A stretch of 39,526 nucleotides of DNA, from the NCBI GenBank assembly GCA_009841475.1, contig VXLT01000256.1:1-39526 (forward strand), read 5' to 3'. Positions 1-39,526 of this stretch are shown piece after piece. Every line of letters starts with the position of its first letter. Position 1 is the stretch's first letter. The notes below the pieces were generated by a model. That model was not told where the DNA came from and searched no databases. It saw only the letters and a program-made list of their open reading frames with translations. Source of the stretch: Gemmatimonadota bacterium. Its GTDB lineage: Bacteria > Gemmatimonadota > Gemmatimonadetes > Longimicrobiales > Gaopeijiaceae. The position numbers and the translations under genes are program-made.

Positions 1-2839
1 GGGCTACTCCCAGGATCCAGTGGCCCAGGATCACGCCGATGAACCCGAAGGGGATCACGGCCATGATGATGAACGGCTTGGTGTAGGAACGGAGGGGGAT
101 GGCGAGGAGCGCGAAAATCAGGATCAGGGCGACCGCAAACCCGCGGTACAGGGCGTCGATGGACTCCAGCTGCTGCTGCTGTTCGCCCCCGAACGTGTAT
201 GTCAGGTCCGGGTGCTCCGCGGTCAGGTCCGAGAGGATCGAACCGGCCAGGATCTCGTTGGCCTCGTCGCCCGAGATTACCGATTCGTCCACATCGGCGG
301 TAACGGTCACGACGCGGTGGCCGTCCCTGCGCCGCAGCGCCGACGGCGACACGCCCATGCCCAGCGAGGCCACGCTGATGATCGGCACCTTGTCCCCGTC
401 TGGCGTACGGAGCAGGTAGCCTTCGATGTCGGCAATCGAGTTCCGCTCTTCCTCGGGCAGCCGAACATAGGCTCGTACCTCTTCCCGGCCGCGCTGCACC
501 CGGACGGCTTCCGCGCCGAAGAACGCGGCTCTCGCCTGTCCGGCCAACTCCTGCACGGTGAGGCCGAGGGTTCGCGCTTCGGGCCGCAACTCCAGCTGAA
601 CTTCCGGGATGCCCGGGGTGTGATCCGACCGAATGTCGAAAACGCCACCCACGCCGCGCAGTCCGTCGACCACCGAGTCGGCGATCCGGGCGAGGCGCTC
701 GGGGTCCGGATGCGACAGTACGGCCTCGACCGGGTTCCCCAGGGTGAAGATCTCGCCGCTGAAGGTGATCCCGCGCACGTAGGGCAGCACACCCACCTCC
801 TCCCGCCACGCCTGCACGACCTCTCCGGTGGTGATCCGTCTCTGCTGCGCAGCGAGGAGTTTGAATTCGATGGTGGCGATATTGGCCTGCGGATTGAGGG
901 TGGGCAGCGGGTTGAGTCCGCCCGCGATTCTCGATCCCAATCCGACGGTCACCGTGACGCCGGTCAGCAGCGGTTGCGCATCTTCAGGCCGGCTGCGCGA
1001 GAGTCGTTCGATGACCCGGCGGCCCGCAGCCTCCAGCTCCCGCGCCACTTCGTACGTTCTCGGAGCGGTGGTCCCATCGGGCATCTCCAGCACGGCCGTC
1101 ACGAGATCACCCTCCACATCGTCGGCCAGCGTGGTGGGGACGATTCCCGCGGGCAACAGGGAGATGCTGAGCACGAGCATTGCAACGGCCCCTGACATCG
1201 TCACCCCGGGCCGGGACGTGGCAAACCGCAGGGCCCGGTCCAGGGGCCCCTGCACGAACCGTTGCAACCCTGCGTCGACACGACTCTGCAGTCCCGTAAA
1301 AAACCGGTCGAAGGCATTGCGCGGCACCCAGTCCGGACCGGGCAGGTGGGAAAGGTGGTTGGGCAGGACGAACAGCGATTCCACCAGCGAGACCAGCAGC
1401 ATGGCGATCATGATGATCGGCAGGGCCCGCCATACGTCGCCGACGCCGCCCGGGATGAACAGCAGCGGGACGAAGGCCACCGCCGAAGTCAGGACTGCGA
1501 ACGTCAGCGGCACCTTGATCCGCCGGACGCCGCGTATGGCGGCCGCGAGCCCGGGGGTTCCCCGATTGCGTTCGTTCTGGATCTGCTCGGCCACCACTAT
1601 GGCGTCGTCAACGATGATCCCGATGGCGAGGAGAAAGGAGAATAGGCTGATGGTGTTGATCGCCACGTCGAGTGCCATCATGACGGCGAGGGCGCCTATG
1701 CCCGAAACGGCGAGGCCCACTGCAACCCATATGGCAAGCCGAACCTGGAGAAACAGGCTGAGTGCGACCAACACCAGCAACAGACCCAGAATTCCGTTCT
1801 TCAGAAGAAGATCTGCGCGTTCCTTGTAGGCCTGGGACTCGTCGTTCCACATGGTGATGCCCACGCCGTCCGGCAAAGCCGGGATCACCTCGTTCTCCAG
1901 GTGCTCGCGGACCGTCGTGGCCACATCCATCACGTGCTCGCCACCGGCCCGATAGACCTCGACGAATACGGCGGGCCGGTTCTGATGACGGACAATCAGG
2001 TCCGCCTGCTGGAACCCGTCGCGGACCTCGGCGATGTCGCCGAGGCGCACGAGCGCGCCGTCGCGGCCGCTGATAAGGATGATCTCCTCGAAGTCCTGCT
2101 GGTCGTAGTTCTGCCCGAGGGTCCGCACCCGAACCTGGGACTGCCGGGTATCGATGCTGCCCGCCGACAGGTCGAGCGAACTGCGGCGGATCGCGCCGGC
2201 AACGTCGGTAAGCGTCAGTCCCAGGGCACTCAGCCGGTGAAGCGGCACCTCGATCGAGATCTCGTAGTTCCGGACCCCGCTGACCTCGACCTGGGAGACG
2301 GAGGGCAGCGCGGTCAGGTCGTCCTCGATCCGATGCGCCAGTTCCTTCAGCGAGCGCTCGGAGATGTCGCCGTGGACGATGAGCCGTATCATGCTGAAGC
2401 GGTTGTCCATCTCCCGGAACCGGGGACGTTCGGCACCGGCCGGGAAGGACTGGATAAGATTGACCGCAGATTCAATATCGTCCAATGCCTGATCCATGTC
2501 CGTACGGGAATCCATCTGGATCCGCACGGAGGCCATGCCCGGAGCCGCCACGGACTTGACCGCCTTCACGTCATCGAGCCCGCTGACCTGGTCCTCGATC
2601 TTGACGACGATCGACTCCTCGATCTCCTCCGGCGTGGCGCCGGGATAGGCCATCGAGACTTCGATGTGGTAGAAGGGGGTGATGGGCCAGGCTTCCCGCT
2701 CGAGGCCGGTCAGGGACACGAGTCCGGCCGCAACGATGCCCATCATCAGGAGATTGGCCGCGATGCCGTTGCCGGCCATATAGGCGAGCGGGCCGGATCG
2801 CTCGCGGCCGCCTGTCCCGGTACCCGCGTCGGGATTCAT
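1..2839 (-). CDS. RND-family efflux transporter permease subunit (3' end outside window)
   Basis: This is an inner-membrane, proton-driven RND pump that would export drugs, lipids or metabolites through a tripartite complex. The ORF track misses it because no stop lies in the window. Reading the minus strand from the ATG at 2839 gives about 946 open residues (MNPDAGTG...), and I checked the frame at four places without finding a shift. The first membrane segment (AANLLMMGIVAAGLVSL) is followed by porter-domain sequence. The TM4 proton-relay motif GIIVDDAIVVAE appears near residue 408, and the reading leaves the window at VIPFGFIGVILGHW. Family members are about 1020-1050 residues, so about 80-100 C-terminal residues are missing. 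Its ATG overlaps the stop of an upstream adaptor remnant (ATGA), a typical adaptor-pump coupling. HAE-type efflux is more likely than heavy-metal efflux, but the substrate is unknown. Confidence 0.93.
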   Translation of the reverse strand, partial: MNPDAGTGTGGRERSGPLAYMAGNGIAANLLMMGIVAAGLVSLTGLEREAWPITPFYHIEVSMAYPGATPEEIEESIVVKIEDQVSGLDDVKAVKSVAAPGMASVRIQMDSRTDMDQALDDIESAVNLIQSFPAGAERPRFREMDNRFSMIRLIVHGDISERSLKELAHRIEDDLTALPSVSQVEVSGVRNYEISIEVPLHRLSALGLTLTDVAGAIRRSSLDLSAGSIDTRQSQVRVRTLGQNYDQQDFEEIILISGRDGALVRLGDIAEVRDGFQQADLIVRHQNRPAVFVEVYRAGGEHVMDVATTVREHLENEVIPALPDGVGITMWNDESQAYKERADLLLKNGILGLLLVLVALSLFLQVRLAIWVAVGLAVSGIGALAVMMALDVAINTISLFSFLLAIGIIVDDAIVVAEQIQNERNRGTPGLAAAIRGVRRIKVPLTFAVLTSAVAFVPLLFIPGGVGDVWRALPIIMIAMLLVSLVESLFVLPNHLSHLPGPDWVPRNAFDRFFTGLQSRVDAGLQRFVQGPLDRALRFATSRPGVTMSGAVAMLVLSISLLPAGIVPTTLADDVEGDLVTAVLEMPDGTTAPRTYEVARELEAAGRRVIERLSRSRPEDAQPLLTGVTVTVGLGSRIAGGLNPLPTLNPQANIATIEFKLLAAQQRRITTGEVVQAWREEVGVLPYVRGITFSGEIFTLGNPVEAVLSHPDPERLARIADSVVDGLRGVGGVFDIRSDHTPGIPEVQLELRPEARTLGLTVQELAGQARAAFFGAEAVRVQRGREEVRAYVRLPEEERNSIADIEGYLLRTPDGDKVPIISVASLGMGVSPSALRRRDGHRVVTVTADVDESVISGDEANEILAGSILSDLTAEHPDLTYTFGGEQQQQLESIDALYRGFAVALILIFALLAIPLRSYTKPFIIMAVIPFGFIGVILGHWILGVA

Positions 2840-3000
2840 CGCACCGGGCCGGTTTCGGTCTGGACGCGCACGCCTTCAGTGGCGCACTGAAGTCCATGGG
2901 TGATCACGGCTTGGCCGTCTCGCAGGGCACCAGGATGGAGCACGAGAGCAACCGCCGCCGCGGTCCCGACGCCGATAACGGCGAGTCTCCTGTTGCGCAT
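2836..3000 (-). pseudogene. Collapsed RND periplasmic adaptor (HlyD/MFP) remnant
   Basis: A 54-codon reading frame starts MRNRRLAVIGVG with a hydrophobic N-terminal segment. It passes directly into LRDGQAVITHGLQ...EGVRVQTE, which resembles the extreme C-terminus of MFP adaptors, where the usual pattern is a DG.VV..GL....DG..V motif. It ends in an ATGA overlap with the RND pump. A normal adaptor has about 350-400 residues, so the lipoyl, hairpin and barrel domains are absent. I read it as an in-frame internal deletion that kept both ends and the coupling to the pump. The alternative is a small unrelated ORF; the match rests on position plus short motifs only. The ORF track extends it upstream to 3213, but that extension shows no recognisable features. 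Confidence 0.5.
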
Positions 3001-3187
3001 GACACTGATTGTGAGGGACGCGACGTGCGGGGTCAACGTACGGGCTCCGGCGAGGGTGCCCAGCTCGGGCACGTGGACCATGATCGGCCTGCCGCAGGAA
3101 TCGCCCCGAAGGATAGTCGGTGCGGTTCCCGCGTGCCATATTGTACCATCCCGATCATCAGGATCACCCCCGGGCAACGAGGACAGC

Positions 3188-3508
3188 ATGGCCAGGTACA
3201 TGTTCCGCACCAACTACACACAATCCGGTCTGAAGGGGCTGCTCGCCGAGGGCGGCACCGGCCGCGAGGCCGCCCTGCGCCAGACGGTCGAGGGCGTCGG
3301 CGGCACGCTGGAGGGGTTCTACTACGCCTTCGGCGACTGCGACCTGTACCTCATCACCGACCTCCCCGACGAGGCAACCGCGACGGCGCTCTCGCTGAAC
3401 ATCGCCGCTGCGGGAGCGCTCACGGTGTCCGTGACCGTTCTGCTAACGGCGCAGGATGTGGACGAGGCTGTAGCGAAGCAGGTGGGCTACCGGCTGCCGG
3501 GCGCCTGA
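3188..3508 (+). CDS. GYD domain-containing protein
   Basis: The protein is 106 residues and probably cytosolic. MARYMFRTNYTQSGLKGLL followed by a beta-alpha pattern and FYYAFGDCDLYLITDLPDE is the layout of the small GYD family, here with GDCD in place of the name-giving GYD. These ferredoxin-like alpha/beta proteins have no well-established biochemical role. I chose the ATG at 3188 rather than the track's 2900 start because family homology begins here. The upstream part overlaps the divergent adaptor remnant, and a weak purine-rich site (GAGGAC) precedes this ATG. It is transcribed away from the efflux genes and has no same-strand partner nearby. Confidence 0.8.
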   Translation: MARYMFRTNYTQSGLKGLLAEGGTGREAALRQTVEGVGGTLEGFYYAFGDCDLYLITDLPDEATATALSLNIAAAGALTVSVTVLLTAQDVDEAVAKQVGYRLPGA

Positions 3509-3676
3509 AGCACCGCCGGCCGCCGCAGAAGGGCCGAACCTGGATTGACAGCAGGGAACCATGGCTCAACTCACCGTCCGCCGGCTGTGCGCAAGCACCC
3601 CTACCTCGCCGACCGGGTCGTTCATGTCGCCGAGCTTGCCGGCCGGGAACCCCCAAGTTGAGCCCGCCGGGCTGCG

Positions 3677-4981
3677 TTACCGGGTCGGATCCCCCACCGT
3701 CCGCGGCAGCGTCCCGGTATCCGGACCCGGTTCCCCTGCCGCGCGCGGCAGGGTGTCGGCCTGGGCATCGGCCCCCGAGGCGGCGCGAGGAAGCGAAGCC
3801 CGTGCTTCAAGCGCTGCGATCGTGCGCGTAACCGCCTTCTCCGTCACCTCCGGCACGCTGTAGCTCCTCAGGATTTCGCGGAGCCGGGGCAGTGCTTCCA
3901 CCGCGTGAATCTCCGCAAGGGCGTTCGCCGCGTGCCGACCCGCCTCCCCCTCGATTGCGCCCGCGAGCGCCGCCATGATCTCCGCCCTGTATTCTCCCTC
4001 TGCGCCGAGTGTCGTGAGGCGAACGAAATCGCCGCCCAGCGCCGCGAGCACGGCGTCGACCAGTTCCTCTTCGCCCAACTGCCGCAAGGCCTCGGCGACG
4101 CGTTCGCGAATGCGCTCGCCGTCGGCCTTCCGGGCATCCCCGAGCAGGGGGACAAGCGGGCCAATCGCATCCCGGTGCCCAATCTCGGCGAGCGCCTCGA
4201 TCGCCAGCGCCCTGAGCAGGGCATCGTCGTCCCAGAGAACCGATGCGAGGGCCGGAACCGCAACGGGGTCCCTCAGTCGGCCGAGGGCGTCCGCGGCGTC
4301 GCGGCGGGAATCGTAGCTCTCCCACAGGACGTACTTGTTGTCCTCGATCCGGCCCCCCGGCGCGCGCAGGCGCCGGATGTGGATCCGCACATCGTCCTCA
4401 TACGCCCTTCCCTCGTGACAGACCTGCTGCAAAACTTCGGAGAAGAGGTCGAACAGGGTTCGGAGCTGCCCGAGATCCTTGATGACTCCGAGCGACTGGA
4501 AGTGAAGCTCGTCGACCCCGGCCGGGAACTTGCTGAACCACCCCTCCTGCGCCTTGACGGACAGGTGGATCCTGGGCTGGGCATCGATGAGGCGACGGAT
4601 CCTCTTGTTGTCGAATAGCCGCCGCACGCGCCGGGGCGCATTCCCCTTGATCACGAAATCCTGATCGAAGCGAGGGTGCCCGACCTTGATATCCTGCATG
4701 CCAAGGGCCTTCCCCAGGCTGCTGAAGACGCTCGCCCGGTAGACTTCGAACCGGAATCCCTCCGGATTGAAGTAGGGCGCGCGGAGCCTCGTGTAGGTCT
4801 GGTTCGTCTTGCCGTCGCCGTGCGTGACCGTGTCGAGCGTGACGATCCAGTCTCCGGTGCGGGCCTGGACGGCAGATGTCGCGAAGAACCCGCCCTCATG
4901 GAAGTGCCCACCCATTTCCCTGGAGAGCTGCTGCCAGATCTCCTTGCGGCTCGGCCCGAAGAGGGCCTTGAGGAAACTCAT
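3677..4981 (-). CDS. HEAT-repeat protein coupled to an Hsp70-like gene
   Basis: The protein has 434 residues and no signal peptide, so it is probably cytosolic. Roughly residues 1-200 form an alpha/beta domain (MSFLKALFGPSRKEIWQQL...; FDQDFVIKGNAPRRVRRLF) faintly like DUF3137. Residues about 220-400 are helical HEAT/PBS-lyase-like repeats (RDAADALGRLRDPVAVPALASVL; LAIEALAEIGHRDAIGPLVPLL), a scaffold usually used for protein binding. The last ~40 residues are low-complexity, with three copies of an LPR-type motif (SLPRAASG, TLPRAAGE, TLPRTVGD). I chose ATG 4981 because it overlaps the Hsp70 stop by 4 nt (ATGA). The track's upstream start at 5056 lies inside the Hsp70 gene. The coupling suggests equal production with the Hsp70-like partner. 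Function is unknown. Confidence 0.85.
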   Translation of the reverse strand: MSFLKALFGPSRKEIWQQLSREMGGHFHEGGFFATSAVQARTGDWIVTLDTVTHGDGKTNQTYTRLRAPYFNPEGFRFEVYRASVFSSLGKALGMQDIKVGHPRFDQDFVIKGNAPRRVRRLFDNKRIRRLIDAQPRIHLSVKAQEGWFSKFPAGVDELHFQSLGVIKDLGQLRTLFDLFSEVLQQVCHEGRAYEDDVRIHIRRLRAPGGRIEDNKYVLWESYDSRRDAADALGRLRDPVAVPALASVLWDDDALLRALAIEALAEIGHRDAIGPLVPLLGDARKADGERIRERVAEALRQLGEEELVDAVLAALGGDFVRLTTLGAEGEYRAEIMAALAGAIEGEAGRHAANALAEIHAVEALPRLREILRSYSVPEVTEKAVTRTIAALEARASLPRAASGADAQADTLPRAAGEPGPDTGTLPRTVGDPTR

Positions 4982-6570
4982 CGCAGTCGTACCACCGGGT
5001 GCCTGACCTTCAGGTCGGTTTTGCGTTGCAGGTCGTGAACGGTAACACAGAGCCACCGGTTCCCGTCAACCGAATAGGTCACGCGGAGGCGGGGCGCCGT
5101 CCCCCTGCCGGCCGGACTCAGCGGCAGCGCCGGGTCGGCTTCGTTCAGGCAAAGGCAGAACGCCCGTTCGCCTGCAGTGCGGGGGACGAAGTAGTGGGAC
5201 CCGTTGGCCCGCTCTGTCCATCCGACCGGGCGCCCGGCGATGCGGCCCACCTCGCAGATGAAGAGGTTGATGTGCTGCTGGCCGTCGAATCCGGGGGCGT
5301 AGTAGCGCGTCACGAAGTTGTCGACCGTCGGGAAGCACGTGCCGCCGGGGATGAGCAGCTCGTACTCGGGATCGCCGGCCCCGTCGGGCAGGAGGCGAAT
5401 CGCGTAGTCGTGGTAGATGAAGTCCTCGACGTGCGCCCCTCCCGCAAAGATGCACGCGCCCCGCGCCACGGCCTCGAAGGGGAGCCACTCCCGCACCTTG
5501 TCGCGCCCGAGCACGTCGCCCACCACGTTGCGCACTTCGGGCAGGAGCGTGGACCCGCCTTCGAGGATCACGTCGTCGATGTCGCGGGGGAGGATGGCGT
5601 GCCGGGTCCTCAGCTCGTTCAGGAGGGCGTCCAGAAGTTCGCGAATCCGCTCATACAGCCCGTTCCCGACGAGAATGTCCTGCAGCACATGGTAGTCCAG
5701 CTTGCCGTAGGACTCGTTGCGGAAGGTGAAGTGACCCTCGTTTCCGGCGCTCGCGAGCAGCTTCACGCGCTCGGCCTCCCACCTGAGCGCAACCTCCCAC
5801 TCGGGCCAGTCGTGCAGGGCCGCCGGAACGAACCGCTCCAGAATCCAGCTGTCGATGTCGTCCCCGCCGAGCTCGACCGCCTGCTTCGCCAGCACCTCCG
5901 CCCGGCCGGTCTCCACGGTCTGCGCCCCGCGGGTTCGTACAACCGCGGCTTCCATCGATCCACCGCCGACGTCGAAGGCTACGAGGGTGGTGGGGCGCCC
6001 GACATCCACTCCGTAGCCGAGCGCCGCCGCGACCGGCTCGTCGAGTGAGCGGAACCTGATCCCGGCCGGCTTCCCCCAGAGGAGCGCCCGGATGCGTTCC
6101 CACCAGCCGCGGCGTTTCACCCGCCGCAGGATCGCCTGCAGTTCGGCCCGGTACGTCTCGTAGAATCCGCTCGGCGTGGCGATGGTGATATCGGCGACCT
6201 CCTCGCCAAAGCGCGCCTCCAGCGTGCGGATCACCTCCCGGAGGAAGAGCGAAGCGACATCCTGGGCGGTGAAGATCCTCCCGCCCGCCCGCGCCATTGC
6301 CCGGCCGCTTTTCATCCCCAGGTACCGCTTGAACCCGCGCGCGAACCCCGCGGCCCGCCCGTCCCAGTTGTAGGTGACGGCCTTCTGCCCGATCAGGATG
6401 TCCTCGCCGGCCGCGTCCATGACGCATACGCACGACGGCATGACCGGGGTCTGCGTGAGCGGCTCGAGCTTCGCGAGCTCTGGAAGGTTCACGACGTGCG
6501 GCCGCCCCGACCGGTCTTCGCAGATGGTCGTGTTGGATGTGCCGAGGTCGATGGCCCAGTGGGTTGCCAT
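4978..6570 (-). CDS. Hsp70-family (DnaK-like) ATPase, non-canonical
   Basis: The 530-residue product carries the actin/Hsp70 nucleotide-binding fold: phosphate-1 loop IDLGTSNTTI at residues ~7-16, phosphate-2 loop VAFDVGGGSMEAAV, and the adenosine-side motif ILEGGSTLLPEV. The roughly 180 residues after the ATPase domain do not resemble the DnaK beta-sandwich and lid, so this is a divergent Hsp70 homologue and not the housekeeping chaperone. Start MATHWAIDLG at 6570 places the phosphate loop at the N-terminus as in the family; the 43 residues in front of it in the ORF track belong to repeat sequence. No clear Shine-Dalgarno precedes it. A 63-bp dispersed element lies 15 nt upstream, and the HEAT protein follows with an ATGA overlap. 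A role in protein remodelling with the HEAT protein is inference. Confidence 0.88.
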   Translation of the reverse strand: MATHWAIDLGTSNTTICEDRSGRPHVVNLPELAKLEPLTQTPVMPSCVCVMDAAGEDILIGQKAVTYNWDGRAAGFARGFKRYLGMKSGRAMARAGGRIFTAQDVASLFLREVIRTLEARFGEEVADITIATPSGFYETYRAELQAILRRVKRRGWWERIRALLWGKPAGIRFRSLDEPVAAALGYGVDVGRPTTLVAFDVGGGSMEAAVVRTRGAQTVETGRAEVLAKQAVELGGDDIDSWILERFVPAALHDWPEWEVALRWEAERVKLLASAGNEGHFTFRNESYGKLDYHVLQDILVGNGLYERIRELLDALLNELRTRHAILPRDIDDVILEGGSTLLPEVRNVVGDVLGRDKVREWLPFEAVARGACIFAGGAHVEDFIYHDYAIRLLPDGAGDPEYELLIPGGTCFPTVDNFVTRYYAPGFDGQQHINLFICEVGRIAGRPVGWTERANGSHYFVPRTAGERAFCLCLNEADPALPLSPAGRGTAPRLRVTYSVDGNRWLCVTVHDLQRKTDLKVRHPVVRLR

Positions 6571-6585
6571 GTTGGGAAGGTAGTT

Positions 6586-6648
6586 GTCCGTGGATGAATC
6601 CGCGCCAGCGCCAAAGATCGGCGTCGCGCCGCGCCGGCAAGGCGAAAC
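6586..6648 (-). repeat. 63-bp dispersed leader element, copy b (upstream of Hsp70-like gene)
   Basis: Read on the minus strand, this segment aligns without gaps to 21830-21892, with roughly three quarters of positions identical. The shared parts include CGCCTTGCC, a CGGCGC..CGCCG block, and the exact 18-mer GCGGATTCATCCACGGAC at the gene-proximal end. Both copies end about 15 nt before a start codon, in front of unrelated genes (Hsp70-like here, TonB receptor B there). It may be a REP-like element or part of a 5' untranslated leader. Confidence 0.6.
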
Positions 6649-6734
6649 CCGGTCTCTTCGGGTCGCGTAACTGAATACGAACCCGCCTTCAATGTGCATG
6701 GGCGGGCCAGCCGATTTCCAGGGAGCAACACGAC

Positions 6735-8033
6735 ATGAAACGTCACGGGCATCTCGTCGCAGCCGCCGTTGGTACGGTACTCGCCGCCGTCTCGTCGCAG
6801 GCGCAGGCCCAGGACAGGCCGCTGACCCCCGATTTCCCCGAGGTCTACCGCGTCGGCGGGCTGGCGGCGGAGGACTGGGCCCAGTTCACCAGCCCCGGGG
6901 CGATGGGCTTCGATGGATCGGGCAACCTGTACATCCTCGACGAGGCGGCCTTTCAAGTGATCGTCCTCGACACGAGCGGCGAGTTGGTGAGGACGGTGGG
7001 GCGCAAGGGGGAGGGACCCGGAGAGTTCCAGCGGCCCGGCGACCTGGTGGTCTGGCGCGACGGGACCTTCGCCGTTCCCGACGCCGGCCACAATGCGTTC
7101 CAGATCTTCGGCACGGACGGCGCGCTTGAGCACTTCGTCAGGATGAGCGCCGAGCAGTCGCCTTTCGCGATGGACCCGGCGGGTCTTTCCCTGAGACCCG
7201 GCCCGCGGACAGGCGAAGTGTACCGCCAGGGCCAACCCGATGTTCTTGGACAGGTGTTCGGTGTTCTGGGGCCGCTGTTGGGCGGGGAGGTGAGCACCTC
7301 GGGAGTCGATCACCGCGGGCTCGAGCGACTGGAACTCGGGGGAGAAGTGGTGGTTGCGGAGCCGGTCGTTGAGGCCTGGCAACTACCCCGCGAGAAGAGC
7401 ACCGGGGAACTCACCCTGAACGACCTCGCGAACGAGTCCCGCGCCACGGATGCGATCGTCGGAATGATGACCGACGCCACGATGTACTTTGAGCCCGACC
7501 TGCACTGGGATGCTCTGCCCGATGGCTCGATCGCCTTCTCCGACTCCTCGGCCTATCAGGTCAAGCTTGTCGCGGCGGACGGTTCGCCGAGCGGCATGCT
7601 GCGGCGGCCGCACGAGCCCGAACCGGTCACCGGGCAAATCCGATCCCGCATGATCGAGCGGGCACTTCGTGACTTCGAGGGCCAGCTCGATGGCACGGAC
7701 GAGGAGGACCTGGCCCGCGCGCCCAACCTGCCCGACGCATTCCGCGAGGGATTGGAGAGCCGCGAATTCTTCCACGAGGTGCCGGTCGTTCGTCAGGTGC
7801 GGGCCGGCTGGAGCGGCACCCTCTGGGTCCAGCGGCGCGGTGACGAGCCCTGGGATGACGACGGCCCCATCGATGTCTTCGGCGCGGATCGCGAGTACGT
7901 GGGTACTTTCCCCGCTGGCGCCACGGAGATCCCGCCCGCCTTCGGACCCGACGGTCTGGTGGCCTTCTGGGAACTGGACGAACTCGACGTTCCGAGCATC
8001 GTCGTGAAGAGGTTGCCCGAGGCGCTGAGGTAG
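6735..8033 (+). CDS. Secreted 6-bladed beta-propeller protein
   Basis: The product is 432 residues with a Sec signal peptide ([25 protein letters not shown], cleavage after AQA). The mature part has the repeating propeller pattern [20 protein letters not shown] followed by [16 protein letters not shown], which is the NHL/6-bladed-propeller signature seen in the other propeller genes of this window. It ends with the family-like [13 protein letters not shown]. The start has a GGGAG site 9 nt upstream. It is probably periplasmic or surface-exposed and ligand-binding, with no catalytic residues recognisable. It lies divergent to the Hsp70-like gene and upstream of a membrane protein gene on the same strand. 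The central section (about residues 140-190) is less propeller-like. Confidence 0.82.
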
Positions 8034-8142
8034 CGCCACACTCAGGGCCGGAGCACCCGGTCCGGGCCCGGGTCGAGGAGTCGCCTCGGCGGGCGAACCG
8101 GCCGACGGAACGGGCGGCTCCCGTCAAGGAGGACCACCGGCG

Positions 8143-8877
8143 ATGGGTGACGACAACCACGATCGTGCGGCTTCGCGCCGCGACTCAAACAACAGCGGGC
8201 CCGGGATTCCGGCCGGGTTGCTTGTGGCGCTGATAGTCGCGGTTCTGGCGCTCTTCGGCATCGGTACCCGCTACCACCTCTCCGGAGACGTCAACTTCGT
8301 TCATTGTCTGTTCAGCGTGTTCTTCTCGCTGAACCTGCTGATCTGCTATTGGGAGGCGTGCCTCTTCTTCCGCCACGACTACATCGAGGCGCGCGCCGGG
8401 TATTGGCGCAGTCGACACCGGGAAACCGGCCGCACACCAGCCGTCGAATTCCTTGCCACCAGGGTTCCGCTGCGCCGGATTCTGTCCCCCAGGGTATGGG
8501 CGGACGCCTGGGCGACGTACTCGATGATCGACGCGTCGTATACCGACCGCCGTACTCTCGGCTTCACCGTCGACATCGGCAACGGTTTCGTCACGCCCAT
8601 CCCGACACTGATCCTGTACGCGGCGTATACCCTCGGCTTCCTCCCGGCCATCGCTGCCGGGATCATCGGGGCCATGCTGTTCTGGCAGTGGGTCTACGTG
8701 TCTTCGCTGTACTGGGTCAGTTTCTTCGTGGCGGGGCGCCAGGTGTACATTACCCGGGGTGAGCTGTACACCTACGTCATTGCCCCGAACGCGATCTGGA
8801 TCCTGATACCGCTGCTGGGACTGTACGTGTCAGTGCGGCTGATTCTGGAGGGAAACTACGGGATTCTGGGGTTCTGA
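8143..8877 (+). CDS. Unrecognised multi-pass membrane protein
   Basis: I do not recognise this 244-residue protein. It has a short polar N-terminus, then about five or six hydrophobic segments: GLLVALIVAVLALFGIG, a VHCLFSVFFSLNLLICYWE stretch, IPTLILYAAYTLGFLPAIAAGIIGAMLFW, a VYVSSLYWVSFFV stretch, and IWILIPLLGLYVSV. A conserved-looking polar loop reads YSMIDASYTDRRTLGFTVDIGNG. Acidic residues inside or next to membrane segments (CYWEAC, VDIGNG) could be functional, as in small EXPERA/TSPO-like isomerases, but I cannot show homology to those. A strong Shine-Dalgarno, AAGGAGG at 8127-8133, supports the start. It lies 109 nt after the beta-propeller gene on the same strand. Confidence 0.75.
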   Translation: MGDDNHDRAASRRDSNNSGPGIPAGLLVALIVAVLALFGIGTRYHLSGDVNFVHCLFSVFFSLNLLICYWEACLFFRHDYIEARAGYWRSRHRETGRTPAVEFLATRVPLRRILSPRVWADAWATYSMIDASYTDRRTLGFTVDIGNGFVTPIPTLILYAAYTLGFLPAIAAGIIGAMLFWQWVYVSSLYWVSFFVAGRQVYITRGELYTYVIAPNAIWILIPLLGLYVSVRLILEGNYGILGF

Positions 8878-8998
8878 ACCGCCACCAAGTGTTTGCTGCC
8901 GTCAACTGGATGGGCTACCTTGGTCGTCAACCTCGCGCCCCCGCGGCTTGGCGATTCAGCCCTCGCTTGTCCTTTATCGAACTTGAAGGGTCGTGCTC

Positions 8999-11422
8999 AT
9001 GCATTCAAAATGTCAAGAGAACATTACTAAATGTCATGTTTTCTTTACATTGATCGCTTCGCTCACCACCATCGCCCCGCCCCTGTACGCGCAGGACCCT
9101 CCCCCTCCGGATCCCGACAGCCTCGTAGTGCTGGAATCCATCGTGGTCACCGCTAGGAACCGGGCGGAAGCCCTGCAGGATGTCCCCATCGCCATGTCGG
9201 CGCTTTCGGGCAGGGAGCTCCGGCTTCAGCAGGTCGAAGCGACTGATCAGCTCTCCTACGCGACTCCAAACCTCAGCTTCAATTCATCCGGAGCGTTCGT
9301 CGGCGCCAAGTCGGCATCGCAAGTCTTCATTCGGGGCGTGGGACAGACCGACTACATTCCTACGACCGACCCGGGAGTCGCTGTCTACCTGGACGGCATC
9401 TACATGGCTCGGTCGGTCGGCCCGCTCATGCATCTTCTTGACATTGCACGCGTCGAGGTGCTGCGCGGGCCTCAGGGCACGCTCTTCGGACGAAACGCGA
9501 TGGGGGGTGCGGTGTCCGTGTACTCGAGACGGCCCGGCGAGGAGGCGCGCGGCAGTATCCGCCAGCGGCTCGGCATCAACGGTATGATTTACACGACCGC
9601 CGCGGGGAGTGGCCGGATCACGGAGGGTCTGTACGGAGGCGCTGCGATTTCCTACCGCCACCGGGACGGCCACGTCACCCGCGTCCACGATGGACTCGAC
9701 ATGGGCGACGACAACGCGCAGGCGGCCCGGGGATCCCTCGTGTGGCGGCCCTCGGACGACATTGAGCTGTTTGTCACGGCGGACTACTCCCGCCTCCGGG
9801 AAAACGGAGCGCCAACCGTCTCCGGGGGCGTCAACGACCGTCAGGCCTTCGCTACCTTCGGCAATGCCCTCCTGCCGGAATGCGAGGCGGTCAGGATAAA
9901 CCCCAACTTTCCCCGCGCAGGTCCGCCGACGTTCCCGCCCCCAGGGACCGCTACCGGCGGCGGCGCAGGCTGCTATGGGCCGGACAGCTTTGCGGGCGAA
10001 TACGAATCGGAGGGCACGTTTCCCGCCTTCGAAGACCTCGACTCCTGGGGAAGCAGCGCCGAGCTGTCCTGGTCGCTGGGAGACTGGGGGACGCTGACGT
10101 CGCTCACCGGTTACCGCGGGTTCAGCCTGAGGACCTCGCGCGACGCGGACAACACCCCGGCCAACATGGTGAGCAACCAGCAGGACTGGGACCACGAGCA
10201 GTTCACCCAGGAACTGCAAATCGGCGGACTGGCCGCAGGACGGCGACTACACTGGCAGACCGGCCTCTACCTGTTCCGTGAATCCGGATACGAAGTCGGC
10301 CACGTGCTCATTCCCGTCGGAGCGTCGATAATCGGACGCGACTACGATAACCGGTCGGTGGCGGGGTTCGGCCAGGTTACAGCCGATGTGACGGACCGGG
10401 TGTCGCTGACTGCTGGCGGGCGGTACACCCTGGACCGGAAGGGCCTGAACCCCGACATGTACGCCGTTGGCGACGCCTCGCAGAGCAGGGGCAGCATCTT
10501 CGGTCCCACTTGGCCGTTGCTTGAAGGGATATTCAGCTCGCCAGGGGGTCCGATGCGCCCGGGAGACCGGATGCTTCCGCGCAGGGATTTCACCGAGAAC
10601 TTCAGTTCGCTCACGGTAACGGCAACGGCGGCGTACCATTTCACGCCCGCTACGATGGGCTACGCCGGATACTCCGAAGGGTTCAAGAGCGGCGGGTTCA
10701 ACGGGCGCTTTCCGGCACCGCCGCCGGGCCACGAACCGAATTCCCCGACCGCGGCCCCCGACACCTATGAGCCGGAGGCGGTTTCCAGCTACGAGTTGGG
10801 ATTCAAGTCGATTCTGGCCCAGGGCAGACTGCTGTTCAACGTGGCGCTGTTCCGGGCCACCTACGACGAGATGCATATCATCGTACGTGAGACGTTCATC
10901 CCGAAGACGTTCAACGGAGGGACCGCCAACATCTCCGGCGCGGAGGTGGAGACCGCATGGGTGCCCGGCGGCGGCTGGAGCCTTCGGGCGAATCTGGGTA
11001 CGGTCCGGGCCGCGTACGACGAGCTCAGCGAGAGCGTTCTGGACAATTCGACCCCGATCCTCCCCGATTACCGGCTCGCCAAGACGCCGGATCTCAACTA
11101 CTCCGTCAGTGTGTCCAAGGTGGTAGCCGCAGCACGTGGCGTGGTGCTCACGCCACGGATCAACTGGTCGTTCACGGGGTCACAGTACCACGACGCGACC
11201 AACTCGTCGCATCTGTTGCAGGACGGCTATCACCTGGCGAATGCGGCATTGCGGGCCCGGATCGGTGACGGGCGCTGGCAGGTGGAGTGGGCGGCCCGCA
11301 ACCTGATGGACGAACGCTACCTCGTAACCGGAAACTCTTCGTTCAATACGGGAGCGTCCTACGTGGAGCTGGTCTACGGGCGACCGCGGGAATGGTCCGT
11401 ATCGGTAGAATACAGTTGGTGA
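8999..11422 (+). CDS. TonB-dependent outer-membrane receptor A
   Basis: The protein has 807 residues from this start. A signal peptide (FFTLIASLTTIAPPLYAQ) is followed by a TonB-box-like ESIVVTARNR, a plug domain (QVFIRGVGQTDYIPTTDPGVAVYLDG, VEVLRGPQGTLFGRNAMGGAV) and a beta-barrel ending in the aromatic residue of VEYSW. It would take up a siderophore, vitamin, glycan or peptide with energy from TonB-ExbBD; the substrate is unknown. The track begins at GTG 8993; I prefer ATG 8999 because an AAGGG site lies 8 nt upstream. The first ~60 coding bases carry paired 18-bp dyads also present upstream of receptor B, so regulation may overlap the start. A DUF1330 gene follows after 37 nt. Confidence 0.93.
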   Translation: MHSKCQENITKCHVFFTLIASLTTIAPPLYAQDPPPPDPDSLVVLESIVVTARNRAEALQDVPIAMSALSGRELRLQQVEATDQLSYATPNLSFNSSGAFVGAKSASQVFIRGVGQTDYIPTTDPGVAVYLDGIYMARSVGPLMHLLDIARVEVLRGPQGTLFGRNAMGGAVSVYSRRPGEEARGSIRQRLGINGMIYTTAAGSGRITEGLYGGAAISYRHRDGHVTRVHDGLDMGDDNAQAARGSLVWRPSDDIELFVTADYSRLRENGAPTVSGGVNDRQAFATFGNALLPECEAVRINPNFPRAGPPTFPPPGTATGGGAGCYGPDSFAGEYESEGTFPAFEDLDSWGSSAELSWSLGDWGTLTSLTGYRGFSLRTSRDADNTPANMVSNQQDWDHEQFTQELQIGGLAAGRRLHWQTGLYLFRESGYEVGHVLIPVGASIIGRDYDNRSVAGFGQVTADVTDRVSLTAGGRYTLDRKGLNPDMYAVGDASQSRGSIFGPTWPLLEGIFSSPGGPMRPGDRMLPRRDFTENFSSLTVTATAAYHFTPATMGYAGYSEGFKSGGFNGRFPAPPPGHEPNSPTAAPDTYEPEAVSSYELGFKSILAQGRLLFNVALFRATYDEMHIIVRETFIPKTFNGGTANISGAEVETAWVPGGGWSLRANLGTVRAAYDELSESVLDNSTPILPDYRLAKTPDLNYSVSVSKVVAAARGVVLTPRINWSFTGSQYHDATNSSHLLQDGYHLANAALRARIGDGRWQVEWAARNLMDERYLVTGNSSFNTGASYVELVYGRPREWSVSVEYSW
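9011..9049 (+). promoter_or_regulatory. Tandem 18-bp dyads spaced 21 bp, locus 1 (start of receptor A)
   Basis: TGTCAAGAGAACATTACT (9011-9028) and TGTCATGTTTTCTTTACA (9032-9049) start exactly 21 bp apart and fit an imperfect dyad TGTnAnG-N4-CnTnACA. The same pair, same order and same spacing, occurs upstream of receptor B, and a third pair lies at 17913-17951. Two helical turns of spacing would suit cooperative binding of two regulator dimers. Here the sites lie in the signal-peptide codons. This is a pattern-based prediction. Confidence 0.45.
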
Positions 11423-11459
11423 TCGTCGCAAACCCATCATTCCGAAAAAGGAGAAAAGG

Positions 11460-11747
11460 ATGTCGGCCTACGTCGTAACGCACGTTCGTGTGCACGATGC
11501 CGATGAGTACGAGGGATTCCTGGCGGCAGCGATGCCCCTGTTCAAGAAGTGGGGCGGAGAAATCGTGGTTGGCAGCACGGAGTGCACCGCCCTGGAGGGC
11601 GAATGCCCGAGCAGGGTCGTGGTTCAACGGTTTCCCGATGCCGACTCGGCCCGGGGCTTCTACGAGAGTGAGGAACGCCGGAACCTTCGAGACGCTACGT
11701 CCGAATGCTGCACGTTCCACGCCATTCTTCTGGGGGACGACGCCTAA
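11460..11747 (+). CDS. DUF1330 family protein
   Basis: A 95-residue cytosolic protein. MSAYVVTHVRVHDADEYEGFLAAAMPLFKKWGGE and VVQRFPDADSARGFYESEE match the dimeric alpha/beta-barrel DUF1330 family, which is related in fold to antibiotic-biosynthesis monooxygenases; its general function is unknown. The start is supported by AGGAG a few bases upstream. It follows receptor A by 37 nt on the same strand and is probably cotranscribed. Convergent cassette A ends about 100 nt downstream. Confidence 0.88.
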   Translation: MSAYVVTHVRVHDADEYEGFLAAAMPLFKKWGGEIVVGSTECTALEGECPSRVVVQRFPDADSARGFYESEERRNLRDATSECCTFHAILLGDDA

Positions 11748-11778
11748 CGGAGGCGTCCGGCGGTCCGGCCTCCATCGG

Positions 11779-11848
11779 GCGTGGGCACCGCTGTCCAGCC
11801 CGGATGCATCGCCGCTCGAATGCCGGGGGGATTTTGTCCACGGGCTGC
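11779..11848 (+). repeat. 70-bp dispersed repeat, copy b
   Basis: This segment matches 22004-22073 in the same orientation at 65 of 70 positions with no gaps, including CTCGAATGCCGGGGGGA and TTTGTCCACGGGCTGC. It ends directly at the stop codon of the DctM gene (11849), between convergent DUF1330 and DctM genes. Read on the minus strand it could encode a short peptide (PPAFERRCIRAG), but the two copies differ in coding context, so I treat it as a noncoding mobile or REP-like repeat. Confidence 0.75.
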
Positions 11849-13159
11849 CTATCCGAACATCGCCTGAGGCAGGAAGGTGACGAGTCCGGGCACGAATGCG
11901 AGCAGCACAAGCAGTGCCAGCATCGCGAACCAGAAGGGTATGATGCCGCGAAAGATCGAACGCATCGGGATGTCCGGGGCCACGGTCTTCACCACAAAGG
12001 TGTTCAGGCCGACCGGCGGCGAGATCAGCCCCATCTCGAGGGTGATTACGAGCATGACGCCGAACCAGATCATGTCGACGCCCAATGACGTGAGAATCGG
12101 CTGAACCAGCGGGATCGTCAGAACGAGGATTGCGAATGCGTCCAGAATCGTGCCCAGTACGATGAACATGGCGAGCACCACCGCAACCACCTGGGGCCCC
12201 GACCATCCCTGCTCGCCGATCCAGGCGGCCAGGGCGAGCGGTGTTTGCGTGTAGCCCAGGAACACCTTGAAGACATAGGCGCCGATGAGGATCAGGAACA
12301 CGGTGCCACACGCCCGCAGGGTCGAGAGCAGGCACTCCGCGAAGGTCTTACGGGTCAGTGAGCGGCGCGCCAATGCTACCAGCAAGGTCAGGAACGCGCC
12401 CACGCCCGATGCCTCAAGAGCGGAGAAGACTCCGGCGTAAATGCCTCCGAGGGTCACGGCGGCCAGTCCCAGGATCCAGTAGGCCCCTGTGGGTCGGCGG
12501 CCGCGCTCCGCCAGTTCGGTGGAGGTGGTTCGATCGCCCCGGGGCGCCCTGTCGGGGCGAAGGGTTACAATGATGACGATAGTCAGGACGAAGATCGCCG
12601 TCAGCAGGATTCCGGGCAGCAATCCGGCCATGAAAAGACGGCTGATGCTCTGCTCGGTCATGATGCCGTAGAAGACCAGCCCGGCCGAAGGCGGAATGAG
12701 GATGCCGAGAGTCCCTCCCGCGGCGACGGTTCCCGCCGCGAGCGACTTGTCGTAGCTGAAGCGCCGCATCTCGGGCAACGCGACGCGGCCCATGGTCAGC
12801 GCGGTCGCCAGCGACGACCCGGAAAGCGCCGAAAAGCCCGCGCTGGCGATGACCGAAGCCGCGGCAAGCCCCCCCCTGATACGGCCCAGCCAACGGTTGG
12901 CGGCGAGGTACAGATCCCGGCTCATTCCCGAGACGACGGTCAGATTCCCCATCAACATGAAGAGGGGGAGGATGATGAGCGTGTACCGCGATGACACGGT
13001 GAAGGTTTCGCCCGCGATGACGGCAAGAACGGCCTGAGGCCGGATCAGCGCGATCCCCGCCGCCCCCGCGATGAGCATGGAAAGCCCCACCGACACCCGC
13101 ATCAGGATAAGCGCGAGCAGGAGAGCGATACCGAGCAGTGCAACCACGGACCCGTCCAT
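11849..13159 (-). CDS. TRAP transporter large permease (DctM family), cassette A
   Basis: A 436-residue inner-membrane protein with about 12 or more hydrophobic segments. It is the substrate-translocating subunit of a sodium-driven TRAP transporter. Family motifs include LPLFMLMGNLTVVSGM, FSALSGSSLATALTMG, GGTLGILIPPSAGLV and MGLISPPVGLNTFVV. I chose ATG 13159 because it overlaps the DctQ stop by one base (TGATG). The ORF track extends upstream to 13852 only because the frame stays open through the DctQ gene. Its paralogue at 33765 (434 residues) has the same motifs and the same C-terminus (AMFG). The substrate is unknown. Confidence 0.95.
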   Translation of the reverse strand: MDGSVVALLGIALLLALILMRVSVGLSMLIAGAAGIALIRPQAVLAVIAGETFTVSSRYTLIILPLFMLMGNLTVVSGMSRDLYLAANRWLGRIRGGLAAASVIASAGFSALSGSSLATALTMGRVALPEMRRFSYDKSLAAGTVAAGGTLGILIPPSAGLVFYGIMTEQSISRLFMAGLLPGILLTAIFVLTIVIIVTLRPDRAPRGDRTTSTELAERGRRPTGAYWILGLAAVTLGGIYAGVFSALEASGVGAFLTLLVALARRSLTRKTFAECLLSTLRACGTVFLILIGAYVFKVFLGYTQTPLALAAWIGEQGWSGPQVVAVVLAMFIVLGTILDAFAILVLTIPLVQPILTSLGVDMIWFGVMLVITLEMGLISPPVGLNTFVVKTVAPDIPMRSIFRGIIPFWFAMLALLVLLAFVPGLVTFLPQAMFG

Positions 13160-13701
13160 CAGTTGCCCGCACCTCGCCGTTCGTCCGCGTCGGGCGCGGC
13201 GCGCCTGCGGATCAATTGGTACACAAGCAGCAGTGAGCATATCGCCGTGCCCACACCCAGCGCGTAGTAGAACGGCGTGTGCACGATGCCGATCGTTCCC
13301 GTGACCTCGGCGCACTCGATACCGCAGCCGCCCCTGGCGAGGAGGGCGTACGCCGCGACCCCGCTGGCAATCGCCCCCACAAGCCTTGCGAGCACGTCGG
13401 TCACGCGATTGAAGACACCGCCGACCACGCGTCCGATAAGGTCGACCGACACATGCGCCTGGCTCTGGGCCGCGCAGACCACAGCGGCCGCAACGAGCAC
13501 CGTGAGCGCCATGGAAGCGACATCCTCCACGCCCTGCAGGGGGGCCCGGAAGAGATGGCGCGCCACAACCTCGGCCACGGTCAGACCCACGAGCAGCAAC
13601 AGCGCCCCGCCCCCGGCGACGGCGCAGGCGGCGATCAGACCCCTTTGCAGCGCCCGTCGGACGCGACTGCGATCCCCGGGCTTCAGCCGGAAGGCCTTCA
13701 T
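13159..13701 (-). CDS. TRAP transporter small permease (DctQ family), cassette A
   Basis: A 180-residue inner-membrane protein with four hydrophobic segments (for example GGGALLLLVGLTVAEVVARH and VLVAAAVVCAAQSQAHVSVDL), the layout of DctQ subunits that support the large permease and dock the binding protein. The AEVVARH segment in the first helix and the AHVSVDLI stretch are family-like. It starts at ATG 13701, inside the DctP stop (ATGA overlap), and ends in a TGATG overlap with DctM, so the three TRAP genes are translationally coupled. Confidence 0.9.
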   Translation of the reverse strand: MKAFRLKPGDRSRVRRALQRGLIAACAVAGGGALLLLVGLTVAEVVARHLFRAPLQGVEDVASMALTVLVAAAVVCAAQSQAHVSVDLIGRVVGGVFNRVTDVLARLVGAIASGVAAYALLARGGCGIECAEVTGTIGIVHTPFYYALGVGTAICSLLLVYQLIRRRAAPDADERRGAGN

Positions 13702-14723
13702 CCTCCGAGCAACTCCGCCAGGATTTCAGCCACCGTCGCGTCTCCGATCCTGCGGGAGAGTTCCGCCTCGTAGACTTCCGCGACCGCCTCCAGGAGTCGC
13801 GCCTCTTCGCTCTCGGAGAGATCGATGATCTCCACACCCGATTCACGGGCAACCCGCAGACCGCGGGCAGTGGCGAGTTCGAAGACCTGACCCCCGGACT
13901 CCGACAGCCAGACGCCCGATGCCTCGTCCACCCATCTCCGTTCCTGCGGCGCGAGGAGGTCGTAGGCGCTTCGATTCATGAGCAGCGCAACCGGTGTCGC
14001 AGAGAGAGGCATCCCGATGGTGAGAAACGAGGCCACCTCGTTCAACCGAAACGCGGGAATGCCCCCCGCAGGCATCACGACTCCGTCGATTACACCTGTC
14101 TGGAGACTCTGGTAGACTTCCGTGACCGGCTGCTGCACGGGCGTCGCACCCAGAGCCGCTACGAAGGGCATTTCGACCCCGGACGGCACGCGCAACTTGA
14201 GCCCGCGAATATCCTCCAGTCTGCGCACCGGCCTGTCGCGGGTGAGCAACACCGGGGGACCGGGGGACCACATCGCCAGGATTCTCGCGTTGTAGTCGAC
14301 CTGGAGGACCGTACGGGCCCGCTGCAGGGCGGCTGTACAGTCGGTTGGGCTGTCGCACACGCCCGGGAAGGTGCTCAACGCCGTCCTGGGGAACGCAACG
14401 GCTGTGTAGCCCGGTACCACCAGGGCTATATCCGCCACCCCCTCGAGCAACATCGGGTAATACCTCCGGGCATCGCTGGCGAGGGCACCCCCCATGTACT
14501 CCGCCGCCGTCAGCCTGCCGCCGGACACTTCCGCCAACCGTTGGGTGAAGGGAACGATGACTCCGGACCTGGGGGGAGCGAGCGGGGGCAGCGGGTGCGC
14601 CAGGATCAGAGACTTGCTCCCCCCCTCGCTGCCATCGCCCCGCGGGACGGGGGTGCAGGAAGCGAGCGCGAGGAGCAGGACAGGAGTCACCGCCGCGATA
14701 TTCAAAGGTGGCAGTCCCGGCAT
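13698..14723 (-). CDS. TRAP substrate-binding lipoprotein (DctP family), cassette A
   Basis: A 341-residue exported solute-binding protein. The N-terminus ends in lipobox LASC, so it is probably a lipoprotein held near the membrane. The mature part has the DctP pattern: FTQRLAEVSGGRLTAAEY, ADIALVVPGY, LEDIRGLKLRVPSG with the conserved ligand-carboxylate arginine in KLRV, and LQTGVIDGVVMP. I prefer ATG 14723 over the track's 14759 because the latter lies inside the permease gene, while 14723 follows the permease stop after one base. An internal cysteine pair (GVCDSPTDC) is shared with the cassette B paralogue (GVCKTAMEC) and may form a disulfide. The ligand is unknown. Confidence 0.92.
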   Translation of the reverse strand: MPGLPPLNIAAVTPVLLLALASCTPVPRGDGSEGGSKSLILAHPLPPLAPPRSGVIVPFTQRLAEVSGGRLTAAEYMGGALASDARRYYPMLLEGVADIALVVPGYTAVAFPRTALSTFPGVCDSPTDCTAALQRARTVLQVDYNARILAMWSPGPPVLLTRDRPVRRLEDIRGLKLRVPSGVEMPFVAALGATPVQQPVTEVYQSLQTGVIDGVVMPAGGIPAFRLNEVASFLTIGMPLSATPVALLMNRSAYDLLAPQERRWVDEASGVWLSESGGQVFELATARGLRVARESGVEIIDLSESEEARLLEAVAEVYEAELSRRIGDATVAEILAELLGG

Positions 14724-14724
14724 C

Positions 14725-16488
14725 TCAACGCCTCGAACCCTCCGGCTGACCGGCGGCAACCTTCAGGGTGACGATGTCGACATTGTGGTACTGCTGGTGC
14801 CGGACCGACGAAGCCAGGTGCCGGAGCAGCCGCAACGAGATTGCCTGCTCCTCCTGTTCGCTCCCGGTCTCATCTCCGAGCCAGGCCAGCCGATCCTGAA
14901 GGTTCAGTTCCTCCTGTCCCGCCGTGGCAGCCTTGAATCGCATGACGGCGTGCCCTCTCTCCCGCGACGCCGTGAGCAGGAGTGCCCGCCCGCTCCGCTC
15001 CCGGTCGTCCTCTTGCCATCCCTCCGTACCGTGTGGCTCCACCAGCATGAGCAGGGTTTCCTCGGCGGCGGCCTCCATCCGTCCGATCAATGCCTCCAGA
15101 CCGGCGCCTTGGGCAAACCTGCGAATGAACTCGTTGATCCGAGGCAGTTCGCGTACGTCGACTCTTCCCCTGAACCGCGCGACGCGTGGCATGGTCAGGC
15201 CCACAAGCAGGATGGCGAGCATGCCGCCCGTGGTCATCCCGTTGTTCAGGAGTCCGCCCGCGAAGTTCGCAAAGAAGTCCGGGAAGACCACGTCGAACTC
15301 GATGGCGATACCTGTCCAGACCGCGAGTCCCGCGATGAGCCCGGACCGGGGATTGTTGCGAATCCCGGCAACGACCTCGCGCATGCCGACCACGAAGAGT
15401 GTGCACAGGGTGACGATGATGACGGCCGCCACGACAGCGTCCGGAATCGCGATGATCACCGCCACCAGCTTGGGGAAGCAGGCCAGACCGATCAGGGCAA
15501 GCCCGGCGACAAGACCCACGCTGCGAGACGCCACTCCAGTGGTCTCGATCGTGGCGATCGGCGTGGGATGGAGCGTGTTGGGAATCCCACCCGCCAGGCT
15601 TGCAATAATGTTCCCTCCCCCCTCGGCCGCCACGGCACCCTGCACGGAGCGAAAATCCACGGCGCGGGGGCTCCGCCAGGACACGCGCTGGGTTGCCACG
15701 GCTACCCCCACCGCCTTGGTGGTCCCGACAAGAGCAATGAAGACGAAGCTCGGCAGAAGCGCCCAGAAGGGCGGGCCGAAACCAAGGTCAAGCCCCGGCG
15801 GACGTCCTTCGGGCAACCCGACCCACGCCGCGTCGGCCACGCCCCCGAATTCGTAGATGCCAAAGAACGCGGCGACGACGGACCCGCCTGCGAGCCCGGC
15901 CACAGGGGCCCACAGGCGAAGTCGGGGTGACCCCTTCAGGTGGATCCCGGCGGCCACGGCAATTGTCACGCACGCGCTCAGCGGGCCGGCCGCGGCCGGG
16001 GCGCCGGCCGGGACCTCGTTCAGCATGCCGAGCACAATCGGCATGATGGTCACCGGCAGAAGCATGATGACCGTGCCCGTGACCACGGGGGTGAAGACGC
16101 GGTGCAACAGGGCGAGGTGCCGGGACAATGCCACATGCACCATCCCCGACACGAAGACCAGCGTCGCCAGCAGCGGCGGCCCCCCTTCGGCTAGAGCCGC
16201 AACACACACGGCGATGAACGGGGCGGAGCACCCGTGGAGCATCTGGTACCCGGCGCCGAAGCGTCCCGGCTGGACCGCCTGCACTGCGGTGATGATGCCG
16301 CACGCCAGCATGCCCCCGAAGATCGCCCACAGGAGGAAGTCCCCCGAATTGGCGGCCCCGAAAACGATTGTGGGGAGAAGCACCGCGGAATGCACCGAGA
16401 GCAGGGCCAACTGCGTTCCGAGCCCGATACTGATCAGCGGGCGCAGCGAGTCGGTGGCCTGGTAGCGAAGGTTCTGGTCAGGTCTCAT
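14725..16488 (-). CDS. SLC23/NCS2-type permease fused to a degenerate RsbW-like ATPase domain, cassette A
   Basis: 587 residues. Residues ~1-440 form a polytopic permease of the nucleobase-cation symporter-2 (SLC23) type. Support includes VVTGTVIMLLPVTIMP, EGGGNIIASLAGGIPNT, and TGVASRSVGL, which matches the NCS2 signature TG.ASR. Residues 447-587 form a soluble tail: ELPRINEFIRRFA, an MEAAAEETLLMLV helix, and ISLRLLRHLASSVRHQQ near the end. Its order resembles the RsbW/HATPase_c_2 fold, but the N-box asparagine and DxGxG loop are missing, so ATP hydrolysis is unlikely. DctP, DctQ and DctM follow without real gaps. ATG 16488 is the only sensible start; the track's 704-residue version reads through the divergent promoter region. 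Substrate and the role of the tail are unknown. Confidence 0.85.
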   Translation of the reverse strand: MRPDQNLRYQATDSLRPLISIGLGTQLALLSVHSAVLLPTIVFGAANSGDFLLWAIFGGMLACGIITAVQAVQPGRFGAGYQMLHGCSAPFIAVCVAALAEGGPPLLATLVFVSGMVHVALSRHLALLHRVFTPVVTGTVIMLLPVTIMPIVLGMLNEVPAGAPAAAGPLSACVTIAVAAGIHLKGSPRLRLWAPVAGLAGGSVVAAFFGIYEFGGVADAAWVGLPEGRPPGLDLGFGPPFWALLPSFVFIALVGTTKAVGVAVATQRVSWRSPRAVDFRSVQGAVAAEGGGNIIASLAGGIPNTLHPTPIATIETTGVASRSVGLVAGLALIGLACFPKLVAVIIAIPDAVVAAVIIVTLCTLFVVGMREVVAGIRNNPRSGLIAGLAVWTGIAIEFDVVFPDFFANFAGGLLNNGMTTGGMLAILLVGLTMPRVARFRGRVDVRELPRINEFIRRFAQGAGLEALIGRMEAAAEETLLMLVEPHGTEGWQEDDRERSGRALLLTASRERGHAVMRFKAATAGQEELNLQDRLAWLGDETGSEQEEQAISLRLLRHLASSVRHQQYHNVDIVTLKVAAGQPEGSRR

Positions 16489-16697
16489 GCAAGCGCATTG
16501 GAGGTACACGGCGGTTCGCGTGACTAGTGAGCCAATGATGCAATGCCATCCGCTGAATTGCCAGAAGCGCGCTCTGTATGTTCCGTTCGCTTGATCCTGG
16601 ACGGCCACTACGGCATTCTGGGATAGCAACCGGCAGACGTTCGTCCTCGTCCAACGAGTGGGCCATTCGCATTCCCACTCGACCCGGAGGAAGACCG

Positions 16698-17909
16698 ATG
16701 AAGATTCGCAGCTTCGGGACCATAGCCGCACTGATGGCGGTGGCCTGTGCAGCAGACCAGGAGACCGACAGCCCGGCCGGAGTCCACACCGAGTTTCGCG
16801 ACAGCGCCGGGATCCGCATCGTCGAGAACGCCAACCCACCGGAGGGGTCGCGGCTGGACTGGCGGCTGGGGCCGGAGCCGCTTGTCTCGATCGGGAAGGT
16901 GGAGGGCGAGGAGCCCTACCTGTTCACTCGCATCTTCGGCGCCACGATGCTCTCCGACGGGCGGATCGTGATCGGGGACGACGGAACGAAGGAGCTGCGG
17001 GTATTCGACCGGCAGGGAAACCACCTGGAGACGTGGGCAGGGGAGGGGCAGGGGCCTGGAGAGTTCGGTCCCGTCCAGTTGTGGGGGTTATCACCGCTGC
17101 CCGGTGACTCGATCATCATCCTGCAATACGGTTTCGCGGAGCTAAGCGTCTACGGCCCGGACGGAGAGTTCCTGCGCCGCTTCGTACCGGAAAGGAGCCA
17201 GCGGGACATCCAGGACTGGACCAAGAGCCTCTGGCCGCGCGATGTGTCGCGCGATGGCCTGCTCCTCGCGGTCCAGGACCTTCTCAACAACGACCCTGCG
17301 GAGGTCGAAGTCTGGGACGCGGCGGGCGAACTTCGCGGTTCGCTGGGGATGCATCCCGGCCAGGAGGCGATCCGCGACGGTGGCGGAGTTCCCCTGGAAC
17401 CACTGATGTTCTCCCGCAACACGTTCCTGCAGGCATGGGGCGGCCTGTTCTTCATCAGTACGAACCGCCGCTACGAGCTGCGGGGGTTCGCGCTGGACGG
17501 CTCACTGGCCCGAATCGTTCGCCTCGACCGCCCTCCGCGCGTCCCGACCGACGCGCACATCGAGGCGTACATCGAAGACAGGCTGTCCTCGATTCCGAGT
17601 GACCAGGCAGACCGCCGGGCGGAGCGCCGCAGGGAACTGCTCGACATGCCGGTCGCCGAGCATCTGCCGTCCTTCGCCGTCTACTGGCCAGACGCCCTCG
17701 ACCACCTCTGGGTCTGGGAATACGAGGTTCCCGGAGAGGAAACCCCCGGCACGCTCTTCACCGTCTTCGAGCCCGGCGGCCGGGTCCTGGGGTACTTCGA
17801 GATTCCAGAGGGGATGTTCATCCTGGAGGCCGGTGCGGACTACATTCTATTCCGCGTGCGGGACGAACTCGGAGTGGAGACCGTACAGTTATGGCCGCTG
17901 GAGCGTTGA
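16698..17909 (+). CDS. 6-bladed beta-propeller lipoprotein
   Basis: 403 residues from ATG 16698, which has a GGAGGAAG site just upstream. The track start at 16578 adds 40 non-homologous residues and is rejected. The N-terminus MKIRSFGTIAALMAVACAAD has a lipobox-like VAC, so it is probably a lipoprotein. Propeller signatures include LSDGRIVIGDDGTKELRVFDRQGNHL and GEGQGPGEFGPVQLWGL. The C-terminus is DELGVETVQLWPLER. It is probably a periplasmic or surface binding protein; no catalytic residues were recognised. It lies divergent to cassette A and converges on the TlpA-like gene. Confidence 0.85.
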   Translation: MKIRSFGTIAALMAVACAADQETDSPAGVHTEFRDSAGIRIVENANPPEGSRLDWRLGPEPLVSIGKVEGEEPYLFTRIFGATMLSDGRIVIGDDGTKELRVFDRQGNHLETWAGEGQGPGEFGPVQLWGLSPLPGDSIIILQYGFAELSVYGPDGEFLRRFVPERSQRDIQDWTKSLWPRDVSRDGLLLAVQDLLNNDPAEVEVWDAAGELRGSLGMHPGQEAIRDGGGVPLEPLMFSRNTFLQAWGGLFFISTNRRYELRGFALDGSLARIVRLDRPPRVPTDAHIEAYIEDRLSSIPSDQADRRAERRRELLDMPVAEHLPSFAVYWPDALDHLWVWEYEVPGEETPGTLFTVFEPGGRVLGYFEIPEGMFILEAGADYILFRVRDELGVETVQLWPLER

Positions 17910-17912
17910 AGT

Positions 17913-17951
17913 TGTAAACTCGACTTGGCAGAATGTAAGGTTCAGCTTACA
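17913..17951 (+). promoter_or_regulatory. Tandem 18-bp dyads spaced 21 bp, locus 3 (convergent spacer)
   Basis: TGTAAACTCGACTTGGCA (17913-17930) and TGTAAGGTTCAGCTTACA (17934-17951) start 21 bp apart, as at the two TonB-receptor loci. The second is a clean dyad: with flanks, AATGTAAG and CTTACATT pair around a 6-nt spacer. It covers the stop codon of the TlpA-like gene (17942-17944) and sits between convergent genes. In RNA the same sequence would form a hairpin for either transcript, so a bidirectional terminator is an alternative, though no U-run follows. Confidence 0.4.
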
Positions 17952-19183
17952 TTCGGTGGATCGGCCTCGGGTTTGGTCATGGGGATGACCTCGGGTCCGG
18001 GCGTGAACCCGTCCTCCCCCAGCAACTCCACCCGTGCCTCTTCGTCGGCCCCCGTTGCCTGCAGGATCACGTCGTAGAGCGATTCCACGCTGTGCGACCT
18101 GCCGCGCACCACCCCGTCGCGATCCACCGCGATGTAGGTGGGCACGCCCTGTATCGACCAGTCGTCGTACAGCTTGGACCGCTCCCCGACAAACCAGTTG
18201 ACGTAGGGCAGATCCATGCGCTCCTCCATGAACGCGTCAACCAGCTCCACGTTTTCGTCGATGCTGATCGTGATGACCTTGAAGTCCCGGTCTGCGAGCA
18301 GCTCCTGGAGCTTTTCGATCTCCGGCAGGCTCGCGATGCAGGGCGCGCACCAGGTCGCCCAGAAATCGAGGAGCAGCACGTTGCCGTGGTAATCGCTCAG
18401 CGACTCCTGGCCGCCGCCGACGCGGAGCGCAGTGGCCTCGGGGAGAACCGCGCCTACGGTCACGTTCTCGAGTGCGTACAGCACGGGCTGGATCGCCTCA
18501 CCGCCCGGCTCACCCCGAAAGACCTCCACGTCGCTGTATTCGTCGACCACCAGCTGTGCCATGCGGGTGACCTCCTCCCGTACTCGCGCGCGCTCGTCGG
18601 GGGTGGACCGGAGGTTGTCGACATCCATCAAACGTTCCGTGGCGGACCAGAAGGCGCCCCGGGCGCGAAGCACGCGGTGATCGCTGTTGGCGACGACGTT
18701 GTCGACCAGATCCACGCCGCGCTCCCCGCCGAAGCGGATCAACCCCAGGAGCATCCGATTGAGCCGCAGGTCGTCGATGTAGTGCGCCTCGAGAAGTTCA
18801 TGGACGGTGTCCTCGTACTGCTGGCGCTCGGCAGCGTCGACTGAGCGCAGCTCGTAGAAAGCGAAGTGCAGCGCCAGGAAGCCCAGGTCGTCCGCAGGAT
18901 TCGCCCTGGCGATCCGCATCGCCGCCTCCATGGCCGGGCCAGGGTCCAGTTCGCGCAATCCCAGCGCCGCCTCGGCTTCCGCCATCGACCTGCCCTCGTT
19001 GCCCGGCTGTCTCATCCACTCCCCGGCACGCAGCCGGTTCATCCGCTGGTCGATCTTGTAGCTCTCGATCGTCTGCCAGGCCTCGATCCGCTCGGGGCCT
19101 CCGTCGCTCCCCGAATCGGCTCCCGGACCCGTGCATCCACCAACCAGCAACAGGACGAGCAGTATTGTTGTGCTTTTCTTCAC
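17942..19183 (-). CDS. TlpA-like thioredoxin-fold lipoprotein
   Basis: 413 residues. The N-terminus MKKSTTILLVLLLVGGC has lipobox VGGC, so it is an exported lipoprotein. A long helical region of ~230 residues (AEAALGLRELDPGPAMEAAMRIA...) precedes a thioredoxin-like domain with FWATWCAPC at about residues 275-283 and cis-proline motif GVPTYIAVD. It would act as a periplasmic thiol-disulfide reductase like TlpA/ResA. The start codon is GTG at 19183, with GGAG ten bases upstream. It lies 21 nt after TonB receptor B on the same strand and is probably cotranscribed. A dyad covers its stop codon. Confidence 0.9.
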   Translation of the reverse strand: MKKSTTILLVLLLVGGCTGPGADSGSDGGPERIEAWQTIESYKIDQRMNRLRAGEWMRQPGNEGRSMAEAEAALGLRELDPGPAMEAAMRIARANPADDLGFLALHFAFYELRSVDAAERQQYEDTVHELLEAHYIDDLRLNRMLLGLIRFGGERGVDLVDNVVANSDHRVLRARGAFWSATERLMDVDNLRSTPDERARVREEVTRMAQLVVDEYSDVEVFRGEPGGEAIQPVLYALENVTVGAVLPEATALRVGGGQESLSDYHGNVLLLDFWATWCAPCIASLPEIEKLQELLADRDFKVITISIDENVELVDAFMEERMDLPYVNWFVGERSKLYDDWSIQGVPTYIAVDRDGVVRGRSHSVESLYDVILQATGADEEARVELLGEDGFTPGPEVIPMTKPEADPPNVS

Positions 19184-19204
19184 TTTACAGGCTCCATGAA
19201 AGGG

Positions 19205-21814
19205 TCAGAACCACGAAACGGTTACGGTCGTCGAAATCGTCCGGGGTGCCCCGAGCCAGGCCGCATTCTCCGTGATCGCCGACAGGTAGGACCGGTCGAA
19301 CAGGTTGTTCGCCACGATCGCGAACTCGATCGACTTGAGCCGGTCACTCAAATCTTCTCCAGTCAGATTGACGTACGCGTCCACGAGCCAGTAGGCGTCG
19401 GTGTCCCAGTCCGCTGCCAGGCTGACGCGGCGAGACGAGGTGTACTTGGCGGACACCCCCGCGCCGAAGGGCCCGGTGCGGTCGAGCGAGAGCACCCACA
19501 GGCGGGGCGGCACCCCGGTAATGTCGGTCCCCGGCACGATGCCCTGGCTCGCGTCAACCAGCCGGTCACCGCTCCCGATGTACTCGGAGTCGTTCAACGT
19601 GAGGGCGCTGTAGAACGAGGTCTCACCCGGCATCCGCACCGTGGTGGACAACTCGACACCGCTGGTCGCGATACCGCCCGCGTTGAAGTAGGCGCCGCCC
19701 CCGGGGATGAGGTAGTTGGGCCCGGTGGGTGTCTGCGGACCGATGTAGAAGATCCGGTTCTCGAAATCGATGGTATACCAGGTGGCGCTGAGCGCAAAAC
19801 GCTCCGTCGCGTACTGCAGTCCGACATCGATATTCGACGCGGTCTCGGGCTTCAGCGTCTCCAGACTGCGGCCCGGCACCTCGAGCAGCGTGCTGCTGAT
19901 CGCCTTGAAGTTCTCGGAGTAGCCCGCAAACACGTCGAGACCGGCAACCGGCGTCTCGTACGTCACGCCGCCGGAGAAGAGCAGCTTCGAATCAGAGTCG
20001 ATCCCGAGCGCCTCGCTGACCTCGAACTGGTCCTCGCGCGACACACCGACCAGGTACTGTTTGACTCCGGCGGTCAGCGCGAGTGACCCGGCGTAGAAGG
20101 TCTCCTCCACGTACCACTTGAACACGTCCTGCGGGAAGTCCCACTCGTACTGGTGCCAGTAGGCCTGCTCGTCCCACTTGAAGCTGAGCTCCGGATCCAG
20201 CATCCGGTGCCAGTCACGACCCAGGTCGCGCCGCGAGTCCTCGTACCAGATGCCGGCGCGGGTCGTGGTGCCACCCCAGCCGGTTTCGGCGGACCACTCA
20301 CCGTCCAGGGTGATGCCCAAGCGGTCCTTCCCGTAGTGGCTGTGGCGGTAGGACTGCACCGCCGTGGCCCCCGGGTGGCACGCCGGATCGACCTCCGGGC
20401 CGCCCGCGCCATAGTAGTTGAAGATGTACGAAGACTCGCATCCGGGCGTAGGACCGACCGCGACGCCATTACCGTCCACGAAGCGGATTACACCCCGCTG
20501 CGAACCGCCCCGCACCGGCGGCAGGCCCGCCAGCTCCGACTCCGGTCCGCCCGCGTCGTCGACCACGTCCACAATGTACGGCGGCAACCAGTCCCCACGG
20601 CCCCGGTTGCGATGGTAGTACGCCCCGGCGGTCACCGTCCTGAGTTCGTCGTACGACCAGTCGGCCTTGAGGTAGGCAAGCGTGTTGGTGCGCCGCGTCT
20701 GCCACCCTGGCCGGTAGAACTGGTTCAGGTACGGAACGCCGGGCCAATCGCCGACCAGCCGGTCCCAACGCGGGTTCGCCCTGAAATCGGCCTCGCTGTA
20801 GATCCGCTGGTAGGTATCCTCGTGGATGTCGTCGATCGAGAGGTAGCCCGTCAGGTCGACGGGCCCGTGCGACGACACAACCTTGGCGGCGAGGTGCTCC
20901 CGCTCGTTCCTGGCCGAGCCCTGTACCCAGTCGGTCGCCTCCTGCCGCACCGCGGCCACCCACGCCCGCGTCCTGCCGTCGAAGATCGATCCCGTCTCGA
21001 CCCGCGCGGCAAAGCGCTGGCCTTCGTTCTCGCCGAAACTGGCCGATGCGGTATAGCTCCGCTCCACCGCCGGCGCGTCCGTCAGGTAGTTGAAGGTGCC
21101 GCCCAGCGCCTCGACCGACCGCGACGCAATATCGGCCGTGCCCTGCGACACCTCGACACCGCCGAGGTTCATCGGGTCGACGAGCCGGTTCGCCTTCGCC
21201 CCGCTCCAGTAGTCCGAAGTGCCGTTCGGAAAGCCGTCGATGGTGGTGCCAACCTGCGCGTCGTTGATGGTGACCTGGAATCCGCGCATCACCACGTTGC
21301 TCGACCAGTCGTCGAACCCGTAGGCGTCCCCCTCCTGGACGGACACGCCGGGAAGGTTGTCCACGACGGCCGTCACGCCGGTGATGCTCGACTGCTGTCG
21401 CATCATCGGCTCCGCGACGAAGTTGAGCGCGAAGACCCGCGGTGCCTCGGGGATCACGACGATCGGATCGAGACGCCAGACGACGTCAAGAACGATCCGT
21501 ATTGTCTCGACGGCGCCCGCCTCGACGGAAACCGGGTGCTCCGCGGGCGCGAAACCCGCAAGACTGGCGGTTATGAGATAGTCGCCGGCGGCCAGATCGG
21601 TAAATCCGTATGACCCAAGGGGGCCCGTGATCACTCCCCGGCGCACTCCGGAACCGGTCAGCGTCACCGTGACACCGGGCAAGGGAGTGCCGCTGCCGTC
21701 CACGACCCCGCCCGTTACCGCTCCGGTTGTCTGGGCGGTCGAGGGCGGTGCGGCAATGAGCGACAGGAGCAAGGCGGGGATGGCGAGGCGCGCGACGCCG
21801 TGAGCGTGCTTCAT
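19205..21814 (-). CDS. TonB-dependent outer-membrane receptor B with carboxypeptidase-regulatory-like N-domain
   Basis: 869 residues. A signal peptide (MKHAHGVARLAIPALLLSLIAAPPSTAQ) precedes a carboxypeptidase-regulatory-like beta-sandwich (GTPLPGVTVTLTGSG, LPGVTV type) at about residues 30-110. Then come a plug (VVDNLPGVSVQEGD, NVVMRGFQVTINDAQVGTTIDG) and a barrel ending in VTVSWF. I chose ATG 21814 for its signal peptide and the GGGAG six bases upstream; the 84 extra residues in the track are repeat-derived. It is the third gene of a minus-strand series: beta-propeller, TPR-redoxin, receptor B, TlpA-like. The upstream 443 nt holds two repeat elements and a dyad pair. Substrate unknown; a peptide- or glycan-like ligand is possible. 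Confidence 0.93.
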   Translation of the reverse strand: MKHAHGVARLAIPALLLSLIAAPPSTAQTTGAVTGGVVDGSGTPLPGVTVTLTGSGVRRGVITGPLGSYGFTDLAAGDYLITASLAGFAPAEHPVSVEAGAVETIRIVLDVVWRLDPIVVIPEAPRVFALNFVAEPMMRQQSSITGVTAVVDNLPGVSVQEGDAYGFDDWSSNVVMRGFQVTINDAQVGTTIDGFPNGTSDYWSGAKANRLVDPMNLGGVEVSQGTADIASRSVEALGGTFNYLTDAPAVERSYTASASFGENEGQRFAARVETGSIFDGRTRAWVAAVRQEATDWVQGSARNEREHLAAKVVSSHGPVDLTGYLSIDDIHEDTYQRIYSEADFRANPRWDRLVGDWPGVPYLNQFYRPGWQTRRTNTLAYLKADWSYDELRTVTAGAYYHRNRGRGDWLPPYIVDVVDDAGGPESELAGLPPVRGGSQRGVIRFVDGNGVAVGPTPGCESSYIFNYYGAGGPEVDPACHPGATAVQSYRHSHYGKDRLGITLDGEWSAETGWGGTTTRAGIWYEDSRRDLGRDWHRMLDPELSFKWDEQAYWHQYEWDFPQDVFKWYVEETFYAGSLALTAGVKQYLVGVSREDQFEVSEALGIDSDSKLLFSGGVTYETPVAGLDVFAGYSENFKAISSTLLEVPGRSLETLKPETASNIDVGLQYATERFALSATWYTIDFENRIFYIGPQTPTGPNYLIPGGGAYFNAGGIATSGVELSTTVRMPGETSFYSALTLNDSEYIGSGDRLVDASQGIVPGTDITGVPPRLWVLSLDRTGPFGAGVSAKYTSSRRVSLAADWDTDAYWLVDAYVNLTGEDLSDRLKSIEFAIVANNLFDRSYLSAITENAAWLGAPRTISTTVTVSWF

Positions 21815-21829
21815 GGGAGACTCCCTGCA

Positions 21830-21950
21830 GTCCGTGGATGAATCCGCCCGAGCACCGAGTGCGGCGAGGCGCCGGGCTGGCAAGGCGCGACGAAGGGCGC
21901 ATAGCGGAGCTATTCGTCCGAGGAGCAACGCAGAGCGGTGCTTCAACGAA
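21830..21950 (-). repeat. REP-like palindromic element in the leader of receptor B (includes 63-bp element copy a)
   Basis: 21830-21892 is the best match to the 63-bp leader element near the Hsp70-like gene. The gene-proximal 18-mer GCGGATTCATCCACGGAC is identical in both. A CGGCG-AGG-CGCCG hairpin lies inside it. The following sequence contains a second hairpin, ATAGC-GGA-GCTAT (about 21901-21913), flanked by GGCAAGGCGCGACGA and AGGAGCAACGCAGAG. That layout resembles the extragenic palindromic repeats found in many bacterial genomes. Confidence 0.6.
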
Positions 21951-21956
21951 GCTGAA

Positions 21957-21995
21957 AGTGAAATTAACATGACAACATGTAAAGTTCTCTTGACA
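21957..21995 (-). promoter_or_regulatory. Tandem 18-bp dyads spaced 21 bp, locus 2 (upstream of receptor B)
   Basis: On the minus strand TGTCAAGAGAACTTTACA (21995-21978) is followed, 21 bp later, by TGTCATGTTAATTTCACT (21974-21957). The first is a near-perfect TGTnAAG-N4-CTTnACA dyad. The pair is strongly similar to 9011-9049, and similarity extends upstream through GTGCTCAyGC. It lies about 145-180 nt before the receptor B start, where an operator would be plausible. Confidence 0.5.
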
Positions 21996-22003
21996 TTCCG
22001 AGC

Positions 22004-22073
22004 GCGTGAGCACCGCGGTCCAGCGCGGATGCATCGCCTCTCGAATGCCGGGGGGACTTTGTCCACGGGCTGC
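22004..22073 (+). repeat. 70-bp dispersed repeat, copy a
   Basis: It is identical to 11779-11848 at 65 of 70 positions without gaps. Here it is immediately adjacent to the dyad pair of receptor B and about 190 nt upstream of the receptor gene, while copy b abuts the end of DctM. Two copies at this identity in otherwise unrelated spacers point to a dispersed element and not a conserved gene part. Confidence 0.75.
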
Positions 22074-22257
22074 TCGGCCAGGGGTTGCCTCCTGCCAAGC
22101 TAGCCGGCAGCCGCTGCATCCGCACGGCGCCGCGGTAGAGCGTGGTGGGATGAAGCGTGACCGTGGGAGAGGTCCGGAGCGCCGTTGGTCAGGAAGCGCT
22201 GGCTGAAGGCGCGCCCGCCGGATCAGGGCCGCTTCATGAAGGCGCCCCACACGTGCA
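22074..22257. other. Spacer between receptor B leader elements and the TPR-redoxin gene; nothing recognised
   Basis: This is the remaining part of the 443-nt gene-free region 21815-22257. It is GC-rich; short ORFs on both strands show no recognisable protein pattern. I see no convincing promoter, terminator or RNA gene here. Confidence 0.4.
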
Positions 22258-24297
22258 TCAAGGCGACCCCGCCGCCCGTAGCGCATCGATCCGGATCGCC
22301 GTCTGGTGCTCGTACTCCTCTTCGTGGAATCCCTCACGTCTGTATTGGATCAGGCCGTTCGGGCCCAGGTAGAAGGTCGTTGGGTACGCGAGCACCTTGA
22401 AGTCCACGGCTCTCCCCTCGTCATCGAGCAGGACCGGGAAGGTGTACCCTCCCCCGGATAGAACCTCGGCGACCGCGTCGCGGGAAGAGCCGGCGCTCGC
22501 CACGGTGAGGAAGACGACCTCGTCGTCGCCCTCGTACTCCTCCAGCAATTCGACGAAGTGCGGGAACTCGGCGAGACAGGGGCCGCACCAGGTTGCCCAG
22601 AACTTGAGGACCACGACCTTGCCGGTCAGGTCCCCGAGCGCCCACGGGACACCGTGCTGGTCGGGCAGTGTGAGGTCGGGGGGCTCGAGTTCGAGGCGGT
22701 CGCCGAGTGTCCGTGCCTCCAGCTCCGCCTGGACGATGGGCTGGCGCACAGCGAGCCGTTCATCGACGGCTTCGACCGGCAGGCCGGTCGCCTCGGCAGC
22801 CTCCTCGGCGGTGCCACGCGAGCCTCCGCCGTGGGCGAGCCCCTCCACCAGCACGTCGAGTGCCCGCCCGTTCTCGCCGGTGCGCATGAGGTGGCGCCCG
22901 AACTGCGCGAGCGTCTGGGTGCCCGGGAACTCCGTCGCAAGCTCCTCGAACAGCGCTCCCGCAGCCTCGGTCTCGCCCAGCTGTGCCAGCGCCCGGGCCT
23001 GCAGTCCGCGGGCGGAGTTGATCATCGCGCGTCGGGAACCCTCCCGCGCCTCGCCCAGACTGCCGGGGTAAAGGTAGCCCGGACGATCGGCGCGCAATGC
23101 TTCCTCCAGTTCGATCGCCTCCTCGAGCACCCACTGGGGCTCGATCCCGTAGTACAGCAGGTTGCCCAGCGCCGAGCTGGACCCCGGTATCCTGTACTGC
23201 CAGGCCATGTAGTCCACCGTGGCTTGAAACAGCCGTTCGGCGTGCTCGGGAGCGAGATCCGGCCCCGGCGGCTCGGTCGCCATGGAGACGGATCCATCCC
23301 CTTCACCCGACTCTTCAGCCACCGACCGCGCCGCCATCTGCCTGACGGCCGTAAGGCGGCGGCCGGCCCAGATCGCGCGGTGCACCAGCCGGGGAGACCG
23401 CATTCCCTCGTCGATGATGCCAAACACCTCGTCAATCGACTCCGGCAGTCCGTACAGGAGCGGCTGGAACTTCACGACCATAGCCCAGTAGCGCACATCG
23501 TCCGCCAGGATCCCGCGGTCCGGGGCCGCGAGCAGTCGCGACATCCAGTAGTCCTTGTCCTCGTCCCGCTGCAGGGGACGCAACCCGGATGCCAGCCGGT
23601 ACAGGATCGGGGCCGGCGTCTCGGCGTCGTCCCTGTGCCGCGCCGCCAGCTCTTCGAGAACCGCGGTGAGCGAGTCCCTCAGGACCTGGCTACGGTCGCC
23701 CTCCTGCAGGTCTGCGAGTGTCACCTGCGCCTCGCCCAGATGATGCTGAAACACCGGGTTGCCGACCTCCGCCTCGCGGCGGTCCATGAGAATGGCATTG
23801 TAGGCTTCGAGCTGCCCCAGGTCCGAAGCCGCACCCTGCGCATTCGAGTACAGCTCCGGTTGCCCGCTGGCGTATTGCAGCGCCTCGGGAAGGAGTTGCA
23901 TCACCTTCTCCGCGTACCGTCGATCCGACCCATAGACACCCGCCCAGTACAGGGACTGGAAGTACCCGTCCCACGCCGCAGCGTCCCCGGGCTCCAGTTC
24001 GAGGACGCGCTCCCAGGCCTCCGCAGCCGTCACGTGCAAGTCGAAGTAGGCGGCCAGCGTCGCGTATTGGGCATGGGCCTCGGCGTCGTCCGGCGTGGCC
24101 GTCCGGGCCGAGTCGAAGCGGTGCATGGCGCGCTCGAGGTGGATGGCTTCGAGGTCGGCGCGCGCGTCGGCCATGAGGTCGGAGTGGGGGCGGGCGTCGG
24201 CGCAGGCAGCCGCCAGGGTGAGGGTGGCGAGGGCGGCGGCGGCGGGCGGTGCGGCGGCGAGGGTAGCCGGAATCAGGGTGGCGGGGCGGCGTTTCAT
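22258..24297 (-). CDS. TPR-containing redoxin (TlpA/AhpC-TSA-like) lipoprotein
   Basis: 679 residues. The N-terminus MKRRPATLIPATLAAAPPAAAALATLTLAAACAD ends in a lipobox-like AAAC. Residues ~40-520 are helical and TPR-like (HAQYATLAAYFDLHVTAAEAWERVLELEPGDAAAW). The C-terminal ~150 residues form a redoxin domain: LTLPDQHGVPWALGDLTGKVVVLKFWATWCGPC, cis-proline AYPTTFYL. It would be a periplasmic thiol oxidoreductase with a protein-binding scaffold. I chose ATG 24297 for the lipoprotein signal and AGGAAGG seven bases upstream; the 78 residues in front of it in the track overlap repeat sequence. It is cooriented with receptor B downstream and the beta-propeller gene upstream. Confidence 0.88.
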   Translation of the reverse strand: MKRRPATLIPATLAAAPPAAAALATLTLAAACADARPHSDLMADARADLEAIHLERAMHRFDSARTATPDDAEAHAQYATLAAYFDLHVTAAEAWERVLELEPGDAAAWDGYFQSLYWAGVYGSDRRYAEKVMQLLPEALQYASGQPELYSNAQGAASDLGQLEAYNAILMDRREAEVGNPVFQHHLGEAQVTLADLQEGDRSQVLRDSLTAVLEELAARHRDDAETPAPILYRLASGLRPLQRDEDKDYWMSRLLAAPDRGILADDVRYWAMVVKFQPLLYGLPESIDEVFGIIDEGMRSPRLVHRAIWAGRRLTAVRQMAARSVAEESGEGDGSVSMATEPPGPDLAPEHAERLFQATVDYMAWQYRIPGSSSALGNLLYYGIEPQWVLEEAIELEEALRADRPGYLYPGSLGEAREGSRRAMINSARGLQARALAQLGETEAAGALFEELATEFPGTQTLAQFGRHLMRTGENGRALDVLVEGLAHGGGSRGTAEEAAEATGLPVEAVDERLAVRQPIVQAELEARTLGDRLELEPPDLTLPDQHGVPWALGDLTGKVVVLKFWATWCGPCLAEFPHFVELLEEYEGDDEVVFLTVASAGSSRDAVAEVLSGGGYTFPVLLDDEGRAVDFKVLAYPTTFYLGPNGLIQYRREGFHEEEYEHQTAIRIDALRAAGSP

Positions 24298-24430
24298 GGG
24301 TAGGCCTTCCTGAGAGGGCTGGTCGCGGAGGCACACGGACGATAGCACTCGTCTATTCGATGTAGCGACACTGTACTCCGTTGACACGGGGAAAGGGTCG
24401 AGGGTTGCACCTGGCAACGCGAGGCGACGA

Positions 24431-24478
24431 GCTCCGTGAATACCCCCCCTCAGCACCTGGAGCGGCGAGGCGCCGCTA
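24431..24478 (-). repeat. Leader element, shortened copy c
   Basis: On the minus strand CGGCGCCTCGCCGCTCCAGGTGCT and a GTATTCACGGAGC tail match the central hairpin and gene-proximal end of the element at 21830-21892, with a few substitutions and a short deletion. It overlaps the stop codon of the beta-propeller gene and lies about 130 nt before the TPR-redoxin start. Confidence 0.45.
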
Positions 24479-25750
24479 GGAACCCTCCCTCTGAATCCGG
24501 TACCGCACCACCCGCTGCACCCCCTGCTCATCCACCGTCACGGCCCACACATGGTCGCGGCCGAAGACCGGGACCGGGAAGCTGGTGAACTCCTCCGGCG
24601 CGGCCACCACGCCCAGGTAGGTTCCGTCCGGTTCGAAGACGTCGTAACGGGTGTCTTCCTCCCAGGTCACGGGGAAGGAAGCGGGGTCGCCGGGGTCGTG
24701 GTCCGCGTTCTCCACCGGGCGTCCCTCGGTCGACAGCCGCACCCAGATGCGCCCGTCCCGGCCGGCCCGCAGCGCCCGGAAGAACGGTTTGTGGCCCGGG
24801 ATCGCCGGGCCGTCCCAGTCCCAGCCCGGGAGCGACCGCCGTATGCGCGCGACGGTGAGGTCGCGCTGGTAGGCCCGCTCCGCCTCCGCTGCCGTGACCG
24901 GATCCTGGCTGCGTTCGATCCGAAGGACGCCATCGTCCCGCGCCAGGTCGATCCGATAGTCGGTTGACAGGCCGGTGAGGAAGTGGCCGCTCGGGTGAAA
25001 GGTCCAGTGAAACCGTGGGGCGAAGGGGACGCCGTAGGTCACCGACATGCCGCCGGGCGCCTCGGCCCTCACGTAGGGCGCTTCGTAGTCGCTCGAGGGC
25101 TCGGGAAGGGTGTCGAGATGCGTCCCGTCGGGGCCCAGAACGATGATTTCCATCCCGAGCTCGTCAAGGCGGAAAAGGTCGCCCGCGAGCAGATAGGTCC
25201 GGCCGCGCGTGTCTGCGTGCAGAGGCGAGAACGTGGAGACACCCCCGGCGTACCTCCACACGGCGACCTCGCCCTGCCCGGGCCCGAATACCGTGACCCG
25301 CTGGTTCTCGGGATCACGCACGGCAAGCCGCCCGTCCGGCAGGGCCGCAATGGCCTCCGCCTCGGTGAACTCGCCGGGACCCTCGCCGCGCCGTCCCAGG
25401 GTCTCTACGTACACCCCGAGCGAATCGAAGACGCGGACGTGCTGCTCCAGCAGGTCCAGGACGTAGACGGTTCCGTCGCCGGCCACCGCGATCGAGCGGA
25501 TGTTGCCGAAGAGGTACTCCTCGGGGCCGTCGAGCCGGCCGATCGTCATCTCGGGCACGAGCGTGGCTTCGGCGCCCCAGACGCTTCCCGAAAGGGTGCG
25601 GACCACCGTCGTGTCACCGATGGTTTCGATGACGGTCTCGGGTGCGGAGCCGGAAGGCGCCGAGTCGGCGCCGCAGGCGGTGAGGAGGGCGGTGCTGGCG
25701 GCCAGGAGTAGGGTGAGGGCATCTGTTCGCATCGTGGCATCTGTTCGCAT
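24476..25750 (-). CDS. 6-bladed beta-propeller lipoprotein
   Basis: 424 residues from ATG 25750. The N-terminus MRTDATMRTDALTLLLAASTALLTACG has lipobox LTAC. Propeller motifs include VAGDGTVYVLDLLEQHVRVFDSLG, GRRGEGPGEFTEAEAI and AGRDGRIWVRL. I chose 25750 over the in-frame ATG at 25732 because AGGAG lies eight bases upstream of 25750 only. An 18-bp tandem duplication created both candidate starts. The frame stays open upstream to 26002, but the lipoprotein signal argues against a longer protein. It is the first gene of the minus-strand series ending with the TlpA-like gene. Ligand unknown. Confidence 0.85.
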   Translation of the reverse strand: MRTDATMRTDALTLLLAASTALLTACGADSAPSGSAPETVIETIGDTTVVRTLSGSVWGAEATLVPEMTIGRLDGPEEYLFGNIRSIAVAGDGTVYVLDLLEQHVRVFDSLGVYVETLGRRGEGPGEFTEAEAIAALPDGRLAVRDPENQRVTVFGPGQGEVAVWRYAGGVSTFSPLHADTRGRTYLLAGDLFRLDELGMEIIVLGPDGTHLDTLPEPSSDYEAPYVRAEAPGGMSVTYGVPFAPRFHWTFHPSGHFLTGLSTDYRIDLARDDGVLRIERSQDPVTAAEAERAYQRDLTVARIRRSLPGWDWDGPAIPGHKPFFRALRAGRDGRIWVRLSTEGRPVENADHDPGDPASFPVTWEEDTRYDVFEPDGTYLGVVAAPEEFTSFPVPVFGRDHVWAVTVDEQGVQRVVRYRIQREGS

Positions 25751-25760
25751 CGTGGCATCT
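25719..25760. repeat. 18-bp tandem duplication across a start codon (2.3 copies)
   Basis: Two perfect 18-bp units GCATCTGTTCGCATCGTG (25719-25736, 25737-25754) plus six bases of a third. The array spans the start of the beta-propeller lipoprotein gene and encodes MRTDAT twice. The unit length is a multiple of three, so copy-number change adds or removes six residues and one start codon without shifting frame. Confidence 0.9.
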
Positions 25761-26040
25761 CCTCGCTCGCCGGCAGTCCCATCGCTCCTGATCTCCAGTA
25801 TGCGTTTGGCATTCGGGTTGACGAAAGTGTTGCCATGGGAGCCCGCGAACGCGCCGCCGGGGGATTCGGCCAGCGCCAGGGCTCCGTCGATGGCAAGCCT
25901 TCGTGCCACGAGGTGTCGACCAGTGCAACCCTTCGCCACCCCCCGCTGTCCATGCGACAGGTCGCTGCGGCGACAGCCCGGCACCTCCCCGCCCGGTGGC
26001 ACGCGGGGAGCGTCCCTCGAACTCGTTCACGGGAGTCATC

Positions 26041-26635
26041 ATGAACCCTCTGACGCCGCCCGCCCGCTCCGAAGTCGCCGCATCGTCCCTTCGTCAGGCC
26101 GCGATTCTCGCACTGTGCGTGGCCCCGTTGGCTACCCCTTCCGCTCACGGCCAGGACCTGGCGAGCGCACCGGTCCGCGAAGTGCGCGAAATACTGCGCC
26201 TCGGCGACGCCGTGGACGTGCCCGACTGGCTCACCTTCGCGGCCGAGCCACGCCTCATGCTGGACGCTTCCGGACGGCTCTTCGCGGTGCCCGGCAATGA
26301 CCCGCGGATCCGCCTTCTGTCCCCGGACGGCCAATTCATCCGATACATCGGCAACAGGGGAATCGATCATCCCCGGCTACTATCCGCCCGTTCGGTCACT
26401 GTTCGTCACCCATGAAGGCCGCGTCTGGCTGCGGCTGGACAGCGAAGGCGGAGACGACGACGCGGCGGACGAATGGGTCGTTGTCGGACCGGACGGCACC
26501 CCGGAGTTCAGGATAGGCGCGCCGCCGGGGGTGACCTTCAAGGCCGCGCACGGGGATCGGGTTTGGGGCACAGGAAAGACCGAGATGGACATACCGTACA
26601 TCGTTCTGTACGAATTGGGGCCGGCTCGCAACTGA
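26041..26635 (+). pseudogene. Decayed 6-bladed beta-propeller gene (internal deletion plus frame change)
   Basis: The first frame starts MNPLTPPARSEVA with a signal peptide (AILALCVAPLATPSAHGQ), runs through LMLDASGRLFAVPGNDPRIRLLSPDGQFIRYIGNRG, then leaves the propeller pattern and stops at 26415. The next frame (+1) continues with ESIIPGYYPPVRSLFVTHEGRVWLRLDSEG and ends at VLYELGPARN (26635). That second part matches the last third of intact family members here (IPGHKPFFRALRAGRDGRIWVRLSTEG). Together they give about 195 residues where intact relatives have 390-430, so roughly 200 central residues are missing. One deletion of non-multiple-of-three length near 26355-26365 explains both the loss and the frame change. 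It is divergent to an intact paralogue. Confidence 0.7.
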
Positions 26636-26811
26636 CCGCCGCGCCTCCCCGGGGCCAGGAACGGCACGATGTCGGTTCTGCAGCCGACTCCATTGACCGG
26701 CCGACCGCGGGCGGTCTGATTCCACAAGGCACCACAAGTTGCCGCCCCCGGGCCCATCGCTAGCTTGGTCCAGGAGTCCAGCCCGCTGCGCCACGGTCCC
26801 GCGAGATCAAG

Positions 26812-27936
26812 ATGAAGCGACGCCAAACCGCATTCCCCGTGTCCGCCGCGCTGGCCTGCCTGGTGTGGGCCGCCTGCGGCGATGGCCCGACCGAGCCGCC
26901 CCGGTTCACCCTCTCGGGTACGGTGAGCGATCCTCGCCGGGAGGGGATGGTGGTGCCGGGCGTGACCGTGCGTCTGGCGGGCACGGGGGAATCCACGACG
27001 ACCGGTGCCGACGGCAAGTATCGCGTGTCCAACGTCGGGGGGACGCAAACGGTCACGGTGGCGGCCTCGCCCAGCTACGTGAGCCAAAGCGCAGAGATCA
27101 CGATGGATGCGGACCGCACGCTGGACTTCGTGCTGGAGCACACGGGTGAACCGCCGTTCGCCGGGACCCCCTGGATCACTCCGGACATCATCACCTCTTC
27201 CGATTTGACATCCTTGGGGACCGTGACCTACGCGGGGCGCGGGATCCGGCTGGTGTTCGACAGACGGTTGGGCAGGTGGACCAATGTGAATGCGTATCTT
27301 TTCGACGCACTGTTCGGCGTGCAGGAGGTGGAGTTTCACTTGAATCCGGAGTTCGCGGACACGGTGGCCTCGCGCATGGAAGTCGACAGATTCGGGCCGG
27401 CGATCGGGCGGCTGCCGGCGGCGCTGCTGTCGAACCTCCGGCAAGTGCAGATCAACGCCGGCGAAGGCGCGTTCGGGGGGAGCTCGCATACGGGCGGCCT
27501 CCTGATCCATACGGAGGACGATGCCACGGACCACATGCTCCGCGGCGGGTTCCTGGAGGAAGTCCTGCTGCATGAAGCGGCGCACATGTCGCTCGACATG
27601 CTCTACGCCGACTCCGCCGACTGGCAGGCTGCGCAGGCTGCGGACGGCGTCTACATTTCCGATTACGCGCGCGACTTTCCACAGAGAGAAGACGTCGCGG
27701 AGTCCATCCTGATGTACTTCGCGGTCCGGTATGTGCCCGATCGCGTTACCGCGGAGCTGCGTTGGCTGATCGTGACGACGATTCCGAATCGAATCGCATT
27801 CTTTGACGGAAAGAGACTGGATATGTCGCCGTTTGTGGTGACGAGTTCGTCTGTCCCGGCCCCGGACTTCGAAACCATGCGGCCGCTACCCCGGACATGG
27901 CGCCCCTTCGAGGCCCCCCTCGTCAGGAGGCGCTGA
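26812..27936 (+). CDS. Lipoprotein with carboxypeptidase-regulatory-like domain and HExxH metalloprotease motif
   Basis: 374 residues. The N-terminus MKRRQTAFPVSAALACLVWAACGD has lipobox WAAC. A carboxypeptidase-regulatory-like/CNA-B-type sandwich (GTVSDPRREGMVVPGVTVRLAG, TTTGADGKYRVSNV) occupies about residues 32-105. The rest contains LLHEAAHMSLDMLY near residue 260, a HExxH zinc motif, with an acidic AESILMYFAVRY stretch ~45 residues later that could give a third ligand. I expect an envelope metallopeptidase but cannot place it in a named MEROPS family. It ends 7 nt before thymidine kinase on the same strand. Confidence 0.75.
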   Translation: MKRRQTAFPVSAALACLVWAACGDGPTEPPRFTLSGTVSDPRREGMVVPGVTVRLAGTGESTTTGADGKYRVSNVGGTQTVTVAASPSYVSQSAEITMDADRTLDFVLEHTGEPPFAGTPWITPDIITSSDLTSLGTVTYAGRGIRLVFDRRLGRWTNVNAYLFDALFGVQEVEFHLNPEFADTVASRMEVDRFGPAIGRLPAALLSNLRQVQINAGEGAFGGSSHTGGLLIHTEDDATDHMLRGGFLEEVLLHEAAHMSLDMLYADSADWQAAQAADGVYISDYARDFPQREDVAESILMYFAVRYVPDRVTAELRWLIVTTIPNRIAFFDGKRLDMSPFVVTSSSVPAPDFETMRPLPRTWRPFEAPLVRRR

Positions 27937-27943
27937 CGCAAGC

Positions 27944-28549
27944 ATGCGACACGGCACGAGACACGGGTGGATCGAGGTCGTCGCCGGCGTCATGTTCAGC
28001 GGCAAGTCCGAGGAGCTGATGCGGCGCGTGCGGCGGGCGCTGATCGCCGGGCGGCGGGTCCAGCTCTTCAAGTCGCACCTCGACGACCGCTACGGCGGCC
28101 AGTTTCTCATCTCGTCCCACGACGGGCGGCAGGTTGAAGCCGAGCCCGTCTCCAACTCCGTGCAGCTCGCCGAGAAGATCCGCCCTGACACGCAGGTCGT
28201 CGCCATCGACGAGGCCCAGTTCCTGGACGACGGCATCTGCGAGGTCATCGATGTGCTCGCCGACGAGGGGAGGCGCGTCATCGTGGTCGGCATCGACATG
28301 GACTTCCGGGGTGAGCCGTTCGGTCCCATGGGGCCGCTCCTGGCGCGCGCGGAGCGGATCGACAAGCTGGACGCGATCTGCGTCGTGTGCGGCGATCCGG
28401 CGACGAGAAGCCAGCGCCTCATCGGCGGGAAGCCGGCGCCCGCGGAGGGCCCGACGATCCAGGTGGCGGGCGCGGAGAGCTATGAGGCGCGGTGCCGGCG
28501 GTGCCACGAGGTACCGGCGCGGGACCGGGCGCAGAGAGAACTGTTGTAG
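27944..28549 (+). CDS. tdk: Thymidine kinase (type II)
   Basis: 201 residues, cytosolic; phosphorylates thymidine (or deoxyuridine) with ATP in pyrimidine salvage. It has the P-loop GVMFSGKSEELMRRV at residues ~15-29, the Walker-B-like VVAIDEAQFLDDG, the lasso-region DFRGEPFGPMGPLL, and two zinc cysteine pairs (CVVCGD and CRRCHE), all as in the TK1-like family. The length is normal. It starts 7 nt after the HExxH lipoprotein stop and ends 35 nt before the SLC23-type permease of cassette B, so cotranscription with that permease is likely. This hints, but does not prove, that the permease handles nucleobases or nucleosides. Confidence 0.96.
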   Translation: MRHGTRHGWIEVVAGVMFSGKSEELMRRVRRALIAGRRVQLFKSHLDDRYGGQFLISSHDGRQVEAEPVSNSVQLAEKIRPDTQVVAIDEAQFLDDGICEVIDVLADEGRRVIVVGIDMDFRGEPFGPMGPLLARAERIDKLDAICVVCGDPATRSQRLIGGKPAPAEGPTIQVAGAESYEARCRRCHEVPARDRAQRELL

Positions 28550-28584
28550 CGGCTGGAAGGCCCTGAGCACGGAGGAGGCCACCG

Positions 28585-30366
28585 ATGAAGCGTTCGCGGC
28601 GCGGCACCGGCGAGGAGCTGCGCCACGAAGTGAACGACCGGATCCCCCGGCCGCTCGCACTTGGACTCGGCCTGCAGCTCGCCGCCCTTGGCGTCAACGG
28701 GTTGGTCCTGATGCCCACGATCGTGTTTCGTGCCGGCGGCGCCGAGGAACTGGTGTTCTGGGGCGTCTTCGCGTCGGTACTGGCATGCGGCGTTGCCACG
28801 ATCCTGCAGGGCAGGAGGTTCGGGAGAATCGGAGCAGGCTACGCATTCACGCACGTGAGCTCGGCCATCTTCATCGCCGTCAGCGCGGAGGCGCTCGTGC
28901 AGGGTGGACCGGGGCTGCTCGCCACCCTGGTCGTCGCCTCCGCTGTCGCCCAGGCGGCGTTTTCGGCGCGCCTGTCACAGGTGCACCGCTACCTGACGCC
29001 CGTTGTCACCGGTACGGTGATCATGCTCCTTCCCGTCACCGTGATGCCGATTCTCTTCGACATGCTGAACGAGCTGCCGGCGGGGGCCCCTGCGTACGCC
29101 GCGCCGCTGAGCGCCGGCGTAACCGTCGCAACGATTCTCGGGGTAGCGGTCAAGGCGAGGGGAGCGTTGCGTCTCTGGGCTCCCGCCGCCGGCCTGGTCG
29201 CCGGTTCGCTGGTGGGGGCATTCTTCGGAATCTACGACTCCGGGCTGGTGGCTGAGGCCGCCTGGATCGGCGTCCCGGACGGTCGCCCCCCCGGGCTGGA
29301 CCTCGGCTTCGGACCGGCGTTCTGGGCGCTGCTCCCGGCGTTCCTGCTCGTAGCGCTGATCGGCTCCACCAAGTCGGTCGCCGTGGCGGTCGCCGCCCAG
29401 CGCGTCGCGTGGCGCCGGCCCCGCGCGGTCGACTATCGCGCGGTCCAGCGGACCGTCGCCGCTGAGGGCGCCGCGAATCTGCTGGCGGGGATGGCCGGCA
29501 CGATGCCCAACACGCCCAACGCGGGAGCCGTGGCGGCCGTCGAAGTCACCGGCGTCGCGGCGCGCAGCGTCGGAGTCGCGGCCGGGCTGGTTTTCTTCGT
29601 CCTCGCGTTGCTCCCCAAGGCGCTCGCCGCCATTTTCGCCATCCCCGCCGCAGTCGTAGCCGCCTCCATCGCCGTGGTCATGGCGACGCTCTTCACGGTC
29701 GGGATGCGGGAGGCCGTGCGGAGCATCGGGACGAACCCGCGCAACGGTCTGATCGCGGGCGTCTCATTCTGGACGGGTGTGGCGCTTGAGTTCGAGTTGA
29801 TCTTCCCTGCCTTTTTCGCGGAATTCGCGGGTGGTCTGTTGAGTAACGGGCTCACCGCGGGAGCTCTGGTGGCGCTGTTGCTGACCGCACTGACGGCACG
29901 GCGGAAGAGCCAGCTCACGGGAGTGCTGGACGTTGCCGAACTGCCCCGGATCAGGGAGTTCATCCAGTCGTTCGCCGGCCGCCACGGCCTGGAGGCGGCG
30001 GTGGGGCGGCTCGAGGCCGCGAGCGAAGAGACGTTGCTCACGCTGATACAGTCGCGCGAGACAGCCGATGAGGAGGAGGAAGCACCGGATGGCGGAAAGC
30101 GCGGGCTGCTTCTCACCGCGCACGAGGAAGACGGGGAAGCCGTGCTGGAATTCAGGGTGGGCGCGGCGGGCGCTGACGAACTCAACCTGCAGGACCGCCT
30201 GAGCTGGCTCGGGGAGCAAACCCGGGCGACCCGGGTCGAACATGAGATCTCGCTTCGGCTGCTCCGGCACCTCGCGTCGTCGGTCCGGCACCAGCAGTTT
30301 CATGACATGGACATCCTGACTCTCCGCGTCGATGCCGCTGCCGCGAGTGGGTCGCGAAGTGCGTAG
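28585..30366 (+). CDS. SLC23/NCS2-type permease fused to a degenerate RsbW-like ATPase domain, cassette B
   Basis: 593 residues, paralogous along its whole length to 14725-16488. The membrane part (residues ~20-445) shares VVTGTVIMLLPVTVMP, EGAANLLAGMAGTMPNT and TGVAARSVG with it. The tail (452-593) has ELPRIREFIQSFA, the LEAASEETLLTLI helix, LNLQDRLSWLG and ISLRLLRHLASSVRHQQ. The tail is 142 residues versus 141 in cassette A, with near-identical end motifs, so it is under constraint despite lacking the HATPase N-box asparagine and DxGxG loop. A good GGAGGAGG site precedes ATG 28585. It follows tdk by 35 nt and overlaps the DctP gene by 35 nt. Substrate unknown. Confidence 0.87.
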   Translation: MKRSRRGTGEELRHEVNDRIPRPLALGLGLQLAALGVNGLVLMPTIVFRAGGAEELVFWGVFASVLACGVATILQGRRFGRIGAGYAFTHVSSAIFIAVSAEALVQGGPGLLATLVVASAVAQAAFSARLSQVHRYLTPVVTGTVIMLLPVTVMPILFDMLNELPAGAPAYAAPLSAGVTVATILGVAVKARGALRLWAPAAGLVAGSLVGAFFGIYDSGLVAEAAWIGVPDGRPPGLDLGFGPAFWALLPAFLLVALIGSTKSVAVAVAAQRVAWRRPRAVDYRAVQRTVAAEGAANLLAGMAGTMPNTPNAGAVAAVEVTGVAARSVGVAAGLVFFVLALLPKALAAIFAIPAAVVAASIAVVMATLFTVGMREAVRSIGTNPRNGLIAGVSFWTGVALEFELIFPAFFAEFAGGLLSNGLTAGALVALLLTALTARRKSQLTGVLDVAELPRIREFIQSFAGRHGLEAAVGRLEAASEETLLTLIQSRETADEEEEAPDGGKRGLLLTAHEEDGEAVLEFRVGAAGADELNLQDRLSWLGEQTRATRVEHEISLRLLRHLASSVRHQQFHDMDILTLRVDAAAASGSRSA

Positions 30367-31354
30367 CAGGCTGACTCTCGCACTCGCGGTCGGACTGCCG
30401 GTCGCCACCGGATGCCAGCCGGCGTCCGACGCCCGTGAACTGTCGCTGGCGCATTTCCTGCCGGCGGACCACGCCCTGAACGAGGCCGTGTTCACGCCGC
30501 TGGCTCAACAGCTCGCGGAGCTCTCGGGCGGCAAACTGACCGTCAGACAGTATCCCGCGGGCGCCCTGAACACGTCCGCGCCGGCGCAGTACTCGATTCT
30601 GCTGAGCGGCGTGGCCGATATCGCCCTTGCCGTGCCCGCCTACACCGCCGACCTCTTTCCGAAGACCGACCTGATCGCCTATCCGGGCGTCTGCAAGACC
30701 GCGATGGAATGTACCGTCGCACTGCAACGCGCCCTGTCGGTGCTGGAGGCGGAATACGAAGCGAAGGTGTTGGGGCTCTGGGGCAACGACGCCCCGGTGC
30801 TGCTCACCCGCGACAAACCGGTGCGCACGCTGGAAGACCTGCGCGGCCTCAAGATCCGCGTCTCGACCCGGAGCGCCATCCCCTTCATCGAAGCGCTCGG
30901 CGCGAGCGCGGTAATGCAGCCGGGTACGGTCGTCCACCAGAGTCTGTCCACGGGAGTCATCGACGGCGTCGCCATCTCCCCCTCGGGGATCGTGGCGTTC
31001 CAGCTTCACGAGCCGGCCGCGTACCTGACCACCTGGCTTCCCACTTCCGGGCTGCCGTTCGTTCTGCTGATGAACCAGGGTGTCTACGATGCCCTGGCTC
31101 CGGAGGAGCGGCGCTGGATCGACGAAGTCGCGGATTCGTCTCTTGCCATGGCCGGAGCCGTCGCATACGCCCGAGCTGGTGTCGAGGGTCTGCTATTGGC
31201 GGAAGGGGCGGGCGTCGAGATGATCGATCTGCCGGAGGGCGAAAAGCGCCGCTTCGAAGCGGCGATCGCGCCGGTGCGGGAAGCGGGGCTTGCACGGCGG
31301 GTGGACGACATGACCGTAGGCGAGGTCATCCGCCTGTTCGGCACGGCACGATGA
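30332..31354 (+). CDS. TRAP substrate-binding lipoprotein (DctP family), cassette B
   Basis: 340 residues from ATG 30332, or 331 from GTG 30359; the second overlaps the permease stop by only 8 nt and may be the true start. The N-terminus RSRLTLALAVGLPVATGC has a lipobox-like ATGC. Motifs match the DctP family: LAQQLAELSGGKLTVRQY, GVADIALAVPAY, LEDLRGLKIRVSTRS, LSTGVIDGVAISP. The internal cysteine pair GVCKTAMEC parallels cassette A. The stop overlaps an ATG (ATGA at 31351-31354) exactly as at the DctP-DctQ junction of cassette A, but no DctQ follows; an opposite-strand peptidase gene lies there instead. Confidence 0.9.
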   Translation: MPLPRVGREVRSRLTLALAVGLPVATGCQPASDARELSLAHFLPADHALNEAVFTPLAQQLAELSGGKLTVRQYPAGALNTSAPAQYSILLSGVADIALAVPAYTADLFPKTDLIAYPGVCKTAMECTVALQRALSVLEAEYEAKVLGLWGNDAPVLLTRDKPVRTLEDLRGLKIRVSTRSAIPFIEALGASAVMQPGTVVHQSLSTGVIDGVAISPSGIVAFQLHEPAAYLTTWLPTSGLPFVLLMNQGVYDALAPEERRWIDEVADSSLAMAGAVAYARAGVEGLLLAEGAGVEMIDLPEGEKRRFEAAIAPVREAGLARRVDDMTVGEVIRLFGTAR

Positions 31355-31469
31355 CAAGCCAAGTGCCGGCCTCCCCGCCCAACCTGGCGGTGCGGGTTTC
31401 GGGACCCCCGATCAGCGCGGGCGGGCGGAGGCCGCGCCCCCGCTCGGTGATTCGGCACGCGTCGCATTG

Positions 31470-33119
31470 CTATTGCCCCGGCACCCGCAAGATCGGGTAC
31501 ACCTCCCCGACCCCCAGCCTGTCCGCCAGGAATCCCCAGTTCGCGAATCCGTCGTCGGATTGCGGTTCGAGCAGGCTGAAGAGCAGGCGTCCCAGAGGCT
31601 GGTCGGCGCGCGCCCACATGTCTCCGGGACCCGGCGTCACCTGCGTCGGCTCATAGCGCCCAAAGAGGGTCTGCTCGTTGCGCCCCTGGAACGGGCGCGC
31701 GGCCGTCCGCACCGAATCGATATGGAACACCTCCACATCCAGCGGCGTCGCGTCGGCCGGCTCGAGCGCGACACCGTGCGCCCCGAGCCGGGTCAGGACG
31801 TCCTCGAGCTCCGCGGGGATCAGGTAGGCCTCGGGAACGCGCTCGGTGAGCGTCGGCATGAACGTCCCGTATTCGTACATGGGCACGACGTACTGGGTAT
31901 CGGCGCGCAGGAGCAGCGGGCGCCCGGTGAGCGGGTGGGCCTCCTCGACGGTCGCCCCCATGAGGATGTCGACCCGCTCCGCCGACCGCTCGGGTCCGGC
32001 ACGCACCGCAAGCGATTCCCCCACCACCGACGCGGCATCGGCCTCGGCGACGATCCGCCGTACCTCGTCCCCGTGCTCGTGCACGTAGTCCAGGATCTCT
32101 TCGACGAAGTACAGCGTCGCAAGCACGCGCTCCTCGAAGGACGCGTAGGAATAGGCCTCGCTCAGGATCGCGATCCGGTTGCGCAGACCGATGTAGTTGT
32201 TGTTGAACCGGGGGCGGTGGTCGAAGGTGTACCAGCCGCGCTCGCCGCCGCCGCGCCCGGACGCGTTGCCGTAATAGTAGAACTCCCAGCCGTGTTTGTC
32301 CCTGACCTCGCCGGTGACGTGGGGAAGGAGGCCGCCGCGGAGGAAGTCGTCGATCGCGGCGGGGGTGTTGGGGTGGAGCGGGGGCGAGTAGGTGAGGTGG
32401 TAGGCGTGCTGCGTCCCGTTCGTCGTGTGCAGGTCGACCGCCACATGCGGATCGTAGCTGCCGAACAATCGCGCAACCGACCGGGCCTCGGACGACTCCA
32501 GCTTCATGTGATCGCGGTTGAGGTCGTAGCCCTGCGCGTTCGGCCGCTGGCCCATCCCGCCAACCGGCCCGTGCTGTCGGCCGCGGTTGGTGAGGGTCAC
32601 GCGCTCATTGCCGTCCGCGTTGTAGATCGGCGCGACCAGCAGCACCATCGACTCGCGCCATGCGCCGTGGCGGCCCGCCAGGAGGTCGCGGAGCAGCATC
32701 TGGAGCGCCTCCTTCCCGCACACCTCGCCTGCGTGGATGTTGCCCTGCAGGTAGACGACCGTCTTGCCGGAAGCGCGGACGTTTGCCGGGCTCGGGTCGC
32801 CGACATCGCCGACTACGGCCAGTGGGAGCGCACGGCCTTCGGTCGTGTAGCCGTAGGTGGTGTAGTGGACCATCGGCGACGCGGCCGCCGCGCGCTCGAG
32901 GAAGTCCACGACGTCCGCGTAGGAGCTGGTCTCGCGGTAGTCGGTGCGTTCAGCGCGGGTGAGGAAGGCGTCGTCGGGGGGAGGAGAGGGGTTGCAGGCG
33001 GTGAGGAGGACCGCGGCCGCCAGTCCGCGGGCAAGTCCCCAGGTGCACCGGGAGCGCCGGGGTGCCGGGGTGGATGCCAGGCGGCCATGCGCCGCAGTAG
33101 CAGGGTTCAGGGTTGCCAT
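31470..33119 (-). CDS. M14-family zinc carboxypeptidase lipoprotein, inserted within cassette B
   Basis: 549 residues. A long N-terminus ends in lipobox LLTAC near residue 42. The M14 domain follows: zinc motif HAGE in GNIHAGEVCGKEALQ, later zinc histidine in VAVDLHTTNGTQH, and catalytic glutamate in ILSEAYSYASF. It would remove C-terminal residues from peptides or act on cell-wall peptides in the envelope. The C-terminal ~200 residues are a predicted beta-rich extension. It is transcribed against cassette B, between DctP and DctQ, with spacers of 115 and 103 nt. Cassette A has nothing at this position. Confidence 0.9.
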   Translation of the reverse strand: MATLNPATAAHGRLASTPAPRRSRCTWGLARGLAAAVLLTACNPSPPPDDAFLTRAERTDYRETSSYADVVDFLERAAAASPMVHYTTYGYTTEGRALPLAVVGDVGDPSPANVRASGKTVVYLQGNIHAGEVCGKEALQMLLRDLLAGRHGAWRESMVLLVAPIYNADGNERVTLTNRGRQHGPVGGMGQRPNAQGYDLNRDHMKLESSEARSVARLFGSYDPHVAVDLHTTNGTQHAYHLTYSPPLHPNTPAAIDDFLRGGLLPHVTGEVRDKHGWEFYYYGNASGRGGGERGWYTFDHRPRFNNNYIGLRNRIAILSEAYSYASFEERVLATLYFVEEILDYVHEHGDEVRRIVAEADAASVVGESLAVRAGPERSAERVDILMGATVEEAHPLTGRPLLLRADTQYVVPMYEYGTFMPTLTERVPEAYLIPAELEDVLTRLGAHGVALEPADATPLDVEVFHIDSVRTAARPFQGRNEQTLFGRYEPTQVTPGPGDMWARADQPLGRLLFSLLEPQSDDGFANWGFLADRLGVGEVYPILRVPGQ

Positions 33120-33222
33120 GGGTTCACCGCGCCTTTCCGGTGGCGAGGCCAGTTGGACCGAGGGGCTTCTGGATTAGATTGGACGGGTTCACAGGAACCT
33201 CGCAAGCCCATCACTTGACACG

Positions 33223-33765
33223 GTGAGGAACATCTTCGAGAAGCACGCTGGCCGCTTCGCGCGGACCGAGTCGTACAGCGGCCGCGTGGCATCGGCGTTC
33301 GCCGTTCCGGGCGGTGTCGCGCTTGTGGTGCTGCTCGGAGTCACCGTGGCCGAGGTCTTCTGGCGGTACGTGCTCAACAATTCGCTGCTCTGGGCCGAGG
33401 ACCTCGCCACGATGGCGCTCGCCGTGGTTGTGGCCGCGGCGATCGCGTACGGCGCCCGCGAAGGTTCCCACGTCTGCGTCAACCTGATCGCACGCCTTGG
33501 GGGCCGGCGCGTGACCAGAATCACGGACGCCGCGGCCCGGCTTCTGGGCGTCGCAGCCACCGTAGCGGCCGCGTACGCGCTGTTCGTCCACGGCAGTCGC
33601 GGTGCTTCGTACGGGGCTGTCACCCCCAGCGTCTCGATCTCCCACGCCCCCTTCTACTACGTGCTCGGCGCGTCGCTCGCCTCCTACGCACTGCTGCTCG
33701 CGTCCCAACTGCTTCTCGGGTTCGCGACCTGGAACGGCGAAGACCCCAACGAGCCTGCGGACTGA
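33223..33765 (+). CDS. TRAP transporter small permease (DctQ family), cassette B
   Basis: 180 residues, the same length as its cassette A paralogue. Four hydrophobic segments include VALVVLLGVTVAEVFWRYV and MALAVVVAAAIAYGAREGSHVCVNL; the AEVFWRYV segment matches AEVVARH of cassette A. The start is GTG 33223, as no in-frame ATG exists near the N-terminus, and no strong Shine-Dalgarno is visible. It overlaps DctM by one base (TGATG). Because the M14 gene separates it from DctP, it needs its own promoter or long read-through; I see no clear promoter in 33120-33222. Confidence 0.88.
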   Translation: MRNIFEKHAGRFARTESYSGRVASAFAVPGGVALVVLLGVTVAEVFWRYVLNNSLLWAEDLATMALAVVVAAAIAYGAREGSHVCVNLIARLGGRRVTRITDAAARLLGVAATVAAAYALFVHGSRGASYGAVTPSVSISHAPFYYVLGASLASYALLLASQLLLGFATWNGEDPNEPAD

Positions 33766-35069
33766 TGGACGGAAGCAGCATCGCCCTGCTCGGATTCGCC
33801 GCCCTCCTGCTGCTGCTCCTGATCCGGGTGCCCGTGGGGCTGGCGATGATGGTCGTGGGCGTGGCCGGAATCGCCGCGATCCGCCCGGAAGCGGTCGTAG
33901 CGGTACTGGCGGGAGAGGTGTTCGGGGTGGCGTCGCGGTACTCCCTCACCATCCTGCCGCTGTTCATGCTGATGGGGAACCTGGCAGTGATCTCCGGGAT
34001 GAGCCAGGACCTCTACCAGGCTGCCCACAGCTGGCTCGGCCGCGTGAGGGGCAGTCTGGCGTCCGCGTCGATCGTCGCGTGCGCCGGATTCTCCGCACTT
34101 TCCGGCTCGTCGCTGGCCGCCGCGCTGACCATGGGGCGCGTGTCGCTTCCCGAAATGCGCCGCTACAGGTACGCCGATTCGCTGGCGACGGGGGCCATCG
34201 CCGCCGGGGGAACGCTCGGATTCCTCATCCCGCCGTCGGCGGGGCTGGTCATCTACGGGATCATCACCGAAGAGAGCATCGGACGCCTGTTCATGGCCGG
34301 TGTGATCCCCGGGATTCTGCTTACGTTTCTGTTTGTGCTCGCCGTCTGGATCGTCGTGAAGCGTGACCCGGCGAAGGCTCCCCATACCCTGGCACCGGTC
34401 GTGTGGCGGGATCGTCTCGGGGCAACTGCAAGGGCGGCCTGGATCCTGGGCATCGTCGTCGTGACCATCGGTGGCATCTACGCCGGCGTCTTCTCCGCCG
34501 TTGAGGCGGCTGCCGTGGGAGCCTTGCTGACGCTGGTCGCGGCCCTGGTACGGCGCGCACTCAACCGGGATTCGGTGAACGAGGTGGTCAGGGCCACGCT
34601 GAAGGCGAGCGGCACCGCCTTTCTGGTGCTCTCCGGCGCGTTCGTATTCAAGGTCTTTCTCGGATTCACGGGGATCGCCTTCGTCGCCGCCGAATGGGTT
34701 GGCGAGCAGGGGTTTTCAGGCACTCAGGTCGTCATGCTGGTGCTGGCGATGTTCATCGTGCTCGGCACCTTCCTCGACGGCTTCGCGATGCTCGTGCTCA
34801 CCGTTCCCCTGGTTCAGCCGATTCTCGAGTCGCTGGGCGTCGACATGATCTGGTTCGGCGTGATGATCGTCATCACGCTCGAGATGGGCCTGATTTCGCC
34901 TCCGGTCGGGCTGAACATCTTCGTGGTAAAGAGTGTGGCTCCCGACGTGCCCGTCGGGACGATGTTCCGCGGCATCGTTCCCTTCTGGCTCGCGATGCTC
35001 GCGGCGCTGATCCTGATCGGGCTGCTGCCCGCCCTGGCCACGGTCCTGCCCAACGCCATGTTTGGATGA
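33765..35069 (+). CDS. TRAP transporter large permease (DctM family), cassette B
   Basis: 434 residues, polytopic inner-membrane subunit of the second TRAP transporter. Motifs: LPLFMLMGNLAVISGMSQ, FSALSGSSLAAALTMG, GGTLGFLIPPSAGLV, GVDMIWFGVMIVITLEMGLI and SPPVGLNIFVV. It is clearly paralogous to 11849-13159 and keeps the same C-terminus (NAMFG). ATG 33765 overlaps the DctQ stop. Downstream, a minus-strand remnant of a formylglycine-generating enzyme begins within about 25 nt. Substrate unknown. Confidence 0.95.
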   Translation: MDGSSIALLGFAALLLLLLIRVPVGLAMMVVGVAGIAAIRPEAVVAVLAGEVFGVASRYSLTILPLFMLMGNLAVISGMSQDLYQAAHSWLGRVRGSLASASIVACAGFSALSGSSLAAALTMGRVSLPEMRRYRYADSLATGAIAAGGTLGFLIPPSAGLVIYGIITEESIGRLFMAGVIPGILLTFLFVLAVWIVVKRDPAKAPHTLAPVVWRDRLGATARAAWILGIVVVTIGGIYAGVFSAVEAAAVGALLTLVAALVRRALNRDSVNEVVRATLKASGTAFLVLSGAFVFKVFLGFTGIAFVAAEWVGEQGFSGTQVVMLVLAMFIVLGTFLDGFAMLVLTVPLVQPILESLGVDMIWFGVMIVITLEMGLISPPVGLNIFVVKSVAPDVPVGTMFRGIVPFWLAMLAALILIGLLPALATVLPNAMFG

Positions 35070-35090
35070 GCCCCGGCAGGACGTGCGGAA

Positions 35091-35294
35091 TTCCCGTATC
35101 CGGCTCTCAGCCGGGATCACGCCTTCGCCCACGGAAGGTTCCGCGTCCAGGTCGCGACCGTTCGCATGCCGACACTGGTCCGAGGGCCCGTCTCCCCAGT
35201 ACCACCTCGTCTCGGAGCCCGCGCGCACAACGTACTCCCACTCTGATACGCTCAGTAGCCGGTACGACTCCCCGGGGCTGCCGATTCGCTGACA
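35091..35294 (-). pseudogene. Fragment of a formylglycine-generating enzyme (FGE/SUMF1) family gene
   Basis: In the minus frame of the track ORF 34716-35414, this stretch reads GESYRLLSVSEWEYVVRAG followed by SETRWYWGDGPSDQCRHANGRD. That is the recognisable core of FGE-sulfatase domains (YRLP.EAEWEYAARAG....Y.WGD......ANC). The domain normally spans about 230-260 residues; only about 45-65 are present, with no start and no downstream continuation, since the frame runs into the antisense of DctM. It also abuts the C-terminus of the ATPase gene. I interpret it as a deletion remnant, possibly truncated when the ATPase gene arrived. Edges are approximate. Confidence 0.7.
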
Positions 35295-35304
35295 GTCCGC
35301 GGAC

Positions 35305-36495
35305 TCACGTCCGCCATCGGTCACCTGGCATGATTCGCCGCATGAATCCGTCAAAGCGCGGAACGGTGAAGCCGGTGTCGCCGTGGGCTGGGCTCCAGAC
35401 CATTCCCTTCGCAATCAGTTTGCTGCGGACTGGCGCAAGGGAGGTGACCGAGCGTCCCAGTTCACCGGCGATCTCGCCCGAGCGATGTGGCCCTGCACCC
35501 AACTCGGCCATTGCTCGCAGGTACCGCCGTTCAGTCTGCGTCAGACGATCGAACTGCACCATGAAGAAGCCCTCGTCGAGTGTGGCGAGAGCGGTTGCCG
35601 ACGCTGAGCGAACGTCCTCCGCAGTGATCGGTGATCGCTGTGCCGCGTCCCAGACGTGTTTTCCCCACTCCTGCAGGAAATACGGGTAGCCTTCGGCCTC
35701 GTGAAGTATCATTTCGACTGCAGCACCCTCGAACTCGACATCCAGTTCCTGTGCGGGTTTGGTGATCGCGAGCGATGCGGCGGTTGGCGACAGCGGGCCC
35801 ACTTCCGGAAAGTCGAACAGGCGCTCTGCGTAGGACTTGGCCTGCCCCATGCGTCCGCGCAGCTGGGGCAGACCCGCCCCGACAAGGGTCACGGGAAGTC
35901 TCCGTTGCGCGGCGCGGTGCAGCGCGACGATCAGCGCCGCCAACTCGCCTTCGGTCACGTACTGGAGTTCGTCGATGAACATTGCCAGCCCGGTCTCGGC
36001 GCTCAGGCATGCCTCGCCCACGGCCTCCAGGAGGGCTTGCAGGTCGAGTTCGAGGTCGCCGTTGTCCGCGAGGCCCGGCTCCGGATCGAGGTCGAGCCCG
36101 AGTTCGATGTCGTGGTATTTCACCTTGAGCGCGCCGGCGAATCCCGCCAGGCCCCGCAGGGCACGCCGTGCCAGTTCACGGGCACGCGACCTTCTCGCGA
36201 GCCTGATCATGGCCGTGCGCAACCCCGGAGTCAGCAGGGCAGGCAGGGAGCGGGATTCCGGTGCTTCAACGCGGGTAACCAGCATTCCCCTGGATTCGGC
36301 GTAGTCGCTCGATCGCAGGAGCAGGACAGTCTTGCCCACGCCTCGAAGGCCGACCACGAGGATGCTCTTGGCCGGGCGACGCATCCGCACTCTCTCAAGT
36401 GAGATCCGAACCCGGTCCAGCAGGTCTTCGCGCCCCGCCAATTCGGGGGGCGGCATGCCCGCGCCGGGCGAATAGGGGTTGAGAATCGGGTCCAT
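35305..36495 (-). CDS. AAA-type (archaeal-ATPase-like) ATP-binding protein with winged-helix tail
   Basis: 396 residues, cytosolic. N-terminal PPELAGREDLLDRV leads into Walker A VVGLRGVGKTVLL at residues ~45-58, Walker B LAMFIDELQYV near 168-178, and a sensor-like LVGAGLPQLRG. The C-terminal ~90 residues look like a winged helix (LTQTERRYLRAMAELGAG, GEIAGELGRSVTSLAPVRSKLIAKGMV). This family of STAND/Orc-like ATPases is often found on mobile or strain-variable islands; its function is unresolved. ATG 36495 has an AT-rich promoter with a dyad upstream. It follows the PIN toxin gene on the same strand. Codon use is as GC-rich as the neighbours; only the promoter is AT-rich. Confidence 0.85.
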   Translation of the reverse strand: MDPILNPYSPGAGMPPPELAGREDLLDRVRISLERVRMRRPAKSILVVGLRGVGKTVLLLRSSDYAESRGMLVTRVEAPESRSLPALLTPGLRTAMIRLARRSRARELARRALRGLAGFAGALKVKYHDIELGLDLDPEPGLADNGDLELDLQALLEAVGEACLSAETGLAMFIDELQYVTEGELAALIVALHRAAQRRLPVTLVGAGLPQLRGRMGQAKSYAERLFDFPEVGPLSPTAASLAITKPAQELDVEFEGAAVEMILHEAEGYPYFLQEWGKHVWDAAQRSPITAEDVRSASATALATLDEGFFMVQFDRLTQTERRYLRAMAELGAGPHRSGEIAGELGRSVTSLAPVRSKLIAKGMVWSPAHGDTGFTVPRFDGFMRRIMPGDRWRT

Positions 36496-36505
36496 GCTGG
36501 CATCG

Positions 36506-36568
36506 ATTATACGAAAGTTAGCCGGTTTATCGAAAAAAGATAATATCGCTAAACTAGCTATAACTCAA
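36506..36568 (-). promoter_or_regulatory. AT-rich promoter region with inverted repeat, upstream of the ATPase gene
   Basis: On the minus strand TTGAGT (36568-36563) and TATTAT (36545-36540) are separated by exactly 17 nt, a good sigma-70-type promoter. A second box, TATAAT (36511-36506), lies just before the ATG with a weak -35 (TTCGAT). GTTTAGCG (36554-36547) and CGATAAAC (36532-36525) form an inverted repeat (7 of 8 pairs) over the first -10 box, suiting autorepression by the winged-helix ATPase. The AT-rich island stands out from its GC-rich surroundings. Confidence 0.6.
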
Positions 36569-36605
36569 GAGCGGCCGCCTGCCAGGGGTGCGGGATTCCC
36601 CGCCC

Positions 36606-37013
36606 TCAGAACAACGCTTCCAGCGCCTCGGCCGGGGTAATCGCAGGCGTCGGGGAGTGCTTGAAGTCCCGAGCGTTCCTCGTGACGACGTAGCGGGCCC
36701 CGCAGGCGCGTGCCGCGGCGACCTGCATCGCGTCCTCGAAGTCGGCCATCCCCAGCCGGGCGGCATAGCCGATCGCGTTCGTACCGCATACCGCGACAGC
36801 CACGAAGCGAATCAGCTCGGTGATGAAGGCGCGCGCGTCCGCACCGCCTCGCGCGGGTGAGACGAGGTAGTAGAAGTTAGACAAGGTGTGCCATGCCACG
36901 AACGCACGCTTCGGTCCGGTCTGCAGGCGATCGATAAGCTCGGAAGCAGGGTCGGAAAACGGCTGGCGGTCGAGCGCGACGTCGATGAGCACGTCCGTGT
37001 CGATAAGGATCAA
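36606..37013 (-). CDS. PIN-domain (VapC-like) toxin
   Basis: 135 residues. MILIDTDVLIDVALDRQPF carries the first PIN acidic residues. The middle has ASELIDRL, and the C-terminal part FEDAMQVAAARACGARYVVTRNARDF matches the conserved DA.....A....a..ivTrN..DF of PIN ribonucleases. It would cleave RNA when not bound by its antitoxin. The start codon is TTG at 37013, overlapping the antitoxin stop (TTGA); the antitoxin is translated first, as is usual for type II pairs. The ATPase gene follows 110 nt downstream. Confidence 0.88.
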   Translation of the reverse strand: MILIDTDVLIDVALDRQPFSDPASELIDRLQTGPKRAFVAWHTLSNFYYLVSPARGGADARAFITELIRFVAVAVCGTNAIGYAARLGMADFEDAMQVAAARACGARYVVTRNARDFKHSPTPAITPAEALEALF

Positions 37014-37216
37014 AGGTACTTCCGGGCCAGGGCGTCATACCGGGGATCGTCATGGTTCGCGGGCCGGAACTGCCCTCTCCACCGCGACGCGAAGGACGGC
37101 TCGCCGACGGAAGCCTCTTCCCGCAGGGCCCGTTCGGCCGCCAAGCCCGTGGACAACCCGCGTGAGCACCCGCGTGACCCGCGCGGCAGCTCTGACCTTG
37201 CTGTCCCCCGAGTCAT
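37010..37216 (-). CDS. Putative type II antitoxin for the PIN toxin
   Basis: 68 residues. The N-terminal third (MTRGTARSELPRGSRG...) is basic and not recognisable; the rest, LAAERALREEA then SFASRWRGQFRPANHDDPRYDALARKYL, has the short helix and toxin-binding tail typical of antitoxins paired with PIN toxins (the RYD.L..KYL ending is characteristic). A canonical DNA-binding N-terminus is not evident, so the true N-terminus could be altered by a frameshift. ATG 37216 has no Shine-Dalgarno. An inverted repeat lies 7 nt upstream. It overlaps the toxin gene by 4 nt. Confidence 0.7.
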   Translation of the reverse strand: MTRGTARSELPRGSRGCSRGLSTGLAAERALREEASVGEPSFASRWRGQFRPANHDDPRYDALARKYL

Positions 37217-37222
37217 GTTATA

Positions 37223-37241
37223 CTATCTACTAAAGAGATAG
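37223..37241. promoter_or_regulatory. Inverted repeat in the divergent toxin-antitoxin / beta-propeller spacer
   Basis: CTATCT-ACTAAAG-AGATAG is a perfect 6-bp dyad with a 7-nt spacer, placed 7 nt from the antitoxin ATG. It overlaps a TATACT box (37219-37224) on the plus strand, which has TTGCTG 15 nt upstream. An operator for the antitoxin-toxin complex is the obvious candidate role. Confidence 0.45.
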
Positions 37242-37269
37242 GTGATTGACCTGATTTCAGGAGTTCGGC

Positions 37270-38442
37270 ATGAACGCGATCCGCCTCGCCGCCACCACAC
37301 TCTTCACCTTCGTCGCGCTGACCTGCGACATCACCGGCGTGATCGCTCAGACGATCGTGGAGAGCGGGTCCCCTCGCGAATCCGACCTTGTGCTCGCCGA
37401 CGAGCCGGTGGTGCGCGTGGGAATGCTCGACGGCCCCGTCGAATACCTCTTCGGCAACATCACCGGCGCCGTCCGGCTCAACGATGGGAGCGTCGTCGTC
37501 GCGGACGAGCAGAGTCACGAGGTTCGAATGTTCGACGCGGGCGGGGGGCACGTGTGGACCAGCGGACGCGAAGGAGAGGGGCCGGGCGACTATCGGGGAC
37601 TCTGGTTGCTGCGAGGGTGCCCGGGAGCGACGGTCACGATTTACGACTGGCAACTCAAGCGAATCACCGAACTCGACTCGGAAGGCCACGTGGTTGGCAC
37701 ACGGGCGCTCCGCAGGGCTGGCGGACCCGGTCCCCATGGGGCACCCGCATGCTCGCCAGGCGGCGACCTGGTGTTCACCGATTGGCCGGACAGTGAGCAG
37801 GAGGCCGTGGGTGAGTACCGCTGGGAGATGTCGCTGAGCTGGGCGCGAGACGACGGCGTGGCCACCCTGCGATCAGGTATCCCGGGGAGGGAGCTCTACC
37901 ACCATGGTGGCGGTATCGTCGGTTCGGTAACGTGGGGCAGGGAAATGGCCTTCGCGGTCACGGCCACCGGCGTCTGGTACGGATCGGCGGACGACTACGA
38001 ACTCGAACACGCCGACTGGACCGGCCGCGTCACGCGCGTCGCGCGGTGGAGCGGACCGGACCTCGCGGTCACGCGCCAACACCTGGACCGCTACCGGGAC
38101 TTCCACCTGGCCCGGTACGAAACGACCGAGGAGCGCCGAGACTTCGAGAGGGCGAGGTGGCCGGAGATTCGGGACGGCCTGCCGGAGCGATTTCCCGCCT
38201 TCGTGGAGAGGGGGCTCCTTCCGCTACCGGACGGCAGCGTCCTGGTGGCGCCGCACTCCTGGCGGGACCTCTGGGGCAACGAGTTCCACCTGCTGGGCCC
38301 GGACGGCACATGGCTCTACCGCCTGACGATCCCGTCCGGCCGGACGCTTCTCGACGCGGGCCCGGGCTGGGTGCTGCTCCTTGAGAAAGGGGAGTTCGAC
38401 GAGCAGAGCGTGGCGGTGTACGAGCTGGTGGAGGGGTCATGA
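37270..38442 (+). CDS. Secreted 6-bladed beta-propeller protein
   Basis: 390 residues. A signal peptide (MNAIRLAATTLFTFVALTCDITGVIAQ) precedes propeller repeats: RLNDGSVVVADEQSHEVRMFDAGG, then GREGEGPGDYRGL, LLPLPDGSVLVAPHSW and LLGPDGTWLYRL. AGGAG about 8 nt upstream supports ATG 37270. It is divergent to the antitoxin gene and convergent with another propeller gene at the right edge. C-terminus FDEQSVAVYELVEGS. Probably exported and ligand-binding; no catalytic residues recognised. Confidence 0.85.
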   Translation: MNAIRLAATTLFTFVALTCDITGVIAQTIVESGSPRESDLVLADEPVVRVGMLDGPVEYLFGNITGAVRLNDGSVVVADEQSHEVRMFDAGGGHVWTSGREGEGPGDYRGLWLLRGCPGATVTIYDWQLKRITELDSEGHVVGTRALRRAGGPGPHGAPACSPGGDLVFTDWPDSEQEAVGEYRWEMSLSWARDDGVATLRSGIPGRELYHHGGGIVGSVTWGREMAFAVTATGVWYGSADDYELEHADWTGRVTRVARWSGPDLAVTRQHLDRYRDFHLARYETTEERRDFERARWPEIRDGLPERFPAFVERGLLPLPDGSVLVAPHSWRDLWGNEFHLLGPDGTWLYRLTIPSGRTLLDAGPGWVLLLEKGEFDEQSVAVYELVEGS

Positions 38443-38483
38443 CCGGGCTACAGCTCTGGCCACTGGACCGGGTGGGAGAATAG
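38439..38483 (+). other. Orphan beta-propeller C-terminal motif
   Basis: Overlapping the propeller stop as ATGA is a 14-codon frame MTGLQLWPLDRVGE. Its LQLWPLDR closely matches the C-terminus VQLWPLER of the paralogue at 16698-17909. The preceding protein already has a normal family C-terminus, so this looks like the last scrap of a deleted tandem paralogue or an alternative end after frameshift. Confidence 0.35.
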
Positions 38484-38492
38484 GGCGGTAAC

Positions 38493-39526
38493 TCAGCCAC
38501 CCTTGTCGAGGTGGTGAACCCTTACCGTGGGAACACCCAGTTCGTCCCGGTGAGTGCCGTACACGCGGCCGCGCGCAACCTGGCTGAGGCTGAAGCCGCC
38601 GGGCATCTGCACCGCGCCGAACCAGCGTCCGTCGGAGCCGAGGACGGTCCATCGTTCGGGGGCGGGGTCGGGTTGGGGAGGGGTGCGAACCCAGATGTTC
38701 CCTTCGTCGTCGGCCAGCAGCCGGTCGAAGAACGGCTTGTGCTCGGGCAGCCAGGGGAAATCGTCCAGCTGAATGCGGCGACCGCTCTCACTACCAACCA
38801 CTTGTTGGTTGTTCCATTCCTGTCTTTCCTCTGTGGTGATGGGGGCGGGCGTCGCGTGCCAGCGCAGGATGCGCTTCAGCGCCCCATCGGAGGCGACGAT
38901 GCGAACCTCCGCCCGCTGGGAGTAGCCGAACAGCAGATCGTCACCCGTTAACCGAATGGGCAGGACGCGCGTGGTCCACGGGACGGCCCGGGTGAAGATC
39001 TCTGCATATCGGAACTCGTGCCCCTCGATCACGCGCGCGACGGTGTCTCGCCCAGCAAAGGACTCGTCCGTCCACGCGAAGTCCCAGTAGGTAAGGCCCT
39101 GCGGCCCCTCCGGCTCCGCCGTCCGATACCGGTCGGTAACCAGGAAGCGCCGGCAATCACCGGACCTCAGAAAGACACTCAGAGGCATCTGGGTCCGGCC
39201 ATCGACCGTCGCCAAGCGTCGTATGAAGCGGCCTTCGGAATCGAAGTAATTGTACGCATACACATCAGCCGCGATGATCGTGTCTCCCTCGCAGGCAAAC
39301 ACTGTGGAAAGGTCCTCGAGTTCGCCCGGGCCCTCGCCCTGTCCACCGAACCGATGGGTGAACTGACCAACGGAATCGAAGACCATCACCTCGGAGGTGG
39401 TGGCGTCACCGACCGCCAGGCTCCCGTTGGTGAGGACATTCAACCCCCGAACGCGCCCCCAGGGGGGGTTGTCGGGATCGTCGCCCCCTTCAGCCCCCGC
39501 GCCGATTGAGAGTCCCGGTTCGGCAA
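38493..39526 (-). CDS. 6-bladed beta-propeller protein (5' end outside window)
   Basis: The track starts this at TTG 39443, but the same frame stays open to the right edge and reads LSIGAGAEGGDDPDNPPWGR before GLNVLTNGSLAVGDATTSEV. This is the normal first blade of the family, so the real start and signal sequence lie beyond 39526. Other motifs: MVFDSVGQFTHRFGGQGEGPGELEDL, ADDEGNIWVRTPP and the C-terminus DELGVPTVRVHHLDKGG. About 344 residues are visible. It converges on the preceding propeller gene with a 50-nt gap. Confidence 0.85.
   Translation of the reverse strand, partial: AEPGLSIGAGAEGGDDPDNPPWGRVRGLNVLTNGSLAVGDATTSEVMVFDSVGQFTHRFGGQGEGPGELEDLSTVFACEGDTIIAADVYAYNYFDSEGRFIRRLATVDGRTQMPLSVFLRSGDCRRFLVTDRYRTAEPEGPQGLTYWDFAWTDESFAGRDTVARVIEGHEFRYAEIFTRAVPWTTRVLPIRLTGDDLLFGYSQRAEVRIVASDGALKRILRWHATPAPITTEERQEWNNQQVVGSESGRRIQLDDFPWLPEHKPFFDRLLADDEGNIWVRTPPQPDPAPERWTVLGSDGRWFGAVQMPGGFSLSQVARGRVYGTHRDELGVPTVRVHHLDKGG

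Follow-up and report, generated by a model that had tools for sequence, protein, structure and literature searches.

A dispersed 39-bp dyad in sponge-associated Gemmatimonadota, probable operator of an XRE-family regulator

The DNA analyzed here, a stretch of 39,526 nucleotides from a Gemmatimonadota bacterium (the window), contains three copies of a 39-bp dyad that is very likely the operator of one XRE-family regulator. This regulator combines an HTH_3 with a PBP_like domain, and its gene adjoins modA/modB. The core sequence and the constraint on it, its distribution, its carriage by MITEs, its co-occurrence with the regulator gene, and a site upstream of this gene in 22 of 22 genomes are established here.

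Sequence and distribution of the core

The three copies and the genes that they touch or precede are as follows.
9011..9049, plus strand: 39-bp core, core-only class, within the putative signal-peptide coding start of a TonB receptor gene
8993..11422, plus strand: TonB-dependent receptor gene whose 5′ end holds the first core (PF00593, PF07715), reading from ATG 8999 or GTG 8993
17913..17951, plus strand: 39-bp core of the core-only class where two genes converge, overlapping the stop codon of the TlpA-like gene
17942..19183, minus strand: redoxin gene (TlpA/AhpC-TSA-like), overlapped at its 3′ end by the second core (PF08534, PF00578)
21957..21995, minus strand: 39-bp core in a MITE copy
19205..21814, minus strand: TonB-dependent receptor gene of the CarboxypepD_reg type, preceded by the MITE-borne core (PF00593, PF13620, PF07715)

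The initial annotation had described paired 18-bp dyads with starts 21 bp apart at three loci, namely at 9011/9032 and 17913/17934 on the plus strand and at 21995/21974 on the minus strand (block 21957–21995). Two pairs were placed at the 5′ ends of TonB receptors and one at the end of a TlpA-like gene. Positions, settings, and the spacing at all three loci are correct. All three sites represent a single 39-bp dyad, TGTMA-N8-TKACA-N3-TGTMA-N8-TKACA, with TGTMA half-sites at core positions 1–5 and 22–26, TKACA half-sites at 14–18 and 35–39, and A/T-rich edges (a preceding AA and a following TT). Three matches to the pair pattern exist in the 39.5-kb window, against 0 in 100 Markov-1 simulations.

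The unit is four half-sites in a fixed register rather than two independent boxes. No 18-bp dyad in the window stands alone, and of the 177 exact 18-mers in 674 kb of site-bearing loci, 176 are accompanied by another one at a distance of 21 bp, where about zero would be expected by chance. Single 18-mers as half-formed sites were rejected, as just one partnerless 18-mer occurs in these 674 kb. An alignment of 64 distinct sites from the own genome (G000) gives the core an information content of ∼49 bits, which is far beyond the need for specifying about 100 sites. The half-site positions are mostly 80 to 100% conserved in this alignment, and positions 8 to 10 are nearly free. When all arm pairings were tested against shuffles, no compensatory change was found, and in the first 18-mer the innermost positions pair more rarely than shuffled ones (z about −3). 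The lack of covariation between the arms marks the core as a DNA site and not an RNA hairpin; its pattern of conservation looks like that of a site for a multimeric protein. A “structured element,” which had been offered as one explanation of the pairs, is thus unsupported.

A genome-wide scan, as the initial annotation had proposed, was carried out with up to one mismatch on the own genome (4.18 Mb, 369 contigs). It returned 79 forward and 80 reverse matches, with 0 for a reversed-pattern control. The assemblies are fragmented MAGs, and the individually inspected sites are part of the own-genome total. When 40 relatives were searched, 21 of the 22 from the same genus gave 23 to 251 forward matches, and G008 gave zero; over the full genus set, the core is present in 22 of 23 genomes. 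Matches number 0 to 1 per genome in the family's other genus and in 16 genomes of the same order. Among 84,980 species, the strict pattern was found in 66 stretches, all from Gemmatimonadota MAGs except for one Zixibacteria contig; the complete chromosome OX639991.1, titled Longimicrobiales, is among the strict matches. The genus bearing the core is a sponge-associated one of the Gemmatimonadota, with ∼25 to 250 sites per genome. G008 is its first branch in a tree of RplQ and TruA (support 0.85), and the multiplication of the core is for this reason most likely dated after the split of G008.

Two observations on single genomes may be added. G010 is the smallest genus genome among those searched (2.8 Mb) and has the most sites (251 forward matches). 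In the outgroup genomes G024 (C10, L088/L363) and G038 (C184, L089/L419), the sole core-like site lies upstream of a gene for a small membrane protein, which is followed by a short XRE gene; these are probably ordinary local XRE operators.

Genomic setting, age, and mobility of the sites

With few exceptions, the sites lie between genes or touch gene ends. Some cores contribute a TAA stop codon (via TGTAA), and some contain an ATG. The genes at the sites, which were called with a simple codon-usage caller and, beyond Pfam matches, named by eye from sequence, are a mixed set that includes gyrA, tsf, pyrF, murB, degP, etfB, beta-propellers, TonB receptors, and others. Beta-propellers make up 6 and TonB receptors 2 of the 53 own-genome genes scanned. 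Clustering upstream of TonB receptors is therefore unsupported as a rule, as both of these downstream genes lie in the window and the targets are mixed. The TonB link is incidental, and at 21957 it exists because a MITE inserted in front of that receptor gene. Gene orientation at the sites is tandem in 86, convergent in 26, and divergent in 19 cases, without bias relative to background gaps (132, 49, and 53, respectively; p = 0.13). The lack of a shared function near the sites, together with the background-like orientation, makes most of them unlike ordinary promoter operators. Genes starting within 35 bp of a site are not significantly enriched for exported proteins in a crude test (19 of 36 versus a 39% background, p = 0.16). 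Where the core overlaps the start codon, 12 of 15 genes encode exported proteins (p = 0.002 in a crude, post hoc test), and the site at 9011 is an example.

The core-only sites appear to be old and kept at orthologous places. The truA–degP junction was read in 17 genus genomes, of which 15 have a recognizable core (with two mismatches in G004); it is not recognizable in G001 and absent in G008. Nearly all sequence of this junction has turned over except for the half-sites. The second example lies inside the coding sequence of an AMP-ligase gene, where the genus orthologs read have a core with two to four mismatches. The length of the protein is constant relative to an outgroup without the core, and most orthologs use a TTA codon in it although the genome is 67% GC. 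In the window, site 17913 and its flanks are conserved in G011 (L338). The orthologs of the gene at 9011 in G002 and G004 are ∼90% identical downstream and have another gene start without a core. A simple insertion of the 39-bp core was rejected, since the AMP-ligase has the same length as in the outgroup and no target duplication is found at the core; a clean 39-bp insertion at 9011 was likewise rejected because the gene start differs from its orthologs by more than that. As a local peculiarity, L259 (G014) has a tandem duplication that places half a core immediately ahead of the intact one at truA–degP.

The remaining sites are associated with a mobile repeat, which is represented twice in the window.
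21827..22074, minus strand: MITE-like repeat of 248 bp, bounded by terminal inverted repeats CAGYCCGTGGAYAAA... and inserted ahead of the TonB receptor gene 19205–21814
11779..11848, plus strand: solo MITE left arm of ∼70 bp without a core, 93% identical to 22004–22073

Many matches per genome are bounded at the coordinates 21827 and 22074, and a family alignment further supports the repeat. The repeat has the properties of a MITE, with a short non-coding body of ∼250 bp, CAGYCCGTGGAYAAA termini, a target duplication (CTAG flanks either end of the element at L196 in G000 and of copy L347 in G008, though not clearly so for the window copy), and empty sites. The MITE of the window is absent at the orthologous place in G005 (L337), and the rpoA–rplQ gap measures ∼26 to 30 bp in most genus genomes read as opposed to 201 bp in G000 and 274 bp in G011, where the insertions have opposite orientations and each contains a core. 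The solo arm sits between the first TonB receptor and TRAP transporter genes; the corresponding place in G004 (L335) has a shorter match to it. Of 157 sites scored, about a quarter have one or both MITE arms and ∼75% have none.

MITEs can also be found without the core, namely in G008 (L347) and, as MITE-like elements, in two other genera of the order (L348, L350). The core-bearing segment was therefore probably added later to an older, core-less MITE. The three core-less elements (G008:C20, G031:C117, and G028:C90, respectively) have a common hairpin AATAGC...GCTATT and inverted-repeat ends, and two of them adjoin CTAG. They constitute an order-wide MITE family, which is probably old. At truA–degP in G002 (L262) and G015 (L265), a MITE left arm abuts the degP core exactly, with native sequence on the right; these joins suggest recombination at cores or the loss of one arm.

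The candidate regulator

A search through the gene neighbors of the first 64 own sites, and through those of sites in relatives, yielded no regulator; the regulator locus of the own genome has a two-mismatch site, which lay beyond the first pattern search. In viral contigs, the same pattern immediately precedes XRE (HTH_3) genes in two phage groups that are unrelated to each other, one with Bacillus-type control regions (seven contigs) and a second one (three contigs). Downstream of the Zixibacteria match, an XRE gene begins after 3 bp. These sites at XRE genes led to a scan of six genomes for HTH_3, in which an XRE-PBP_like fusion with the core directly upstream was found in all four core-bearing genomes. 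The core-bearing genomes have 13 to 26 HTH_3 genes versus 5 in G008 and 3 in G024, and one shorter XRE in G010 also has a core nearby. The regulator gene of the own genome lies outside the window.
G000:C112:14544-15647: XRE-PBP_like regulator gene, ∼370 aa, HTH_3 + PBP_like

The Pfam domains of the protein are HTH_3 and PBP_like (PF12727, 6.9e-43), and the solved structures closest to it in sequence are those of small XRE regulators, for example, CylR2 and HipB(Lp). The gene is present in 22 of 22 site-bearing genus genomes and absent in G008; outgroup homologs are distant (at best 36–39% over the whole length) and occur in some genomes only. In all 22 genomes, a core with up to two mismatches lies upstream of the regulator gene, mostly 32 to 67 bp from the ATG. 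Site and XRE gene are thus linked as in an XRE operator, and both occur together in 22 of 22 genomes and are both lacking in G008. As G008 is one basal lineage, the match of presence and absence counts as a single evolutionary event. The “specific regulator” that was initially proposed for the pairs is well supported, on the one hand, by position-specific conservation in arms that do not covary and, on the other hand, by the XRE gene with its upstream site and by the same 18-3-18 layout at XRE genes of phages and others.

Downstream of the regulator gene follow modA (TIGR01256, above cut-off) and a modB-like permease gene (fragment). The regulator would accordingly be of a molybdate type, a label that rests on the molybdate-binding-type sensor domain and on the linkage to mod genes. 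In G010 the PBP_like domain is truncated, although this genome has the most sites, which, like the excess of information in the core, counts against the proposed reading.

The regulator’s own operator reads as if overlaid by promoter-like sequence. Half-site 1 is often TGACA (CTGACA/TTGACA, towards a −35 element), and in one clade half-site 3 is changed to TATAAT/TATGAT/TATAAG; the −35-like and −10-like hexamers (TATAAT/TGTAAT) are 16 bp apart. The recognition helices at independent XRE loci are alike (VSRQAIHAIE versus TTRQTIHKIE). Within the genus, one clade has the helix sequence SRQAIH (or SRQAVH), whereas SRQAIL is found in most others, and half-site position 7 is a C in 27% of the half-sites in SRQAIH genomes versus 57% in SRQAIL genomes (p about 3e-7; outer halves of two genomes of each kind, with half-sites treated as independent). 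This shift of helix and base is consistent with co-evolution but short of proof, as it involves two clades and is confounded with phylogeny.

Proposed mechanism, alternatives, and known systems

In the proposed mechanism, one dimer would bind each 18-bp dyad (TGTMA-N8-TKACA), and two dimers, which lie 21 bp apart on one face of the helix, would bind cooperatively as a tetramer. The PBP_like domain may sense a small molecule, perhaps molybdate or tungstate, that alters DNA binding. At the regulator’s own gene, where the operator lies over promoter-like sequence, binding would repress the regulator-modAB genes. Following the split of G008, the operator would have multiplied, with old core-only copies surviving in orthologous positions between genes and at gene starts, and a MITE of ∼250 bp would have captured a core-bearing segment and would spread further copies. 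The dispersed sites are presumed to have some effect, be it as regulation, decoy, or roadblock. Tentatively, a local autoregulatory operator could have turned into a genome-wide, partly mobile element whose copies wire or titrate one molybdate-type XRE regulator, making it a young global regulator with a regulon built by transposition; we regard this as possible, though somewhat doubtful. If true, tens to hundreds of loci in one genus are affected, including the start codons of exported proteins.

A different protein (another XRE, a BlaI-, PadR-, or Fur-type regulator, or a nucleoid protein) might bind the core, with the XRE-PBP_like gene being a member of the regulon. The larger number of HTH_3 genes in core-bearing genomes speaks for it. 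However, among the XRE loci read, it is the XRE-PBP_like gene that has a core directly upstream in four of four core-bearing genomes, and the core at this gene in 22 of 22 genomes with a matching pattern of presence and absence renders another binder unlikely. ArgR and HTH_3 were the families scanned for; TyrR, BlaI, PadR, and Fur were weighed by motif resemblance only. Pairs of ARG boxes, the 18-bp boxes of ArgR, are 3 bp apart and have the same 18-3-18 geometry as the core, but ArgR (PF01316) is absent in G010 with its 251 sites and present in G008 with 0 sites. ArgR was rejected as the binder on this inverse distribution, and its probability is next to nil. Only slightly better placed is an RNA element such as a hairpin, terminator, or attenuator, which the palindromic core, its frequent position near stop codons, and its occasional one between convergent genes would suit; a hairpin or REP element was rejected because the stem lacks compensatory changes and the center of the first 18-mer pairs less than shuffled sequence, and a role as RNA is highly improbable.

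The sites could also be a mere mobile repeat (MITE- or REP-like) without a regulatory role, whose conservation stems from recent copying. The quarter of sites in MITE copies or half-copies, the recent insertions at rpoA–rplQ and 21957, and the scatter of the remaining sites without a functional theme fit this reading. It is nevertheless quite unlikely, as conservation is position-specific instead of uniform, three quarters of the sites have no MITE arms, and G008 has MITEs yet no core. Moreover, the truA–degP core is kept amid turnover of the surrounding sequence, and the AMP-ligase core within coding sequence of constant length and with its TTA codon. Sites that are dispersed, orientation-independent, and palindromic, some of them with a single MITE arm joined to the core, might alternatively organize the chromosome or serve site-specific recombination. 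The 49 sites on OX639991.1 do not cluster significantly (largest gap p = 0.13), however, and the core has no target duplication, so that we consider such a role very unlikely. The GC skew of this chromosome, taken in 20 samples, was too noisy for placing ori and ter.

If the core is taken as the operator of the XRE-PBP_like regulator, genome comparison connects an anonymous repeat with one specific regulator. A natural series is available in 23 related genomes whose operators number from 0 to about 250, and both states of the MITE, the core-less ancestral and the core-bearing derived one, are on record. It thereby becomes testable whether a transposon builds a bacterial regulon or rather scatters decoys or architectural anchors, which is a long-standing question. 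The regulator/operator pair with its visible drift in specificity is also useful for mapping XRE recognition. A literature search of partial coverage found no account of this repeat or of an XRE-PBP_like molybdate regulator.

XRE/Cro-CI systems, and HipB in particular, resemble the core and its candidate regulator in the 5-8-5 dyad, the HTH_3-type domain, the repeated operators, and autoregulation. HipB binds the operator TATCC-N8-GGATA and does so cooperatively at several sites (PMC3376134). O1 and O2 of HipB are 28 bp apart from start to start in the oligonucleotide used (PMC3376134), whereas the core pairs are exactly 21 bp apart. HipB-type systems further have few operators instead of tens to hundreds per genome, and HipB has a toxin partner in place of which the candidate regulator has a PBP_like sensor domain. 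The likeness to ModE and other molybdate/tungstate regulators is found in the predicted oxyanion-binding-type domain and in the gene position beside modA/modB. ModE itself consists of a LysR-type HTH with TOBE domains; the candidate regulator differs by its XRE HTH with a PBP_like domain.

Among mobile repeats, Correia elements are MITEs that carry an IHF site (reviewed in PMC10969869). Like the core-bearing MITE, they are short and non-autonomous, have terminal inverted repeats, and bring a binding site to many loci. The MITE described here differs in carrying what appears to be the operator of a dedicated single-gene regulator and in that the core joined an older core-less element. Rickettsia palindromic elements are palindromic repeats that lie in frame inside coding sequences (PMC10969869), and the core likewise occurs in frame in coding sequence, its 39 bp being equal to 13 codons. 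Unlike these elements, the core in the AMP-ligase adds no length relative to the outgroup and is conserved position by position, like a binding site.

The layout of the core is also seen in the phage XRE regions (L156, L157, L164, L168, L170, L173, and L195, and likewise L158, L161, and L189) and in the Zixibacteria region (L117), all of which have a TGTMA-N8-TKACA pair with a 3-bp gap by an XRE gene. In several of them the recognition helix is similar to that of the candidate regulator. These operators are local with no dispersal seen, whereas the core of the genus is dispersed. Other viral matches look like chance or coding repeats. The GC-rich viral contigs L169, L182, and L186 contain TGTCA...TGACA arrays with a 21-bp period in or near coding sequence, which are probably unrelated repeats.
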